Shown here: in pieces, positions 1 to 64,000 of the stretch | Layout of the letters: each line of letters starts with the position of its first letter | How positions within the stretch are numbered: the first letter of the stretch is position 1 | Assembly (NCBI RefSeq): GCF_037076525.1 | Contig: NZ_AP029018.1 | Coordinates: 2,435,001-2,499,000 of the forward strand | Length of the DNA stretch: 64,000 nucleotides | Origin: Selenomonas sp. TAMA-11512 | Lineage (GTDB): Bacteria; Bacillota; Negativicutes; Selenomonadales; Selenomonadaceae | Direction: 5' to 3' | Notes under the pieces: generated by a model | What the model was told of the DNA's origin: nothing | Database searches by the model: none | Seen by the model: the letters and a program-made list of their open reading frames with translations, nothing else | Position numbers and translations under genes: made by a program

Positions 1-324
1 GGAGAGCTCCGCCATGGAGACGATGACGTAGTTAAACCAGTAGTTCCAGCCGGCGAGAAAGCCGGGAAACGAGCCCCAGTACTTCGACGCGTAGTAGGCG
101 AAGGAGCCGGAGACCGGCTCTTCGACCGCCATCTCACCGAGCATGCGCATGATGAGGAAGATGACGATGCCGCCGAGGAGATAGCTCACCGTGACGGCAG
201 GGCCCGCCATCGAAATGGCCGCCGTCGATCCGTAGAAGAGTCCCGTGCCGATCGCGCCGCCGAGCGCAATCATCTGCAGGTGACGGTTTTTCAGTCCCCG
301 CCGCATTTCTTCGTTGTTGTTCAC
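1..324 (-). CDS. Amino acid permease, APC superfamily (5' part only)
   Basis: The first 108 codons of an amino acid permease; the rest lies beyond the left edge. The visible protein starts with a short polar stretch, then carries the family hallmark IALGGAIGTGLFYG in the first membrane helix and a second helix ending at the conserved E-P-V-S-G-S-F-A-Y-Y turn, as in AroP/LysP/ProY-type proton symporters. The start is taken as GTG at 324, five bases after an AAAGGA ribosome site; the overlapping ATG at 326 runs straight into a stop. Substrate cannot be told from this fragment. It is divergent from the next gene. Confidence 0.85.
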   Translation of the reverse strand, partial: MNNNEEMRRGLKNRHLQMIALGGAIGTGLFYGSTAAISMAGPAVTVSYLLGGIVIFLIMRMLGEMAVEEPVSGSFAYYASKYWGSFPGFLAGWNYWFNYVIVSMAELS

Positions 325-427
325 ATTGTCGTCCTTTCAAAACCCGTGTGAATTTTCGCCTTACCCTGTCGCGGGGAAGACGCTTGCATACAACACATTT
401 TCCTATTATATAGATGAAAAGCGGCTC

Positions 428-456
428 TTGCAAGTCTCGAAAAGGTCCGCTATACT
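428..456 (+). promoter_or_regulatory. Promoter of the coiled-coil gene at 491
   Basis: TTGCAA (428-433) and TATACT (451-456) are separated by 17 bp, a good sigma-A type promoter, about 30 bp ahead of the start codon region of the next gene. Confidence 0.7.
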
Positions 457-490
457 GAAGTTGTTTATTCTTATAGAAGAAAGTGAGCGC

Positions 491-910
491 ATGATGAGCG
501 AAACGGAACGACACGACGTCGATTACTACTCTCGGGGCGAGGCGATCCGAACGGAGATCCTCGGCATGATTCACGCGGCCGCAAGCCCCTTTGACATTCT
601 CATGAAAGTGGCAAAGTATCTCGAGGAGACGACCCATGAAGTCGGCTACGCCGATAAGGTCAGGGACAACCTGCGCACTGTCTACGGCATCCTGCTCGAG
701 GACAAAAAGCTTCTCGCCGATGAGCTCGCCGAGGTCAGGGAGCGGCTTTCACGCATCGAAGGCGCCCTCTCGGATCCGAAGTTCACCGAAGAGGAAAAGA
801 AGCGCATCGAGTACGCCGTCATCCTCCACAGGAAGCGCATCAAGCGGCTTGAGGAGATGATCAAGCACGCGGAGGTCTATCGGACGGAGCCATTCATCGA
901 GAAGTATTGA
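491..910 (+). CDS. Small charged coiled-coil protein, unknown function
   Basis: 139 residues, soluble, rich in Glu, Lys and Arg, with no signal peptide or membrane segment. The second half (from about residue 55) is predicted helical with heptad-like spacing and ends in a very basic stretch, so a coiled-coil or helical bundle is likely. An open frame extends upstream to 314, but the promoter at 428-456 falls inside that extension, so the paired ATGs at 491 are the better start. It stands alone, divergent from the permease and facing a terminator shared with the next gene. I do not recognise the family. Confidence 0.7.
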   Translation: MMSETERHDVDYYSRGEAIRTEILGMIHAAASPFDILMKVAKYLEETTHEVGYADKVRDNLRTVYGILLEDKKLLADELAEVRERLSRIEGALSDPKFTEEEKKRIEYAVILHRKRIKRLEEMIKHAEVYRTEPFIEKY

Positions 911-999
911 GTACATATTAAGCTGATCCATGCAGCGCTGCCATCCGGGGCATTTTTCCCCGCCTGCATCAGCAAATCCTCCGCAGAACAGCGACATAC

Positions 1000-1035
1000 A
1001 AAAAGCCGACCCGCAAGCCGGGCCGGCTTTTTCCA
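1000..1035. terminator. Bidirectional terminator
   Basis: AAAAAGCCG and CGGCTTTTT arms enclose an inner CCCG/CGGG stem, giving a hairpin with A-run and T-run on both sides. It sits between the convergent genes at 491-910 and 1080-1841 and can serve both. Confidence 0.75.
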
Positions 1036-1079
1036 ATACAGTCTGTTTTTTTCAATTCGCAGCTGTGTGTGCATCCCGA

Positions 1080-1841
1080 TTAATCGAGCACGTAGACCTT
1101 GACCATGCGGCGGCCGAACTGTATCGCCTCGCCGTAGCTCTCCATACACAGATCAATCTTGTGCCCGCGGATGGCACCGCCCGTGTCCGCAGCGATTGCC
1201 TCCCCGTAGCCCGGGATGTAAAGGCGTGTACCCAAGGGAATGACTCTCGTGTCGACAGCGACTACACCGCGCTGCGCACGCATGCCGGAAGCCGTGATGC
1301 CGCTTCCGCCGCCATCCGTCGGCAGATACGCCGTAGCTTCCATGTCATACTCACCGCGATAGCGCATAGCGCCCCGCGACGTCTGAATGTGATTTGCACG
1401 TCTTGCAATCTCGGCGCGTTCCGCTTCAGCGACAAGATCGTGCACGACGATGTGCATGCCTGCACCGAGTTTTACTTCATCGGCGACATCCGCCTTGTAT
1501 TTCTCGCTGACATAGCCGTAATCCGCGAGCACTTCGCCCACCGACTGGCGTGTCGTATAGATTGTCTGCGTATCGCCCTCACATTCGATTTCGATAGGCA
1601 CAGATCTGTAAACCACAATACTCTCTTCTGTCTCTGTCTTCTTTAACTGAAACTCGTCCTTCTGCTTCAGCTCGATGCCTGCCTGATTCAGAATCAGCGC
1701 CGGATCGGAGTATCGTGTGCGAAGTTCCTGGCTCTCTCCATCCACATGGATGGTTACATTCCTCATGCTTGTCGTAAAGCCGGCGGAAATCAGAAGCCCG
1801 AAAATCAGCACGCCGCACAGTGCCAGTTTCCGTAAAGCCAT
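1080..1841 (-). CDS. YabE-like protein: G5-type/DUF348 repeats plus 3D domain
   Basis: 253 residues. An N-terminal hydrophobic segment (about residues 5-24) looks like a signal peptide or anchor. Two DUF348-type ubiquitin-like repeats follow (about 28-75 and 80-130), then a C-terminal 3D domain (about 165-253), a double-psi barrel related to MltA, with the family motif AVDTRVIPLGTRLYIPGYG and the downstream Asp residues in AADTGGAIRGHKIDL. Such proteins act on the cell wall, like Bacillus YabE and the Rpf/YuiC group, probably as lytic transglycosylases. It is a single-gene unit with its own strong promoter and an inverted repeat at the start of its leader. Confidence 0.85.
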   Translation of the reverse strand: MALRKLALCGVLIFGLLISAGFTTSMRNVTIHVDGESQELRTRYSDPALILNQAGIELKQKDEFQLKKTETEESIVVYRSVPIEIECEGDTQTIYTTRQSVGEVLADYGYVSEKYKADVADEVKLGAGMHIVVHDLVAEAERAEIARRANHIQTSRGAMRYRGEYDMEATAYLPTDGGGSGITASGMRAQRGVVAVDTRVIPLGTRLYIPGYGEAIAADTGGAIRGHKIDLCMESYGEAIQFGRRMVKVYVLD

Positions 1842-1870
1842 TGAATCTCTCCTTTCGAGACTTTAACCGG

Positions 1871-1936
1871 AAAATCGTTCTTGATTACCTCAAAAACGAT
1901 TTTTGCCATCATAACACCATTCCAAAACCTTGTCAA
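1871..1936 (-). promoter_or_regulatory. Promoter and leader inverted repeat of the 3D-domain gene
   Basis: On the minus strand TTGACA (1936-1931) and TATGAT (1913-1908) are 17 bp apart, a near-consensus promoter. Just downstream, 1871-1884 and 1890-1903 form an inverted repeat (AAAATCGTTCTTGA / TCAAAAACGATTTT, 13 of 14 positions pairing), so the transcript would begin in a hairpin. It may be an operator or an mRNA-stabilising 5' stem. Confidence 0.75.
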
Positions 1937-1985
1937 ATGCATTCCCCACTTTTTGATGTTTTTCACGATGGTTTTAGGGAAAACG

Positions 1986-2026
1986 AAAGTGGTGTGAGCC
2001 CTTTTGTTATAGGCTCTCACCACTTT
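1986..2026 (-). terminator. Terminator after tatD
   Basis: Arms 1986-2000 (AAAGTGGTGTGAGCC) and 2012-2026 pair with one mismatch; on the minus strand the hairpin is followed by a T-rich stretch. It lies 70 bp past the tatD stop codon. Confidence 0.7.
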
Positions 2027-2096
2027 ACATTAAAAAATCTTTAATTTGTTTTTTCGCGCCCGATTTCCGCTATGCCCGATGGTCCCATCCTCGTAT

Positions 2097-2924
2097 CTAT
2101 ATTCCGTACAGTTCTCTTGTATTCGCCCTTGCTCTCGCCGCGAACACCTCGAGGCTTTCTCCTCGAATCTCCGCGCACTTCGCCGCGATGAGCGGCACGT
2201 ACGTCGGCTCATTGCGCTTGCCTCGATACGGCACCGGCGTCAGATACGGCGAATCCGTCTCCAGGAGGAGCCGCGAGCCGTCAATGCCGGCTGCGACCTC
2301 GGGCAGCTTCGCCGCGTTCTTATACGTCAGCGGCCCGTCGATGCCGATATAGCAGCCCAGCTTGACGAACTCGCGCGCGAGCTCCACGCTTCCCGAATAG
2401 CAGTGGAGCACGCCGCGCACACCCTTCCCCTCGCGCTTCCACAGCTCGAACGTGTTGCCGTGCGCCTCGCGGTCGTGGATGCAGACGGGCAGATCGAGCT
2501 CCCTCGCGAGGCGCAGCTGACGGATGAAGGCCTCCCGCTGGATGCGCCGCACAGCCTCGTCCTTTTCCCAGTAGTAGTCGAGACCGATCTCGCCGATGGC
2601 GATGACCTTCTCCTCCTTCGTGAGCGCGGCAATCGCCTGCAGCTCATCGTCCGCCGGCACATGATCGATGCCCTCCGGATGGTATCCGGCGGCCGCGTAG
2701 ACCATCGTCTCATGCGCCGCCAACGATGCGGCTCGGCGCGAGGTCTCAAGATCCGTGCCCATCGTGATGAGCGCGGAGATGCCTGCGGCTCGTGCCCGCT
2801 CGAGCATCGCCGCGCGGTCGTCCTCGTATTCCTCGCCGTCGATATGACAGTGTGTATCGACGAAGTCGAGCCCCGAGCGCAGAAGCTCGAGCGCCCGCTC
2901 CTTCACTGCTTTGGATTCCGACAT
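2097..2924 (-). CDS. tatD: TatD family metal-dependent DNase
   Basis: 275 residues of the TatD amidohydrolase-like TIM barrel. Metal ligands are visible: the opening VDTHCHID, the Glu in IGEIGLDYYW, the His in VCIHDRE and in VLHCYSG, and LLETDSPYL near the C-terminus. The family cuts single-stranded DNA from the 3' end and takes part in DNA repair and proofreading of D-aminoacyl products. The start at 2924 has GGAAGGTGAT just ahead; a longer frame to 2987 lacks a better ribosome site. It lies downstream of metG in the same direction, an arrangement common in Firmicutes (metG-tatD-yabE-rnmV). Here a YabE-like gene also follows, although with its own promoter. Confidence 0.93.
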   Translation of the reverse strand: MSESKAVKERALELLRSGLDFVDTHCHIDGEEYEDDRAAMLERARAAGISALITMGTDLETSRRAASLAAHETMVYAAAGYHPEGIDHVPADDELQAIAALTKEEKVIAIGEIGLDYYWEKDEAVRRIQREAFIRQLRLARELDLPVCIHDREAHGNTFELWKREGKGVRGVLHCYSGSVELAREFVKLGCYIGIDGPLTYKNAAKLPEVAAGIDGSRLLLETDSPYLTPVPYRGKRNEPTYVPLIAAKCAEIRGESLEVFAARARANTRELYGI

Positions 2925-2987
2925 CCCTGTATCACCTTCCTTCGTTTCGCTGTTTGTTCCCATGCAGAAGCGCGAATGTATCCCCAT

Positions 2988-3015
2988 CGGACAGACTGCA
3001 TTTAGCGGCGCTTCC
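2988..3015. repeat. Partial copy of the dispersed inverted-repeat element
   Basis: Read on the minus strand, this begins GGAAGCGCCGCTAAATGCAG and continues TCTGTCCG, resembling the left end of the complete elements at 36052 and 37217. Only one end is recognisable. It sits in the gap between metG and tatD. Confidence 0.45.
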
Positions 3016-3076
3016 TAAAACGCAAGCCACCTTCCCCCGAAATCGAGGGAAGGCAGCGTTCATGTATCCGTGATTC

Positions 3077-4618
3077 TTATTTTTCCACTTCGATGCGCGG
3101 GAAGAGCTGCTCCGGCGTGCCGACTCTGTGCCCCGCAGGGATTACGCGCCAGCTCCTCGCTTCGTCGAGCTGTACGCCGTCGATATCCGTGAGACCGAGC
3201 TGCTCCCGGATGCGCTTTGCCGTCACGGGCATAAACGGTGATACCAAAACACTGATGATGCGCAGGCTTTCCGCGAGGTTTGCCATCGTGCAGATGAGAT
3301 CCTGCGCCTTTGCTTCGTCCTTCGCGAGTGTCCACGGCGTCTTTTCATCGATGTACTTGTTCGCGCGGCTGACAAATGCCCACGTCGTCTTGACCGCCGT
3401 TGAAATCTCCATGTTCTTCATCTGGGCCTCATAGTCCCGAACCGTTGCCGCCGCCATCTCGCGAAGGGATGCGTCAATCGCGTCTTCGCCGACGACTTCC
3501 CGGAGCTCGCCGCCGTGATACTTTTTGATCATCGAGAGCGTGCGGTGGAGGAGATTGCCGAGATCGTTCGCGAGATCCGCGTTGATGCGCGTGATGAGCG
3601 CGTCACGGCTGAAGTTGCCGTCCTGCCCGAGATTGATCTCCCGCAGCAGGAAGTAGCGAATCGCGTCCGCGCCGAACTCGTCGATGAGGAGCATCGGATC
3701 AACGACGTTGCCCTTCGACTTCGACATCTTGTCGCCGTCGACGATGAGCCAGCCGTGCCCGTAGACCTGCTTCGGAAGCGGCAGATCGAGCGCCATGAGG
3801 ATGCACGGCCAGATGATCGTGTGGAAGCGGACAATCTCCTTGCCGACGAGGTGGATGTCCGCGGGCCAGAACTTCGCGAATTTCTCCGGATCATCCAGGA
3901 ATCCGATCGGTGTCAGATAGTTTGTCAGCGCGTCAAACCACACGTAGATAACGTGCTTTTCGTCGCCCGGCACGGGGACGCCCCAATCAAACGACGTCCG
4001 CGAGATGGACAGATCCTCCAGCCCCTGCTTGATGAAGTTGATCATCTCGTTGCGGCGGGACGCCGGCTCGATGAACTCCGGATGCGCTTCGATGTGCGCC
4101 AGGAGGCGATCCGCGTAGTTGTCAAGCTTGAAGAAGTACGACTCCTCCGCGACCTCCTGCACCGCGCGGCCGCAGTCCGGGCACTTGCCGTCCTCAATCT
4201 GCCGCTCCGTCCAGTAGCTCTCACACGGCACGCAGTAGAGCCCCTTGTACTCGCCCTTGTAGATATCTCCCTTTGCCTGTATGCGGCGGAAAATCTCCTG
4301 CACGACCGCCTCGTGACGCTTTTCGCTCGTGCGGATGAAGTCGTCGTTCGAGATGCCGAGCTTTTCCCAGAGCTTTTGGAAATTCGCCACGATGGGATCC
4401 ACGTACCCGAGCGGCGTCGTGCCCATCTCCTCCGCCTTTTGCTGGATCTTCTGCCCGTGCTCGTCGCTGCCCGTCAGGAAAAAGACATCGTATCCCGCGA
4501 GACGGCGAAAGCGCGCGATCGAGTCCGCGATCGTCGTGCAGTAGGCGTGGCCGATGTGCAGATTCGCGCTCGGATAGTAAATCGGTGTCGTTATATAGAA
4601 AGGTTCCTTCTCTGCCAT
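3077..4618 (-). CDS. metG: Methionyl-tRNA synthetase
   Basis: 513 residues. It charges tRNA-Met in the cytoplasm. The class I signatures are present: HIGH at residues 21-24 (in PSANLHIGHAY) and DKMSKSKGN near residue 300. A zinc-knuckle insert with C-x-x-C and CPDCG lies near 127-151, typical of the bacterial metG2-like form. The anticodon-binding helical domain is complete, but the protein ends without the C-terminal tRNA-binding (EMAP/Trbp111-like) domain found in many Firmicute enzymes of about 650 residues. The start has GAGGAGG eight bases upstream. It is the first gene of the metG-tatD unit. Confidence 0.97.
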   Translation of the reverse strand: MAEKEPFYITTPIYYPSANLHIGHAYCTTIADSIARFRRLAGYDVFFLTGSDEHGQKIQQKAEEMGTTPLGYVDPIVANFQKLWEKLGISNDDFIRTSEKRHEAVVQEIFRRIQAKGDIYKGEYKGLYCVPCESYWTERQIEDGKCPDCGRAVQEVAEESYFFKLDNYADRLLAHIEAHPEFIEPASRRNEMINFIKQGLEDLSISRTSFDWGVPVPGDEKHVIYVWFDALTNYLTPIGFLDDPEKFAKFWPADIHLVGKEIVRFHTIIWPCILMALDLPLPKQVYGHGWLIVDGDKMSKSKGNVVDPMLLIDEFGADAIRYFLLREINLGQDGNFSRDALITRINADLANDLGNLLHRTLSMIKKYHGGELREVVGEDAIDASLREMAAATVRDYEAQMKNMEISTAVKTTWAFVSRANKYIDEKTPWTLAKDEAKAQDLICTMANLAESLRIISVLVSPFMPVTAKRIREQLGLTDIDGVQLDEARSWRVIPAGHRVGTPEQLFPRIEVEK

Positions 4619-4671
4619 GTGTATACCTCCTCAAAATCCGTGCGGCAAATGAAGCGCGCACTTATCCATCT

Positions 4672-4700
4672 ATTATATGGAAGCGATGCGAAAAGCGCAA
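4672..4700 (-). promoter_or_regulatory. metG promoter
   Basis: On the minus strand TTGCGC (4700-4695) and TATAAT (4677-4672) are 17 bp apart, about 55 bp from the metG start. The leader is too short for a T-box or SAM riboswitch. Confidence 0.75.
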
Positions 4701-4816
4701 GGGTGAAATCGGAAAAGATCGGTATGCCGTATCTCGTTCGTCGCCGTGCGCAGCCGCAGCGAGCGGCGCACGCTTCTGCGCATACAGCCTCCCGCAAATA
4801 CCGTCTCATCATCCCT

Positions 4817-5401
4817 CTAGGACGAATGGTCTTTCGCCTCGAGTATATGCTTTCGGATGATGTCATAGGCCTCTTTCGCGTCGTCTATTTCCACAAAGGC
4901 GTATTTTGCGTCCGGCGTAATCTGAAAAGCATTCCTATTTAATGAAGAAAACATCCCCGGCTTCGCGTCCGGCATCAAGTAAATCGTTCCGCTGCCGTCG
5001 TCTCGGATGCTCTTTTCCAGCGTGCGCATCCGATCGAAAAGGATGAAGCTCGTATTCTGTCCCCGGCAAATCAAGGCGCGCCTGTCCGTCAGCCCATAGA
5101 CCGTTTTCCTTCGCAGACGGACCTTCAGCAAAAACCGCCCGATCGTGATGTAAACGGCGACCGCGAGGAAAAAAGGCGCTATGAGAAGCGACATCATGTG
5201 CTGCGATTCGCCCAGCAGCATGGCGACGGAAGCGAACCCCGCTCCCGCCGCCCAGATGATCGAGAACGGAAGGATGAAGATATCCGCCTTCGTCAACAGG
5301 CTAAAAAAAGACGTCGAGGGGCATCCCGTCCACAGCACCCGTTCGTCGGGCGTCAATTCCTCTTCTATGCGCCGCCTCTGATCACTTTCCGTCATGCACA
5401 T
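4817..5401 (-). CDS. Membrane protein with bacterial PH-like domain
   Basis: 194 residues. After an N-terminal cytoplasmic stretch with the motif TPDERVLWTGCPS (the usual opening of bacterial PH-domain membrane proteins) come two membrane helices, about residues 37-60 and 67-92. A soluble beta-rich domain with YGLTDRRALI follows, typical of the bPH_2/YdbT-like family. Function is unknown; such proteins are thought to sense or shape the envelope. The frame can start at 5401 or at the ATG at 5395; the latter has better spacing to AAAGGG. It is a lone gene. Confidence 0.75.
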   Translation of the reverse strand: MCMTESDQRRRIEEELTPDERVLWTGCPSTSFFSLLTKADIFILPFSIIWAAGAGFASVAMLLGESQHMMSLLIAPFFLAVAVYITIGRFLLKVRLRRKTVYGLTDRRALICRGQNTSFILFDRMRTLEKSIRDDGSGTIYLMPDAKPGMFSSLNRNAFQITPDAKYAFVEIDDAKEAYDIIRKHILEAKDHSS

Positions 5402-5599
5402 CCATCCCTTTCATCGCGAATGCGTCCCCCATCCGCCCAATTTCCTGTTCCCTACTATCATATCGCATGCATCCGTGCATAGCAAGCAGCAAGATTTGAA
5501 GAAATCCGCATGAACTGTAGAAATACGGATTTATGAGGAAAGGAGTATCACGCCTTTTTTCAACAAGAATCTTTCAAAAATCAAAATCGCAATAAAAAA

Positions 5600-5649
5600 G
5601 AGGCTGTAACAAAATGATTTCTCATTTTGTCCACAGCCTCCCCTTTTTG
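5600..5649 (-). terminator. Terminator of the type III restriction operon
   Basis: GAGGCTGT..CAAAATGA and TCATTTTG..ACAGCCTC form a long hairpin; on the minus strand it is followed by CTTTTTTATT, right after the res stop codon. The A-run on the other side makes it usable from both strands. Confidence 0.85.
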
Positions 5650-5661
5650 CATCGCCGCTTC

Positions 5662-8600
5662 CTATAACTTTTCCATGATGTCCAAGAGACTCTGGTAACT
5701 GTCCACCTCGTGATACACGACATCTTCATCACTGAGGCCGGCGAAGAGCTTCTTCGCACATTTGATCTTGGCCTGCTCGATGGGCTTCAGCTTCAGGCTC
5801 TCCATCGTCCCCTTCGTCTCGGCGATGAAGAAGATATGCTTCACCATATCCTTGTTGAAGGCGATTGCCCAGTCAGGCGAGTAGTTCCCCACGGGCGTCG
5901 GGATATGGAAGCCCTTGGGCAGTTTGGCATAGACGCAGACCTCATCGGCCGTGTCCATCCTCTCTGCCATTCGTCTCTCCACGCTTTTGCCGTCCTTCGC
6001 ATAGCCGTCGGCGAAGAGATAGTCCTGCACATTCCGCTTCGCGCGATAAGCGCGGGAAAAATCGCTGTTCTTCTCGGCGGTGAAAATGGCGCTGTCGTAC
6101 ACGCCCTCCGTGCGGTTGTAGGTGATCTCCTCCACAATCATCGCGGCTTTTTGCTCGTTGATGAGCCGAATCGCCTTGGCGATGAACTCCTCCGGATTGT
6201 TCTGCAGCATGGCGAATACCGTGGGGCGAAGCCCTGCCACGATGCGGGCGGCGGTGCGGCGCGTCAGTTTCGCGCCCTCGGCGATTTTGCCGATCACATC
6301 GTACTTGACGGCGGAGCCTTCGCCTCCGCCAAGCGTGTACGTGCGGCTTCTCTCCGCCACAAAGCCGTCGCCGCTTTTCAGCTTCGCCGCCGTGAAATCG
6401 CTCCCTTGCCGCCCCGATGTCACCGTGTATTGGAGGCGCGTCACGAACATTTTCGCATCAATATGCGCAATGGCCTTGCGAGCCAGCTCCTCGCCGTCGA
6501 AATCCACCGTATAGGCGTACTTATGCTGAATGAGACTCCAGAGCTTCTTGAACTCCGCCTTGTAGAAATTATCGTTGAGCGGATTGTCGGCAACCTTCGT
6601 CTCGTTTCCGTCGCGAATCATACCGTCCAGAGCATGGGGATCGAAGATGCCGGCGACAAGCGCGTGAACCGCCTCTCCGAGAGCCGCGATGCTTTCCGGC
6701 AAGGGCGCGAGGCTGTTCTCCTCCCTCTCCGTTCTGTACTTGTCGGTGATATGATCGTCATCGTCCACATACTCGTTGCGGACGAGGTATTTATAAATGG
6801 CGCGCCCCTGCTTCTCGCTGACGGTCACCTCCGCACCCATCTCGCCGCCTGTCGCATCCTCCCCGCCCAAAAAGAGCGTCTTGCCGATAAAGTATTCCGC
6901 CGTCACCTCCGTCGGGCGGTCGCAGAGGTCTTCGCGAATGCCCTTCTGCAAATCGGCGACAAACTCTCGGTAGCCGTCGGCGGCGATGACCGTCAGCTGA
7001 TTCACCTGCTGCACCTGACTGCCCAGAATGCGCTCGTCCTGTCGGTCGCCGTGACGATTGACGCAAAGCCGCAGCCCCCGCCCGACTTCCTGCCGCTTCT
7101 GCGCCGCAGAGCTGCCGCCGTGCTTCAGCGTGCAGATCTGGAACACATTGGGGTTGTCCCAGCCCTCGCGCAGAGCCGAATGGGAGAAGATGAAGCGCAC
7201 GGGATTTTCAAACGAGAGCAGACGTTCCTTGTCCTTCATGATGAGATCGTAGGCGGAGATATCGTCGCTCTCGTCGCTGCCGCGCCGCAAAGAGCTGTCC
7301 ACCTTGCGTCCCTTCTTGTCGATGGAGAAATACCCCGTGTGCGTCGCCGCCGTCTCGATGCCCTTCAAATATTCCTCATAAGGCGTGGAAAAGAGCGTCA
7401 GATACTCGTTGAGAATCGCCGTATACTCTTCCTCGAACACCCGCCCGTATTCGGAATTAACCTCGCTGCCGCTCTCATCGTACTTGCGATACTTCTCCAC
7501 CTTGTCGATGAAAAAGAGGGAAAGGCATTTGATGCCCCTGCCGAAAAGCTCCTTTTCCTTCTCGAAATGCGAGCGGATGGTCTCCCGAATCTGCACGCGG
7601 CGAAGCGTCTCCTCCGACACGTCGCCCTGCACCTCGCCGACGCGAATCTCCCCGCCGTTCGTGAAAGAGAGCGTTCGCTGCAGGGGATCGATCTGACTGA
7701 CCCGATAGCCCCGGTACTGCTCCATCTCTTTCGACAGCGCGAAAAGATCGTCGCCCACGGTCACGAGCCGCGTTTCCCGCTTGATGGACTTGCTGTGGCC
7801 GATCTCAAATTCAAGCCGTGCCGTCGGCGGCCTGTCCCCCGAGATGACGATCCCTTCCAGAAACAAATAGCGGTTCATGCCGCTGAGATTCTTGAGGTCG
7901 AAGCCCTTGACCTCGATCTGCTTGACCAGCCTCTTCCTGTAAGCGTCGAGGGCGTCGAGCACATAGACCAGCGCATGATGCTCCTTGTGCGTCGCGGAAT
8001 AGTTGAGGCAGAAGAGCGGATCGAACTCCTTGAGACTCGCCTGCGTGGCATTGCCGCCCATCTTCTGCGGCTCATCCAGAATCAAGATCGGGCGGCACTT
8101 CCGTATGACGTCGATGGGGCGGCGGCTGCCGAAATCGTCAAGCTCGATGCGGATGCGGCGCGCATCCTTCCCGCGCGCGTTGAACGCCTGCGTGTTGATG
8201 ATCATGACATAAAGATCTGCGCTCTGCGTGAAATGGTCGATCTCAGCGAGGTTTTTGGAATCATAGACGAAGAAGCGCACCTTCTTGCCGTAATGCTCCA
8301 TGAAATGCTCCTGCATGACGGCGAAGCTCTTCTTCACGCCCTCGCGAATCGCAATGCTCGGCACGACAACGATGAACTTCGTCCAGCCGTACTGCTTATT
8401 CAGCTCAAACATCGTCTTGATATACACATACGTCTTTCCCGTGCCCGTCTCCATCTCCACATCGAGGGAGCAGCGTCCAAGCCCGCCCGTCACGACGCTT
8501 TGGCTCAGATGGATATTGTTCCGGCTCTGCACGCGGTTGATGTTCGTGAGCATCTGTCCCACGCCAAGCTCCACGAGAGCATTGGCAAAGCCCATGGCGA

Positions 8601-8769
8601 AATCATCGTCCGCTTCGCCGTCAAAAAGGCTCGCTTGCGCTGCCTGCGGCACATCTCGCCGATAGGAAAGAGGCGAGGCGAAGCTCTGTCCGGCAAAGAC
8701 CCCCGTCACGCTCTCCACCGCTTCCGTCTGATAGGGCTGTATGGTGAACTTGAATTTCATATCGGCCAT
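5662..8769 (-). CDS. Type III restriction endonuclease subunit (Res)
   Basis: 1035 residues, full length. It has the SF2 helicase core: Walker A METGTGKTYV near residues 106-115, motif II ILDEPQKMGG (DEPQ in place of DEAD, as in type III enzymes) near 235, and the late helicase motifs SALREGWDNPNV and QEVGRGLRL. The C-terminal PD-(D/E)xK nuclease is seen as PVGNYSPDWAIAF followed by AETKGT near residues 970-1000, so both catalytic Asp and Glu-x-Lys are kept. Res needs Mod for target recognition; with Mod broken upstream, this subunit may be inactive. Start at 8769 is preceded by GAGGGAAAAGA. Confidence 0.95.
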   Translation of the reverse strand: MADMKFKFTIQPYQTEAVESVTGVFAGQSFASPLSYRRDVPQAAQASLFDGEADDDFAMGFANALVELGVGQMLTNINRVQSRNNIHLSQSVVTGGLGRCSLDVEMETGTGKTYVYIKTMFELNKQYGWTKFIVVVPSIAIREGVKKSFAVMQEHFMEHYGKKVRFFVYDSKNLAEIDHFTQSADLYVMIINTQAFNARGKDARRIRIELDDFGSRRPIDVIRKCRPILILDEPQKMGGNATQASLKEFDPLFCLNYSATHKEHHALVYVLDALDAYRKRLVKQIEVKGFDLKNLSGMNRYLFLEGIVISGDRPPTARLEFEIGHSKSIKRETRLVTVGDDLFALSKEMEQYRGYRVSQIDPLQRTLSFTNGGEIRVGEVQGDVSEETLRRVQIRETIRSHFEKEKELFGRGIKCLSLFFIDKVEKYRKYDESGSEVNSEYGRVFEEEYTAILNEYLTLFSTPYEEYLKGIETAATHTGYFSIDKKGRKVDSSLRRGSDESDDISAYDLIMKDKERLLSFENPVRFIFSHSALREGWDNPNVFQICTLKHGGSSAAQKRQEVGRGLRLCVNRHGDRQDERILGSQVQQVNQLTVIAADGYREFVADLQKGIREDLCDRPTEVTAEYFIGKTLFLGGEDATGGEMGAEVTVSEKQGRAIYKYLVRNEYVDDDDHITDKYRTEREENSLAPLPESIAALGEAVHALVAGIFDPHALDGMIRDGNETKVADNPLNDNFYKAEFKKLWSLIQHKYAYTVDFDGEELARKAIAHIDAKMFVTRLQYTVTSGRQGSDFTAAKLKSGDGFVAERSRTYTLGGGEGSAVKYDVIGKIAEGAKLTRRTAARIVAGLRPTVFAMLQNNPEEFIAKAIRLINEQKAAMIVEEITYNRTEGVYDSAIFTAEKNSDFSRAYRAKRNVQDYLFADGYAKDGKSVERRMAERMDTADEVCVYAKLPKGFHIPTPVGNYSPDWAIAFNKDMVKHIFFIAETKGTMESLKLKPIEQAKIKCAKKLFAGLSDEDVVYHEVDSYQSLLDIMEKL

Positions 8770-8886
8770 TCTTTTCCCTCGTTTCGACTCTCCGCCTGTT
8801 AAATTGTGCGCTCATCATGCGCACAATCTCGCTCATCTCTTCTTTTTCCGATTTTGCATTCGGCGAATGCAAAATCATATCATCCA

Positions 8887-10891
8887 TCACAGCACCTTCC
8901 TTACCGTCTGCGGGCTATGCGTCTCGAAGATCTGCTCGAAATTCGTCATCACCGCGTCCGTCGCGATGCCGCTGTCGCGGAATACTGCGTAGAAAGGCTT
9001 CTCCCTGGCAATCGCCGTGACGACCTCTTCGGTCACATCCGCATCGAAGCAGGCGATCAAATAGCCCGAATCCACCGAGAACACCTTTTTCCCGGCGACA
9101 GTTTTCTCCTCGATCTGCGAGGAAAGAAGCACGCCGAGATCGAGCATGACCTGAAAGAGCAAATCCTCCGGCGTGCGGTCTTTCTTGATATTGTCGGCAA
9201 GAAGGGTGATTTTTTCCTGCCTGAGTTCCTGCGGGCGATAGTAGACGTCCTTCATATTGGAAGAATCGACCTTGAACACGCGGAAGCCATAGTCAATATC
9301 CGCGCCCGTCTCCTCTTTGATCTTCCTGCCCGCGCGGCGAATGCGCTCCTCGCCGATTTGTGGAATTGTATAGAACCCAGCCTTTCTCGAATCACTATCC
9401 TTCTCGACAACAGGGAAATCTGTCGCTGCGTCTATCATATAACGCTCTTTTTCTTCCCCAGTTTCATCTTTGTATTTTTCCTGTATATGTTATATCAGCA
9501 ACTTGCACTAAAATAAATCTTCTTTTTCCTCCATCGCTTTTATTCAATTCCATTACAGCATGTGCCGTTGTTGCAGAACCAGAAAAGAAGTCTAAAATAA
9601 TCGCCTCTTTATCGGTAGCAGTACCAGCATAAAGAGAGTCATAAACCGTCCACAAACTTTTCGGAAATGTGAAGCCATTGTTTGGGATAATTTCACTAAT
9701 AAGTCGCGTGCCATACTCATTTGCATCGTATTTCTTTTCTCCCCATACAGTTTTTAGGACACCAAAAGTCTTGCCAATTTCAATCTCATACCCTTGAGCA
9801 GTTTTTCTGGCACGAAGCATGGACGCTATACCCTCCACAGACTGACGAGCATAGCGCCATTTTCTCTCAATACCGTTTCTATCAATAGGGTATACAAATG
9901 AAACCCCGTCTTTAATTTCAGTTTGAGCATCTGGATGATAGGAATCTACCACCACATCGCCAAAACCTATGATTTTACCGTTACCATCAACCATTACTGG
10001 ATAAAAACAATTTTTAGCATCGGTACGCTCTGACTCACTACCCCAATTGCGAAATTGTGACCAATCCACCTCATCATCCGGAATGAGTTTATCTGCGATT
10101 GCCTTTAAGCCAGTGGGATAAACGAAAATCGCATATTCATTTGTGTACGAAAAATTTGTCCCTTGCTGCCCTCGAGGATTATGTACAACTGTAACTAATG
10201 TGTAATCGTAATTCATTCCAAAAATATTTTTCAGTAAAAACATCAGTGTATCGACTTCGTTTTCGTCAATAGCACAAACTAAAACCCCATCATCGGATAA
10301 TAAATCCTTAGCTACCTTAAGGCGCGGAAATACCATATTCAGCCAATCAGTATGAAAGCGTCCATTTGTCTTTAGATTTTGAACCAAGCATTTCCCCTCA
10401 TCATCATACTGTCCACTAATAGCCAAATAAGCAGATGTTGTTTGCTTGAAATCATTTTTATAAATTAAATTATTACCGGTGTTGTAGGGCGGATCGATAT
10501 ATATCATTTTTATTTTTTTCAAGTATGTTTCGCGCAGGAGTTTCAGCGCGTCGAGGTTGTCGCCCTCGATGTAGATGTTCTCCGTGTCGATGCCGCCCGG
10601 AGTGCCGTCGCGCCCCACGGATTTTTCTCGTTCCAGCCGTAGTGTCTTGGCAATGGGAGCGTTCGCCAGCACGACCGACTTCCGCTTGTCCGGCCAGTTA
10701 AACTGGTAGCGTTCCTTCGCGCCTTCCACCACCTCGGCGGAAATCTCCTGCCGCAGCACATCGGCATCAATGGCGCGAACGACCTCGCCATTTTCCCCCG
10801 TCGTCTCCGTCACGGCATTCGGAAAAAGGGCTGCGAGCTTTCGGAATTTCTCCTCTGTCAAATCCCGCGTGTGCATGTCAAGCTTCTCCAC
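8887..10891 (-). pseudogene. Type III DNA methyltransferase (Mod), frameshifted
   Basis: Two frames together give a full Mod of about 660 residues. The first (10891-9464, GTG start after GGGAGG) carries motif IV as MIYIDPPYNTGNN and motif I as ILDFFSGSATTAHAV, so it is a beta-class N6-adenine methyltransferase, with the variable target-recognition region between them. The second frame (open from about 9489 to 8887) is the conserved C-terminal domain. The switch must fall between 9467 and 9489: removing one base there joins the frames as ...ADITY-(Q)EKYKDETGEEKERY. There is no simple repeat at the site, so this is not a typical phase-variable tract. Loss of the C-terminus should stop Mod working unless the shift is a sequencing error. 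Confidence 0.85.
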
Positions 10892-10924
10892 GTTGCAAAT
10901 CCTCCCATTTCTGTTTATAACCCT
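10761..10924. repeat. Direct repeat, copy 1: 5' end of mod
   Basis: This 164-bp stretch, covering the mod start and the bases just upstream, is repeated at 11632-11794 with a few scattered differences. The pair flanks the broken DUF1016 gene. Confidence 0.85.
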
Positions 10925-11016
10925 ATCGAAGCACGAAAATGCTCAGCTAACATCGTCCATCACCCAAGCGACGCATCATCGCGATTCGCAGCATATCTCA
11001 TATCTCATCATCACAC

Positions 11017-11610
11017 TTATTTTCCAAGAGCCGCATAAGCGTTTATATCGCGGGAAAGCGCCAAACGTTCATAAAGAGCTGTATCAAATTGTCGCTTCAT
11101 CTCTCACAGGCTCCATCGCTCGCTTGCAGCTTCAATTTCGTAGAATTTCCGTTCCTCGGGATTGGTGATTCGCATAAGGAACAAATAGTGCGACCAGCTC
11201 AAAGTGAATTTTGCAGACACTGTCTGCGAAGGCGGCGGCGTGGTTTCAGAAATCCGAGACAGTGTTTCGGATTTATCCGTTATCGATTTCCGAGACGGTG
11301 TTTCGGAAATCCCCTCATTGCTGTATGCCATGTAGAAACGACGCATATTCTCAAGATTATCCACCGAAAAGCCTCTGCCAAAGCGTTTCGTGAGATTTTT
11401 CGATATTTCTTTCAGGACTCTCTTGCCATACTCTGCCCGTTTCGCTCCCTTTTGCTCATGCTCCACAATCATGCGCCCGATTTCATAGTAAGTGGCTGCC
11501 ATGGCGGAGTTGACTTGAGCAACGATGCTCTGTTTGGCGGTTTCAACAATGGCGATGATTCTCTTCACCAAGCGATTGCCAGCCTCCAAATCCGCTAATT
11601 CTTTGCTCAT
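11017..11610 (-). pseudogene. DUF1016 (YhcG-type) nuclease gene, broken
   Basis: An N-terminal DUF1016 domain is clear (about residues 20-110, with EIGRMIVEHEQKG and FSVDNLENMRRFY), followed by a repetitive Ser/Thr-rich linker and the start of the second domain. After 168 codons an in-frame TGA at 11104 interrupts the conserved motif ERWSL-(R)-EMKRQF. The same frame then continues for 28 more family-like codons ending YERLALSRD and junk, with TAA at 11017. The C-terminal PDDEXK nuclease domain is missing. So there is one nonsense change (probably CGA to TGA) plus a 3' truncation. Intact relatives sit next to restriction systems. Confidence 0.8.
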
Positions 11611-11614
11611 GTCC

Positions 11615-11761
11615 TCACCTCATTGCAACATTGGCATCAATGGCGCGAACGACCTCGCCATTTTCCCCCGTCGTCTCCGTCACGGCATTCGGAAAAAGGG
11701 CTGCGAGCTTTCGGAAGTTCTCCTCCGTCACGTCCCGCGTGTTGCATTTAATCTTCTCCAC
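11615..11761 (-). pseudogene. Duplicated mod 5' fragment
   Basis: About 48 codons nearly identical to the start of Mod (TRDVTEENFRKLAALFPNAV and onward to VRAIDAN), then a stop four bases before the DUF1016 start codon. It begins at a GTG that overlaps the end of the DUF4391 fragment, which preserves what looks like the original DUF4391-mod junction. Confidence 0.8.
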
Positions 11762-11794
11762 GCTGCAAATCCTCCAATTCCTGCTTATAGCCCT
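11632..11794. repeat. Direct repeat, copy 2: 5' end of mod
   Basis: Partner of 10761-10924. Both copies share the GGAGGATTTGCA(A/G)CGTGGAG junction around the GTG start. Confidence 0.85.
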
Positions 11795-12005
11795 TGCGCT
11801 TCTGAAAGAACGCAAATTTTTTCTTCGGCTGCACTTCCTTCCATGCCGCCCGCTCGGTCTTTTCGATGAGTTTCGTCAGCTTGCCGATTTTCTCCTGCAA
11901 TTGAAGGCGCGCGTCAATGGATATATCTTCGGCTTTTCGAGCCGTTTCCTCGGTGAGCGCGATTTGCTCGATAAATCCCGTCAGGATTTCCTCCAATACG
12001 AACCG
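11748..12005 (-). pseudogene. DUF4391-like gene, C-terminal remnant
   Basis: The last 85 or so codons of a helical protein ending KRKGYKQELEDLQ, which matches the tail of DUF4391 proteins that commonly precede mod in type III loci. The open frame continues to 12089, but the codons beyond about 12005 do not look like the family and overlap a different gene fragment on the plus strand, so I place the break near 12000. Overlap of its end with the mod fragment suggests the original operon order DUF4391-mod-res. Confidence 0.6.
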
Positions 12006-12202
12006 TTTGGAGTAACGATGAAGAGGCGTGGTATTTCTCCATTGTTGATATGATCGGCGTGCTGACGGAAAGCAAGAATCCAGCAGCATATTGGCGAAAA
12101 CTGAAACAGCGCCTCAAAGAAGAGGGAAATGAAACTGTGACAAATTGTCACGGTTTGAGATTAAAAGCAGCCGATGGCAAACGCCGCCTTACGGATGTTT
12201 AA
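11996..12202 (+). pseudogene. Bro-N / phage antirepressor-like fragment
   Basis: Reading on the plus strand gives IRTVW, then EEAWYFSIVDMIGVLTES and YWRKLKQRLKEEGNE, then CHGLRLKAADGKRRLTDV and a stop: the core of the BRO-N (antirepressor/DinD-like) domain, about 68 codons. There is no start codon with a ribosome site, and the domain is cut at its 5' end where it meets the DUF4391 fragment. It is a remnant of phage or mobile DNA. Confidence 0.7.
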
Positions 12203-12329
12203 TGCGCAAAGCATAAGCAAACGTCTTGTGCGGCGCGGCAAAATGTCGCCTGCCATGCGACCATGCCCCACCTCTCCCCTGCTATACTTGCATCATAGAA
12301 GGTTACCACGTATAGAGGAGGAGGTCATC

Positions 12330-12998
12330 ATGGCAGATGTAAAGGCAAACAATCAGACGGAGCTCGTATTCATTTTGGATCGGAGCGGCTCGATGTCGGG
12401 GCTCGAGTCCGACACGATCGGCGGCTTCAACGGCATGATCGCGAATCACAGGAGCGAGGGCACGGACGTACTCGTCTCGACCCTGCTCTTCGACGATGAT
12501 GTCGATGTGATTCACGACCACGCGAAGATCGCCGATATACCCGTGCTCACGGACAAGGAGTACTTTACGCGCGGCTGCACCGCCCTGCTCGACGCGATGG
12601 GAGGCGCGATTCACCACATCCGGAACGTCCACAAGTACGCGCGTCCCGAGGACCGTCCTGCGCGCACCATGTTCATCGTCACGACCGACGGCCTCGAGAA
12701 CTCGAGCACACGCTATACGGCGGAGCAGGTAAAGAAGATGGTGCAGCGGCAGGAGAAAGAGGCAGGCTGGAAATTCATCTTTCTCGGGGCGAACATCGAC
12801 GCTGTGAAGGTTGCGGGCGGCCTCGGCATCCGCCGGGAGAACGCCGTCGAATTCGCCTGTGACGAGGCGGGCGTTCACGAGAACTTCGAATCGCTTTCGT
12901 TCATGACCCGTTCCTTTGTTACGACGGGCGCGATTCCGGGCGGCTGGTCGAATAAGATCAGCCATCATCTCGAAAAGCGCAAGAGAGGACAGCGTTAA
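12330..12998 (+). CDS. VWA-domain protein
   Basis: 222 residues, almost entirely one von Willebrand factor A domain of the soluble TerY-like type. The MIDAS metal site is intact: D17-x-S19-x-S21 in ILDRSGSMSG, the threonine in FTRGCTALLDA and the aspartate in IVTTDGLENSS. No signal peptide, so it is cytoplasmic. The start follows a strong AGGAGGAGG; a TGCTATACT extended -10 box lies at 12282-12290. It precedes an HTH-like gene and an ADP-ribosylglycohydrolase on the same strand, though with a terminator and new promoter between. Role unknown; such domains usually organise metal-dependent protein contacts. Confidence 0.88.
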   Translation: MADVKANNQTELVFILDRSGSMSGLESDTIGGFNGMIANHRSEGTDVLVSTLLFDDDVDVIHDHAKIADIPVLTDKEYFTRGCTALLDAMGGAIHHIRNVHKYARPEDRPARTMFIVTTDGLENSSTRYTAEQVKKMVQRQEKEAGWKFIFLGANIDAVKVAGGLGIRRENAVEFACDEAGVHENFESLSFMTRSFVTTGAIPGGWSNKISHHLEKRKRGQR

Positions 12999-13041
12999 GA
13001 TCTTGCCGCTGAAGTTCGTCAGACTTGTGTTTCCTTAGAAT

Positions 13042-13070
13042 CGGGGGCTTCGTATGAGGCCCCTCTTTTC
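13042..13070 (+). terminator. Terminator after the VWA gene
   Basis: GGGGGC-TTCGTATGAG-GCCCC followed by TCTTTTC, 45 bp past the VWA stop. Confidence 0.6.
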
Positions 13071-13094
13071 GTAAATATAACGAAAGCGGATCTA

Positions 13095-13123
13095 TTGCAG
13101 GGACGAATTTCCTGTGCTAAAAT
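13095..13123 (+). promoter_or_regulatory. Promoter of the HTH-like / ADP-ribosylglycohydrolase pair
   Basis: TTGCAG (13095-13100) and TAAAAT (13118-13123) with a 17-bp spacer and an extended -10 TG at 13115. Confidence 0.75.
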
Positions 13124-13156
13124 TTTTTAAAAGAGACAACAGAAAGGGGAATGCCC

Positions 13157-13765
13157 ATGCGGCCGCCGTATCAAACACCATCTGCGGAGCTCCTTGCAAA
13201 GATTCGCCGCTATATCGCGGAGCATCTGCGGGATGCCGCCGACGCAATTGAGGCCACAGTGCACGAGATGCCGCACCGTATGCCGTCCCCCCGGGAAGAG
13301 GAACGCAAGCGATACAGCATTATCCAAAGAGAGCCTCCGCGAAAGCCGGAGTTGCTTGACGGGATATCCGGCGCATTGGACAGTGTCTTTTCGCGCCTTA
13401 AGGAGAAGCTGCAGACGACAGACGAGACCTTTTCCGAGCGCCTTCTGCGCCTCATCGACGAGCGCGGCATGACCGATGCCGAGGTGTATAAGCGGGCGGG
13501 CATCGACCGCAAGCATTTCTCCAAGATTCGGACAGACAAGACATATCAGCCGAAAGCCAAAGTCGTCTATGCATTCATCTTCGCCCTTCGCCTCAATCTC
13601 GACGAGGCGAAAGACCTCCTCGCGAGCGCGGGCTACACGATCTCACCCGCGCGCGAGTACGACCTTGTCATGGAGTTCTGCATCATGGAGGGCTGCGGCA
13701 TCGACACCGTAAACGGAATCCTGTACGAGCTCGGGATGGATGTGCTGTGCGGGAAGGTTGGATGA
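13157..13765 (+). CDS. Putative HTH-like regulatory protein
   Basis: 202 residues. The N-terminal 70 or so are charged and probably unstructured. From about residue 90 to 160 lies a helical domain with ERLLRLIDERGMTDAEVYKR, GIDRKHFSKIR and PKAKVVYAFIFALRLNLDEA, which has the layout of an XRE/lambda-repressor fold (recognition helix in the RKHFSKIR region). The last 35 residues form another helical piece. Start: the ATG at 13157 sits seven bases after AAAGGGG, whereas the earlier ATG at 13151 abuts it. It is 18 bp ahead of the ADP-ribosylglycohydrolase gene and surely co-transcribed. Regulator or antitoxin-like role is inferred. Confidence 0.65.
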   Translation: MRPPYQTPSAELLAKIRRYIAEHLRDAADAIEATVHEMPHRMPSPREEERKRYSIIQREPPRKPELLDGISGALDSVFSRLKEKLQTTDETFSERLLRLIDERGMTDAEVYKRAGIDRKHFSKIRTDKTYQPKAKVVYAFIFALRLNLDEAKDLLASAGYTISPAREYDLVMEFCIMEGCGIDTVNGILYELGMDVLCGKVG

Positions 13766-13783
13766 AACGCAGGAGGAATAGCC

Positions 13784-14584
13784 ATGTACGGAGCAATACT
13801 GGGAGACATCATCGGTTCTCCCTATGAATTTGACCGCGGGGAAAAGGCGAAGGATTTCGAGCTTTTCCCCTCTCGGGCGCGCTTTACGGACGATACCGTC
13901 ATGACGATTGCCGTCGCGGAAGCGCTGCTCTGTGCCGGAACGGACGCGGATGAGGCAACGGTAAAGACCGATGTTGTGCGCTTTATGCAGCGGTGGGGTC
14001 GCCGCTATCCGCGCGCCGGCTACGGCGGGATGTTCCGCAAATGGCTTGTGACGGAGCATCCGCAGCCCTATGGCAGCTTCGGCAACGGCTCCGCGATGCG
14101 CGTCTCCTCCGTCGGCTGGCTCTACGATACGCTCAGCCGCACGCGGAAAGTCGCGCGCTGGACGGCGGAGGTCACGCACAACCATCCCGAGGGCGTGAAG
14201 GGTTCGGAGGTGGTTGCGAGCGCCATCTTCGTGGCGCGTACGGGGCACGCGAAGGATGCGATCTATGACTATATCACAGAGGAGTTCGGCTATGATCTCA
14301 GCCGCACGCTCGATGAGATTCGTCCGGGCTACCGCATGGACGTGACCTGCCCCGGCAGCGTGCCCGAGGCGATCATCGCGTTTCTCGAGAGCACCGATAT
14401 GATCGACGCGATCCGAGGCGCCGTCTCCATCGGCGGCGATACCGACACCATCGCCTGCATTGCGGGCGGCATAGCCGAAAGCTATTACGGCTGCCCCGAT
14501 GATCTGCGCAGCATTTGCAAAAGCCGTCTCCCCGAGGAGATGCGCACCGTCTTGTATGCATTCGAGTCAGTGCGGGAAAAATAA
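13784..14584 (+). CDS. ADP-ribosylglycohydrolase family protein
   Basis: 266 residues, all-helical ARH/DraG fold. It removes ADP-ribose from proteins or other acceptors. Metal-binding and active-site motifs are intact: GAILGDIIGSPYEF at the start, FTDDTVMT at residues 34-41, and SIGGDTDTIACIAGGIAE near residue 220. Good AGGAGGAAT ribosome site. It forms a two-gene operon with the HTH-like gene and follows the VWA gene. The substrate is not shown by sequence; no ADP-ribosyltransferase is visible nearby. Confidence 0.92.
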   Translation: MYGAILGDIIGSPYEFDRGEKAKDFELFPSRARFTDDTVMTIAVAEALLCAGTDADEATVKTDVVRFMQRWGRRYPRAGYGGMFRKWLVTEHPQPYGSFGNGSAMRVSSVGWLYDTLSRTRKVARWTAEVTHNHPEGVKGSEVVASAIFVARTGHAKDAIYDYITEEFGYDLSRTLDEIRPGYRMDVTCPGSVPEAIIAFLESTDMIDAIRGAVSIGGDTDTIACIAGGIAESYYGCPDDLRSICKSRLPEEMRTVLYAFESVREK

Positions 14585-14774
14585 ATTTTTAGACATCCTT
14601 CGAAAATTTGAAACCAGCGTAAGTAAGCACAGCAAAGGCATTATCTCCACACAAGAGCGGAATGCACTCCGCGCCGAAAGACTCAACAACAAGAACGGCG
14701 GCTCGGATGGCGAAGATCTAATTCAACGGAACGGCTGCGGTATAGTCCCATGAGAACTCGATCTCTATGACGAA
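14585..14774 (+). other. Intergenic stretch without a recognised gene
   Basis: About 190 bp between the ADP-ribosylglycohydrolase gene and its terminator. An 84-codon open frame crosses it but has no ribosome site and begins inside the previous gene. I see no feature here. Confidence 0.4.
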
Positions 14775-14816
14775 AACATCCCCGTCTCCAAGCGGAAACG
14801 GGGATGTTCTTGTTTC
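14775..14816. terminator. Terminator between convergent genes
   Basis: AACATCCCCGT (14775-14785) pairs with ACGGGGATGTT (14798-14808), then CTTGTTTC on the plus strand. Confidence 0.75.
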
Positions 14817-14840
14817 ATTCATCTTATGCCGGATGTGCCG

Positions 14841-15392
14841 CTATGCTTCGGTGCGGTAGCGAATAGCGCGGATGACGCCGCTCGCGTTCACGTCGAAGAT
14901 AAGCTGTGTGGGGCGTCCGTTGAAACTGTAGATATAGGAGGTGAGTCCATCCTCTTTCTCAAGAGTGTAGGAGGCTTCTCCGTACTTATCGACGACTTGC
15001 TGATAGGGGTCTGATACGGAGAAACGCGACGGTGTATGCAGACTGCTGCTCATGACATCGTAGCCGGTGATCGTCAGCTCATCGGCCGGACGTCTGTCCT
15101 GTGCGCCCGTGCGGGCGAAGAAGGTGAGATCATTGCCGTATTTATAGCTCACGAAGCGCATCCCGTCGCCGGTGAAGTCGCTCCCCTTGAAGGCACTGCC
15201 GAACCCGGCGCGCGCATCTGAAAGCGTGCTTTTGTGCGGGACGAGATCAAGTTGTCCGTATGGCGGCTTTGGCAGGATTATGGTCGCTTCTTCCGAGGGC
15301 ATGCTGTGGGCAAGCGCCGTGCTCGCCGCGACGATGAGGATGCCCGCGGCGAGTATCGCGGTGCAGAAGAGCCCAGGTATTCGTGTTTTCAT
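14841..15392 (-). CDS. Secreted protein of unknown function
   Basis: 183 residues starting at an ATG eight bases after AAAGGAG. Residues 1-28 are a clear signal peptide ending in a type I cleavage site (TALA-HS). The mature part is beta-rich and hydrophilic, with no family I recognise. It lies 42 bp after another exported protein on the same strand, so the two may be co-transcribed envelope proteins. Confidence 0.7.
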   Translation of the reverse strand: MKTRIPGLFCTAILAAGILIVAASTALAHSMPSEEATIILPKPPYGQLDLVPHKSTLSDARAGFGSAFKGSDFTGDGMRFVSYKYGNDLTFFARTGAQDRRPADELTITGYDVMSSSLHTPSRFSVSDPYQQVVDKYGEASYTLEKEDGLTSYIYSFNGRPTQLIFDVNASGVIRAIRYRTEA

Positions 15393-15434
15393 GATGAATT
15401 GCTCCTTTCCATAATACATTTGCTTTCAGCCGTC

Positions 15435-16256
15435 TCAGTCCGCGAAGCCCTTGCGGAACACCTCGGGGAACTCGCTCCGACGTATGGTCAGCTCGAAGGA
15501 GGCGGCGGCATACGGGAGAAGATCGCCGGGATTGTAAAACACGACAAGGTCATTGTCCGCGTTCAGCATCCAGTGGAGGGTCTTCTGCCAAGCATCACGC
15601 GGATGGTACTTTGCCAACGCCTTGTCCGCGTCCTCTGCAAAGAGAAATTCCTCCTGCTGCGGATACTTCGCGCGGAAAACGGCGGCGAGCGCGTGCAGGA
15701 GTCTGTCGCGTCCCGTGACGACCGCGTCGATGGCGACCGGCTCTCCCTTTTCGACGGTGATATTCTCCGTCGTGACGGGAGAATACATCAGATGCTCGCC
15801 GTTACGGTAGTATCCATAGCGCAGGGCAAAGCTGATGATCTTGTCATCGACGCGCCCCCAGCGATCCACGACCGTATACTCCCAGCAGGCTCCGAAGATC
15901 TTCTGCTCGTCATCCATCCGCTCCATCTCGGCGGCATAGGCGTCGTGCCGCTCCTTCTGCGCGCGATTCCGGCGAGAAAGTGCGCGCTGCACATCCGCGT
16001 GGGCGCTGCCCTCCGCACGTATCTCGGGATAGCTCCCCCAGCCGATGAGCCGGTCGTCCTCTCGCACCGCCCAACGGCAATCCTCTGCCTTCAGCCACGG
16101 AAGGTGCGGCGCTTGTACGCTCTCCGCATAGAAACTGTCCATCTTTCGCAGCTCCTCTGCAGAGATCTCGCCCCTTTCCATCGCCGCGGCCTGCACCGCC
16201 GGCGCGCCACCGAGCACGAGCGCCGCCATGAGACACGCAAGAATCTTTCGCTTCAC
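15435..16256 (-). CDS. Exported DUF3298 (RsiV-like) domain protein
   Basis: 273 residues from a GTG start after GGAGGGATGA. Residues 1-24 form a signal peptide (VQAAA cleavage region). The C-terminal half, about residues 125-265, has the DUF3298 pattern: a long beta strand region with SFALRYGYYRNGEHLMY, then the helix RDRLLHALAAVF, and a closing LVVFYNPGDLLPYAAASFEL. This domain occurs in RsiV and PdaC-type exported proteins, where it binds lysozyme or sits next to a peptidoglycan deacetylase. No catalytic partner domain is present here, so its role is open. Confidence 0.75.
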   Translation of the reverse strand: MKRKILACLMAALVLGGAPAVQAAAMERGEISAEELRKMDSFYAESVQAPHLPWLKAEDCRWAVREDDRLIGWGSYPEIRAEGSAHADVQRALSRRNRAQKERHDAYAAEMERMDDEQKIFGACWEYTVVDRWGRVDDKIISFALRYGYYRNGEHLMYSPVTTENITVEKGEPVAIDAVVTGRDRLLHALAAVFRAKYPQQEEFLFAEDADKALAKYHPRDAWQKTLHWMLNADNDLVVFYNPGDLLPYAAASFELTIRRSEFPEVFRKGFAD

Positions 16257-16557
16257 CTGTCATCCCTCCCCTCAAAGCTCTCATAGCTCATATAAGCACG
16301 ATTCCGTGCAGCACCGCCTCGGCACATTCATTCGAGCGGCAGAGGCTCTGTTCATCTGTGCTGCAGTTCTCTTGTATAGAGTGTACTAAATTTTCGCACA
16401 ATATGCAATACCCGCGAGAAATGTGTCGTGCTTTCCAGGTCGCCGCGTCTCTCCGCGACACCTTTCCCGCACCGTCTCCCCGTGCAATATTTGCTTGCAC
16501 TCTCCTCCCATCCTTGCTATGCTATGTGTATCGTCGATTCAAATAGGAGGCAATCTC
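16257..16557. other. Divergent intergenic region
   Basis: 301 bp between the exported DUF3298 gene (minus) and metY (plus). It contains the metY promoter described separately; nothing else stands out. The metY leader is only about 30 nt, which rules out a SAM riboswitch in this gap on the plus strand. Confidence 0.5.
16495..16523 (+). promoter_or_regulatory. metY promoter
   Basis: TTGCAC (16495-16500) and TATGCT (16518-16523) with a 17-bp spacer; TAGGAGG follows at 16544. Confidence 0.65.
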
Positions 16558-17850
16558 ATGCGTGAAAACAAGTACAAATTTGAAACCCTGCAGCTCCACG
16601 TCGGACAGGAGACGCCGGATCCCGTGACGGACGCGCGCGCCGTCCCCATCTACCAGACGACGAGCTACGTCTTTCACAATACGAAGCATGCCGCGGATCT
16701 CTTCGCCCTCAAGGAGCCCGGCAACATCTACGGCCGCCTGATGAACCCCACGTGGGACGTCCTCGAAAAGCGCATCGCCGCTCTCGAAGGGGGCGTTGCC
16801 GCCCTCGCGACGGCCTCGGGTGCCGCCGCCGTCAACTATGTCTTCCAAGCTCTCGCGCATCAGGGCGACCACATCGTTGCCGAGACGGCCATCTACGGCG
16901 GCACGTATAATCTCCTCGCCCACACGCTCCCCGACTCCGGCGTGACGACGACCTTCGTCGACGCCTCCAAGGGAGCGTCCGCCTTTGAGGCTGCCATCCG
17001 AGACAACACAAAAGCCATTCTCATCGAGACGGTCGGCAATCCGAACGCCAACCTCGTCGACATCGATGCCGTCGCCGACGTGGCGCATCGGCACGGCATC
17101 CCCCTCGTCATTGACAACACGTTCGCGACGCCGTACCTCCTGCGTCCGATCGAGCACGGCGCGGACATCGTCGTCCACTCGGCGACAAAGTTCATCGGCG
17201 GTCACGGCACGACGCTCGGCGGCATCATCGTCGATTCGGGCCGCTTCGACTGGGAGGCTTCCGGCCGCTTCCCATGGCTTGTCGAGCCGAACAAGAGCTA
17301 CCACGGGCTCTCCTTCGTCAAGGACGTCGGCAAAGCGGCCTTCGCCGTCTACATCCGCGCACTGCTCCTCCGCGACACGGGCGGTATCCTGAGTCCCTTT
17401 GACGCGTTCCTGCTCTTGCAGGGCGTCGAGACGCTGTCCCTGCGCGTCGATCGTCACACGGAAAATGCGCGCAAGGTCATCGACTTCCTCAAGTCTCATC
17501 CTGCGGTCGCAAAGGTCAACCATCCCTCCATCGAGAGCCACCCCGACCATGCGCTCTATCAGAAGTACTTCCCGAACGGCGGCATCTCGATCTTCACCTT
17601 CGAGCTCAAGGGCAGCGCCGAGCAGGCGAAGGCATTCATCGACGCGCTCGAGCTCTTCTCCCTCCTCGCGAATGTCGCCGACGTCAAGTCGCTCGTCATC
17701 CACCCCGCCTCGACGACGCACTCTCAGATGAACGAAGCGGAGCTGAAGAACGCCGGTATCACGCCGGGCACCATCCGCCTCTCCATCGGCTGCGAGCACA
17801 TTGACGACATCCTCGACGATCTCCGCAAGGGCTTCGCCGCCATCAAATAA
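16558..17850 (+). CDS. metY: O-acetylhomoserine sulfhydrylase (PLP-dependent)
   Basis: 430 residues of the Cys/Met-metabolism PLP family, at the usual MetY length. It makes homocysteine from O-acetylhomoserine and sulfide. Motifs: YQTTSYVF near the N-terminus, YGRLMNPT binding the cofactor phosphate, and the Schiff-base lysine in VHSATKFIGGHG near residue 209. The insertion typical of MetY (longer than cystathionine synthases) is present around residues 230-270. The start at 16558 follows TAGGAGG. An upstream in-frame extension to 16423 includes the promoter and is rejected. It is a single-gene unit. Confidence 0.94.
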   Translation: MRENKYKFETLQLHVGQETPDPVTDARAVPIYQTTSYVFHNTKHAADLFALKEPGNIYGRLMNPTWDVLEKRIAALEGGVAALATASGAAAVNYVFQALAHQGDHIVAETAIYGGTYNLLAHTLPDSGVTTTFVDASKGASAFEAAIRDNTKAILIETVGNPNANLVDIDAVADVAHRHGIPLVIDNTFATPYLLRPIEHGADIVVHSATKFIGGHGTTLGGIIVDSGRFDWEASGRFPWLVEPNKSYHGLSFVKDVGKAAFAVYIRALLLRDTGGILSPFDAFLLLQGVETLSLRVDRHTENARKVIDFLKSHPAVAKVNHPSIESHPDHALYQKYFPNGGISIFTFELKGSAEQAKAFIDALELFSLLANVADVKSLVIHPASTTHSQMNEAELKNAGITPGTIRLSIGCEHIDDILDDLRKGFAAIK

Positions 17851-17945
17851 CGACACGACAAAAGGCTGCGGTCTCCAAAGCGGAAAGAACTGCTGAAGCA
17901 CCGGCTTTGCCGCCGTCGAATAATATCCCGCAGTAACGGCACGCC

Positions 17946-17981
17946 AAAGGGCGGCTGCACGCACATGTGCAGCCGCCCTTT
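17946..17981. terminator. Bidirectional terminator between metY and the P-type ATPase
   Basis: A perfect 15-bp stem, AAAGGGCGGCTGCAC and its complement, around a 6-base loop. It is closely similar to the hairpin at 20707-20742, so the two bracket the ATPase/TetR pair. Confidence 0.85.
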
Positions 17982-17992
17982 CACATGATCCC

Positions 17993-19888
17993 TTATTCAA
18001 ACTTTCTGTCGTACAGGAGCGCCGCGATCAGGACGACAAGCGTGGAGCCGGCATTGTGCACGAGTGCACCGGTTGTCGGGTTCAGCACGCTCTTAAGGGA
18101 CAGCGCGATCGCCAGAACATTGATGCACATGGACAGGGTGATACTGATCTTGATCGTCTTGACGGTCGCATCGGCAAGACGCTTCAAATACGGGATTTTT
18201 GAGATATCGTCACTCATCAGTGCGATTTCCGCCGCGTCTACCGCAATATCGCTGCCCATGCTTCCCATGGCGACGCTTACATCCGCAGTTTTGAGCGCGG
18301 GCGCGTCATTGACGCCGTCGCCAATCATGCACACCCACCGATCCTCTCTCTGAAGCCGTTCAATCGCCGCCACTTTTTTCTCCGGCAGCAGCTCCGCCCG
18401 CACGTCCGAAATGTCCACCTGTGCCGCGAAGTGATCGGCTGTCTTTCTGTTGTCCCCGGTGAGGAGCACCGTATGTGTATGCATTGCGTGCAAGCGTGAA
18501 ATTACGTCCTTTGCCTCTTCCCGCAATACGTCGGAAAGAGAAATGACACCGATACACCTGTGTCCGTCCGCTATGAGGACGGACACTTTTCCCTGTTCAT
18601 GCAGATCCTCTAAAGCCGCCCGCTCTTCGCCCTCTATGGCGATGCCGTTTTCCGCAAAAAATCTTTCATTTCCGCAGAGCAGTTTGCGATGACCGACCTC
18701 TGCATAAATGCCTTTTCCTGTTGTCATTCGAAAAGCGGTCGATTCGGTGATCGGAACACCCTTCCGCCTCGCGGCGGCAGCAATCGCCTTTCCTAAGGGA
18801 TGCTCGCTCTTCGCTTCCGCCGACGCCGCCAGAGAAAGCAGCTCCATCTCACCGATCGCGCGGTCAAAGGATCGTATATCGACGACATCCGGCCGCCCGT
18901 ACGTCAGCGTGCCGGTTTTATCAAACGCGATCGTATCGACCTTTCCCATCTTTTCAAGGGCTTCGCCGGATTTGATGATCACGCCGTGCTTTGTCGCCTG
19001 TCCGATGGCCGCCACGATTGCCGTCGGCGTTGCCAGCACGAGCGCGCAGGGGCAGAACACGACCAGCACGGTGACGGCCGTCACGATATTTCCCGTGCCG
19101 ACATAGGCGCCACCGGCAAGCAGCAATACGGCCGGGACGAGCCACGCGGCAATTCGGTCCGCCGTTCTCTGCATAGGCGCGTGCTTTTCTTCCGCTTGCC
19201 GCACCATTCGTATGAGCGTTTGCAGAGAGCTGTCCTCGCCGACCTTTGTCGCCTCTATATCGATTGAGCCGAAGCGATTGAGCGTACCGCAAAAGACGTC
19301 TTCGCCGACGCCCTTGTCCACGGGCAGGGACTCGCCGGTCATGATCGACTGGTCGATGGAGGTCTCTCCGCATATGATTTTGCCGTCCACGGGAATTGCT
19401 TCTCCAGGCAGGATGCGCAGTATATCGCCCGTACAAATTTCCTCGGCCGGTATCATTTCCTCCGTGCCGTCCTTGAGTCTACGCCCCTGTACCGGGGCAA
19501 TCCGGATGAGGTTCTTCAATCCCTTTTTCGCCCGGTTGACCGTGGCCTCTTCCAGCAGCGCGCCGATCGCCATGATAAAGGCGACTTCCCCGGCGGCAAA
19601 CAGCTCTCCGATCGCGATTGCCGCGAACATGGCGATGCAGATCAAATGCGCGGAGGATATCTTGGCGATTCCCTTGTTATGGACGGTTCTCCACGCCGCA
19701 AGATACAGGAGCGGAATCCCGCAGATGATCACGGTGATCCATGCCGCGTCAAATGGAAGCGGATGGCTGTGCGTTGCTGTCCCGCCGAATTCCTTCATCA
19801 TGTGCGGGACGAAATCCATCAGCAAAAACACGCCCGCGACGATTGTCATGGGAAGTCCCGCGAGAAAATCGTTGATTTTCTTCATCAT
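17993..19888 (-). CDS. P1B-type heavy-metal translocating ATPase
   Basis: 631 residues. The P-type ATPase blocks are complete: actuator MTGESLP, CPC metal motif in VVFCPCALVLATPTA, phosphorylation DKTGTLTYG, HP motif SEHPLGKA, and hinge MIGDGVNDAPAL. It lacks the N-terminal HMA metal-binding domain found in CadA and CopA; the N-terminus is short with His residues (THSHPLPF). CPC and a C-terminal NPTTGALVHNAGST resemble ZntA/CtpC-like Zn/Cd/Mn exporters or CopA; the metal is uncertain. The start at 19888 follows GGAGAAATTATA. It is divergent from a TetR gene that probably regulates it. Confidence 0.9.
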   Translation of the reverse strand: MMKKINDFLAGLPMTIVAGVFLLMDFVPHMMKEFGGTATHSHPLPFDAAWITVIICGIPLLYLAAWRTVHNKGIAKISSAHLICIAMFAAIAIGELFAAGEVAFIMAIGALLEEATVNRAKKGLKNLIRIAPVQGRRLKDGTEEMIPAEEICTGDILRILPGEAIPVDGKIICGETSIDQSIMTGESLPVDKGVGEDVFCGTLNRFGSIDIEATKVGEDSSLQTLIRMVRQAEEKHAPMQRTADRIAAWLVPAVLLLAGGAYVGTGNIVTAVTVLVVFCPCALVLATPTAIVAAIGQATKHGVIIKSGEALEKMGKVDTIAFDKTGTLTYGRPDVVDIRSFDRAIGEMELLSLAASAEAKSEHPLGKAIAAAARRKGVPITESTAFRMTTGKGIYAEVGHRKLLCGNERFFAENGIAIEGEERAALEDLHEQGKVSVLIADGHRCIGVISLSDVLREEAKDVISRLHAMHTHTVLLTGDNRKTADHFAAQVDISDVRAELLPEKKVAAIERLQREDRWVCMIGDGVNDAPALKTADVSVAMGSMGSDIAVDAAEIALMSDDISKIPYLKRLADATVKTIKISITLSMCINVLAIALSLKSVLNPTTGALVHNAGSTLVVLIAALLYDRKFE

Positions 19889-19924
19889 TATAATTTCTCC
19901 AATCCGCACTCTTTTTTGACGCAT

Positions 19925-19961
19925 ATTTCCCGTTTGACATTCCGGGAAATTTCAGTACAAT
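19925..19961 (+). promoter_or_regulatory. Promoter and probable TetR operator
   Basis: TTGACA (19934-19939) and TACAAT (19956-19961) with a 16-bp spacer point toward the tetR gene. An inverted repeat, ATTTCCCG (19925-19932) and CGGGAAAT (19943-19950), overlaps the -35 box and lies 37-62 bp from the ATPase start, so a bound repressor could control both divergent genes. Confidence 0.65.
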
Positions 19962-20085
19962 AAATATGATAACGAACGCATTGTTCTCTTTGATTGTATG
20001 GAGAACCGGCCCGGATTTCAACGGTTAATCCGCGCTCTGTGTTCATTACGGAATATATTCCATCATTTGTACGGAAGAGGCTATC

Positions 20086-20649
20086 ATGGACAGACGTCAA
20101 CAGAAAACGAGGGCCGCCGTTTTTTCGGCGTTCAGCACCCTCCTGTCGAAAAAGGGATACGGAAAAATCACGGTGCAGGACATCATCGATACGGCAAACA
20201 TAGGCCGCACGACGTTTTACGCTCATTTTGAAACGAAGGACGACCTGCTGAAAGCACTGTGCGAAGAGCTGTTCGGACACATTATCGACAGCGCGCTGGA
20301 CTGTACGCATACGCACGGGCTGTATTCCGACGGAAGCGCACCGGAGTCGGTGTTTTGCCACCTGCTCCAGCACTTGGAGGAAAATGACTGCAACATCCTC
20401 GGTCTGCTTTCGTGTGAAAGCAACGAGATCTTCCTGCGCTATTTCAAGGATAACTTGAAGCGGCTTGTCCAAATACAGTTTATTCGCCGCGGCGGCACCG
20501 CGAATGCGGACATTCCGCAGGATTTTATCATCAACCACATCTCCGGGAGCTTTGTGGAGATGGTGCTGTGGTGGCTGCAGGGTCATAGAAAAGAGTCACC
20601 GGTGGAATTGGACCGATACTTTCGCACCGTCATCGCGCCTGTCCTGTGA
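20086..20649 (+). CDS. TetR/AcrR family transcriptional regulator
   Basis: 187 residues. The N-terminal HTH (about residues 8-55) has the typical ITVQDIIDTANIGRTTFYAHF signature broken over helices 2-3, with FYAHF closing the recognition helix. The C-terminal ligand-binding region (TetR_C_11-like) is helical with no known ligand signature. The start is preceded by GGAAGAGG. It faces away from the P-type ATPase, and an inverted repeat between them is a likely operator, so metal- or stress-linked control of the ATPase is the simplest reading. Confidence 0.9.
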   Translation: MDRRQQKTRAAVFSAFSTLLSKKGYGKITVQDIIDTANIGRTTFYAHFETKDDLLKALCEELFGHIIDSALDCTHTHGLYSDGSAPESVFCHLLQHLEENDCNILGLLSCESNEIFLRYFKDNLKRLVQIQFIRRGGTANADIPQDFIINHISGSFVEMVLWWLQGHRKESPVELDRYFRTVIAPVL

Positions 20650-20706
20650 TTCCAAAATCGCCCGACACAGACAGTTTGCAAAAACGGCGTCCCCCGTACG
20701 CCGCAC

Positions 20707-20742
20707 AAAAGAGGCGGCTGCACACGCTGCAGCCGCCCTTTT
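20707..20742. terminator. Bidirectional terminator between tetR and rbsK
   Basis: AAAAGAGGCGGCTGCA and TGCAGCCGCCCTTTT around a CACGC loop; closely similar to 17946-17981. Confidence 0.85.
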
Positions 20743-20759
20743 CACGTATTCGTTTCGAT

Positions 20760-21680
20760 TTATTTCTCTTCGGCGGAGGCAAACTCTTCCTTTGTCAGGT
20801 ATGCCTCCTGCGTCCCTTTTCGCGTGACGCTCTGCGCCGAGTAGCTGACGGCGCGCTCCAGCGACTGCCGGATGTCCTTTGTCCTCACCCAACACTCCGC
20901 AAAAGCGCCAATGAAGGCATCGCCTGCCCCCGTCGTATCGACCGCCGTCACCTTTACGGGCGGGATTTGCACCGCTCCGTTCGTTTCCGCGGACACGTAG
21001 AGCGCACCGCGCGATCCGATCGTCACGATGACATGCTTCAGCCCCTTCGCAATGAGTTCCTTTGCCGCTTCGACGATCTCCTCCATCGTCTCCAGCGGAC
21101 GCCCTATGAGGAGGGAAAGCTCCGACTGGTTGGGCACGAAGAAATCGCACTGTACGACCTTCTCCAGCTCCAAATCCGGGATGGCAGGCGCGGGATTCAG
21201 GAGAACCGGTATCGCGTGGCGTCTGCCGAATTCAATGAGGTGATAGACCGTCTCCAAGGGGATCTCCAGCTGCAGCACGATCAGCGACGACTTCGCCAAT
21301 TCCGCCTCCATGCTGTCCGCAAGCGCAGACGTCAACTTTCCGTTCGCTGCCTTGTTGATGAGGATGCGGTTCTCCCCGTTCTCCTCAACGACGATGCACG
21401 TGGAGCCCGTCGCCCCCTCGACCGTGAAGAGCCCTTCCTTTCGAATTCCGAAACCGGTGAGTTTCGACCGGCACATCTCCCCGAACGAGTCCGTCCCCGT
21501 CGCCGTCAGAAATAGGACATCGCCGCCCAGCTTTGACGCGGCTACGGCTTGGTTGGCTCCCTTGCCTCCGGTGACGATCTGAAAATCCGATACGGGCCGT
21601 GTCTCTCCGCCCACCGGCATGCGATCGATATACGATACGAGATCGACGTTCGTCGATCCGATGACCGCTATTTGTTTCAT
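20760..21680 (-). CDS. rbsK: Ribokinase (PfkB family)
   Basis: 306 residues. It phosphorylates ribose or a related sugar at the terminal hydroxyl in the cytoplasm. PfkB signatures are present: the N-terminal STNVDLV, substrate-site GGKGANQAVAA near residue 36, and the anion hole/catalytic DTTGAGDAFIGAFA near residue 245. The start at 21680 follows AAAGGAG; a longer frame to 21803 overlaps the regulator gene. It is the last gene of the ABC transporter locus, after lacI. Confidence 0.92.
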   Translation of the reverse strand: MKQIAVIGSTNVDLVSYIDRMPVGGETRPVSDFQIVTGGKGANQAVAASKLGGDVLFLTATGTDSFGEMCRSKLTGFGIRKEGLFTVEGATGSTCIVVEENGENRILINKAANGKLTSALADSMEAELAKSSLIVLQLEIPLETVYHLIEFGRRHAIPVLLNPAPAIPDLELEKVVQCDFFVPNQSELSLLIGRPLETMEEIVEAAKELIAKGLKHVIVTIGSRGALYVSAETNGAVQIPPVKVTAVDTTGAGDAFIGAFAECWVRTKDIRQSLERAVSYSAQSVTRKGTQEAYLTKEEFASAEEK

Positions 21681-21759
21681 ATAGGATGCTCCTTTCAAAA
21701 GCAGCGCCTGACGCACGGAAACGGCGTCCTCTCCCTCTCTGTACAGTCGCTTCGCGGGA

Positions 21760-22824
21760 TCAGCTCTTCGGTGCGGCAATGCTCCCGCGCAGAACAAGTT
21801 CATTGGCGATCTCTATCTTCGACGGAAGCAGATCCGGTGTCTCCTGAATCTCCAGCAGCTTGCGGACGGCTACACGTCCCATTTCAGCATTCTGTACGTG
21901 TACCGTGGAGAGCCCGGGCGCAAAAACGCCGCTGAACGGTATATCGTCAAAGCCGACGAGCGATATGTCCTCCGGCACCCGTATCCCCGCTGTCTGCAGT
22001 GCCTCCATCGCCCCCAAAGCGATCATATCGTTGTCGGAGACAAATGCTGTCGGCAGTTCGCGTCCCTCCTGCACATAGCGGAGCATATCCCCATGCGCAC
22101 CCTGAATCGAAGGCGTAACGGAGAAAATATACTTCTCCTCCAGCGTCAGCCCCCTTGCATAGAGTGTGCTGCGAAGGCTCATCTCACGTCGTTTGAAGTT
22201 CTCAATGCGCAGGCTTCCGGCCAGGTAGCCGATCTTCCTGTGGCCTGCCTCGAGGAGCGCCGTCGCCGCGAGATATATGCCCGTCCCGTTGTCCATCAGG
22301 ACGGAGTGAAACGGCAGTCCGGGCAGCGACACATCCACGAGGACAATCGACAGGGACGGCACGGCGAAGTCCCTCGCCGTCTCCTCCGTCAGCTCCGTAC
22401 CGAGGAGCAGGATCCCTGAGCTCGTATCACTCAAGAGCGCCTGCAGATGCTCCTCGTAGTCTTCGTTTCTCCGGTAGAGATTGACAATGGCGGTCTCATA
22501 GCCCCTCTGCCTGCACTCGTTCTCGATGCTCTCCAGAAGTCCGGTGAAGAACGGAGAGTCATAAAACACCTCTCCCGAGTCGCGATACGTCACGACGCGT
22601 ATCTTCCTGACCGGGTCCTTCGCGGCGTATCCCTGCTCCCTTGCAATGCGGAGTATCTTCTGCGCCGTGTCCGCATTCACGCCGCGCTTGCCGTTGAGCG
22701 CGTTGGACACCGTAGCTGTCGACACGCCCGCCAGTTCACTTATTCTCTTTACGCTGATCCTTGCGCCGGATGACCGTCTGCCGGATTTCTCCCGCTTGTC
22801 AACAGCTCTGTCTGCCGCCTGCAT
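21760..22824 (-). CDS. LacI family transcriptional regulator
   Basis: About 354 residues. After a basic N-terminal tail of some 22 residues comes the LacI HTH, RISELAGVSTATVSNALNGK, with the hinge helix ADTAQKILRIAREQGY, then a periplasmic-binding-protein-like sugar domain ending in FDDIPFSGVFAPGLSTVHV, as in RbsR. It probably represses this sugar locus and responds to the sugar or its phosphate. The start is uncertain: GTGs at 22836/22833 and ATGs at 22830 and 22824 are all in frame; the last gives normal spacing from AGGTGG. It lies between rbsD and rbsK, behind an inverted-repeat element. Confidence 0.88.
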   Translation of the reverse strand: MQAADRAVDKREKSGRRSSGARISVKRISELAGVSTATVSNALNGKRGVNADTAQKILRIAREQGYAAKDPVRKIRVVTYRDSGEVFYDSPFFTGLLESIENECRQRGYETAIVNLYRRNEDYEEHLQALLSDTSSGILLLGTELTEETARDFAVPSLSIVLVDVSLPGLPFHSVLMDNGTGIYLAATALLEAGHRKIGYLAGSLRIENFKRREMSLRSTLYARGLTLEEKYIFSVTPSIQGAHGDMLRYVQEGRELPTAFVSDNDMIALGAMEALQTAGIRVPEDISLVGFDDIPFSGVFAPGLSTVHVQNAEMGRVAVRKLLEIQETPDLLPSKIEIANELVLRGSIAAPKS

Positions 22825-22851
22825 CGACATCACCACCTGTACTCTCTATTA

Positions 22852-22895
22852 GGAATCACTGACTCATGCAGCGCCGCCATTTTATCAGCGATTCC
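22852..22895. repeat. Dispersed inverted-repeat element, short form
   Basis: 44 bp, from GGAATCACTGA to TTTATCAGCGATTCC. It directly abuts the rbsD stop codon. The centre (CATGCAGCGCCGCCAT) recurs with one change near 928-943. Confidence 0.7.
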
Positions 22896-23288
22896 TTAAA
22901 ACGGTACCCCCGCCTGCAAAATCAGATTGGGATACGGCGAATACTCCCCTGTACGAACGGCAAATCTGCACGATGCCGACTGCCTCTTGAGATCCTCATG
23001 CGGCACATACGTCGGCTGCGGCAGTCCCCGCTCAAGGATTGCCGCATGAAGCGCAGGGTTTGCCTCCTTGATCTCGCTTGCGAGCCAATGGCTCTCGATG
23101 ACCGCCTCGGACAGAATCGCGTCCAGTACATCCAGGAATCCCGGCACGCCGGCGGATACGGCAAGATCTACGACTTCAACACCGGCCGGTATGGGCATCC
23201 CGGCATCGCCCAGGAGAAACGTGTCCTTGTGCCCTAAAGCGGCAATGAGCCCCGAAAGCCGGCTGTGCAATATTCCCTTCTTTTTCAT
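22896..23288 (-). CDS. rbsD: D-ribose pyranase
   Basis: 130 residues, full length for RbsD. It interconverts the pyranose and furanose forms of ribose (or the sugar carried by the adjacent ABC transporter) so the kinase or isomerase receives the right anomer. Conserved features include the opening MKKKGILHSRLSGLIAALGH with the catalytic His, then DAGMPIP and the C-terminal AVRTGEYSPYPNLIL. It lies 12 bp after rbsC in the same operon. Confidence 0.93.
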   Translation of the reverse strand: MKKKGILHSRLSGLIAALGHKDTFLLGDAGMPIPAGVEVVDLAVSAGVPGFLDVLDAILSEAVIESHWLASEIKEANPALHAAILERGLPQPTYVPHEDLKRQSASCRFAVRTGEYSPYPNLILQAGVPF

Positions 23289-23300
23289 CGCGTCCCCCTC

Positions 23301-24329
23301 TTACTTACTTTCGTTGCGCGCCTGCAGAGCCATCTTGGCCTCCATGTTGCGCTGGAACTGATCGATGATGACGGCGAGCACGATAACGACGCCCTTGATG
23401 ATCATCTGCCAGAACTCGGAGACACCGCACATGACCATGCCGTCCGAGATGACGCCGATGACGAACGCACCGACAATCGTACCGCCGATGGTGCCGATGC
23501 CGCCCATCATGGATGTGCCGCCGAGAACAGCCGCGGCGATCGCGTTCATTTCCCACGTCGTTCCGGATGCCGGATGCGAGGCCTCCAGCTGGGATGCCGT
23601 GATGATGCCGACAATCGCGGCGAGCACGCCGGAAAACACGTAAACGAGAACGGTCACGCGATTCACTTTGATGCCCGAGAGCTTTGCCGCCTTTGCATTG
23701 CCGCCGATCGCGAACGTATGCCAGCCGAAGACCGTCTTCATCAAAAGAGCGGAAGCGATCAGCGCGATGACGATGAGAATGATCGCGCCGATCGGTATGC
23801 CGGCGACACTGCTGCCGAAGAAATCAAATCCGCGGTTTCCAAGAGCGTCGTTGCCGAGGATGTTCGAGTAAGTGGCGCCGTTCGAGTGCAGCATCGCGAA
23901 GCCGCGGGCGATGTACATCGTACCGAGCGTCGCGATGAAGGGCGCCACGCCGAACCGCGTGATGATCGTCCCGTTCACAAGTCCCACGAGCGCGCCGACA
24001 AGGAGCGTCGCCGCGACGACGAGCGGAACGCTCATGTAGATCGTCACGCCCAGCGACTCGATGGTGAGACCGTTCTGTATCAAACCGCCGGCGATGATGC
24101 CCGCCAGTCCCACGACGGCGCCGACCGACAGGTCGATGCCTCCCGTGATGATGACATACGTCATGCCGATGGCAAGGATGCCGTAGAGCGCGACGTGCTT
24201 TGCCAGGAGCAGCATGGAGTTGGCTGTCAGGAAGTTCGGCGTTGCAAGGCTGAAAAACACGACCAGCATCGCAAGGACGATCAGCGTGCGCCCCTTGAGG
24301 AGCGTCATTATGAGTTTATTCTTATCCAT
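23301..24329 (-). CDS. rbsC: Sugar ABC transporter permease (RbsC-like)
   Basis: 342 residues with about ten membrane helices, of the BPD_transp_2 class used by ribose/galactose/autoinducer-2 importers. Typical blocks: TYVIITGGIDLSVGAVVGLAG near residues 60-80 and GTSMMGGIGTIGGTIVGA near residue 260. It forms the homodimeric pore with the RbsA-type ATPase encoded immediately upstream. The start follows GGATG, 16 bp from the end of rbsA. Confidence 0.93.
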   Translation of the reverse strand: MDKNKLIMTLLKGRTLIVLAMLVVFFSLATPNFLTANSMLLLAKHVALYGILAIGMTYVIITGGIDLSVGAVVGLAGIIAGGLIQNGLTIESLGVTIYMSVPLVVAATLLVGALVGLVNGTIITRFGVAPFIATLGTMYIARGFAMLHSNGATYSNILGNDALGNRGFDFFGSSVAGIPIGAIILIVIALIASALLMKTVFGWHTFAIGGNAKAAKLSGIKVNRVTVLVYVFSGVLAAIVGIITASQLEASHPASGTTWEMNAIAAAVLGGTSMMGGIGTIGGTIVGAFVIGVISDGMVMCGVSEFWQMIIKGVVIVLAVIIDQFQRNMEAKMALQARNESK

Positions 24330-24345
24330 CTTTTACATCCTTTCC

Positions 24346-25911
24346 TCAAGATGCCTTTTCTTCGTGCCGCCCATGCCCCTTATACGAAGCGAAGACCAGC
24401 CGATCCTGCGTGACATCCTTCTTCTCAATATCATCCGTCTTGATCCCGTTCGACAGCACGATGATGCGGTCCGCGATTGCTTCGATCTCCTCCAGCTCGG
24501 AGGAGACAACGATGATGGACAGCCCCTTATCCGCATACGTATTGATGATTTCAAAGACCTCCGTCTTTGCGCCGATATCGATGCCTCGGCTCGGCTCATC
24601 GAGCAGCAGGATCTGCGGATCCGTCAGGAGCCCTTTGCCGATGACGCATTTCTGCTGATTGCCGCCGGAAAGCGACAGGATGGGCAACTCTTTGTCCGCC
24701 ACCTTGATATGGATATCCGAGATTTCCTTGTCCGCAGCCGCCCCTTCCAGCGCGTCGCTGAGGAAAAATCCCTTGACATAGTCCTTCAGGGAGGAGAGGG
24801 ATATGTTCTTCTTGATGTTCATGGTCTGTACGAGACCTTCCCTCTGTCGATCTTCCGGGACCATGAAAAAGCCGCGCGCAATCTGCTCCGTGACGTTTTT
24901 CGGCGCGAACTTCTCCCCGCGAAGATAGTATTCTCCAGTCGCCGCGGGATGCAGTCCCATGATGCACTCGAAGAGCTCTGTCCGCCCGGCGCCCATAAGC
25001 CCGTAGATACCGAGAATCTCGCCCTTTTTCAGGGAGAAATCCACATGATCGAGGATATAGCCGCCGCCCTTCTTCGGAAGCGTGAGGCCCTTGACCTCGA
25101 GCACAGTCTCTCTTTTCGTCCAGTCGATTTCCTCCGCGCGCTTCGGATAGCTCTTCTTCGTACCGACCATCTTCTTGACGATCCACGGTACATCGATATC
25201 GGGAACGGCGGCGCTCGCGACAAATTTACCGTCGCGGAGGATCGTCACAAAGTCGCCGATCGAGACGATCTCCTCCAGCCGATGCGAAATGTAGACAATG
25301 GAAATGCCGCTCGCCGTAAGGTCCCGCATGATTTTGAAGAGGACTTCCACTTCCTGCGCCGACAGAGACGAGGTCGGCTCGTCCATGATGAGGATCTTCA
25401 AATCGTCATCCACAAGATTGCGGGCAATCTCGATCATCTGCTGCTGACCGACGCGAAGATCGCCCACGATGGCATGCGGATCGATGGGGTGCTCCAGAAG
25501 GTCTAAAACCATCTTCGTCTTTTCCATCTGCACCTCGTTGTCGAGACCGACTTTATACTTTTTCTTCTCGCGTGCCATGAAGATGTTCTGCATGACGTTG
25601 AGATTCGGAAAGAGCGACAGCTCCTGATGGATGATGCCGATGCCGCGCTCTCTGGCCGCCGTGATGTCCGGGAAGAATACCTCTTCCCCGCCCATCGTGA
25701 GCGTCCCTGCCGACTGCTGCTCAATGCCGGCAATGATCTTCATCAGCGTGGACTTGCCGGCACCGTTTTCGCCGATGAGGACGTTGACCTTCCCCTTGTA
25801 TACATCGAAGGATACCTGATCCAGCGCCTTCGTTCCCGGATAGATCTTGTCGATTTTCTCCGCGTGCAGGACGACAGGCGTATCCGTTCGGATGACTTCC
25901 AACTCCTCCAT
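24346..25911 (-). CDS. rbsA: Sugar ABC transporter ATP-binding protein (RbsA-like)
   Basis: 521 residues with two fused ABC domains. The first has Walker A GENGAGKSTLMK near residue 44 and signature RVGQQQMIEIA; the second has the degenerate P-loop GLMGAGRTELFE near residue 298 and a canonical LSGGNQQKCVIG signature with Walker B LLLDEPSRGID, the usual asymmetry of RbsA/MglA proteins. It drives uptake through RbsC. It lies between the DUF2291 lipoprotein gene and rbsC. Confidence 0.94.
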   Translation of the reverse strand: MEELEVIRTDTPVVLHAEKIDKIYPGTKALDQVSFDVYKGKVNVLIGENGAGKSTLMKIIAGIEQQSAGTLTMGGEEVFFPDITAARERGIGIIHQELSLFPNLNVMQNIFMAREKKKYKVGLDNEVQMEKTKMVLDLLEHPIDPHAIVGDLRVGQQQMIEIARNLVDDDLKILIMDEPTSSLSAQEVEVLFKIMRDLTASGISIVYISHRLEEIVSIGDFVTILRDGKFVASAAVPDIDVPWIVKKMVGTKKSYPKRAEEIDWTKRETVLEVKGLTLPKKGGGYILDHVDFSLKKGEILGIYGLMGAGRTELFECIMGLHPAATGEYYLRGEKFAPKNVTEQIARGFFMVPEDRQREGLVQTMNIKKNISLSSLKDYVKGFFLSDALEGAAADKEISDIHIKVADKELPILSLSGGNQQKCVIGKGLLTDPQILLLDEPSRGIDIGAKTEVFEIINTYADKGLSIIVVSSELEEIEAIADRIIVLSNGIKTDDIEKKDVTQDRLVFASYKGHGRHEEKAS

Positions 25912-25922
25912 AGCGATCCTCC

Positions 25923-26666
25923 TTACTTTACCGTGAGCAGGACAGGCGTCACGAGGACTTCCTTATCGCCGCTGACGCTGAACGCTCCTGTGAACTCGAC
26001 GGTCTTCCCCTGTATCGAGGCGAGATCCACCTTCGCGATGACGTCTTTCCCCACGGCATCATGGACGGCCTGGGAGACCTTCGCCCAGTCCACCTGGTTC
26101 TTGTAGTCTTCGTACTTGATAAAGGAGAGCGAATCGCGGATCGCCGAGCCCTTGTAGACCGGACCGATCTGCAGCTTGACGGCGACGGGTCCCTCATAGC
26201 CGGCGAGCTTCACCGTCATGAAGCCGGCCTTCTTCGTCTGATCGACGGCCGTGATTTCGCCCTCGCCCTTGACGATGAAGGTCAGCTCGCCCTTATCGCC
26301 CATCGAATAGCGGCCTTTTGCGGCCTGACTCTTCAAATTACCGTTCGCGTCCCGCAGGAGGTCGGAGAGGGGTATCGCCTTCTCGGTCAATTCCGGGACG
26401 ACGTTCGTCTCCCAGATCGCCTCCACGTCTTCCGCCGCGTTAAATGTCTTTTCACCCGTGATCGCCGCTTCCTGCCCGATGGGGACAACGGTCACGCAGC
26501 CTGCCGTGAAGACGAGGGACATCGCCAGACAGCCGGCGGCCAGGAATTTCCTCATGGAGCCCCAAGAGGCCGCGCCGATTGACGCAGGCAGTCCGGATGT
26601 TTTTTCACTGTGCGGCGAGAGCCTATCATGCAGATGTTTGTTCATCATATTTTTCATATTCTTCAT
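25923..26666 (-). CDS. DUF2291 family lipoprotein
   Basis: 247 residues. The family is a predicted periplasmic lipoprotein repeatedly found inside ribose-type ABC operons; its role is unknown. A lipobox is visible as SLVFTAGC about 56 residues in, followed by the conserved TVVPIG and ENVVPEL-like region (WETNVVPELTEKAIPLSDLL). Oddly, 37 residues precede the usual signal-peptide start MRKFLAAGC. The ribosome site GAGGTG at the 26666 start is good, and there is none at the internal ATG, so the extension seems real. Downstream it is 12 bp from rbsA. Confidence 0.82.
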   Translation of the reverse strand: MKNMKNMMNKHLHDRLSPHSEKTSGLPASIGAASWGSMRKFLAAGCLAMSLVFTAGCVTVVPIGQEAAITGEKTFNAAEDVEAIWETNVVPELTEKAIPLSDLLRDANGNLKSQAAKGRYSMGDKGELTFIVKGEGEITAVDQTKKAGFMTVKLAGYEGPVAVKLQIGPVYKGSAIRDSLSFIKYEDYKNQVDWAKVSQAVHDAVGKDVIAKVDLASIQGKTVEFTGAFSVSGDKEVLVTPVLLTVK

Positions 26667-26739
26667 AGGATTTTCACCTCATCCATAACAAAACAAGTCA
26701 GAGGGTATATGTCACATATTCAATAAGGTCAAACGGAAA

Positions 26740-26772
26740 AAAGGGCCGCTGCATTTCGCAGCAGCCTCTTTG
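26740..26772 (-). terminator. Hairpin between rbsB and the DUF2291 gene
   Basis: GGCCGCTGC-ATTTC-GCAGCAGCC; on the minus strand it is followed by a run of six T. Placed right after the binding-protein gene, it should give partial termination so that rbsB is made in excess over the membrane parts. Confidence 0.75.
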
Positions 26773-26797
26773 TTTCCCAACTGTTGTGTTCTCTTGA

Positions 26798-28003
<1,206 letters not shown>

Positions 28004-29491
28004 CTATTTCGACGCCTGAATCACTTCTTCAACCGCCTTCTTCCAGCCGCGCCGCAGCCGCTCGTGCGTGGGCGCGTCCATTGTGTGCGCGTACGAGGTG
28101 CGGGACATCCTCCGGAAGATACTCTTATCGTAGAGCCCGACGGCGATCCCCGCGGCGTATCCCGCTCCAAGCGCCGACAGCTCCTCGGCGGCCGGCACTT
28201 CGACCGAGCCCTGCAGAAGGTCTGCCTGCCGCTGCATAAGCCAGGCATTCTTTGTCGGTCCGCCGTCGACGAAGATCGTCGTGAGAGGGAAGCCCCCCTC
28301 CTCTTTCATCAGCTCCACGATATCCGTGATCTGCATCGCAATCGCGTCGAGAACGGCGCGGCACAGCTCCTTTTTTCCCGTTGTACGGGAAATCTTGGTG
28401 AAAACGCCGCGGGCATCGCTCACCCAGTACGGTGCATTGAGCCCCGTAAAGGCGGGTACAAAGACGCTTTCGTCGTGCGGATTGGACGCTCTTGCCAGCG
28501 CCTCCACCTCGGAGGCGCTTCGGATGAGCTCCAGATCCTCTTTCAGCCACGTGACGGACGCTCCCGTGTAGTTGATGTTGCCCTCAAGGCAGTAGCTGAC
28601 CTTGCCGTCTATGCCCCAGGCGAGCGAGGTGGCGATTCCCTTTTTGCTCGTGACGCGGCGGTCGCCCGTATTGAGCATGATGGAAGATCCCGTGCCGTAC
28701 GTCGCCTTCGCTCCGCCGGCCTCCTGCGCGCCGTGCCCGTAGAGCGCGGCATGCGAGTCGCCGAACACGGCGCGAATAGGGACTTTTTTCGGCAGAATGC
28801 CGTCAACGTCCGTCTCACCGAAGTGTCCGTTGGAGTCACGCACCTCGGCAAGCGCCGAGAGCGGTATGCCGAATGCTTCCGTCACGGGCTTCGACCATGT
28901 CAGCTCGCCGATATCGAAGAGCTGGGTACGCGAGGCGTTCGAATAGTCCGTCGCAAGGACAGCGCCTGCCGTCAGGCGATGGACGAGATACGTGTCCATC
29001 GTGCCCATGGCGAGCTTCCCTGCCGCCGCGAGCTCCTTCGCCTCCGGCACGTTCTCCATGATCCATGCGAGCTTTGCCGCCGAAAAGTACGGGGACAGCG
29101 GGACGCCGGTGGCGGCGCAGATGAGATCGCCCTTCCCCGCGTCGGCAAGACGTCTGGCGATGGCCTCGCCTCGCCCGCACTGCCAGACGATAGCGTTATA
29201 TAAGGGCTTTCCCGTCTCCTTGTGAAAGGCGATCACCGTCTCCCGCTGGTTGCTGATGCCGATCGCCTCGATCTCCTCACCCGTCAGCTTCGCTTTCTCC
29301 AGGAGCTCGCGAACGAGAGACAGGAGATTGCCCCATATCTCTTCGCCGTCGTGCTCGACCCAGCCGCGCTCGTCGATGATCTGGCGGTGCGGCCGATCGA
29401 CGCGGAGGACGCTCTCTCCCTTTTCATTGAGGAGAAGCGCCTTCGTCCCCTGCGTACTCTGATCAACGGCGAGTATGTACCGCCCGCTCAT
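28004..29491 (-). CDS. FGGY carbohydrate kinase (possible D-apulose kinase)
   Basis: 495 residues, two actin-like domains. FGGY signatures: AVDQSTQGTKALLL at the N-terminus, GISNQRETVIAF, and the C-terminal TTIFVDGGPTKNAWLMQRQA with DGGP for ATP. The N-terminal half resembles glycerol kinase (NAIVWQCGRG, GVPLSPYFSAAKL), but the operon context (isomerase, split transketolase, ribose-type ABC importer) points to a pentulose kinase. In D-apiose catabolism the same set is used, with the kinase making D-apulose 4-phosphate. Start overlaps the transketolase stop by ATGA. Substrate is inferred. Confidence 0.85.
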   Translation of the reverse strand: MSGRYILAVDQSTQGTKALLLNEKGESVLRVDRPHRQIIDERGWVEHDGEEIWGNLLSLVRELLEKAKLTGEEIEAIGISNQRETVIAFHKETGKPLYNAIVWQCGRGEAIARRLADAGKGDLICAATGVPLSPYFSAAKLAWIMENVPEAKELAAAGKLAMGTMDTYLVHRLTAGAVLATDYSNASRTQLFDIGELTWSKPVTEAFGIPLSALAEVRDSNGHFGETDVDGILPKKVPIRAVFGDSHAALYGHGAQEAGGAKATYGTGSSIMLNTGDRRVTSKKGIATSLAWGIDGKVSYCLEGNINYTGASVTWLKEDLELIRSASEVEALARASNPHDESVFVPAFTGLNAPYWVSDARGVFTKISRTTGKKELCRAVLDAIAMQITDIVELMKEEGGFPLTTIFVDGGPTKNAWLMQRQADLLQGSVEVPAAEELSALGAGYAAGIAVGLYDKSIFRRMSRTSYAHTMDAPTHERLRRGWKKAVEEVIQASK

Positions 29492-30414
29492 GCCAAAATC
29501 TCCCTGACAGCCTTTGCAATGCCATCGGCATCGAGGCCGTAGTAGTGAAAAGCTTCCTTCGAGGTGCCCGTGATGATCGCATCATCCGGCAGGGCTAAGT
29601 TCTTCAGCTTCGTCGGATGGTTCTCTCCGACGATTTGGGCGACAATCGCGCCGAGGCCTCCGAAGGGCGAGTGCTCCTCCACCGTGACGATCGCCTTCGT
29701 CTCCTTTGCCGCTTTGATGACGGCATCCCTGTCGATGGGCTTGACGGCATACATGTCGAGGACACGCGCGGAGACGCCTTCCTTTGCGAGCTCTTCCGCC
29801 GCACGCTTCGCGTGAATGACGAGCTCTCCGCAAGCGAGAATGGCGACGTCCGTCCCTTCCGTAACCGTGACGGCCTTGTCCATTTCAAAGTGCATCTCGC
29901 CCTCTTCGTAGACATCGTCGACCGCATTGCGCCCGATGCGGATATAGGCCGGCTGATCGTCCTTGCAGAGCGCTTCGAAAAGGCGCCTCGTCTGATGCTG
30001 ATCCGACGGCAGATAGACGCGCATGCCGGGGATTGCCGTGAACGCCGCTATATCCTGCGCGCTGTGATGCGACATGCCGAGCGCGCCGTAGCTGATGCCG
30101 CCCGAGATGCCGACGAGCTTGACGTTGACCCCGGAATAGGCAACGTCCACCTTTGCCTGCTCGTAGCTGCGGGTCGAGATGAAGCTCGCCGGCGATACGG
30201 CGAAGGGGCGCTTGCCCGCAGATGCCAGACCTGCAGAAATCCCGACGAGGTTCTGCTCGGCGATGCCGACCTCGAGGAAGTTCTCCGGCCGAGCCTTGGC
30301 ATACTCGCCCAGGCTCGCGCTCCCGCGAGAATCGCTGCACAGCACGACGATGTCCTTATCCTTGCCGGCTGCCTCCTGCAGCACATCCGCCATGACTTGT
30401 TTATTGGCTGCCAT
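29488..30414 (-). CDS. Transketolase C-terminal subunit (first pair)
   Basis: 308 residues containing the pyrimidine-binding and C-terminal transketolase domains. The catalytic glutamate that activates thiamine diphosphate is in VGIAEQNLVGISAGLA near residue 52. It pairs with the N-terminal subunit encoded directly upstream (TAATG overlap) to make a heterotetrameric enzyme, like DXS-like split transketolases and apulose-4-phosphate transketolase AptAB. It overlaps the kinase gene by four bases. Confidence 0.9.
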   Translation of the reverse strand: MAANKQVMADVLQEAAGKDKDIVVLCSDSRGSASLGEYAKARPENFLEVGIAEQNLVGISAGLASAGKRPFAVSPASFISTRSYEQAKVDVAYSGVNVKLVGISGGISYGALGMSHHSAQDIAAFTAIPGMRVYLPSDQHQTRRLFEALCKDDQPAYIRIGRNAVDDVYEEGEMHFEMDKAVTVTEGTDVAILACGELVIHAKRAAEELAKEGVSARVLDMYAVKPIDRDAVIKAAKETKAIVTVEEHSPFGGLGAIVAQIVGENHPTKLKNLALPDDAIITGTSKEAFHYYGLDADGIAKAVREILA

Positions 30415-31238
30415 TACAGCATCGCCCTCCTCTCGTCAAGCTCCTTGAGCGCTGTCGCTGTCTGCTCTTCATTCGGCACCTTATGATGCCAGCCCGCCTG
30501 GTTTTCCATAAAGGAGACGCCGCAGCCCTTCGTCGTATTCGCGATGATGACCGTGGGCTTACCCCTCGTGCGGCACGCGAGATCGACGGCGTCCAGAATG
30601 GCGCCCATGTCGTTCCCGGGTATGGAGAGCACGTTCCATCCGAAGGCCGCCCAGCGATACTCCTGGCTGTCCTGCCCCATGACCTCCTCGGTCGTCCCCG
30701 AGATCTGGAGCCGGTTGCGGTCAACGAACGCCGTGAGGTTGTCGAGCCTGTAGTGACCGGCTGCCATCGCCGCCTCCCAGACCGAGCCTTCGGCGACCTC
30801 GCCGTCGCCCATCACGACGTAGGTGCGGTAGCTCCTCTCGTCCATGCGCGCCGCAAGCGCCATGCCGACGCCGATGGAGAGTCCGTGCCCCAGCGATCCC
30901 GTATTCATCTCGACGCCGTTGATTTTGTTGTTGGGATGTCCGATGAATTTCGACTGATACCGGGAATACGTCTCCAGCTCCTTCTTGTCGTAGTAGCCGC
31001 GGTCGGCAAGTACGGTGTAGAGAGCCTCGACGCTGTGTCCCTTCGACAGGATAAAGCGGTCGCGATCTGGATCCTTGACGGTCTCCGGCGATACATGCAT
31101 CTTTTCATAGTAGAGCGCTACCAGGATGTCCGTAACGGACAGGTCCCCGCCGATATGGCCGCACCCTGCATGATGAATGAGGCGCACGATGTCCTTGCGG
31201 ATGTCGATTGCCTTTTTCTGCAGTTCTGTGAGTGTCAT
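30414..31238 (-). CDS. Transketolase N-terminal subunit (first pair)
   Basis: 274 residues forming the thiamine-diphosphate-binding half. The diphosphate/Mg motif is GDGEVAEGSVWEAA followed by AFVDRNRLQISG (GDG-x~26-N). His residues of the substrate channel are seen in HHAGCGHIGGDLS and SKGHSVEALY. It sits between the isomerase gene (3 bp upstream) and its partner subunit. The same operon holds isomerase and kinase, so it should act on a ketose phosphate made by them. Confidence 0.92.
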   Translation of the reverse strand: MTLTELQKKAIDIRKDIVRLIHHAGCGHIGGDLSVTDILVALYYEKMHVSPETVKDPDRDRFILSKGHSVEALYTVLADRGYYDKKELETYSRYQSKFIGHPNNKINGVEMNTGSLGHGLSIGVGMALAARMDERSYRTYVVMGDGEVAEGSVWEAAMAAGHYRLDNLTAFVDRNRLQISGTTEEVMGQDSQEYRWAAFGWNVLSIPGNDMGAILDAVDLACRTRGKPTVIIANTTKGCGVSFMENQAGWHHKVPNEEQTATALKELDERRAML

Positions 31239-31241
31239 GCT

Positions 31242-32654
31242 TCATTCCCCCCTCAGATAGGCTTTGATTTCCTCCTCGTTATCGTCATAGAGATCCGGTG
31301 TGACCCCGATATACTTGCATGCCTCGTAGAGCACAGGCACGATATCCTTGTGGATGCCGACGCAGTGATGGATGTACGGCCCCTCGATGATCTTCGCTTC
31401 GAGCCGCTTGATATTCTCGACCTCGACCCAGAGGTAGGTGCCCATGCCCTTCGGCCCTTCGACGCCCTTCGCGCGGCCGAGAAGAAGCGAATACTTGCCC
31501 TCATCGCCGTCAAATCGGCAGAGCGTGAGGTCGCCGTGCTTTGCCTCGGCGGTGAGCGCCCCCGGGTAGTCAAAGGCAAGCGGATACGTGAGCTGCGCCT
31601 TTTCCCTCGCTACCGAGATCGGCCAGGGACCGCAATGCTGCAGGAGCTCGCCGTTTTCGATGTGCGGGTGACGAATCGTCCAGTCGGCGAAGAAGGACCG
31701 CGTCTCGCCCATGCCGGCTGCCTCCGCCATGAGCGCCGTAATCGCTCCGTGGATATCCGTCTCGCAGACGACAGGGAATCCCTCATCGTTCATCAGGGCA
31801 TTTGCCGCACACGGCATGATGCCGATTTCCGTCTGCAGCGCATTCCAGCACTGGATGGCGCCGGCGTTGCAGTGATACTTCTCCATGAGGTCCTTCATGG
31901 CGACCTTCAGCGCGGCGACCTGCTCGAGCTGTTCATCCGTGACCTTGATGATCATATTCTCCCGGATGTAGTCCATGGTCTCTTTGACTTTCTTACCCTC
32001 TTTGATCGCGTCCTTCATCGCGTACATGAGCTCCGGGATAGGTACGGGCGCAAGCTGGACGTTGAAGCGCTCCAGGAGCTCGCCCTCGTTGCACATCGTC
32101 GACCAGAAGTCAAACGGCCGCGGCCCCATCTGCAGGATGCGGATATTCTTGAATATCTTGACGACATTACAGACAGCGAGGAAATCTCTTACGCCCCGCT
32201 CGAAGACGGGGTCGTTCAGACGACAGTTCGTCATGTACGTGAAGGGAACCCGGAAGCGGCGGAGCACCTTGCCCGTGGCGAAAAGTCCGCACTGCGTATC
32301 GCGGAGGCGAACGCCGTTTTCATCCGGACACTCATCCAGCGGTCCCCAGAGCAGTACGGGGACGCCCATGTCCTTCGCGAGGCGGGCACACTCGTATTCG
32401 GTGCCGAAGTTGCAGTGCGGAAGGAAGAGACCGTCGATTTTCTCCCTCTTAAACTTCTCGACGATTTTCAGCCGATCGTTCTCATCATAGAGCAGCCCCT
32501 CTTCGTTGATGTCGTCGATATCGACGAAGTCGACACCCAGCTCCTCGAGTCTGTCGCGCGTAAGCCCGCGATACTTGACTGCATCCGGCGCGCTGAAAAT
32601 GCTGCGCCTCGTCGGCGCATATCCCAGCTTGATTCGAACCTTGCCCATCCTCAT
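31242..32654 (-). CDS. L-fucose/L-arabinose isomerase-like sugar isomerase
   Basis: About 470 residues of the FucI/AraA superfamily. An N-terminal Rossmann-like part has FLPHCNFGTEYECARLA; a central part holds Glu/His metal ligands around CWNALQTEIG and VCETDIHGA near residues 280-305; the C-terminal barrel contains GPYIHHCVGIHKD. This is the small, divergent branch seen in pentose and branched-sugar operons, not a classical FucI (about 590 residues). It is the first gene of the operon, with a strong promoter 50 bp upstream. Substrate could be D-apiose or another aldopentose; this is inferred from context. Confidence 0.8.
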   Translation of the reverse strand: MRMGKVRIKLGYAPTRRSIFSAPDAVKYRGLTRDRLEELGVDFVDIDDINEEGLLYDENDRLKIVEKFKREKIDGLFLPHCNFGTEYECARLAKDMGVPVLLWGPLDECPDENGVRLRDTQCGLFATGKVLRRFRVPFTYMTNCRLNDPVFERGVRDFLAVCNVVKIFKNIRILQMGPRPFDFWSTMCNEGELLERFNVQLAPVPIPELMYAMKDAIKEGKKVKETMDYIRENMIIKVTDEQLEQVAALKVAMKDLMEKYHCNAGAIQCWNALQTEIGIMPCAANALMNDEGFPVVCETDIHGAITALMAEAAGMGETRSFFADWTIRHPHIENGELLQHCGPWPISVAREKAQLTYPLAFDYPGALTAEAKHGDLTLCRFDGDEGKYSLLLGRAKGVEGPKGMGTYLWVEVENIKRLEAKIIEGPYIHHCVGIHKDIVPVLYEACKYIGVTPDLYDDNEEEIKAYLRGE

Positions 32655-32706
32655 TCACCCTCCTGATTACACGCACATTCACTTATTCCTCTCGATTTCT
32701 TATTGA

Positions 32707-32735
32707 TGTATAGCAGTCTTATGTAAAATAGTCAA
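32707..32735 (-). promoter_or_regulatory. Promoter of the isomerase-transketolase-kinase operon
   Basis: On the minus strand TTGACT (32735-32730), 17-bp spacer, TATACA (32712-32707), with an extended TGC before the -10 box. No LacI-type palindrome was found beside it. Confidence 0.75.
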
Positions 32736-32894
32736 TAAATTATTTATATAAATTGTGTAAATTGTTTATATGATTTTTGTATGCAGCTTAGAGCTTTATA
32801 TAAATTTTTTCTATAAAGCAACATCTTGATTATATTTCAAAAGGGCGAAGCCTTTGTCGCCGCTGCCGATATCTTCCGTGCTTTTTCCGCAAAA

Positions 32895-32926
32895 GAAAAG
32901 ACTCCTGACGCGCAGGAGCCTTTTGC
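32895..32926 (-). terminator. Terminator after the DUF421 gene
   Basis: CTCCTG-ACGCG-CAGGAG with flanking AAAAG/CTTTT arms; T-rich tail on the minus strand. Confidence 0.75.
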
Positions 32927-33011
32927 CGAGCATGTAAATTATATGTAAATTTATATATAAATATTTAAGTAGGTTTTATAAGAAGAAATGTGCCATGTAT
33001 CTATACGGCGT

Positions 33012-33662
33012 CTACGCGCGCACGATCACAGGGCCCTCATACGGATAAATGACGAGCGCGGCATCCTTATACTCGCCGATATAGACGTCTTTAGGTTCAT
33101 AGCCCTCCATGTGCAGCTTAGTCCTAAGCCAGTCGCGATCCTTTTCGATAAGCTCAAGCGCATCGTCATCGATCTGTCCGTCGAGGATGAGCGGGTAGCG
33201 TGCGTTCTGCTCGCCGTACTGGATGGTGGTCAGCTGTCCGTTCGGCTCGAGTACGGCGCGCTTTACGTCCTTGATATAGTAGACGCCCGCCATGCGGAGC
33301 TTCAACGCGATGTCGTGCGCGAGCAATCCGTGCCGCATGCACTCGTCCACCTGCATTTTCCCGCGCTCGATGAGAACGGCGGGTCTGCCGTCGACAAAGC
33401 CCTTGATCGCGGCACTGTTCGATTTCAGATATTTCAGGATCAGGACAAGCAGCGTCCACGCAATCAGAACGAGCAGGAAGTCCAGCATCGAGATGGCGTT
33501 GTTGTAGATGACGCCGCCGATGATGCCGCCGAGTACATAGTTCTGCACCTGATCCGTCGCGGAGTTCGGTGCGAGATTTCCCTTGCCGAGCAGGTTGATC
33601 TGGAGAATAAGACAGAGAAGGCCGAGCGCCAGTTTTCCGAACATGAGCGAGTAAACGAGCAT
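33012..33662 (-). CDS. DUF421 (YetF/YcaP family) membrane protein
   Basis: 216 residues. Three membrane helices lie in the first 80 residues, followed by the cytoplasmic DUF421 domain with GFVDGRPAVLIERGKM and LRMAGVYYIKDVKRAVLEPNGQL, as in Bacillus YetF. The function of the family is not firmly known. It starts right after the TAA of the DUF3290 gene (TAAATG), a pairing common in Firmicutes, so the two likely form a complex. Confidence 0.9.
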   Translation of the reverse strand: MLVYSLMFGKLALGLLCLILQINLLGKGNLAPNSATDQVQNYVLGGIIGGVIYNNAISMLDFLLVLIAWTLLVLILKYLKSNSAAIKGFVDGRPAVLIERGKMQVDECMRHGLLAHDIALKLRMAGVYYIKDVKRAVLEPNGQLTTIQYGEQNARYPLILDGQIDDDALELIEKDRDWLRTKLHMEGYEPKDVYIGEYKDAALVIYPYEGPVIVRA

Positions 33663-34115
33663 TTAGTCCTCCTTGTCCACAATCTTCACATCACGATCGA
33701 GAAGATGCGTCTGTTCGTACCGAAATGCAGTGAAGTCACTGTTAAATATCACACTGTAGAAAATGCCGTTCACATCGACGATCATGCCCTGCCGCAGCGA
33801 GGTCGAATTCGTACGTATCTCCTGCACGGGTACCTGCATATCCTCGCTGAGACTGTGAAGGAAGACCGCCATGTGCGAACTCTGCTTTCGGTCGCTTTCC
33901 GTCGCATTGTAGCTGTTCCACTGCATACCGCCGAGGAATACGACGGCAAGGAACAGGATGACGACGAGATCGCGGTAACGCGAGACGAGACGGCTGCGCA
34001 GATGTTTCACGCTCACGACGAGGAATGCCGCGAGTGCAATGAATGACAGCACGTACCAAATCGTATTGTTGAATACGCTGTGCGCTACGATGTAGTCGTA
34101 TGTATAAAATGACAA
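33663..34115 (-). CDS. DUF3290 family membrane protein
   Basis: 150 residues with two membrane helices (about 17-37 and 47-65) and a soluble C-terminal part. It matches the DUF3290 pattern (SFYTYDYIV at the start, GMQWNSYNATESDRKQ after TM2), a family found almost only next to DUF421 genes. Start follows AGGAGGTGC. It lies 176 bp downstream of the GntR gene, behind a highly structured spacer. Confidence 0.87.
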   Translation of the reverse strand: MSFYTYDYIVAHSVFNNTIWYVLSFIALAAFLVVSVKHLRSRLVSRYRDLVVILFLAVVFLGGMQWNSYNATESDRKQSSHMAVFLHSLSEDMQVPVQEIRTNSTSLRQGMIVDVNGIFYSVIFNSDFTAFRYEQTHLLDRDVKIVDKED

Positions 34116-34117
34116 GA

Positions 34118-34289
34118 AAGCACCTCCTGCCGCTCATAGAAGTGCAGCGAGGCCTTCCGCGGGCGAAGCGGGCATTGCACGGAAACCCGCGCAATCCCTT
34201 GAAAGAGCACGGCCGCAGATCCTGCAGCCCGTGCCGAACACCTTGGAACCGACGGTCCCTGTCGGGAACCTCCCGACGCATAGGATGAA
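34118..34289 (-). ncRNA. Structured leader candidate ahead of DUF3290-DUF421
   Basis: On the minus strand this 170-nt spacer holds at least four consecutive GC-rich hairpins: GTCGGGA-GGT-TCCCGAC, a GGCACGG...CCGTGC stem enclosing CTGCAG/CTGCGG, ATTGC-G-CGG...CCG-T-GCAAT, and a GCGGGC-type stem. No open frame with a ribosome site covers it and no T-run marks a simple terminator. It does not match a riboswitch class I know. Strand is inferred from the downstream genes. Confidence 0.35.
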
Positions 34290-34291
34290 AT

Positions 34292-35020
34292 TTACATCTC
34301 GTAATTAAAGCTCAATTTTATGACATCGCCCCGGAAGATGATCTTCGTGTATTCAAACACCTTTTTATCCTCGTCTCTGGTGATTTCTTCCATCAGTATC
34401 AGCGGGTATCCCTTCGAAATGCCGAGCAGCTTCGCTTCTTTCTCCGTAGCAAGCACGGATTCGAATGTTTCATTTACGTATTTCTGCTTGCATCCGAAAT
34501 CGTTCTCCATAATATGACAGAGCTGCTCATTCGCCAGCGCCCCTTCCCGCAGGCCCTTGCACAGGCTGTAGGGGATATAGGATTCATGGATGCTGACCGG
34601 CTTGTTGTTGGCCATGCGTACCCGGACGATGAAGCGCACTTCCGAATCCTCCGGCACCTCAAGCGCCTTTGCGATCTTTTTCGATGCCTGTATGACTTTG
34701 AACGCAACCGTCTCCGTCTGTGTGATGTATCCCTGTGCTTCGAGCTGCTCGCGGAAGCCGGCATACGAGGGGGAATGCGCGATGATCTTTTCCTCCGATA
34801 CGAAAGTTCCCTTCCCCTGAACACGATACAGCAGCCCTTCGTCCGCCAGTGTCTTGATGACGGTGCGCACCGTCATGCGCGACAGTCCGTATTCTCTGCA
34901 GAGCTCATTTTCGGAGGGAATCACTTTTCCCGCTTCCCAGTCGCCGTTCGCAATATACTGTCTGAATATCTCCTCCAGCTGCATGTACAGAGGCTTTGAG
35001 CTTGTCCGATCGATCTCCAT
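34292..35020 (-). CDS. GntR/HutC family regulator with UTRA domain
   Basis: 242 residues. The N-terminal winged helix carries PSENELCREYGLSRMTVRTV, followed by the wing YRVQGKGTFV. The UTRA effector domain (about residues 90-235) contains the conserved ESYIPYSLC and ends with TKIIFRGDVIKLSFNY. It overlaps the phosphatase stop codon by one base (TGATG), so both are translated together. It probably controls the large neighbouring sugar operons; TACGTA-centred palindromes at their promoters are candidate sites. Confidence 0.93.
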   Translation of the reverse strand: MEIDRTSSKPLYMQLEEIFRQYIANGDWEAGKVIPSENELCREYGLSRMTVRTVIKTLADEGLLYRVQGKGTFVSEEKIIAHSPSYAGFREQLEAQGYITQTETVAFKVIQASKKIAKALEVPEDSEVRFIVRVRMANNKPVSIHESYIPYSLCKGLREGALANEQLCHIMENDFGCKQKYVNETFESVLATEKEAKLLGISKGYPLILMEEITRDEDKKVFEYTKIIFRGDVIKLSFNYEM

Positions 35021-35814
35021 CACATATACCCTTCCTTCTTCAGCAGCACAGCCAACACTTCTTCCACCGTGTCCGCAACGCCGGTCGTATAAGCGGATAA
35101 ACCCTCCGCTCCCGTCCGCATCACATAGCTTGTTCCCGCGAATTGCAGCATCTCGAGATCGTTGAACCGATCCCCGAAAGCAACGCACGCATTCGCCTGC
35201 ACCCCAAGATATGCGGCGAGTTTTTCCAGCGCTTTCCCCTTCGTCGCCTTCGGATTTATGAAGTCCACCCAGACTTCATCCGTTCGGAGCGCATGCAGCC
35301 GCGCGCCGCAGAATTTCTGAAAATGCTCTTCCGCCCGCTGCAGAAGCGCATCATCCCGACTGAAAAGCGCCAGCTTATACACCGCACCGATATACGCGTC
35401 GATGTTCTCAACGCGCTTCATATTACGATACGAGGTATCCCACATGAACTGATAGAAATCTTCATTTTTTGAATCGGATACGGTACCAGCATCGCAGGAT
35501 ATGAGGATATCGCAGCCGGGAAATGATTTCAGCTCTTCCAGTATGGATGCGATCATATCCGCCGCTATCGGCTCACAGGCAATCACTTTTCCGCCGTGCA
35601 TGCACACGGAGCCGTTGTCACAGATATAGGAGATATCGTCACGCACCGAATCAAATACGTATCGAATGTTGTCATACGAGCGCCCGCTCGCCGCTGCAAA
35701 GTGCACATTGTGTCTCCTGCAGGCGGAAATCATGTGAAGGATTTCCTCGGAAAGCGTCTGCACGCCGTGTTGGAGAAGAGTTCCGTCCAAGTCACTCGCT
35801 ATCAGTTTCAGCAT
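35020..35814 (-). CDS. HAD superfamily Cof-type phosphatase
   Basis: 264 residues. Class IIB HAD hydrolase: motif I LIASDLDGTLL at the N-terminus, motif II in AAASGRS, a lysine in NPKATKGKAL and motif IV FGDRFNDLEML. Such enzymes remove phosphate from sugar phosphates or cofactors and commonly act as damage-control or pathway-bypass phosphatases. The start at 35814 follows GGGGAGG and lies 37 bp downstream of a near-consensus promoter. It is co-transcribed with the GntR gene. Confidence 0.9.
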   Translation of the reverse strand: MLKLIASDLDGTLLQHGVQTLSEEILHMISACRRHNVHFAAASGRSYDNIRYVFDSVRDDISYICDNGSVCMHGGKVIACEPIAADMIASILEELKSFPGCDILISCDAGTVSDSKNEDFYQFMWDTSYRNMKRVENIDAYIGAVYKLALFSRDDALLQRAEEHFQKFCGARLHALRTDEVWVDFINPKATKGKALEKLAAYLGVQANACVAFGDRFNDLEMLQFAGTSYVMRTGAEGLSAYTTGVADTVEEVLAVLLKKEGYM

Positions 35815-35850
35815 ATCCAGCCTCCCCGCGCCTTTCAAACATGCTATATC

Positions 35851-35879
35851 ATTATACCTTCTCTCCGCACATCAGACAA
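35851..35879 (-). promoter_or_regulatory. Promoter of the HAD phosphatase-GntR operon
   Basis: On the minus strand TTGTCT (35879-35874), 17-bp spacer, perfect TATAAT (35856-35851). Confidence 0.8.
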
Positions 35880-35934
35880 GCGGAAAAATCACATAAAAGC
35901 CTTTGCTTTGCGGCTCTTGTGCACAAATGCAGAA

Positions 35935-35975
35935 AGGGTACGGCGCCCCTGCCTTGCGCAAAGACGCCTTACCCT
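35935..35975 (-). terminator. Terminator after the first DapA-family gene
   Basis: AGGGTA-C-GGCG and CGCC-T-TACCCT pair around an 18-base loop; on the minus strand TTTCTGC follows. It separates the aldolase unit from the phosphatase promoter. Confidence 0.55.
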
Positions 35976-36051
35976 CTCACATGCCGACAAAAGATTCTTT
36001 TGCCGATTTCTATCCCCGTGCGCGGCTCCTACGCGAATCAGTGCTTCCCTG

Positions 36052-36214
36052 GGGAACCGCTGATAAAATGAAGTCTGTCAGATTGGTACAGATTTTTTCG
36101 TCCGAACAAGGTGGCAAACCGGATGCAGAGTGGTGCTCTGTGGAGGATTTGCCGCCGAAGTACGGGCAAAAAAGATGTGCCGAGATTATCGGGCTGAATT
36201 TATCAGCGGTTCCC
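36052..36214. repeat. Dispersed inverted-repeat element, complete form A
   Basis: 163 bp with perfect 16-bp terminal inverted repeats, GGGAACCGCTGATAAA and its complement. The right end reaches into the stop codon of the DapA-family gene. Just inside the left end is an ATG-led frame starting MKSVRLVQI that recurs in other copies but has no ribosome site. A further end-like sequence (ATCAGTGCTTCCC) abuts it at 36038-36050. Confidence 0.8.
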
Positions 36215-37110
36215 TAGCTCTGCAGGACCTCTTCCAACACCTTCCTGATCTTTGCATCCTCTTCCGGGAGCGTTTGCAGCCTGGGTGTCCTTGTCCACGT
36301 TTCAATGGGCAGCCCTTGCACTCTTACCGCCGCCTTGACCGACAGGGAGAACGAATCCGACACGGTATACAGGCACATGAGCTTTGAGATCTTCTCCGCA
36401 CAGGAGATGGCGATATCGAAGTCACGGCCTTCATACGCGTTGTGCATCTTGACGAAGAGCTCGGGGACGACGTTTGTCAGTCCGGATAGGACGCCGTCAC
36501 CGCCCGCAATGCGGTTCGGGATATAGTATTCGTCAAATCCGGATACGACGGAGAACTCCGGCCGCACCTTTCGTGCGGCATCGATGATGCGGCGCGTATG
36601 GCTGATGTTGTCCACGGTATCCTTGACGCCGATGATGTGCTCGTACCGTGCGGCGAGCGCCGCGATGTATTCCGGCGTAAGGTCTCCGCCGACGCAGATC
36701 GGAATGTTGTAGAGCTGGATCGGCATATCCACCGCCTCCGCAACCCTCCCGAAGTGCTCCATGACGCCTTTCTCAGTCGGCGGGAAGTAGTACGGTGCCA
36801 CGACATTGATGACATCCGCGCCCGCTTTCTCCGAGAACTGCGCGAGCTCCAGGGTTTCTTCCAGCTTCGTACTGCCGACGCCGACAATGATCTTTGTCCG
36901 ATGATTTGATGTCTTGACCGCGAGTTGAATCGCTTCTTTTTTATCCTCCACAGGAACGGAAAAGAATTCGCCCAGACTGCCGAACACGAGGACTCCATGT
37001 ATGCCGGCTGCAGCCAGATGATCCAAGTGCTTTTCGAAATTTGCCAGATCGATGCGCCCGTCTTCCTTGAACGGCGTTATAATCGGCGACATGATACCCT
37101 GAAATTTCAT
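36214..37110 (-). CDS. DapA-family aldolase/lyase (first copy)
   Basis: 298 residues of the DHDPS/NAL class I aldolase barrel. The Schiff-base lysine is in IIGVKDTVDN near residue 164 and the proton-relay tyrosine in IQLYNIPI near 136; GVLVFGSLGEFFSV is the pyruvate-carboxylate loop (usual GTTGE replaced by GSLGE). This suggests cleavage of a 2-keto-3-deoxy sugar acid to pyruvate and an aldehyde. Start at 37110 gives the best spacing to AAAGGA. It has its own promoter/operator and follows the TRAP/dehydrogenase genes. Confidence 0.88.
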   Translation of the reverse strand: MKFQGIMSPIITPFKEDGRIDLANFEKHLDHLAAAGIHGVLVFGSLGEFFSVPVEDKKEAIQLAVKTSNHRTKIIVGVGSTKLEETLELAQFSEKAGADVINVVAPYYFPPTEKGVMEHFGRVAEAVDMPIQLYNIPICVGGDLTPEYIAALAARYEHIIGVKDTVDNISHTRRIIDAARKVRPEFSVVSGFDEYYIPNRIAGGDGVLSGLTNVVPELFVKMHNAYEGRDFDIAISCAEKISKLMCLYTVSDSFSLSVKAAVRVQGLPIETWTRTPRLQTLPEEDAKIRKVLEEVLQS

Positions 37111-37171
37111 TTGCATGCATCCTTTCCTTTTCATGACACTTGCAGACACAAACATAATTGAAATAAAGAGA

Positions 37172-37213
37172 CTCGAGTACGTATATATACTCGAGCCTCT
37201 TCAAAAAGGACAA
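37172..37213 (-). promoter_or_regulatory. Promoter with palindromic operator ahead of the DapA-family gene
   Basis: On the minus strand TTGTCC (37213-37208), 18-bp spacer, TATATA (37189-37184). The -10 box lies inside a palindrome, CTCGAGTA (37172-37179) and TACTCGAG (37188-37195), around CGTATATA. It could also fold as a hairpin, but its overlap with the -10 box suits a repressor site. Confidence 0.6.
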
Positions 37214-37216
37214 TTT

Positions 37217-37376
37217 GGGAAGCACTGATAAAATGAAGTCTGTCAGATTGGTGTGGTTTTTCGCTCTGTCAAGGAGGCAAACCGGACGCAGAACGTTGCT
37301 CTGCGAAGGATTTGCCGACAAAGAGAGGGTGGAAAGGATACGCCAAGATGGCTTGCTGCATTTATCCGTGTTTCCC
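37217..37376. repeat. Dispersed inverted-repeat element, complete form B
   Basis: 160 bp between GGGAAGCACTGATAAA and TTTATCCGTGTTTCCC (14 of 16 end positions complementary). It shares ATGAAGTCTGTCAGATTGGT and a GGCAAACCGGA-type core with form A. It lies between the 2-hydroxyacid dehydrogenase gene and the aldolase promoter. Confidence 0.8.
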
Positions 37377-37411
37377 CGGTATCGTCCTTGTTGGGGGGGC
37401 TCTGTAAAATG

Positions 37412-38365
37412 TTACTTGTCCAACTTGTTGATCGGATAGTGGATGGGTTCACCCTTCGCGAAGCGGACAGCTTCTTCAGCGACCTTGCGCTGGAGCTCGG
37501 CTCCCGCCTCTTCGCTGTACCACGCCATGTGCGGCGTGACGAGCAGATTGTCGTTTTTAAAGAGGAAGTAATCCGGCGGCGCCGGCTCGATACTGACCGT
37601 GTCGAGGCCCGCACCGGCGATTTCGCCGCTCTTCAATGCCTCATCGAGATCCTTATCGTTGACAATGGCGCCGCGCGCCACATTGATCAGGAACGCCGTC
37701 TTCTTCATTCTCTTAAAGACATCTCTGTTCATGAGTCCCTCATTGCCGTCCGCCGGGCAGTGCAGGGAGATGACATCGGCACGCTCCACGACTTCATCAA
37801 AGCTGACCGCTTCGATAAAGCTCGTCTCCGGCGTCTCCTTGTAGTACGGGTCATATCCAACGACCTTGAAGCCGAGCGCCGACATCTTCGCTGCGAAGTT
37901 GCGCCCGATGCGCCCGAGGCCAACGACGCCGACGGTCATCGTGGAAAAGCGTCGGATGGGGATGCAGGCGGAATAGTCCCATACCTCTGTCTTCGTGCGG
38001 CGGTTGAGCATATCCACCTTGCGGAGCAGTGCCAGAGAAAGCGATACGGCATGGTCGGCAACCTCATTCATGCCGTAGTCCGGGACATTGCCGACCTGGA
38101 TGCCGTGCTTCGTGGCCGCCGGCACATCGATGGAATCGACGCCGACGCCGTAGCGCACGATGAACTTGATATTCGGCAGCGCGTCCATGACCTTCTCGGT
38201 AATCTTCGCATACTGCACGGCGAGGATGTCCGCATCTTTGCAGCCCTCGATCAGGGCCTCTTCCGTGTGCAGCTGCTTCAGCTCATAGGGGACACCCGCC
38301 GCATCGAACACCTTCTTCTCATTCTCAATGCTGACCATGTCAAGATCCGTAATAACAACCTTCAT
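37412..38365 (-). CDS. D-2-hydroxyacid dehydrogenase, CtBP-like
   Basis: 317 residues, NAD(P)-dependent. The Rossmann fold has VGVVGLGRIGRNFA near residue 147, and the catalytic set is visible: Arg in NVARGAIVND, Glu in GLDTVSIEP and His in VTPHMAWYS (His-Met-Ala rather than the usual His-x-Ala). It would interconvert a 2-keto acid and a 2-hydroxy acid, for example reducing a product of the adjacent lyase or oxidising an imported hydroxyacid. It follows dctM in the operon. Confidence 0.9.
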   Translation of the reverse strand: MKVVITDLDMVSIENEKKVFDAAGVPYELKQLHTEEALIEGCKDADILAVQYAKITEKVMDALPNIKFIVRYGVGVDSIDVPAATKHGIQVGNVPDYGMNEVADHAVSLSLALLRKVDMLNRRTKTEVWDYSACIPIRRFSTMTVGVVGLGRIGRNFAAKMSALGFKVVGYDPYYKETPETSFIEAVSFDEVVERADVISLHCPADGNEGLMNRDVFKRMKKTAFLINVARGAIVNDKDLDEALKSGEIAGAGLDTVSIEPAPPDYFLFKNDNLLVTPHMAWYSEEAGAELQRKVAEEAVRFAKGEPIHYPINKLDK

Positions 38366-38443
38366 TTTTACCTACCTTTCTTAAAGCTCGGTTCCCTAAA
38401 CCTGCATAAATGGAAGCACAGTTTCTTTCAGAGATACTTCACA

Positions 38444-39727
38444 TCACTTGCCCAGGTTCACCAGGAACATGGAAATCTCCGGGATGAACGCGATGAGCAC
38501 CGCATCCACGATCATGATGATGACAAATCGGGTAACACCGGCTATGACCGTCTCCATACGCACATTGCCCACGCGGGACGCAACGAAGAGATTGACTCCC
38601 AAAGGCGGTGTAAAGAAGCCGATCGCGAGCGTGACAACCATGATAACGCCGAAGTGCACGGGGCTGAGTCCGAGCGCTACGGCAACCGGCAGGAGGATCG
38701 GCGCAAGCACCATCATAGCCGGTGTCGTATCCATGAAGCAGCCGACGAAGAGGAGCAGCAGGATCATGAAGAGGATGATGACGACCATGCTGTCGCTCAG
38801 TCCGAGAATACCATGCGTAATCATGTCCGGAATGCGGTTAATCGTCAGGATCTTTGTGAATGCCGTCGCGAAGGCAACGATGACGAGGATTGTACCCGTC
38901 GTCATGGATGCGCTCGCAAGAGATGTCCACAGGCTTCTTATATTCAGCTCCCGGTAAATGAACATGCCGCATACAAACGCGTATATCGTGGCTACAGCAG
39001 CCGCTTCCGTCGGTGTGAAGACGCCTGCGTAGATACCGCCCAGGATGATGAACGGATTGATGAGCGCCCACTTGGCTTCCCAGACGAACTTCATCTTCTC
39101 CGCCGTTGTATAGCGATTGTCATCGCCCTTCCAGCCGTTCTTCCTGGAAATGAAGTAGCACATCACGATGAGCGAAAATCCGATGAGGATACCAGGAATA
39201 ATACCTGCCGTGAAGACTGAGCTGACCGATGTCCCCGTCGTGGTGCCGTAGATGACCATCGGGATGCTCGGAGGGATGATGACGCCGATGCTGCCGGCGC
39301 AGGCGATCAGCGCCAGCGTAAAGCTCTTATCATAGCCTTTTTCCAGCATCGTGGGGACGACCATCGTGCCGATGGCGGCAACCGTTGCAGGGCCGGAACC
39401 GGATACAGCGGCAAAGAACATGCAGAGCACGATCGTAACCGTCGCCAGACCGCCTGTATAGTGTCCGAAGAACGCATTCGCGACGCCCAGAAGGCGCTTC
39501 GACACGCCGCCGGCAGCCATGAGCTCGCCTGCGAGGATGAAGAGCGGGATCGCGATCAGTGTAAAGCTGTCCGATGCGGTGACCATCTGCTGCACGATGT
39601 AGAGGTTCGAGAGACGACCGTCGACGAGGATGGCGGCAATTGAGGAAAACCCGATGGCGAAACCGATCGGCAAGTTAAGCATAAGCCCCAGTATCAAAGT
39701 TCCCATGAGTACAAGCGCTGTTTCCAT
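38444..39727 (-). CDS. dctM: TRAP transporter large permease (DctM)
   Basis: 427 residues, about 12 membrane helices, the ion-coupled core of a tripartite ATP-independent periplasmic transporter. Family blocks: MLNLPIGFAIG at the start, FAAVSGSGPATVAAIG near residue 95, GVIIPPSIPMVIYG near 140 and GFFTPPLGVNLFVA near 370. Start at 39727 follows AGGAGG. It works with DctQ and DctP encoded just upstream to import a carboxylate, probably a sugar acid. Confidence 0.95.
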   Translation of the reverse strand: METALVLMGTLILGLMLNLPIGFAIGFSSIAAILVDGRLSNLYIVQQMVTASDSFTLIAIPLFILAGELMAAGGVSKRLLGVANAFFGHYTGGLATVTIVLCMFFAAVSGSGPATVAAIGTMVVPTMLEKGYDKSFTLALIACAGSIGVIIPPSIPMVIYGTTTGTSVSSVFTAGIIPGILIGFSLIVMCYFISRKNGWKGDDNRYTTAEKMKFVWEAKWALINPFIILGGIYAGVFTPTEAAAVATIYAFVCGMFIYRELNIRSLWTSLASASMTTGTILVIVAFATAFTKILTINRIPDMITHGILGLSDSMVVIILFMILLLLFVGCFMDTTPAMMVLAPILLPVAVALGLSPVHFGVIMVVTLAIGFFTPPLGVNLFVASRVGNVRMETVIAGVTRFVIIMIVDAVLIAFIPEISMFLVNLGK

Positions 39728-39731
39728 ACCC

Positions 39732-40241
39732 TTACGCCTCCTTCTTTTCTGTCTCTTCCGGATCCGCTCCCAATGCGGCGATTCGCTTGAATACGGTCTG
39801 TATCTGCCGCAGGATGACGAGCGCAAAGCCGACCGGAGGCGCTATGTTGACAACGGCCATACTGATGTTCATCGCCGGGCTGTACTTATCATGCATGAGC
39901 TGCAGTTCCGTGAGCTGTATGCCGGAAATCAGAATGTATATCGCAAGCGAGATCGTCAGAAGATCGCTGAAGATGACGACATAGGGACGCCAGCTCTTCG
40001 GATACAGCCGGAGCGCCGCCTCGATCTTGATGTGCTGCGCATATCTGCAGCCGTAGCCCGCGCCGAGATAAATGAGCCATATAAAGCAGTATCTGGCAAA
40101 CTCCTCCGACCAGGAAAGGGAATTTTGGAATACATAGCGCATGATGACCTGGACGAAAATCACAACGGCCATCATGGAGATGAGGCTGACACAGAAGATC
40201 TCTTCGAACTTGTCATCCACCCATTTCAGTGAATTCTTCAT
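39732..40241 (-). CDS. dctQ: TRAP transporter small permease (DctQ)
   Basis: 169 residues with four membrane helices. The DctQ signature is present as NSLSWSEEFARYCFIWLIYLG broken over helix 2, with SWSEE typical of the family. It links the binding protein to DctM. The start overlaps the dctP stop by four bases (ATGA), and the stop is 4 bp from dctM. Confidence 0.93.
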   Translation of the reverse strand: MKNSLKWVDDKFEEIFCVSLISMMAVVIFVQVIMRYVFQNSLSWSEEFARYCFIWLIYLGAGYGCRYAQHIKIEAALRLYPKSWRPYVVIFSDLLTISLAIYILISGIQLTELQLMHDKYSPAMNISMAVVNIAPPVGFALVILRQIQTVFKRIAALGADPEETEKKEA

Positions 40242-41287
40242 GATTTTGCTCCTCTCTGCCTGTATTCTTCAAGCTCTTTTCTCATCTGATCAAAGTACTC
40301 CGGATGCTCCATCTTCTGCTGCGCCATCTCATGCACACCCGCATTGACGATCAGATCCTGGAATGCCTTCTTTTCCTCCGGAGAGATGAGCGTGACGACA
40401 TTTCCGTTCTCCTCCAGCATCTTGATGATCTTGCCCTCGTTGCCCTGGCTGAGCTGGATCTGGTACTCCGCCGCTTCCGTCATCGCGCGGTAGATGATAT
40501 CTCTCTGCTCCTGCGTCAGGGAATTCCACTTTTCCAAATTCATGAGTACGCAGTATGGCGTATAGACGTGCTGCGATATCGTAATGAACTTATTCGGTTC
40601 GTACAGTCGGCTCGCATCGATCTGACCCAGCGGATTTTCCTGTCCGTCGATCGTCTTCTGCTGCAGCGCCGTAAACACTTCGGTAAATGCCATCGGCGTC
40701 GGGTTCGCACCGAGTGCACGCCACGCGGCCATGTGCACGCGATTCTCCATCGTGCGGATCTTCATGCCGGAGAGATCGGCCGGAGAAGCGACCGCTTGGC
40801 GGCTGTTCGTCAGGTTGCGGAAGCCGTTTTCCCAGAACGGCATGCCCTTGAGGCCGATCTTCTCCACGCCGTCGCGAATCTTCTTACCGACTTCCCCGTT
40901 GAACGCCACGGCATAAACTTCCTGAGGACTTAAGAAGAGGTACGGCGCGTCATATATATAGTAATCCGCGTACATGTTCGCCAGCGGACTCGTCGACGAC
41001 ATGGCAATATCTATATCGCCGACCTGTGCCCCTTCAACAACTGTCTTATCATCGCCCAGAATATTGTCCGAGAAGACGTCGACCTGGATCTTCCCTCCGG
41101 AATACTCCGCGCAAAGATCCTTAAACTTATATGCGGCATCCACCGCCGCCTTGCCGGGCACAACGGCGAAGATGAGCTTTACGTTTTCCTGTTCGGAAAA
41201 CTTGGTATTCATCTTCATAATCACGATACCGCCCACAGCAAAGATAACGACTAAAAGTGCTGCAACGAGTTTTTTCATGGATGACAT
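40238..41287 (-). CDS. dctP: TRAP transporter substrate-binding protein (DctP)
   Basis: 349 residues. An N-terminal hydrophobic segment (about 6-25) serves as signal peptide or anchor; no lipobox cysteine. The DctP fold shows KFKDLCAEYSGGKIQVDVF, PFWENGFRNLTNSRQAV and KIRTMENRVHMAAWRALGANPTPM broken in two, with the Arg in KIRTMEN that binds the substrate carboxylate. So the cargo is an organic acid; context suggests a sugar acid or sulfo-/hydroxyacid. Start at the ATG 41287 follows AAGGAGGG; a TTG just before is in frame too. Confidence 0.93.
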   Translation of the reverse strand: MSSMKKLVAALLVVIFAVGGIVIMKMNTKFSEQENVKLIFAVVPGKAAVDAAYKFKDLCAEYSGGKIQVDVFSDNILGDDKTVVEGAQVGDIDIAMSSTSPLANMYADYYIYDAPYLFLSPQEVYAVAFNGEVGKKIRDGVEKIGLKGMPFWENGFRNLTNSRQAVASPADLSGMKIRTMENRVHMAAWRALGANPTPMAFTEVFTALQQKTIDGQENPLGQIDASRLYEPNKFITISQHVYTPYCVLMNLEKWNSLTQEQRDIIYRAMTEAAEYQIQLSQGNEGKIIKMLEENGNVVTLISPEEKKAFQDLIVNAGVHEMAQQKMEHPEYFDQMRKELEEYRQRGAKS

Positions 41288-41304
41288 CAATGTCTCCCTC
41301 CTTC

Positions 41305-42471
41305 TCAGGTGTAATTACATACACGTGCTATAGCGATCTCCATAAATCCCAGAGACTCCGCTTTTGTCTGCCTGCCGTTCGCCGTCTCCACCACCATGTC
41401 CAGAAGATCCCGCCCCTGCTCGGCAAGCGTCTTCTCCCCATAGATGACGGCGCTGGCATCGTAGTCAATATTATCACTCATATTCTTAAAAGTGATCTTA
41501 TTTCCCGTCAGTTTGATGACAGGCACGATCGGATTCCCCGTAGGTGTGCCGCGTCCCGTCGAGAACACGACCACCTGACAGCCGCCCGCCACCATGCCCG
41601 CTACGGAGGAAGGATCGTTGCCCGGCGTATCCATGACGACAAGCCCCTTCACCTCTGCATCAAGCTGCTTGGCATAGTCATACACGGCTTCTACCGTACG
41701 ATGCCCGCCCTTGTGGATGCAGCCGAGAGACTTCTCTTCGAGCGTCGTGATCCCGCCGACGATGTTGCCCGGGCTCGGGTTGCCCTCGCGGACCTCCTCG
41801 CCGACAACTCTGAGCGCCTCTTCGTAACGGTGAATGATCTCGAAGATGCGCCTCTTGACCTCTTCGTTCTTCGCTCGACGTGCCAAAATATGCTCCGCGC
41901 CGATCAGCTCCGTCGTCTCGCTTAAAATCGTAGTGCCGCCCAAATCGACAAGCCGATCGGACATCTCGCCGATTGTCGGATTAGCGGCAAGTCCGGACGT
42001 GGGGTCGGAGCCTCCGCACTCCATGCCGACGATGAGCTCGCCGATGTCGAACTCTTCACGCTGCTGCATCCCGGCTTCCTGTACCATCTCCTTGGCATAG
42101 CGGACAGCCTGCTCGATCGCCTTAAGCGTTCCTCCAGCCTCCTGAATGATGACCGTCTTCAGCGGCTTGTTCGTGCGCTCTTTGATTGCACCGACAACCA
42201 TATCCATCTGGCAGTTCTCGCAGCCCAGAGAGACGACGATCGTCCCGTACACATTCGGATTGGCCGCAAAGCCCGCCTCGACATCAAGCGTGAGCTGATT
42301 GTCCGGCGGTACCTGTGAACAGCCGTTCTGGTTGTTGAAGGTGACGGCTCCCTGCACCTGTGACGCAACGATGCGCGTCGTATCCGAGGCACAGATGCTG
42401 GCAGGGAGAATCAGAACGTAATTGCGAACGCCTACGCGCCCGTCCGGCCTCCTGTATCCTAAAAATTTCAT
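41305..42471 (-). CDS. Altronate dehydratase / sulfolactate sulfo-lyase-like large subunit
   Basis: 388 residues matching the C-terminal catalytic part of the UxaA/GarD family and the large subunit SuyB of sulfolactate sulfo-lyase. Conserved: GYRRPDGRVGVRNYV at the start, the Cys in VSLGCENCQ, GMECGGSDPTSG near residue 170 and GNPSPGNIVGG near 245, with Cys/His positions for an Fe centre. It eliminates water (or sulfite) from a 2-hydroxyacid with a leaving group at C3. The small SAF-domain subunit is encoded 15 bp upstream, so the enzyme is split as in SuyAB. Which substrate it uses is open. Confidence 0.85.
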   Translation of the reverse strand: MKFLGYRRPDGRVGVRNYVLILPASICASDTTRIVASQVQGAVTFNNQNGCSQVPPDNQLTLDVEAGFAANPNVYGTIVVSLGCENCQMDMVVGAIKERTNKPLKTVIIQEAGGTLKAIEQAVRYAKEMVQEAGMQQREEFDIGELIVGMECGGSDPTSGLAANPTIGEMSDRLVDLGGTTILSETTELIGAEHILARRAKNEEVKRRIFEIIHRYEEALRVVGEEVREGNPSPGNIVGGITTLEEKSLGCIHKGGHRTVEAVYDYAKQLDAEVKGLVVMDTPGNDPSSVAGMVAGGCQVVVFSTGRGTPTGNPIVPVIKLTGNKITFKNMSDNIDYDASAVIYGEKTLAEQGRDLLDMVVETANGRQTKAESLGFMEIAIARVCNYT

Positions 42472-42486
42472 AATGCGAGCCCTCTT

Positions 42487-42771
42487 TTATCCCAGATCTT
42501 CACGCACGGATTTGACATTGTGCACATGCACATGCTCACCCTTTTTGATGTTGCCGATCGCATGACCGATATGCTCGCCGTATTTCACGACCGGCGTATC
42601 ATCGGGAATGTCTTTGATGGCGACCTTATGGTAGATCGTCACGTCCGTGACAGCCGGGAAGCCTTTCGTGCCCTCCGGCATGCCGACGTAAGAAATCGGC
42701 TCTCCCTTCCTGATTTCCTCGATAGCAACGGCGACATTGTCCTTGTCGTCAATGACCATCGTGTTTACCAT
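42487..42771 (-). CDS. SAF-domain small subunit of UxaA/SuyA-type lyase
   Basis: 94 residues forming one SAF (antifreeze-like beta-clip) domain: DKDNVAVAIEEIRKGE at the start and YGEHIGHAIGNIKKGEHVHV at the end, the same pattern as the N-terminal domain of UxaA and as SuyA. It supplies a lid or metal-contacting loop to the large subunit next to it. An inverted-repeat element lies 28 bp upstream. Confidence 0.85.
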   Translation of the reverse strand: MVNTMVIDDKDNVAVAIEEIRKGEPISYVGMPEGTKGFPAVTDVTIYHKVAIKDIPDDTPVVKYGEHIGHAIGNIKKGEHVHVHNVKSVREDLG

Positions 42772-42798
42772 GATGTTCTTCCCCTCCTTACCGGATCA

Positions 42799-42842
42799 GG
42801 AATCACTGATAAGCTGACAGACTTCATTTTATCAGTGATTCC
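42799..42842. repeat. Dispersed inverted-repeat element, minimal form
   Basis: 44 bp with perfect 14-bp ends GGAATCACTGATAA and complement, enclosing CTGACAGACTTCAT, which is the reverse of the conserved internal motif of the long copies. It lies between the second transketolase pair and the SAF-subunit gene. Confidence 0.8.
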
Positions 42843-42982
42843 TAGGACTTATCATGCTCTATTGTTATTTATCATTTAATACTGTATATATTACAGATAA
42901 TCTAAGGTTATATAAATTCTGACTATTTTGTCCATCGGGTTGGAAGTCCGTGCGGACTTCCAACCCACCCCATTCAACCTAT

Positions 42983-43921
42983 TTACTTTTTCAAGAGTTC
43001 CGTGACTGTCTCCGCGATGCCCTTGCCGTCCAGCTTGTAGTAGGCAAGCAGCTCACGATAGTTGCTGTCCGTGACGGCATAGCCGTTGGGCATGCCGACG
43101 CGATGGACGACGGCGTCCTTCGTCTCACTGAGCGCCTCCGATACGAGCGTGCCCAAACCGCCGTGCACATAGTGCTCTTCGACGGTGACGACGCGGCCCG
43201 TCTTCTTCGCCGACGCCTTGATCATCTCCACATCGAGGGGGACGACCGTCGGAGAGCCGATGACTTCCGCCTTAATGCCGGACTTCGCGAGCAGCTCCTG
43301 CGCCTCCAGAACCTCCATCGTGGAGGAGCCGGTCGCCACGATCGTGACATCCGAGCCCTCACGCAGCACATCCGCCTTGCCGATCACAAAGGGCTTATCC
43401 TCAAAGAGCTGCGGAATCTTCGGATTGCCGATGCGCATGTAGACCGGGCCGTCCATCTCGATCATCGCCTTGACGGCTTCGCGGATCTCCATCGGATCCT
43501 GCGGCGCCAGCACCGTAACGCCCGGGATGAGGCTCATCAGCGCAAGATCATCCAGGCTCTGATGCGTCGCGCCGAGGTCAGAGTATGTCACACCGCAGTT
43601 GCGGCCTACGAGCTTGACATTTTGCTTCATGTAGCCCGTATCGTTTCGGACCATTTCAAAGGCGCGCGCGGTGATAAAGGGAGCGATGGCGCAGAATACG
43701 GGAATCAGCCCGGTCGTCGCCATGCCTGCCGCCATGCCGACAACGCCCTGCTCCATGATGCCGCACTCAAAGTACCGCTCCGGGTACTTCTCGATAAAGC
43801 CCCCGAAGCCGGAGCTCTTGCCGCTGTCCGCGGATAGGACGACGATTTTTTCATTGGTCGCCGCGAGCTCTGTCACAGCCTTGCCAAATTCTTTTCTCGG
43901 ATCAAACAATTCGCCTACCAT
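42983..43921 (-). CDS. Transketolase C-terminal subunit (second pair)
   Basis: 312 residues with pyrimidine-binding and C-terminal domains. The thiamine-activating Glu is in CGIMEQGVVGMAAGMA near residue 55, where the first pair has GIAEQ. Only moderately like the first pair in this window, so the two are not a recent duplication. It is two bases after its N-terminal partner. Confidence 0.9.
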   Translation of the reverse strand: MVGELFDPRKEFGKAVTELAATNEKIVVLSADSGKSSGFGGFIEKYPERYFECGIMEQGVVGMAAGMATTGLIPVFCAIAPFITARAFEMVRNDTGYMKQNVKLVGRNCGVTYSDLGATHQSLDDLALMSLIPGVTVLAPQDPMEIREAVKAMIEMDGPVYMRIGNPKIPQLFEDKPFVIGKADVLREGSDVTIVATGSSTMEVLEAQELLAKSGIKAEVIGSPTVVPLDVEMIKASAKKTGRVVTVEEHYVHGGLGTLVSEALSETKDAVVHRVGMPNGYAVTDSNYRELLAYYKLDGKGIAETVTELLKK

Positions 43922-43923
43922 GA

Positions 43924-44787
43924 TCAGAGCCCCTCCATTTCCTTGTCCAGAGCGGCAAGGACTTCATCCTGTTCGCGCTCACCCTGCTGCAGCAGCTCTT
44001 CCGTGGAATCCCAGAAATGGAAGCTCGCCTTGTCTTCCCCGAAGGAGAGACCCTTTGCCTTAACGGTCTTGAGGACAATGGCGGAGGGCTTGCCCTTCTC
44101 CAACGGGAGCTGATCCAGCACATCCACGATGGCATCCATGTCGTTGCCGTCAATGACCTTGGTCGCCCATCCGAAAGCGGCAAACTTGCCGTCAATGGGC
44201 TCCATATTCATGACATCCCCGACTTTACCGCTGATCTGGAGACCGTTGTTGTCGACGAATACGGTGAGGTTGTCTAAGCCGAACTTCGCAGCTGCGGCGG
44301 CCGCTTCCCAGTTGGAGCCCTCCGGGAGCTCGCCGTCGCCCGTGACGACGTAGACGTTCCAGTCCTGTTTCTGCAGCTTCGAAGACGCCGCCATGCCGGC
44401 GGCAATCGACATGCCGTGCCCGAGCGCCCCTGTATTTGCCTCGATGCCGGGCAGCTTGTGCATATCCGGATGCCCCGGAATCAGCGACTTCAGATCGCCG
44501 TACGTATCGAGCACGTCCTTCGGGAAGTAACCCTTCTCGGCAAGCACGGCATACTGCGACAGGCACTTGTGGCCCGCCGACAGGATGAAGCGGTCTCTGT
44601 TCTCCATCTTCGGATTCTTGGGATCGACGTTCATCTTGTCAAAGTAGAGGGCCGTGACGATATCCACGGCGGACATCGCGCCGCCGACATGTCCGTGCCC
44701 GCCGGCACGGATCATGCGCAATACGTTCTTGCGGCAGAGGGCTGCCAGCTTTTTCAGCTGCACAACGCGCTTTTTATCACCCATCAT
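43924..44787 (-). CDS. Transketolase N-terminal subunit (second pair)
   Basis: 287 residues. Diphosphate/Mg motif TGDGELPEGSNWEAAAAAA with NNGLQISG downstream; channel histidines in AGGHGHVGGAMS and SAGHKCLSQY. Start overlaps the RpiB-like stop by ATGA. Together with a kinase, a transaldolase-like protein and an RpiB-like isomerase in one operon, it forms a complete carbon-shuffling set. Confidence 0.92.
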   Translation of the reverse strand: MMGDKKRVVQLKKLAALCRKNVLRMIRAGGHGHVGGAMSAVDIVTALYFDKMNVDPKNPKMENRDRFILSAGHKCLSQYAVLAEKGYFPKDVLDTYGDLKSLIPGHPDMHKLPGIEANTGALGHGMSIAAGMAASSKLQKQDWNVYVVTGDGELPEGSNWEAAAAAAKFGLDNLTVFVDNNGLQISGKVGDVMNMEPIDGKFAAFGWATKVIDGNDMDAIVDVLDQLPLEKGKPSAIVLKTVKAKGLSFGEDKASFHFWDSTEELLQQGEREQDEVLAALDKEMEGL

Positions 44788-45224
44788 ACACCCGTCCTTT
44801 CGAACTCCGTGATTCTCTCCACCTTTTTCGCGGATCTGGAGTTCGGATCATACGTCAAGCTCAGGTACTCCTTGACAAAGCACTTTGCCAGCTCGATGCC
44901 GACAACCTGCGAGCCCATCGTTATGATGTTCGCGTTGTTGCTGAGCTGCGCCCGCTGTGCCTGATAGATATTGGATACAAGCGCCGCGTACACGCCGGGC
45001 ACCTTGTTCGCTGCGATGGATACGCCGATGCCCGTCCCGCAGACGAGAATGCCGCGGTCATATTCCTTTGCCGCAACCGCCTTGCCCACAGCGATGGCCG
45101 TATTGGCGTAGATGACGTCATCGCTGCCGAAATCCTTCACCTCATGTCCCATCTCCTGAATAAACGGAATCAACTGCTGCTTGAAGTCTTCCGCATTCGG
45201 ATCGCAGCCGATAGCGATTTTCAT
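44784..45224 (-). CDS. RpiB/LacAB-family sugar-phosphate isomerase
   Basis: 146 residues. The RpiB core is present: IAIGCDPNAEDFK at the start and the catalytic-Cys loop VCGTGIGVSIAANK near residue 66. It departs from classic RpiB in the phosphate/substrate loops (ALVSNIYQAQRAQLSNNANI in place of the usual ARxSREHNxANV), so it may act on a different substrate such as a tetrose, as do EryI-type or sulfo-erythrose isomerases. It is translationally coupled to the transketolase genes. Confidence 0.88.
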   Translation of the reverse strand: MKIAIGCDPNAEDFKQQLIPFIQEMGHEVKDFGSDDVIYANTAIAVGKAVAAKEYDRGILVCGTGIGVSIAANKVPGVYAALVSNIYQAQRAQLSNNANIITMGSQVVGIELAKCFVKEYLSLTYDPNSRSAKKVERITEFERTGV

Positions 45225-45240
45225 ATTGTTCTACCTCCTC

Positions 45241-46545
45241 TTATTTTGCGCCGTTTGCGGCATTCATGAAGCGTCTCTGATAGGAAACGACCTGATTCGA
45301 GCTGGAGAAGCGTGCAAGATAGCCCGGCTCCGCCGTGAGCACGACCTTTCCCGCCATGTCGCTGAATTCATCCGATGCCAAAAGACGATCGATATCGTAA
45401 TAGTTGTGATCGCCTTCCATGCTGCAGATGATGAGGCGCGTATCTTCGAGATTGCAGTTTCTCATGACGCGGAGGTTGTGGCGGAATCCGTCCAGCCCGT
45501 CGGCACCCTCCTCATCGTAGAATTGACGCTGGTTCAGGAGGACTTCCGCCTTTTCCTTCACTGCAAAGAGATCCACGTTCTCCTCACCGGCCGCATAGTA
45601 GTCCTTCTCCAACATAAAGCTGCGAAGCGCTTCAAGGTGCTTCTTCTCTCCCGTCACCTCGTAGATTGCGAGGAGATTCGCCATCTCCTGCGACTGCATG
45701 AGGCGGTGACGGATAAAGCTGTTGATGAAGTACGGCTTTGCCTGCAGCGCCAGCGCCGTCTGCGCAGGGTCGAACATCAGAGTGAAATTGATGCGGTATC
45801 CGTTCTCCTGGAGCATCAGCGCCAGATTGTGTCCGCGGAAGGCATCGAGAGTCGAAGGAGCGTCATATCTCCTGTCCAGTCTCTTATCGCCCGTGAGCAG
45901 CTGTCCGACATTGTCCTTATTGACAGGGCCCGTATGCGGGACCTTGATGACGACACGATAATCCGTCAGTATCTCCTTGAAGTGCGCAGCCTCCTCGAGG
46001 ATTTCCGCATCGCTCTTGCCGAACGGATCATTCAGTTCCACGCTGATATCGCAGCCGGGGCCGAGGATACGGCCGATCTCCGTCATGACCTCATCACGCG
46101 TCTTGAACTTGTTGCCGACATTTGCCTTCGGATTATTGATGAACAGGTCATAGATGATGCCCGGGTTGCAGGTGAGGTTCGCGAGCAGTCCGGAAACGGG
46201 CGCAACCTCATAGGGATTGGCGCTGTCTGCCGAGAAAAGCAGATTCGTCGGACGCTTCACGCCGTTCTTATCATAGCTGATATTGCGCTTCAAATCCGCA
46301 CGCAGCACACGATCCTTGCTGACAGTCAGCTGCACTTCAAAGCCGGCCGGTGTCTCGCCCGCCGGTACCTTAAACGTATCTATGACGCGCTTGAACTCGG
46401 GCGTTACGCCGATGTAGTCCGCCGCGGGAATCAGCTCGTTGAATTCGCAGAAACTCAGCTTCTGCTCCAGTACTCGCTGTACGTAGTCCTCCTCCCCGTT
46501 TACTGCCGGAAGTCCGAGATTCTTGATCTTGGATTCAATGACCAT
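45241..46545 (-). CDS. Transaldolase-like class I aldolase, long form
   Basis: 434 residues, much longer than TalB (about 317) or Fsa (about 220). Transaldolase features: LTCNPGIIYDLF, CDISVELND, the Schiff-base lysine in VVIKVPHTG near residue 220 and INFTLMFDPAQTALALQA with YFINSFIRHR after it. Extra helical sequence before and after the barrel has no match I can name. It may move a three-carbon unit between sugar phosphates made by the neighbouring kinase and transketolase. Start at 46545 follows AAAGGAG. Confidence 0.75.
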   Translation of the reverse strand: MVIESKIKNLGLPAVNGEEDYVQRVLEQKLSFCEFNELIPAADYIGVTPEFKRVIDTFKVPAGETPAGFEVQLTVSKDRVLRADLKRNISYDKNGVKRPTNLLFSADSANPYEVAPVSGLLANLTCNPGIIYDLFINNPKANVGNKFKTRDEVMTEIGRILGPGCDISVELNDPFGKSDAEILEEAAHFKEILTDYRVVIKVPHTGPVNKDNVGQLLTGDKRLDRRYDAPSTLDAFRGHNLALMLQENGYRINFTLMFDPAQTALALQAKPYFINSFIRHRLMQSQEMANLLAIYEVTGEKKHLEALRSFMLEKDYYAAGEENVDLFAVKEKAEVLLNQRQFYDEEGADGLDGFRHNLRVMRNCNLEDTRLIICSMEGDHNYYDIDRLLASDEFSDMAGKVVLTAEPGYLARFSSSNQVVSYQRRFMNAANGAK

Positions 46546-46712
46546 ACTTGCTTTCTCCTTTCCGCCCCGCTCTGCACGATACGGGCCCCGAAAAAATCGT
46601 TGAAAATATTCCAAAGCATGACCTGCATGCCCACGGACGCTTCGTCATCGGCAGACACCCGCAGCCCCTCACGGCGCCTTGCCTGCCGCCTCCACACAGA
46701 GGCACGAAGAGA

Positions 46713-48032
46713 TCACTTCTGATAGTACTTGACCAGCTCCACGTTGCCTTGAATCGGGCAGTCGTCCACGACCTCGAAGTCAAATCCCGGAATGGCAAAC
46801 TTCTTCAGCTTCAGGTACGAATCCGTAACCATGCCGCCCGAAATCTTGATGACATGGTCCAGCTCGACAACCTCTCGCGCCTCCTGAATCGTGGTGTAGA
46901 GAACATTCTGCATGCTCTTGAGCATCGCGGCGAGCATCTGATCGCGCGTCGCGGCCAAGGTCAGCCCTGTCCACGAAGCCGTCTTCTTCTCGAGACTCTG
47001 GCGATCGCCTGTGAGGAACGGCGCAAAGCCGACTTCCTCATCGTCGATGTACTTGCCGATGGCGTCGACGATGTACTCGTAGTACTCCTTCCGGCTCATC
47101 TCACGGCAGAACTGCTTGTAGAACCAGTCGACGGCAAAGCCTCCCGCCGTCGTCGAGTAGATCTGCCACAATCCGGGCAGCGCCGCATTGCGGAGATAGT
47201 AGTGCGGATTGACCTTCGGCGTATCCGTCAGGATGCTGACCATCTCACTCGATCCGGCCGTATTCATGATCTTGCCCGACGTCATGTTCTTCGCGCCCAT
47301 CTGCGCCGTCGCGACATCATTGGAGCCGATCGCTACAGGAATGCCGGCGGGGACGCCCATCTTCGCCGCCATCTCCGGCAGGAGAGATCCGTGCACCGTG
47401 CCCGGCGAGTAGATTTCGCCGAACCACTCCTCCTTCAGTCCGAACGCTTTGATGAGCTCCGTCGACCAGCCCTTCTGCATCGTTGTCTCATACAATCCCA
47501 TCATGGAGGCGTTTACAAAGTCGACCATAAAGAGACCCGTGAGCTTCTTATGAACGTAGGTCGGCAGATGCCCGATGCGGTACGTGTTCTTGTACACATC
47601 CGGCTCGTTCTGCAGGAACCATATGAAGGTCATCGCCGAACAGCCGCCCGCGAACGGATAAATACCGGAAATATTCATGTACTTATCCTTGCCGAAGAAT
47701 TCATCGATATAGTCGGACTGTGCACGGCTGCGGCGATCCATGTGCGTTATGATATTGGGATAGACGAGCTCGCCCTCTTTATCCAGGAAGACAGGGGAGG
47801 GGGAGAATGTGTCATAGCAGAAGAACTCGACCTTTTTCCGAAGCTCCTCATCGAGCTTGCCCGTCGCATCATAGAGTGCGTTCATCAAATCCGCAGGAGA
47901 AAGCTCATTCTTGTCACCCGGCAGTATGATGTAGTCATAGGGTGATGTGCTCCAGCATTTTGTATCTCCGTTTTCATCCAGGATGGCTGCCTTGACCGCA
48001 GAGGTCCCAAAGTCAACAGACAAAAAAAGCAT
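46713..48032 (-). CDS. FGGY carbohydrate kinase (second)
   Basis: 439 residues, short for the family. N-terminal LSVDFGTSAVKAAILDENG and a C-terminal ATP motif HVIKISGGMVTDSYLKLKKF; the middle has AIGSNDVATAQMGA (catalytic Asp) and NTAGSSEM. Closest in style to xylulokinase-like proteins. It is the first gene of the large operon, with an operator-like palindrome just after its -10 box. It shows little resemblance to the kinase at 28004. Confidence 0.88.
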   Translation of the reverse strand: MLFLSVDFGTSAVKAAILDENGDTKCWSTSPYDYIILPGDKNELSPADLMNALYDATGKLDEELRKKVEFFCYDTFSPSPVFLDKEGELVYPNIITHMDRRSRAQSDYIDEFFGKDKYMNISGIYPFAGGCSAMTFIWFLQNEPDVYKNTYRIGHLPTYVHKKLTGLFMVDFVNASMMGLYETTMQKGWSTELIKAFGLKEEWFGEIYSPGTVHGSLLPEMAAKMGVPAGIPVAIGSNDVATAQMGAKNMTSGKIMNTAGSSEMVSILTDTPKVNPHYYLRNAALPGLWQIYSTTAGGFAVDWFYKQFCREMSRKEYYEYIVDAIGKYIDDEEVGFAPFLTGDRQSLEKKTASWTGLTLAATRDQMLAAMLKSMQNVLYTTIQEAREVVELDHVIKISGGMVTDSYLKLKKFAIPGFDFEVVDDCPIQGNVELVKYYQK

Positions 48033-48103
48033 GTTGATACTCCTCCTTACTTATCCAAAAGAATACAGCGTAACTCTCATATGCATTTATCTTAACATAA
48101 CTT

Positions 48104-48148
48104 GTATATACGTATACTACCATATAAGCTGTAAAAAAACAAGCTCAA
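48104..48148 (-). promoter_or_regulatory. Promoter and operator of the kinase-transaldolase-transketolase operon
   Basis: On the minus strand TTGAGC (48148-48143), 16-bp spacer, TATATG (48126-48121). A near-palindrome GTATATACGTATAC (48104-48117) lies just downstream of the -10 box. Its TACGTA core is shared with 37172-37195. Confidence 0.6.
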
Positions 48149-48195
48149 TAAATAGGAAATAAGTCGATTCCACGTCACTTTCTGCGGAACCGCCG

Positions 48196-48268
48196 CTCCT
48201 TTCGGTATTTCTCCCAAAACGAAAGGAGCTGCTACACGAACAAAGCACTCGACAGCAGCTCCTTTTCT
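48196..48268 (-). terminator. Terminator after the second DapA-family gene, with competing arm
   Basis: AAAGGAGCTGCT (48222-48233) pairs with AGCAGCTCCTTT (48254-48265); T-rich sequence follows on both strands. The middle arm can instead pair with CTCCTTTCG (48196-48204), giving a mutually exclusive fold. Confidence 0.75.
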
Positions 48269-48337
48269 TTCATTTTGATGACGACCTTGACGACTTCGTC
48301 CTTGTCATTCAGGCGTGAAGTCACGCAGTGATTCTTC

Positions 48338-49246
48338 TCATGCGAACAGATCCGACAGGTTTTCCGCTTTCAGCGCCGTGCGGATCTCCTCTACCACCGA
48401 CTCCTTGACAGGCAGGATCGGACGACGTGTATAACCGCCCTTGAGTCCGACGAGATTCATCGTCGCCTTGACCGTAGACACGCTCGCCTTTGCACCGGTC
48501 GCCTTTGCCAGTCGCTGCACTTCTGCTATATGCGTCTCGGCTCCTTGCAGGCCGTCCTTCTCAAATGCCTTGAGGATATCGACGCAGTGTGAGGGGAAGT
48601 AGTTGGCCGCCGAGACAACGCCGCCTTTTCCGCCCTTTGCGAGACACTTCGCCAAGTTACCGACGGAGCCGGCAAGCACGGAGAAGTCCTCACGTCCGCC
48701 GACGGCATCCATATAATCATCCATCATGACTTTCGATGTGTCCTTGATGCCGTAGATGTTCGGATGATCCGCCAGTGTTCGGACCGCATCGACAGAGATG
48801 CACACGTTGTTGACAAAGGTCGGTGCGCAGTAAAGCAATACCGGATACCTGCTGTGATCCGCAACGCGCGTGAAGTAATCCACCAACGCCTCATCGCTCA
48901 TAAGTCCCGCAAAGTAGCAGGGCGTGAGCACCGATACAAAATCCACCGCCGGCTTCGCCTCGTGCAGGCGATCGAGGAATGCCAGCGTATGATAGAGACT
49001 CTCTCGTCCGATGCCCGCAATGAGCATACGGTCGCCCTTCAATTCGGCGGCTTTTTTTATGACAGCAAACGATTCATCGTCGGTCAGGCTGCGAAACTCA
49101 CCGTTGCTGCCAAGGCACATAAATCCCTCCACATCGGTTTTGCTCCACTTCCTGTAATTGTGCTCCATAGCGGCAAAATCAATCTCGCCGGATTCCATAA
49201 ACGGCGTAACAGCAGGAATAATAATTCCCTTGAGCTCTCTCGGCAT
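48338..49246 (-). CDS. DapA-family aldolase (second copy), YagE/YjhH-like
   Basis: 302 residues, the length of E. coli YagE and YjhH (2-keto-3-deoxy-pentonate/gluconate aldolases). Schiff-base lysine in YGIKDTSKVM near residue 163, tyrosine in VLLYCAPTF near 135, and the loop LGSNGEFRSL. It should split a 2-keto-3-deoxy sugar acid into pyruvate and an aldehyde. Start at ATG 49246 follows AGGAGG. It is divergent from the YjhG-type dehydratase, which would supply its substrate. Confidence 0.88.
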   Translation of the reverse strand: MPRELKGIIIPAVTPFMESGEIDFAAMEHNYRKWSKTDVEGFMCLGSNGEFRSLTDDESFAVIKKAAELKGDRMLIAGIGRESLYHTLAFLDRLHEAKPAVDFVSVLTPCYFAGLMSDEALVDYFTRVADHSRYPVLLYCAPTFVNNVCISVDAVRTLADHPNIYGIKDTSKVMMDDYMDAVGGREDFSVLAGSVGNLAKCLAKGGKGGVVSAANYFPSHCVDILKAFEKDGLQGAETHIAEVQRLAKATGAKASVSTVKATMNLVGLKGGYTRRPILPVKESVVEEIRTALKAENLSDLFA

Positions 49247-49386
49247 AAGCACTTCCTCCTAAAAAGCAATCATACGATGTACGCACATGTATTATAGCAA
49301 TATCTAATTATTTCGTCAATTCTATTTTTTCCTGCCGTTTTCCCTATATTCGCTATTTTTTACAAATTTTTAGAAAAATTGTCGCC

Positions 49387-49439
49387 TTGACGCAATTTTA
49401 CTGTTCCCATATAATATGATTCGGATAAATGTTGTCCGA
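49387..49439 (+). promoter_or_regulatory. Promoter of the YjhG-like dehydratase gene
   Basis: TTGACG (49387-49392), 17-bp spacer, perfect TATAAT (49410-49415). An inverted repeat TCGGA-9 bp-TCCGA (49421-49439) sits at the transcription start and may be an operator. Confidence 0.8.
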
Positions 49440-49481
49440 TCTATCATGCAGTTACGAGACAATAGAAGCAGGAGGTACATC

Positions 49482-51461
49482 ATGTCCGTTCAGAAGCTGT
49501 TTGAAAACGAAAATCCCGCGCACTATCAGGTCGACACACACGCGGATGGACCCAAAGGCGTATTGCCGCTGAGCCGGGATGAGCTGGCGACACTCCCCAG
49601 CGGCAATATCTTCGGCATGACGATCAATGCCGGCATGGGCTGGGAAGCATCCGCCCTGAGCGGCGATGATGTCATGCTCATCGGCACCAACGGAGGCTTG
49701 CGCAGGGACAACGGCGATACCGTCGCTGTCGGTCTGCATCCTGGCCATTTTGAGCTGGATGCCTTGATGAAGCGGGCCGCCGAGACGCTCAGGGAAGAGG
49801 GCTGTGTTCCGCATGCGGGCTTTGTCACGGATCCTTGCGACGGGCGCACGCAGGGAACCATCGGCATGTTTGATTCCCTTCCTTACCGCAACGACGCTTC
49901 CATCGTCATGGGCCGCATCATCCGCTCCCTGCCGACGCGAAAAGCGGTCATCGGCATCGCCAGCTGCGATAAGGGTCTGCCGGCCATGATGATGGCACTC
50001 GCGGCCCAGCATCATACGGCGACCATCCTGATTCCGGGCGGCGCTACGCTCATGCCGACAAAGGGCGAGGATCTCGCCAAGATACAGACGATCGGCGTCC
50101 GCTATGCCAACGGCGAGCTGTCGTATGAGGATGCCGTGTCCCTGGGCTGTAAGGCGTGCGCCAGCGGCGGCGGCGGCTGTCAGTTCCTGGGCACGGCCGG
50201 CACCTCTCAGGTCGTCGGCGAAGGGCTCGGCCTGACCCTGCCCCATGCCGCGCTCGCACCGTCCGGAGAGGCAATCTGGTACGACATGGCGGCGAATTCC
50301 GCCCGCGCCGTCATCGATCTGTACAAAAGCGGCATCTGTACAAAGGATATCCTGACGGATAAGTCCATCGAAAATGCGATGGTCATTCACGCGGCATTCG
50401 GCGGCTCCACGAACCTCCTCCTCCACGTTCCCGCCATCGCCCATGCGGCCGGTCTGAAGCGTCCGTCCGTTCATGACTGGGCACGCATCAACAAGATCGT
50501 CCCGCGTCTCGTCAGCGTTCTTCCGATCGGTCCGATCAACTATCCGACCGTAGACGTCTTCATGGCCGGAGGCGTGCCCGAGGTCATGCTGCACCTGCGC
50601 AGGCTGGGCCTGCTGCATGAAGATGTCCTGACGGTCACCGGCTCCACGCTCGGTGAAAATCTCGATTGGTGGGAGAACTCCAATCGCCGCGCCGCGCTTG
50701 AAAAACGCCTCAAGGAAATCGACGGACTCAATCGAAACGACCTCATCTTCAGCCCGGATGAAGCAAAGGCGAAAGGCATCGGATCCACCGTCACCTTCCC
50801 CGTCGGCAACATCGCCCCGGAGGGCTCCGTCGTCAAAGCGACCGCAATCGATCCCTCCGTGATCGACGATGATCACGTCTTCCGCCACACGGCGAAGTGC
50901 AAGGTCTTCGCCTCGGAAAAGGATGCCATGTCCGCCCTAAAGCACAACGGCATCGAAGCCGGCGATATCATGATCGTCATGGGAGGCGGTCCGCTCGGCA
51001 CGGGTCTCGAGGAAACGTATCAGATCACCGCCGCGCTGAAGCATCTCTCCTTCGGCAAGCACGTCTCCTTGATCACGGATGCACGCTTCTCCGGCATATC
51101 GACAGGAGCCTGCTTCGGGCACGTCGGTCCGGAGGCTTTGGCAGACGGTCCGATCGGAAAGCTCGAGACGGGCGATGTCATCGAGATCATTGTCGATACG
51201 AACAAGCTCGAGGGCAGTCTGAACTTCATCGGCAAGGAAGGCAGTCCCGTCAGCTATGAAGAGGGCGCGCGCATACTTGCCGCCCGCAAAACAAACCCGA
51301 ACGTTCATCCGGATGACGATCTACCGGACGATACGCGCCTGTGGGCCGCTCTGCAAAACGTCAGCGGCGGCACCTGGCAGGGCACCGTCTACGATGTGGA
51401 CCGCATCATCAAGGTGCTTGACGCGGGCAAGAAGGCGCTCGAGGAAAGCGGCGAATACTGA
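49482..51461 (+). CDS. IlvD/Edd-family sugar acid dehydratase, YjhG/YagF-like
   Basis: 659 residues, the size of E. coli YjhG and YagF (D-xylonate dehydratases) rather than IlvD (about 560). Iron-sulfur cysteines are in ASCDKGLP and the CKACASGGGGCQFLGTAGTS region, with TDPCDGRTQGT upstream; the C-terminal domain has TDARFSGISTGACFGHVGPEA. It removes water from a sugar acid, most likely a pentonate, to a 2-keto-3-deoxy acid. Start at 49482 follows GCAGGAGG. It faces the YqhD-like dehydrogenase gene across a shared terminator. Confidence 0.92.
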   Translation: MSVQKLFENENPAHYQVDTHADGPKGVLPLSRDELATLPSGNIFGMTINAGMGWEASALSGDDVMLIGTNGGLRRDNGDTVAVGLHPGHFELDALMKRAAETLREEGCVPHAGFVTDPCDGRTQGTIGMFDSLPYRNDASIVMGRIIRSLPTRKAVIGIASCDKGLPAMMMALAAQHHTATILIPGGATLMPTKGEDLAKIQTIGVRYANGELSYEDAVSLGCKACASGGGGCQFLGTAGTSQVVGEGLGLTLPHAALAPSGEAIWYDMAANSARAVIDLYKSGICTKDILTDKSIENAMVIHAAFGGSTNLLLHVPAIAHAAGLKRPSVHDWARINKIVPRLVSVLPIGPINYPTVDVFMAGGVPEVMLHLRRLGLLHEDVLTVTGSTLGENLDWWENSNRRAALEKRLKEIDGLNRNDLIFSPDEAKAKGIGSTVTFPVGNIAPEGSVVKATAIDPSVIDDDHVFRHTAKCKVFASEKDAMSALKHNGIEAGDIMIVMGGGPLGTGLEETYQITAALKHLSFGKHVSLITDARFSGISTGACFGHVGPEALADGPIGKLETGDVIEIIVDTNKLEGSLNFIGKEGSPVSYEEGARILAARKTNPNVHPDDDLPDDTRLWAALQNVSGGTWQGTVYDVDRIIKVLDAGKKALEESGEY

Positions 51462-51513
51462 TACCGTACGATTGATACCGTTCGACGAATGCCCTACAAA
51501 TCCCCATACAGCA

Positions 51514-51555
51514 AACCCGCCTCGCAGCTTTTGACTGCAAGGCGGGTTCTGTTTT
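51514..51555. terminator. Bidirectional terminator
   Basis: AACCCGCCT and AGGCGGGTT with an inner GCAG/CTGC stem, followed by CTGTTTTG; it serves the dehydratase gene and the convergent alcohol dehydrogenase gene. Confidence 0.85.
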
Positions 51556-51571
51556 GCGACAAATGCACCTT

Positions 51572-52750
51572 TTATCCTGCCGCCCGATAGATCTGCAGTG
51601 CGCGCGCCTGATCGACCTCTTTGACCGCCCGTCCGAAGCGGAATGTATCCTTTTTCGTCACGGCGCGCGCCATATCTTGCAGCGTCCCGTCGCTCTGCTT
51701 TCCGACGAGCTGCTCGATCGAAACGGGCATATCGATGGACGCGAAGAATGCCTCAAAGCGCGCGATCCCCCCGAGCGCTTTCTCCTCGTCCGTGCCGTCC
51801 TGTATCCCCCATACGAACTCGGCAAGGCGGACGAACCGCGGCAGCGCCGCGTCGTACGAGAGCCGTGCCCAGCTGCACCAGAGCGCGGACAGGGTAGCGC
51901 CGTGGCTTGCATCAAAGCGCGCCGAAAGCTCATGACCGAGCTTGTGTACGGGCATATCCCGCACTCTGCCGAGCCCCGTGAGATCGTTATGCGACAGACT
52001 GCCTGCCCACATGATCTCGCTCACAGCGTCGTAGTCGCCGGCGTCTCGGACGGCGCGCGGTCCGCACTCGATCACCGTGCGCAGGAGGGCCTCGGCGATG
52101 GCGTCTGTCAGCCTGTTTTCAGTATCTCTCACCGTATATCTCTCCAGCGTATGCATGATGATGTCCACGACGCCGTTCGCCATCTGCCATGGGGAAAGCG
52201 TCGATACGAGCTCCGGATTCATCAGGGCGAACAGCGGGCGATTGAAATTCGTACTGAGCCCGACCTTCTCACCGGTCTCCTCATTCGTCAGCACGGCAGA
52301 ATCGCTCATCTCGCTGCCTGCCGCCGGAATGGTCAGAATGACGCCCACCGGTGCGGACGCCGTCACATCCCGCCTGCGTGTCCAAAAATCCCACACATCC
52401 GCGTCCGGATGCGCCATACCGATCGCCACGGCTTTTGCCGTATCGATGACGCTGCCGCCCCCTACAGCCAGTATGAGGTCTGCGCGATAATCGACGGCCT
52501 CGCGCACCGCCTCACGCGCAAAGGCGAGCGTCGGATTCGCCTTGACCCCTCCCCGCGTCCGAAAATCGATCCCCGTGTCAGCCAGCAGTCGCTCTGCCCG
52601 CCCCAAGAGACCGCTTCTCTGCACGCTGCCGCCGCCGTACAGTATGAATGCGCGCCGCACACCGTGCGCGATGCATACGTCAGCCAGCTTCTCCTCCGCG
52701 CCTCTGCCGAAGAAAACCTCTGTCGGCGCATAATAATGAAAATTTTGCAT
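51572..52750 (-). CDS. Iron-containing alcohol dehydrogenase, YqhD/BDH type
   Basis: 392 residues. It opens MQNFHYYAPTEVFFGRGAE, the start typical of YqhD and butanol dehydrogenases, with the NADP loop YGGGSV and LAVGGGSVIDTAK near residue 95. Metal ligands lie in GVVDIIMHTLERY and in VHKLGHELSA/DASHG near residues 265-285. YqhD reduces many aldehydes including glycolaldehyde, so with the neighbouring dehydratase and aldolase it could make ethylene glycol from a pentonate. Start follows AAAGGAGC. Confidence 0.92.
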   Translation of the reverse strand: MQNFHYYAPTEVFFGRGAEEKLADVCIAHGVRRAFILYGGGSVQRSGLLGRAERLLADTGIDFRTRGGVKANPTLAFAREAVREAVDYRADLILAVGGGSVIDTAKAVAIGMAHPDADVWDFWTRRRDVTASAPVGVILTIPAAGSEMSDSAVLTNEETGEKVGLSTNFNRPLFALMNPELVSTLSPWQMANGVVDIIMHTLERYTVRDTENRLTDAIAEALLRTVIECGPRAVRDAGDYDAVSEIMWAGSLSHNDLTGLGRVRDMPVHKLGHELSARFDASHGATLSALWCSWARLSYDAALPRFVRLAEFVWGIQDGTDEEKALGGIARFEAFFASIDMPVSIEQLVGKQSDGTLQDMARAVTKKDTFRFGRAVKEVDQARALQIYRAAG

Positions 52751-52786
52751 ATCCGGGCTCCTTTGCTGTCATTATCTCCTCTATTT

Positions 52787-52815
52787 ATTTTGGACAAGCG
52801 TTTTTTTCCTGTCAA
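52787..52815 (-). promoter_or_regulatory. Promoter of the iron alcohol dehydrogenase gene
   Basis: On the minus strand TTGACA (52815-52810), 17-bp spacer, CAAAAT (52792-52787). A possible plus-strand promoter (TTGCGG 52819-52824, TATTAT 52842-52847, 17-bp spacer) lies back to back with it and points to the RNA candidate. Confidence 0.65.
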
Positions 52816-52854
52816 GTCTTGCGGTGAAAAATTATTTATGTTATTATACGTACA

Positions 52855-53150
52855 AAGTAGGAGCCGCCTGAAATGTGCGCCAGTCTCCGATATGTCTAAC
52901 CTACAATTTTAAAAGGGAATCTGATTTGTCTCTGTGGATGTTGCATCGCCTCGAGCGAATAGCAGAAACAGCGCTTAAGATACCCACCTGCGAGCAGCAG
53001 GTCTAGGCATAGGAGGCAAACGGCATTTTGGACACCTGCTTTGAAAAGTAGTCGCTAGAGGGATTTGGGCTGGTGACATCTTTTCAATTGCTGTAGCGCC
53101 TGCAAGGCATTCCCCTCGCACACCGAGTGTCTTGCAGGCGTTATATTTTT
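52855..53150 (+). ncRNA. Probable non-coding RNA gene with own terminator
   Basis: A 300-bp unit with a plus-strand promoter candidate at 52819-52847, no open frame with a ribosome site, and a strong terminator at its end. The body folds on itself: GATGT (52940s) pairs with ACATC (53070s), CCTC with GAGG and GCGA with TCGC just inside, and the centre holds a CACCTGC-GAGCA-GCAGGT hairpin. A long, interrupted rod with an open centre is reminiscent of 6S RNA, and the 5' part (TTGTCTCTGTGGATGTTGCA) is loosely like 6S 5' ends. That identity is a guess. Confidence 0.5.
53097..53150 (+). terminator. Orphan intrinsic terminator
   Basis: CGCCTGCAAG (53097-53106) pairs with CTTGCAGGCG (53131-53140), enclosing a CTCG-CACAC-CGAG stem, then TTATATTTTT. 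No protein gene on this strand ends nearby; the last one stops at 51461 behind its own terminator. Confidence 0.85.
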
Positions 53151-53152
53151 AA

Positions 53153-53231
53153 GGAATACAGATAAATGAAGTCCGTTAGACGGGTGCAGATTTTGTCCGA
53201 TCAAAGCGGAGCTCCATTTATCAGCGCTTCC
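53153..53231. repeat. Dispersed inverted-repeat element, internally deleted form
   Basis: 79 bp from GGAATACAGATAAATGAAG to TTTATCAGCGCTTCC, with the conserved internal ATGAAGTCCGTTAGACGGGT. It begins directly after the orphan terminator. Confidence 0.75.
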
Positions 53232-53406
53232 TCCTTAGATTTAGTATGCGAAGAAAATGCTCTGTTCTTCCATGGAATATATAGCTCGAAAAATCGGCAT
53301 ATTTTGCCCGCGGCAAAAAGCTCCCATAAGAAGAGTTCCGAGAGAACCTATATATCGCTAAATCATCCGTACCCCTGATTACTATATTAAAGGAGAACTG
53401 CATATT

Positions 53407-54957
53407 ATGATAAAGCAGCCGCCGCATGACGCGGTCATCGCTATTATCCAGCGGCTCCAGAAAGGCACGAACAACTGGGTCAACCTGGCTTCCGTCGGCA
53501 AGCCGTTGAACGCTGCCGGCATCAGCTACGCGCCCAAACTCCGCACCTTTTTGGAATCCATCCCATCGCTCGACTTCCGTGACGAGGAGGCGCCAAAGGG
53601 CAAGCCGCCCGTTTCCTACGTCCGTCTGCACACGAAGACAGCCGCCCCCGCGCCTAAGAAGGCCGCACCGGCTCCCGCAAAGCGTCCGCTCAAGCAGCGC
53701 ACACCGGCAGCAGCGCCCGCCGCACCGGAGAAACCCGCATCGACAAAATCCGCGCCTTTGAAATCTATGCCTGCGAAATCCGCGCCGACGAAGCCGGTAC
53801 TCGCAAAGGCCGCACCTGCGAATTCTGCGCCCGCGAAATCTTCCCCGGCAAAGTCTGTGCCTGCGCCGCCTACATCGACAAAGCCGGCCGCGCGACGCGC
53901 GGCGGCTTCCGCGCCCCCTGCGGTCACCGTCTCGGGTTTTTCCCGCGATGTTGCCAACCCCACGGGCGAGCGCATCCCGTCTCCGGGCATGCGTCTCATC
54001 GATTGGGCGACGAATCTCACGGACTGCATCGACCGGCTCGCCGCGCGAGCCATGCCCGAGCGCTGGTCCTTCTATCCGGACGCGCCCGTCCCCGACTACT
54101 CCATCTTGAAGAGCTACCTGACGAATACGTTCCGCCGCCTGACCTTTGAGAAGAAGATCCGCATCGCGCAGGATCCGGATCGGTCGGCAAGCTCCGAAGA
54201 GTACGCCGCGTTCAATACGGGCCTTGTCGACCGCCGCTATTCCTACATCTACGCTCTTTTCAAGCGCAATACGCGAGATCCCGAAATCTATTGGTATCTC
54301 ATCGACTTCGTCGTCCCCGGCGAGGAGACGACGGGCAAGACCATGGTTCGCCTCTTCAATCCCCTGCCGGAAAAAGCCGACTACTTCCACGGGCAAATAC
54401 GCAACATCCTCTTTGACACGAGCGCGGGCGACCTGATCTGCGATTACCCGCACATCATCTCCGACCGCTCCGACCGCCTTCCCGTGGAATTCCTGAAGGA
54501 AAACTGCTCCGACGACTTTCTGACCGTCCGCGGCAAGCACATCGACCGCATTGCTCCCCTGCCGGCGAACGACACGCGAAAAAAAGCGTGGTTCTCCGCG
54601 CTCTCCAAAAACATCCTCGACAATCCGCGCGTATTCAACCGCCTCAAGAGCCGCATCGAGGACGCCGTCGCCCTCGCCGTGCAGCGCGCCGCGTGGAACT
54701 ACAAGGCGGCCGTCCCCATGTACTATCCGCCGAGGAACTGCGTCTGCTTCCTCCTGCCGCTTTCCCTGACGAGCGACGACGTCGTCGATCTCGCACTCGT
54801 CGCCGAGCCGCTCTCCTCCGGCTCCTATCAGGGACACACCATCCTGCTGCCCCGTCACGCGTACAACAACAGCCGCCTCATTGCCAATCCGGAAAGCGAC
54901 TGGCTCAACGCCCGATTCCTCTCCCATGCCGGCGATGAGGACGACGAAGAGGAATAG
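53407..54957 (+). CDS. DUF3825-like protein with possible LOTUS-like N-terminus and Pro/Ala/Lys linker
   Basis: 516 residues in three parts. Residues 1-60 form a small helical domain (AIIQRLQKGTNNWVNLASVG, then YAPKLRTFLESIP) that resembles an OST-HTH/LOTUS RNA-binding domain; this is tentative. Residues about 75-175 are a low-complexity Pro/Ala/Lys/Ser linker built from PAKSAP-like repeats. The rest looks like a DUF3825 domain, with MPERWSFYPDAPVPDY, SYLTNTFRRLTFEKKI and AAFNTGLVDRRYSYIYALF near the start and a Glu/Asp-rich tail. DUF3825 is thought to act in RNA biology. Soluble; start follows AAAGGAG. It has no operon partner. Confidence 0.75.
   Translation: MIKQPPHDAVIAIIQRLQKGTNNWVNLASVGKPLNAAGISYAPKLRTFLESIPSLDFRDEEAPKGKPPVSYVRLHTKTAAPAPKKAAPAPAKRPLKQRTPAAAPAAPEKPASTKSAPLKSMPAKSAPTKPVLAKAAPANSAPAKSSPAKSVPAPPTSTKPAARRAAASAPPAVTVSGFSRDVANPTGERIPSPGMRLIDWATNLTDCIDRLAARAMPERWSFYPDAPVPDYSILKSYLTNTFRRLTFEKKIRIAQDPDRSASSEEYAAFNTGLVDRRYSYIYALFKRNTRDPEIYWYLIDFVVPGEETTGKTMVRLFNPLPEKADYFHGQIRNILFDTSAGDLICDYPHIISDRSDRLPVEFLKENCSDDFLTVRGKHIDRIAPLPANDTRKKAWFSALSKNILDNPRVFNRLKSRIEDAVALAVQRAAWNYKAAVPMYYPPRNCVCFLLPLSLTSDDVVDLALVAEPLSSGSYQGHTILLPRHAYNNSRLIANPESDWLNARFLSHAGDEDDEEE
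53700..53905 (+). repeat. Degenerate tandem repeat inside the linker
   Basis: Imperfect 12-21-bp units of the GCCTGCGAAATCCGCGCC type, encoding repeated A-K-S-A-P / A-P-A-K blocks. Confidence 0.55.
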
Positions 54958-55110
54958 GCTCTCACAGGGCTGCGTATTCGTATCGGGCAGGCTCTCTCGA
55001 TACATGACAGGATTAAGGTATCATCCGCTTGCCGCAGCCGCCGTTCATCCACAGACCGAAAGCGTGCGCGGCGCCCTGTAAAAGCAAATATGCTTTTGCA
55101 GCATACCGGT

Positions 55111-55150
55111 TTTTCCACACTTATCCACAACGGTTTTCCACATATCCACA
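55111..55150 (+). promoter_or_regulatory. Cluster of DnaA-box-like sequences
   Basis: TTTTCCACA (55111-55119), TTATCCACA (55121-55129, exact consensus), TTTTCCACA (55134-55142) and ATATCCACA (55142-55150) lie in the same orientation within 40 bp, and an inverted ATATCCACA is at 55179-55187. No dnaA, dnaN or rpmH gene is near. Confidence 0.55.
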
Positions 55151-55187
55151 GAAAAGGGAGGCATCCGCCTCCCTTTTCTGTGGATAT
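55142..55187. terminator. Perfect 21-bp palindromic hairpin
   Basis: Arms 55142-55162 and 55167-55187 are exactly complementary around ATCC, containing AAAAGGGAGGC/GCCTCCCTTTT. It lies between the convergent DUF3825-like and dedA genes and probably terminates both; the stem starts and ends within DnaA-box-like sequence. Confidence 0.7.
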
Positions 55188-55247
55188 CTTTATGTAATTG
55201 CGTGAAACCTCGGCATCCATACCGCCACCCCCTGCGGACAGCGAATG

Positions 55248-55856
55248 CTACCGCACGCGCTTCTTCTTTTTCCGATACTGCCAGTAGAGCCCGGCGATGA
55301 TCAGCGCCGAGGCAACGACAAAGGCGATGCTCGCCTCGTGACCGATCTCAAGCATCAGCCGCCAGCTCTCCCCGAGGAGCATACCGCAGGCGATGATGAA
55401 CACCGTCCATGGCAGTGAGCCGAGGAATGTATAGAGGAGGAATGCCTTGAAGTTGACGCGTGCGAAGCCCGCGGGCAGCGAGATAAACGTACGCACGACG
55501 GGCAGCATGCGGCTGAAAAAGACGGCTTTGATACCGTACTTGTCAAACCATCGCTGTGCCAGATCGACATGCGACTTGCTCATAAAGAAATACTTTCCGT
55601 ACTTATCGACAAAGGGACGGCCGCCGTAGTAGCCCACCCAATAAGCGAATACAGAGCCGATCATGCCGCCGATCATGCCCGCGACCGTCGCACCGATGAC
55701 GGTCATGCGCTCTTCGTAGACCATGAATCCCGCAAAGCCCAGGATGAGCTCGGACGGAATCGGTATACAGGCGTTCTCGGCGGCCATCAGGACGGCTACG
55801 GCAAAGTAGCCCCACGCATCGATGAAGTTTAAAAATATCTCTGTAAATTCGCTCAT
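55248..55856 (-). CDS. DedA family membrane protein
   Basis: 202 residues. DedA/VTT fold with re-entrant helices: ENACIPIPSELILGFAGF near the start (family E and P residues), GSVFAYWVGYYGGR, and the conserved FFSRMLPVVRTFISLPAGFARV with the essential Arg residues. DedA proteins flip undecaprenyl phosphate or phosphatidylethanolamine across the membrane. The start at 55856 is seven bases after AAAGGAG; an ATG at 55862 abuts it. It is 62 bp downstream of the Gdt1-like gene and may be co-transcribed with it. Confidence 0.93.
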   Translation of the reverse strand: MSEFTEIFLNFIDAWGYFAVAVLMAAENACIPIPSELILGFAGFMVYEERMTVIGATVAGMIGGMIGSVFAYWVGYYGGRPFVDKYGKYFFMSKSHVDLAQRWFDKYGIKAVFFSRMLPVVRTFISLPAGFARVNFKAFLLYTFLGSLPWTVFIIACGMLLGESWRLMLEIGHEASIAFVVASALIIAGLYWQYRKKKKRVR

Positions 55857-55918
55857 ATTCATCTCCTTTATCAAAGCGGCCGCTCCCATTCCACCTCGAA
55901 AAGCGCCCGCGCTTTATC

Positions 55919-56479
55919 TCACATCATCCCGTGCACCAATCCCGCGCCTCCGCACATGAGGAATATCCATCCTGCCGCGATCTTCATTCGGCGCGGCGGG
56001 AGGTATCTGCGCAGTGCCGAACCAAGTGCAATCGCCGCACCGTCCGCGATGAGCATCGCCGTCACCGTACCGGCGATGATGAAGCCGAAGGCCTCCGGGA
56101 ACTCCGCCGCCATCGTAAAGGCGGCCAGCTGCGTCTTGTCCCCCATCTCCCCGAGGAAAAAGGTAATCGCCACCGTACCAAAAGGTCCGTAACGCGAGTT
56201 GCCCTGTTCCTCCGCTTCCTCGAGATCGAGAAGCGTCCAGATGCCGAATCCGATAAAGGCAAACGCCCCCGCCAGCCTGATATACTCCGGCGATACCATA
56301 GCTGCCAGGTAGGTGCCGCCAAGAACGGCGACCAGATGATTTGCCAAGCTGCCGACAAAAATGCCGACCATAACCGTCTTCCACAAGAACCGCGCAGCAA
56401 AAGCCATGGCGATAAGCTGCGTCTTATCGCCCATCTCCGCAAGCATGACGACTCCTGTGGCAGCAAAAAATGCTGTCAC
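55919..56479 (-). CDS. TMEM165/Gdt1 family Mn2+/Ca2+ transporter
   Basis: 186 residues, six helices in two inverted repeats, each with the signature E-x-G-D-K-T-Q (LAEMGDKTQLIAMA near residue 14 and LGEMGDKTQLAAF near 110). These Glu/Asp residues bind the cation; bacterial members (MneA/MntX-like) export manganese. GTG start after GGGAGTGG. No yybP-ykoY manganese riboswitch could be recognised in the leader. Confidence 0.92.
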   Translation of the reverse strand: MTAFFAATGVVMLAEMGDKTQLIAMAFAARFLWKTVMVGIFVGSLANHLVAVLGGTYLAAMVSPEYIRLAGAFAFIGFGIWTLLDLEEAEEQGNSRYGPFGTVAITFFLGEMGDKTQLAAFTMAAEFPEAFGFIIAGTVTAMLIADGAAIALGSALRRYLPPRRMKIAAGWIFLMCGGAGLVHGMM

Positions 56480-56529
56480 AACAAAGCCACTCCCATTTTA
56501 CACACACATAACACACAAAACACCTTCCT

Positions 56530-56558
56530 ACTATACAGGAAAAAACGCTCCTTGAAAA
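56530..56558 (-). promoter_or_regulatory. Promoter of the Gdt1-like gene
   Basis: On the minus strand TTTTCA (56558-56553), 17-bp spacer, TATAGT (56535-56530). Confidence 0.6.
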
Positions 56559-56771
56559 GGGGTGTATCTTCTTTTTTTGTATCTTTTTTCCTGTTTTTCG
56601 CTCACATACCTATTTTTCACGAAGCATTGGCCGAGCATGCGTCTGACGAACCGTTTTCCTCCCCGATCCGATGCGGCATCCGCATCGATTTGACGGCTTT
56701 CCTTTCGGCAGTGACACCCGGATGCGAAAATATATACAATTTAAGCATATAAAAGTAAATGAAATAGGTAT

Positions 56772-56800
56772 TTTACATAGCGGCGAAAACAGGATAAGAT
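56772..56800 (+). promoter_or_regulatory. Promoter of the lipoprotein gene
   Basis: TTTACA (56772-56777), 17-bp spacer, TAAGAT (56795-56800); ribosome site GGAGG follows at 56817. Confidence 0.65.
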
Positions 56801-56829
56801 AAAGATGATATAAATCGGAGGAAATTATC

Positions 56830-57341
56830 ATGAGAACAGGTATGTGGAAGCGGGCGGCCGTCTTGGCGGCGCTCTTTGCCATGGCGGTGACCGGCTGCGG
56901 CGGAAGTACGACGGCCGAGCAGAAGACGGCTGAGCTGAAAGCGGAGCCGGCCGCGCATGCGGCGCAGGAGAAAAAGGAAAGCGGGGCGACGGACTTGAAG
57001 AAGGCAAAGCTCAAGATCACGACGGGTGACAAGGTACTGTACGCGGCACTTGAGGACAATGCGACGACACGGGCGTTTGTCCAAAAGCTGCCGACGACGC
57101 TCTCCATGGAGAACCTCTACGCGCGCGAGATGTGCTATCATTACGGCGGGAGTCTTCGACACGGAGCGACGGCTACGCGGTGGGAGACATCATCTACTGG
57201 CCGCCGCGCGGCAGCTTTGTCATCCTTTACAGGCAAAACGGCGAGCAGTTCGAGCGCGTGCAGATCGGGCACACGGATGATGACGTGAGCTTTTTCGAGG
57301 GCAGTGGCACGACAGACGTGCAGTTCGAGCTCGTTCCGTGA
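56830..57341 (+). pseudogene. Cyclophilin-like lipoprotein, frameshifted
   Basis: Lipoprotein signal peptide with lipobox AMAVTGC (Cys near residue 23), an Ala/Glu/Lys-rich spacer, then a small beta-barrel of the cyclophilin-like fold (DUF about 120 residues: VLYAALEDNATTRAFVQKLP, then after the break VGDIIYWPPRGSFVILY and FFEGSGTTDVQFELV). The first frame runs to 57288 in nonsense; the real C-terminus is in another frame ending at 57341. Adding one G at the GGG near 57146-57149 joins them as HYGGESSTRSDGYAVGD. Either a recent indel or a read error. Confidence 0.8.
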
Positions 57342-57381
57342 CGAAAAGGAAAGTATATGTATAGTAAGAGGAGGAAAACGT

Positions 57382-58254
57382 ATGTATAATGAAACGATCA
57401 CCCTGCCAAACGGCATCGCGGCACCGAAGCTCGGGCTCGGTACGTGGCTCATCCCGGATGACGCGGCGGCGGAGGCTGTCCGTCAGGCGGCTGCGATCGG
57501 CTATCGCCATTTCGATACGGCACAGGCATACGGCAATGAGCGCGGCGTAAGTGAGGGCGTCCGCACCTGCGGTGTTCCGCGGGAAGAGCTCTTTGTTGTT
57601 TCAAAGGTGGCGGCGGAGCACAAGTCCTATGCGGCGGCAAAGCAGTCCATTGAGAAAACGCTTGCCGTCATGGAGCTGGACTATCTTGACCTGATGATTA
57701 TTCACAGCCCGCAGCCGTGGGTCGAGGTGAACCAGTCGGAGAACCGCTACTTCGAGGAAAATCGCGAGGTGTGGCGTGCGCTCGAGGATGCTTATGAAGC
57801 GGGAAAACTGCGCGCGATCGGCGTCTCCAATTTCCTGCGCGGGGACATCGACAGCCTCCGGGAGACGGCGCGCGTAAAGCCGATGGTCAATCAGATCCTC
57901 GCGCATATTTCCAACACGCCGCTCGACCTGATTTCGTACTGCGCGGACAAGGGGATGATCCTAGAGGCATATTCGCCGGTTGCACACGGCGAAGCGATAA
58001 AGAACCCGCAGATCGCCCGCATGGCGGAGAAATACCGCGTCACGATTCCGCAGCTGTGCATCCGCTACGATCTGCAGCTCGGCATGATTGCGCTGCCGAA
58101 GACCGCGAATCCGGAGCATATGAAGATAAACGCCGCCGTGGATTTCGTGATTTCGGATGAGGACATGGAGAGCCTGAAAGCGATGGAGCGCATTCGGGAC
58201 TACGGCGAGGCGAGCCGCTTCGCCGTCTTCGGAGGGAAGCTTAATCGAAACTGA
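57382..58254 (+). CDS. Aldo/keto reductase
   Basis: 290 residues, (beta/alpha)8 AKR, NADPH-dependent. The catalytic tetrad is in place: Asp and Tyr in YRHFDTAQAYGNE, Lys in VVSKVAAEHK and His in MIIHSPQPW. LPKTANPEHMKIN near the C-terminus binds the cofactor phosphate. Similar to 2,5-diketo-gluconate reductase / YvgN-like enzymes that detoxify carbonyls. Start at 57382 follows AGGAGG; 40 bp after the broken lipoprotein gene. Confidence 0.93.
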   Translation: MYNETITLPNGIAAPKLGLGTWLIPDDAAAEAVRQAAAIGYRHFDTAQAYGNERGVSEGVRTCGVPREELFVVSKVAAEHKSYAAAKQSIEKTLAVMELDYLDLMIIHSPQPWVEVNQSENRYFEENREVWRALEDAYEAGKLRAIGVSNFLRGDIDSLRETARVKPMVNQILAHISNTPLDLISYCADKGMILEAYSPVAHGEAIKNPQIARMAEKYRVTIPQLCIRYDLQLGMIALPKTANPEHMKINAAVDFVISDEDMESLKAMERIRDYGEASRFAVFGGKLNRN

Positions 58255-58267
58255 CTGCGCTCCGCCG

Positions 58268-58356
58268 TAAAACAGCGAGACGCTTCACCTCATGGGAGAG
58301 CATATCGACGGGCAAAAGAGACGAGCGGTAAACAGCGAGACGCTTCACCTTATGGC
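58268..58356. repeat. Short direct repeat, 60-bp period
   Basis: AACAGCGAGACGCTTCACCT occurs at 58271-58290 and again at 58331-58350, with a few more matching bases on each side. The second copy is the 5' arm of a terminator; the first lacks its partner arm. Confidence 0.75.
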
Positions 58357-58371
58357 GAAGCGTCTCGTTTT
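58336..58371 (+). terminator. Terminator after the aldo/keto reductase gene
   Basis: CGAGACGCTTC pairs with GAAGCGTCTCG around ACCTTATGGC, followed by TTTTG. Confidence 0.85.
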
Positions 58372-58510
58372 GTCATGCCTTCCGGCTGCGCATAGCTGCA
58401 CAGCTCGATGAGATTGCAGTCGGATCGCGCAGGCAGATGCTCCGCATGGCACCGTGCGAAAAACTCCTTCTGCATGATGACCGTCCCGCGTATGGGGACT
58501 GAGAAAAAAG

Positions 58511-58554
58511 AAAGCGCGCATGACACGCAAAAATTGTGTGCGATGCGCGCTTTT
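58511..58554 (+). terminator. Hairpin just upstream of the P-loop kinase gene
   Basis: AAAGCGCGCAT (58511-58521) and ATGCGCGCTTT (58543-58553) with an inner GCAA/TTGTG pairing, then TTTTC. An extended -10 box TGCTACAAT (58558-58566) follows directly, so the hairpin may insulate this promoter or lie at its -35 region. Confidence 0.6.
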
Positions 58555-58590
58555 CAATGCTACAATAAAAGAGATAAAGGAGGGGTTCTC

Positions 58591-59349
58591 ATGAGCGACA
58601 AGCGATGGCAAAACTACGATATGACGGTGAACGGACTGCCACAGAAGGTCCGATACAATGCGGATACGGTGGAGGGGCTGTTCCTGCCGCTGCTGCACCG
58701 CCTCACCAAGCGGCAGAGAGAAGCGGATCGGCGCATTCTCGTCTTCCTCGCCGCACCGCCCGCGACCGGCAAATCCACGCTCCTGCTCTTCCTCGAGCAG
58801 CTCTCGCAGGAGCGCGCCGACCTCACAGAGACGCAGGCGCTCGGCATGGACGGCTTCCACTATCCGAACAGCTATCTCGAAACGCATTTTATCACGCGCG
58901 GCGGAAAAGAGATCTCGCTGAAATCCGTCAAAGGCGCTCCCGAGACCTTCGACGCGGAGGGCCTTGCCGCAAAACTCGCGGCGGCGAAGGCCGGCGCGAC
59001 GCCGTGGCCGATCTACGACCGCCGCATTCACGACCCGCGCCCCGACGCCATGACGGCGGACGCACCCATCCTGCTCATCGAGGGCAACTGGCTTCTGCTC
59101 GATGAAGAGCGGTGGCGCAGTCTCCGCGCTCTTGCGGACTTCACCCTCCGCATCGATGCGCCGCCCGCACTTCTGCGCGGCCGCCTCATCAGCCGCAAGG
59201 TGCAGGGCGGACTCTCCGAAGCGGAGGCGGCCGCCTTCTACGAGTCGAGCGATGCCCCGAATGTGGAGCGATTCGCCGCGCACGCGGGTGCGGCGGACGA
59301 AGTGTGGCGGATGGAGGCGGACGGCGACTTTGTCCGTGCGGCCCGATAG
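58591..59349 (+). CDS. P-loop nucleoside/sugar kinase-like protein
   Basis: 252 residues of the uridine kinase/pantothenate kinase-like P-loop family (FrcK/CoaA-like nucleoside kinase). Walker A is VFLAAPPATGKSTLL near residue 53; GMDGFHYPNSYL near 88 is the substrate-binding DGFH motif; LIEGNWLLLD near 165 is the strand before the lid, and LRGRLISRKVQGG holds lid arginines. It likely phosphorylates a nucleoside or sugar; exact substrate unknown. Start after AAAGGAGGGG. It stands alone facing the PTS operon. Confidence 0.85.
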   Translation: MSDKRWQNYDMTVNGLPQKVRYNADTVEGLFLPLLHRLTKRQREADRRILVFLAAPPATGKSTLLLFLEQLSQERADLTETQALGMDGFHYPNSYLETHFITRGGKEISLKSVKGAPETFDAEGLAAKLAAAKAGATPWPIYDRRIHDPRPDAMTADAPILLIEGNWLLLDEERWRSLRALADFTLRIDAPPALLRGRLISRKVQGGLSEAEAAAFYESSDAPNVERFAAHAGAADEVWRMEADGDFVRAAR

Positions 59350-59422
59350 GTTCCTTATACAATAGAAAACAGCGGGGCTGTCACATTTTCTGTGTACCTG
59401 TTAACAGAGGCGGGCTAGCCGA

Positions 59423-60103
59423 CTACAGGCGCTCGATGCTCTCTTGGAAGAATGTCCTCATCTTTCCCCATGCGTTGCTAAGGTCGCTGTCCAGAGAGAA
59501 GAGACCGGTGTTTCCGATGATGAAGCACTCCGTTCCTGCATCATACAGCCTTTTATAGGTCTCCCGCTTGCAGCCGCCGTCGACGGCAATCTCATAGGTG
59601 TAGCCGTACTTTTCCTTCCACTCCACGGCTTGGCTGATCTTATCCAGCACCTCATCGATGAACTTCTGACCGGAAAACCCGGGATCGACGCTCATGATGG
59701 TCAGGAGGTCGACATGTCCGAGGTACGCCTTTGCCGTGGAGAGCTCCGTCTCCGGATTCAGCACCAATCCGAAGCCCTTCCCGGCCCCCTTGATCTTTCC
59801 GATCAGGCGAAATGCCTGTCCGCCGAGCGTTTCCGCATGCGGGGAAATGATATCTGCATCGATGCCGATCAATCGATCCACATAGTCCTCGGGATTTGTG
59901 GTCATCAGATGGCAGTCGATCGGCTTTTTCGCAATGCTCTTAACGGCAGCGACGAAATCCAGTGACAGGCAGAGATTCTTGACGAAGTGCCCGTCCATGA
60001 TATCCGCATGGTAATAGTCGCAGAGATCGTTTAGAACATCGACTTGCTCTCCTACATGGAGGAAATCCATGCACATGAGCGAGGGAGAAAATTTAGCCTC
60101 CAT
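59423..60103 (-). CDS. D-allulose-6-phosphate 3-epimerase-like (ribulose-phosphate epimerase family)
   Basis: 226 residues, close in length to AlsE (231). Metal and catalytic residues: HADIMDGHFVKNL near residue 32, DCHLM near 63, SVDPGFSGQKF and EIAVDGGCKRETY near 175. The wording MCMDFL at the N-terminus and the VKNL loop are AlsE-like rather than Rpe-like. It would convert allulose 6-phosphate (or another ketose phosphate) to fructose 6-phosphate. Last gene of the PTS/dehydrogenase operon, 11 bp after the first dehydrogenase gene. Confidence 0.85.
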   Translation of the reverse strand: MEAKFSPSLMCMDFLHVGEQVDVLNDLCDYYHADIMDGHFVKNLCLSLDFVAAVKSIAKKPIDCHLMTTNPEDYVDRLIGIDADIISPHAETLGGQAFRLIGKIKGAGKGFGLVLNPETELSTAKAYLGHVDLLTIMSVDPGFSGQKFIDEVLDKISQAVEWKEKYGYTYEIAVDGGCKRETYKRLYDAGTECFIIGNTGLFSLDSDLSNAWGKMRTFFQESIERL

Positions 60104-60114
60104 GGGCAGCCTCC

Positions 60115-61164
60115 TCAGTCTTTCTCATCGGCGGAATAGATCGCCTTGCAAATGGTGATGCTCCGATCGTGAATGCCGTCGAGGAGCGCCTTCAGCCCCG
60201 CCAGCGAGGTGCGGTGCGTAATGAGATCCGCAACGGCGAGCTCACCGCTGTCGATCTTCTCGACGGTGTAGTTCCACTCGTTGAACGGCAGAGGAGCATA
60301 GTGCGAATTCCACATGCCAAGCACATTCAGCTCCTTGCGGAGAATGAGGCTGTGATTGTCGAGCGCGAGGGTCGTGTCGCGATGCGGGTTCCCCATGAGG
60401 ACAATACGTCCGAACGCGCGGCAAAGCTGAATCGCCGTGTTGAATCCGGAGCCGGTGCCCGTCCCCTCGATGACGACATCGACGCGTCCGAAGTCCTTGA
60501 GTACCTGCGCAATGCAGTTCGGATCCTTGACATCGTATACGGTCAGATTACGTGCACGGGCAAACTTGATCTTGATATCGTCGATCTCTAGGAGCGCAAT
60601 TTTGCCCGCACCGAAAATCTCCGCCCAGCGTGCCTCCATAATCCCGATGGGCCCCGCACCGATGATGACGATCTTTTCACCGGCAGCCAGAGTTCCTCTG
60701 CGCAAAGCATGCTGTGCGACCGTAGCGGGTTCGACGAGGGACAGATTTTCCATAGGCACGTTGGGATTAGACGAGAGCACGAGGTGCCAGTCACTCGGAA
60801 TCAGGCAGTACTCGGCAAAGCCGCCGTCGTTGCGCGAGCCGAGATATTGATAGTTCCTGCATTCCGCGTAGTTGCCCGTCTCGCAGTTCTCGCAGATGCG
60901 GCAGGGGATGCAGGGGAATACCGCCGCTCTCCTGCCGATGAGCACGGGATCGGCATCTTCACCAACCGCCTCTACGGTGCCCGCGAACTCATGTCCGAGC
61001 GTCACCGGATAGACGCGCGTTCCGAGTTCGTATACGCGCGGAAGATCCGATCCGCAAATGCCGCAGGCTCCAATCTTCATGAGGATCTCTTTGCCCTTTG
61101 GGACGGGTTTTTCCACTTCATCCAGGGTGAATTCACCGATTTTGTGCAGGCGCATTGCTTTCAT
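60115..61164 (-). CDS. Zinc-dependent polyol(-phosphate) dehydrogenase, GatD-like
   Basis: 349 residues, medium-chain dehydrogenase. Catalytic zinc: CGICGSD and GHEFAG; structural zinc: CIPCRICENCETGNYAEC; NAD fold: VIIGAGPIGIMEA near residue 165. Similar to galactitol-1-phosphate and related hexitol-phosphate dehydrogenases. Placed downstream of a mannose-type PTS, it should oxidise the incoming sugar-alcohol phosphate to a ketose phosphate for the AlsE-like epimerase. Start at 61164 follows AGGAGG. Confidence 0.9.
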   Translation of the reverse strand: MKAMRLHKIGEFTLDEVEKPVPKGKEILMKIGACGICGSDLPRVYELGTRVYPVTLGHEFAGTVEAVGEDADPVLIGRRAAVFPCIPCRICENCETGNYAECRNYQYLGSRNDGGFAEYCLIPSDWHLVLSSNPNVPMENLSLVEPATVAQHALRRGTLAAGEKIVIIGAGPIGIMEARWAEIFGAGKIALLEIDDIKIKFARARNLTVYDVKDPNCIAQVLKDFGRVDVVIEGTGTGSGFNTAIQLCRAFGRIVLMGNPHRDTTLALDNHSLILRKELNVLGMWNSHYAPLPFNEWNYTVEKIDSGELAVADLITHRTSLAGLKALLDGIHDRSITICKAIYSADEKD

Positions 61165-61224
61165 TGTTATAACCTCCTCAGCTGCTCTTGCGTGCATCCG
61201 CCATCTTCATCACATGATTCTTCT

Positions 61225-62243
61225 TCATTCCAGTTCCCTCCATTTGACCATGACCTTGCCCTGCCTTAAATACGTTCGCTCTGCCAATTCCCGGACAAGC
61301 TCTTCCGCTCCCATTTCCTTGCTGATGACCGCTCCCACGTCGATGGAACCGCCGGCCAATAAGTGAATGGCGCGGGTCGTTGTATAAGGGTTGAGGAACG
61401 AGGTTTGAATGTCCAGCTCCTTGGTGACGGCTGTGTAGGTGTCAACGAGCACGGGCTTATCGGGATCACCGAGTCCGAAGAGAACAACCCGTGCACCCTT
61501 TCCCGCGACAGAGAGCGCTGTGTTGACCGTCGTTGGCAAGCCGACACATTCCATCACCTTGCCGACATTGCGGATGCCCAGCGAGGTAATAGCGGCGACC
61601 GGATCTTCCTTGAGCGGATTAATGAAATTCGTCGCCCCCAATTTTAGGGCTTTTTCGCGCTTTTCCTCGACCGTTTCGATTACTACGATCTCAGCTGCAC
61701 CGGCCAGTTTGACCAACTGCACCATCATTGTACCGATTGCTCCCATGCCGATAATCGCTGCCGTCTCTCCGAGCTTTACATCCAAGAGGTCCATACCATG
61801 CGGGCAACAAGAGAGCGGTTCCGTCAAAGCGGCATCCCTGAGACTGAGACCGTTGGGGAGCTTGTAGACATTTTCCTGCGGCGGGCAGATATAGTCTGCC
61901 ATTCCCTTGACGACGCCGCAGGAGTTTTCACACATACTGCTGCGTCCGTCTTGGCAAAAAAGCAATGCCCGCAGCTCCAGTTCGGGTCTGCCGTCACGCG
62001 ATCACCCGGGCGAAAATCCTTTACTTGCTCCCCGACTGCCTCAACCACTCCTGAGATTTCGTGTCCGAGCGGTACAGGAAGACGCAGCAGACGAGAGCCG
62101 CTCTTGCCCTCATACTTATACAGATCGGTGCCGCAGAGTCCGCAGTAGGCGACTGCAATTTTGACTGCGTTCGCAGCCAGCGGCGGCTCAGGAAAAGCTC
62201 CGACATGAACCTCGTGCTTGCCGGTCAAAACAAGCGCATTCAT
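61225..62243 (-). pseudogene. Second zinc-dependent polyol dehydrogenase, frameshifted
   Basis: Two frames make one complete medium-chain dehydrogenase of about 340 residues. The first (from ATG 62243, after GAGGGTGAG) has CGLCGTDLYKYEG and LGHEISG; the second (to 61225) has the structural-zinc tail, NAD motif AIIGMGAIGTMMVQLV and the C-terminus. They break inside the structural zinc loop, at a run of six A (61956-61961; six T in the coding strand). Seven would restore C-G-H-C-F-F-C-Q-D-G. A one-base loss in a homopolymer may be a real mutation, slippage or a read error. Confidence 0.82.
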
Positions 62244-62308
62244 ATGCTCACCCTCCCTCAAAGGCAGTGTTGTCCTCATTTGTCTGCATGACATCCCTCC
62301 CATGCTCC

Positions 62309-62779
62309 CTAGAGAGCATCTTTCATGTCCACGGCGTTGTTCGCAGGGATAATCTGGATCTTGACATCAATCCCCTTGTCCAAAAATTCCCGGAACATGT
62401 CACGCTCCGCGTCTGAGGCAGCGATGTTCTTATAGAGCGTCCGCCGCTCCGCGTTCACCCCCATGCCGCCGACATTGATAGCGTGGAGCACAATGCCCGC
62501 GTCGAGAAGCCTCTTGTATGTCTTTGGTGTCTTCGCGAGGAGGATCGTCGGAACAGAGAGCCCCTTCTGCAGTGTCGCCGCGGCATCGTCGCACGTATGG
62601 ACGGTAACTTTAACGCCGGTCGGCGCGGCGAGTCGAATCACATCGATCATGAACTCATCCTTTGCGACCTTGTCGTCGATGACCATGATCTGCTTTGCAG
62701 GCTTGACCTTCATCCAGGCAGTCATAACCTGTCCGTGGATGAGACGGTCGTCAATTCTTGCCAAAAGTAAGTTTTCCAT
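62309..62779 (-). CDS. PTS system mannose-family IIB component
   Basis: 156 residues. The phospho-acceptor His is in LARIDDRLIHGQVMTAW at residue 15, the hallmark of mannose-family (IIB-man/sor) domains. It passes phosphate from IIA to the incoming sugar. Stand-alone subunit, with the IIA gene 18 bp upstream and IID beyond. Ribosome site AAAGGAG. Confidence 0.94.
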   Translation of the reverse strand: MENLLLARIDDRLIHGQVMTAWMKVKPAKQIMVIDDKVAKDEFMIDVIRLAAPTGVKVTVHTCDDAAATLQKGLSVPTILLAKTPKTYKRLLDAGIVLHAINVGGMGVNAERRTLYKNIAASDAERDMFREFLDKGIDVKIQIIPANNAVDMKDAL

Positions 62780-62797
62780 GTCAGTCTCCTTTCTTTG

Positions 62798-63199
62798 TCA
62801 GCGCGGATCAATCAGGCGAATACCGTCCTTCGCCGCGTCATGCGCGGCGGCGGCAAGTTCTCCTGCGGTTTCGTAATTGGGTCGTTCCATACTACAAAAC
62901 AGCGTCATCGGCAGGCTGAGTCCGGTGATCACCGGAACGTTATATAGGTGGCTGTAGAGTCCCGCCGTATTGTACGGCGTGCCGCCCAGGAGATCGACGA
63001 CGGCGAGCACGCTCGTGATCTGCTCCTCTATCTGCAGCGACTCGACGGCTTCCTTGAAGCGCTGCTCATAGCTCTGCGGCGCTTCCCCGGGACGGAGAGG
63101 AACCGTGCGGGCATGGTCTATTATTCCAGCGATCATCTCCGCTGATTTCACCATCTCCACACACATATCTCCGTGGCTGGCAAATACAAGTCCGATCAT
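62798..63199 (-). CDS. PTS system mannose-family IIA component
   Basis: 133 residues. The phospho-His is in LVFASHGDMC at residue 9, and VDLLGGTPYNTA near residue 70 is the conserved active-site loop. It takes phosphate from HPr. Stop codon is 18 bp from the IIB gene. Confidence 0.94.
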   Translation of the reverse strand: MIGLVFASHGDMCVEMVKSAEMIAGIIDHARTVPLRPGEAPQSYEQRFKEAVESLQIEEQITSVLAVVDLLGGTPYNTAGLYSHLYNVPVITGLSLPMTLFCSMERPNYETAGELAAAAHDAAKDGIRLIDPR

Positions 63200-63247
63200 A
63201 CGGTCTTCCTTTTCATTCCGTTAAAATTCCTCGGCTTTTGTCGTGAC

Positions 63248-64000
63248 TCATCCGGCAGCCGGCACGGCGAGCAGACCCGCCAGCGAGCACAGGATTCCGA
63301 CGATGAAGAGCACGGCGATAATGTAGGTCGGACTCTTGCCCCGTTCGAGCAGCTTCCATACGGCGAGCACGGCTGCGAGCGGCAGCATGGCGGGCAGGAG
63401 CGAGTCGAGGACGTTTTGCAGTGTGACGCTGACCTCGCCGATGGTGAACGCGATCGGGGTCATGATGGACACACGAGTCGCCGCCATCGAGCCGATGACC
63501 ATGAGACCAATGATGCTGAAGATCTCCGTCACACGGTTGAGTTCACCGGAGCGCAGGAGGCTCAGGACGGCGGTCTTTCCCTTCGTATAGCCGAGCATAT
63601 AGCACGAGTATCCGCAGGTCAGCATGATCGCCTTATAGCATACCTCGAAGAGGATGGGGCCGAAGATGTTTCCTGCGAGCGCCATGGAACACGCAATGCC
63701 GGCGAGAATCGGGTAGACAATGCCCTGCGATACCGTGTCGCCGATGCCCGCCATCGGTCCCATGAGACCGGTGCGCAGGGAGTTGATATCCTCCTCCGTG
63801 ACCTCCTCACCGTTCGCCGCCTGCTCCTCCATCGAGGCGCATATACCGGGGATGACTGTTCCGATGTACGAGGGTTCCGTATTGAAGAAGATCATGTATT
63901 TTTTCAGTGCGGCGGCGCGCTCCTCCTTGCTCTTATACAGGCGCTTGATCACGGGGATGATCGCCTGCGTCGAGCCCAGCGCCTGAAGACGCTCGTAGTT
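63248..64000 (-). CDS. PTS system mannose-family IID component (5' end missing)
   Basis: The C-terminal 250 codons of IID; the frame stays open to the right edge, so the start lies beyond 64000. Features: FNTEPSYIGTVIPGI, EEQAANGEEV, GLMGPMAGIGDTVSQG and a C-terminal hydrophobic run with at least one membrane helix. With IIC it forms the sugar channel. The IIC gene is expected just beyond the edge. Gene order IID-IIA-IIB-dehydrogenases-epimerase on the minus strand. Confidence 0.93.
   Translation of the reverse strand, partial: NYERLQALGSTQAIIPVIKRLYKSKEERAAALKKYMIFFNTEPSYIGTVIPGICASMEEQAANGEEVTEEDINSLRTGLMGPMAGIGDTVSQGIVYPILAGIACSMALAGNIFGPILFEVCYKAIMLTCGYSCYMLGYTKGKTAVLSLLRSGELNRVTEIFSIIGLMVIGSMAATRVSIMTPIAFTIGEVSVTLQNVLDSLLPAMLPLAAVLAVWKLLERGKSPTYIIAVLFIVGILCSLAGLLAVPAAG

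Follow-up and report, generated by a model that had tools for sequence, protein, structure and literature searches.

A 6S RNA gene with a conserved box over its promoter in Selenomonas sp. TAMA-11512

In the window, i.e. the whole stretch of 64,000 nucleotides analysed here, the plus-strand locus at 52854-53045 is almost certainly the genome's single 6S RNA (SsrS-type) gene, which has its own promoter and encodes a rod of ~190 nt that would be released by pRNA synthesis. By imitating an open promoter, this well-known small RNA holds RNA polymerase. As a 6S gene the locus is ordinary and well supported, and the sole part that deserves follow-up is a box in its promoter. The features of the locus are as follows:

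52809-52821, plus strand: promoter box, here CTGTCAAGTCTTG, family consensus TTGTCAAG(T/A)CTTG with the core palindrome CAAG-N-CTTG, overlapping the -35 element
52819-52824, plus strand: -35 element TTGCGG; the most frequent letters among relatives are TTGCA
52837-52849, plus strand: extended -10 region TATGTTATTATAC, hexamer TATTAT at 52842-52847
52854-53045, plus strand: 6S RNA, predicted mature form of ~189-192 nt, from the RF00013 match at 52862-53037 and covariation
52854-52861, plus strand: 5' strand of the closing stem, pairing with 53035-53042 (covariation, helix 1)
52880-52904, plus strand: putative template of the pRNA, which would start opposite C52904 as 5'-GUAGGUUAGACAUAUCGGAGAC, from conservation of GUCUAACCUAC and by analogy (PMC8876501, PMC8414754)
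52894-52898, plus strand: P2 strand GUCUA, with UAGGC at 53004-53008
52899-52914, plus strand: 5' strand of the central bubble
52915-52917, plus strand: GGG, with CCC at 52983-52985
52986-53002, plus strand: 3' central-bubble hairpin ACCUGC-GAGCA-GCAGGU (helix 7, 99% paired)
53041-53087, plus strand: terminator-like hairpin without U-tract at the position of the relatives' terminator (folding)
53092-53152, plus strand: strong intrinsic terminator, the second of the two hairpins, with a U-rich tail; full hairpin 53092-53145 (folding)

The covariance-model search that an earlier note on this DNA had called for, run with Rfam release 15 on the whole window, returned RF00013 (6S RNA) on the plus strand with 62.3 bits (E 6e-10; gathering score 46.4), covering model positions 1-187 of 187, and nothing else at E up to 5. 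The host genome holds one copy; the host genus is represented by one sampled genome. Among 121 genomes of the same family, the own genome counted in, 113 have an RF00013 match, which attains the gathering score in 92 of the 121, and every good-quality genome (92/92) carries the gene in single copy. G120, one of the eight genomes without a match, has, at L108, the promoter box and behind it a stretch resembling the 5' end of 6S, which is probably a 6S gene overlooked by the model.

The RNA shares the conserved fold of the 6S family. Its rod (52862-53037, 176 nt) has a folding energy of -55 kcal/mol (z -2.3, matched in stability by 4 of 200 shuffles), and an alignment of relatives, likewise suggested in the earlier note, revealed covarying stems. 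From 45 non-redundant sequences (<90% alike, L043 excluded as an outlier) RNAalifold recovered the rod of 6S RNA; of its 35 pairs, 17 have changed on both sides one or more times. When the 8-bp end pairing is included, 93.2% of cells are paired and 22 pairs have changed on both sides. The covariation score of 0.308 compares with 0.175 after shuffling (reached in 0 of 500), a control that ignores relatedness, and with 0.06-0.09 for slid versions, a control biased towards a structure that these very sequences yielded; neither is decisive alone and both are consistent with the Rfam match. The closing stem extends 8 bp past the ends of the Rfam model, with both-sided changes in five of eight pairs and 81% of cells paired, and in at least one clade (L020-like) its pairing is shifted by one base in the alignment used. 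A central bubble between two helical arms is present and supported by covariation; the GGG/CCC pairs and the 3' central-bubble hairpin are conserved in relatives, as is the putative pRNA template GUCUAACCUAC in the 5' strand of the bubble across the aligned sequences.

Another structured regulatory RNA that has only the rod shape in common with 6S RNA would fit the moderate RF00013 score (62 bits, likewise moderate for many relatives), the function of the RNA being a prediction. We consider it very improbable, given that the match is full-length and above the gathering score, that template and bubble are conserved, that a single copy is present in all good-quality relatives and that no second Rfam family appears at E up to 5. 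Of the two options raised earlier, 6S RNA turned out to be right, with a full-length RF00013 match, covarying stems and promoter, gene and terminators forming one unit; the other, an unknown regulatory RNA, is superfluous.

At the 3' end, two hairpins stand in tandem. The strong terminator placed at 53097-53150 in the earlier note is real (53097-53155 at -27.3 kcal/mol, z -5.5; none of 200 shuffles equally stable) and is the second of the two. The end-to-end pairing described there has to be amended: the rod fold exists, but the rod ends at ~53042 and the separate hairpin at 53041-53087 precedes the terminator. Most of the 14 loci folded downstream of 6S have a single terminator hairpin just past the body, and a T-rich tail usually follows it. 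The window and genus g30 (L016 and L019, its two sampled genomes) differ: their first hairpin lacks a T-tract and is extended in its apical part, and behind it stands a second hairpin that does have a T-tract. Judged by its position, the first hairpin would be the ancestral terminator minus its tail.

The gene lies between an iron-containing alcohol dehydrogenase (Fe-ADH) gene on the minus strand (51572-52750) and a gene for a DUF3825 protein on the plus strand, starting at 53407. No plausible plus-strand protein gene precedes the terminator, in line with the earlier note; the one ORF that enters the region on this strand lies antisense to the Fe-ADH gene. The DUF3825 protein (53407-54957) has a Lys/Ala/Pro-rich linker and no further Pfam match. 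Its leader (53238-53406, 170 nt) can fold with paired ATATATAG/CTATATAT arms; this fold is ordinary compared with shuffles (z -1.3) and the leader has no Rfam match. Adjoining the 6S terminator, at 53150-53237, is a shortened copy (~88 bp) of a MITE-like repeat of ~168 bp with inverted ends GGAAGCGCTGATAAA / TTTATCAGTGCTTCC, of which a full copy resides at 36053-36216. The host genome contains at least ~40 near-full-length copies and probably more, because 40 of 167 candidates were scored.

The promoter proposed upstream is conserved among relatives. It combines the -35 element with a 17-nt spacer and a TG-extended -10 hexamer and would start transcription at ~52854; the mature 3' end is predicted, likewise from sequence, at ~53042-53045. 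A length near 200 nt and an own promoter and terminator, as expected for a 6S gene, are thus present in the sequence. A generic sigma-70 scan did not list this promoter on the plus strand because its -35 is weak. Upstream of 6S in 63 non-redundant loci, TTGTCAAGTCTTG, the 17-nt spacer and the extended -10 TATGNTATNAT are kept at near-fixed spacing, with column counts slightly diluted by L029, L039, L040 and L043, which were anchored on the wrong -10. Farther upstream than the box there is little conservation in these loci.

The box, TTGTCAAG(T/A)CTTG, is located immediately upstream of the 6S -35 and overlaps it. Its window form, TGTCAAGTCTTGC, occurs exactly once in the host genome. In 121 genomes we found 104 exact matches to TTGTCAAGWCTTG, as opposed to about three for the reversed pattern used as a control; 83 of the 104 are 38-53 nt upstream of an RF00013 match. 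The box together with a -10 at the set spacing occurs in 69 of 109 same-family genomes (tallied by hand from the table) versus 3 of 191 genomes from the rest of the class. Twenty box sites away from RF00013 were read (G049:C171 left out); most are within coding ORFs, several of these in ribosomal-protein genes, and one is L108, the probable 6S gene overlooked by the model. A pair of them in genus g30 (L102/L103) marks another promoter-like site, which is intergenic, precedes an ORF and shares both box and spacing with the 6S promoter; it is possibly a second target of the presumed regulator. Several 6S loci, e.g. L002/L003, L013/L014, L046, L053, L055 and L059, have no box, genera such as g10, g19, g24 and g28 are without it, and 6S transcription across the family is therefore not box-dependent. 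Sigma-54 and cre sites were considered for the box and dismissed by eye, as spacing and sequence do not fit. A literature text search for TTGTCAAG gave nothing on the box among its top results, and the papers retrieved on 6S RNA in these bacteria offered passing mentions only.

Around a variable centre the core CAAG-N-CTTG forms a palindrome, the layout expected of a site for a dimeric DNA-binding protein, and the box is probably where a family-specific transcription factor acts to set 6S levels. Read backwards, it also contains TTGACA, which on the minus strand stands 17 nt away from CAAAAT (52815-52787; 10 of 12 promoter matches), with the Fe-ADH start at 52750 lying downstream, so that it could instead be the -35 of a divergent promoter. 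Among the 63 non-redundant loci, however, the corresponding -10 columns are weakly A-rich and lack a TANNNT pattern, the upstream neighbour ORFs vary among relatives, and conservation spans more than a -35 would and includes the palindromic core. Since no divergent -10 is conserved, we regard a divergent -35 as the less likely reading, indeed an improbable one, and retain the regulator site. That a family-specific factor binds CAAG-N-CTTG over the -35 with the 6S gene as practically its sole target, exerting dedicated control of RNA polymerase sequestration, is a bolder and rather doubtful proposal. To our knowledge, how 6S RNA expression is controlled has received little study beyond a few model bacteria, and the conserved, nearly 6S-exclusive box is a concrete bait for a regulator of it.

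By analogy with the 6S family we infer transcription, processing, polymerase binding and pRNA synthesis for this RNA. The TG-extended sigma-70-type promoter would give a transcript of ~230-300 nt from ~52854, which would be trimmed to the ~190-nt rod with its central bubble. As a mimic of an open promoter, the rod would sequester the housekeeping RNA polymerase holoenzyme as growth slows, until the polymerase copies a pRNA beginning with GUAGGUUAGAC from the 5' strand of the bubble and the rod is released. The 13-bp box over the -35 would add a likely site for a family-specific factor setting 6S levels, a step less certain than the others. A pRNA start opposite C52904 (5'-GUAGGUUAGAC) is predicted because B. 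subtilis 6S-1 pRNA is G-initiated (PMC8876501) and because GG then falls at positions 4/5, in agreement with the 4/5-or-5/6 rule (PMC8414754); in E. coli, A. aeolicus and R. spheroides, whose pRNAs are verified, GG is reported at 4/5 (PMC8414754).

Compared with RF00013 6S/SsrS RNAs in general, the locus shares the full-length match, the rod, the central bubble, the closing and apical arms and a single gene with its own promoter and terminator; it differs in the closing stem 8 bp beyond the Rfam match and in the two tandem 3' hairpins. B. subtilis 6S-1 RNA (bsrA) is of similar length. Both have a small preformed 3' central-bubble hairpin and a G-start pRNA, predicted here (PMC8876501), whereas the GG is at predicted positions 4/5 here versus 5/6 in 6S-1 and one 6S gene was found in our genome, without a second copy. 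The 6S genes of lactic acid bacteria likewise have a conserved regulator-like site over the -35, where a cre site overlaps this element (PMC8414754); judged by eye, the box TTGTCAAGWCTTG is unlike the cre consensus, and on reading the flanking ORFs, again by eye, the typical rarA neighbourhood was not recognised. The cre site over the 6S -35 in lactic acid bacteria therefore provides a precedent for control at the position of the box.
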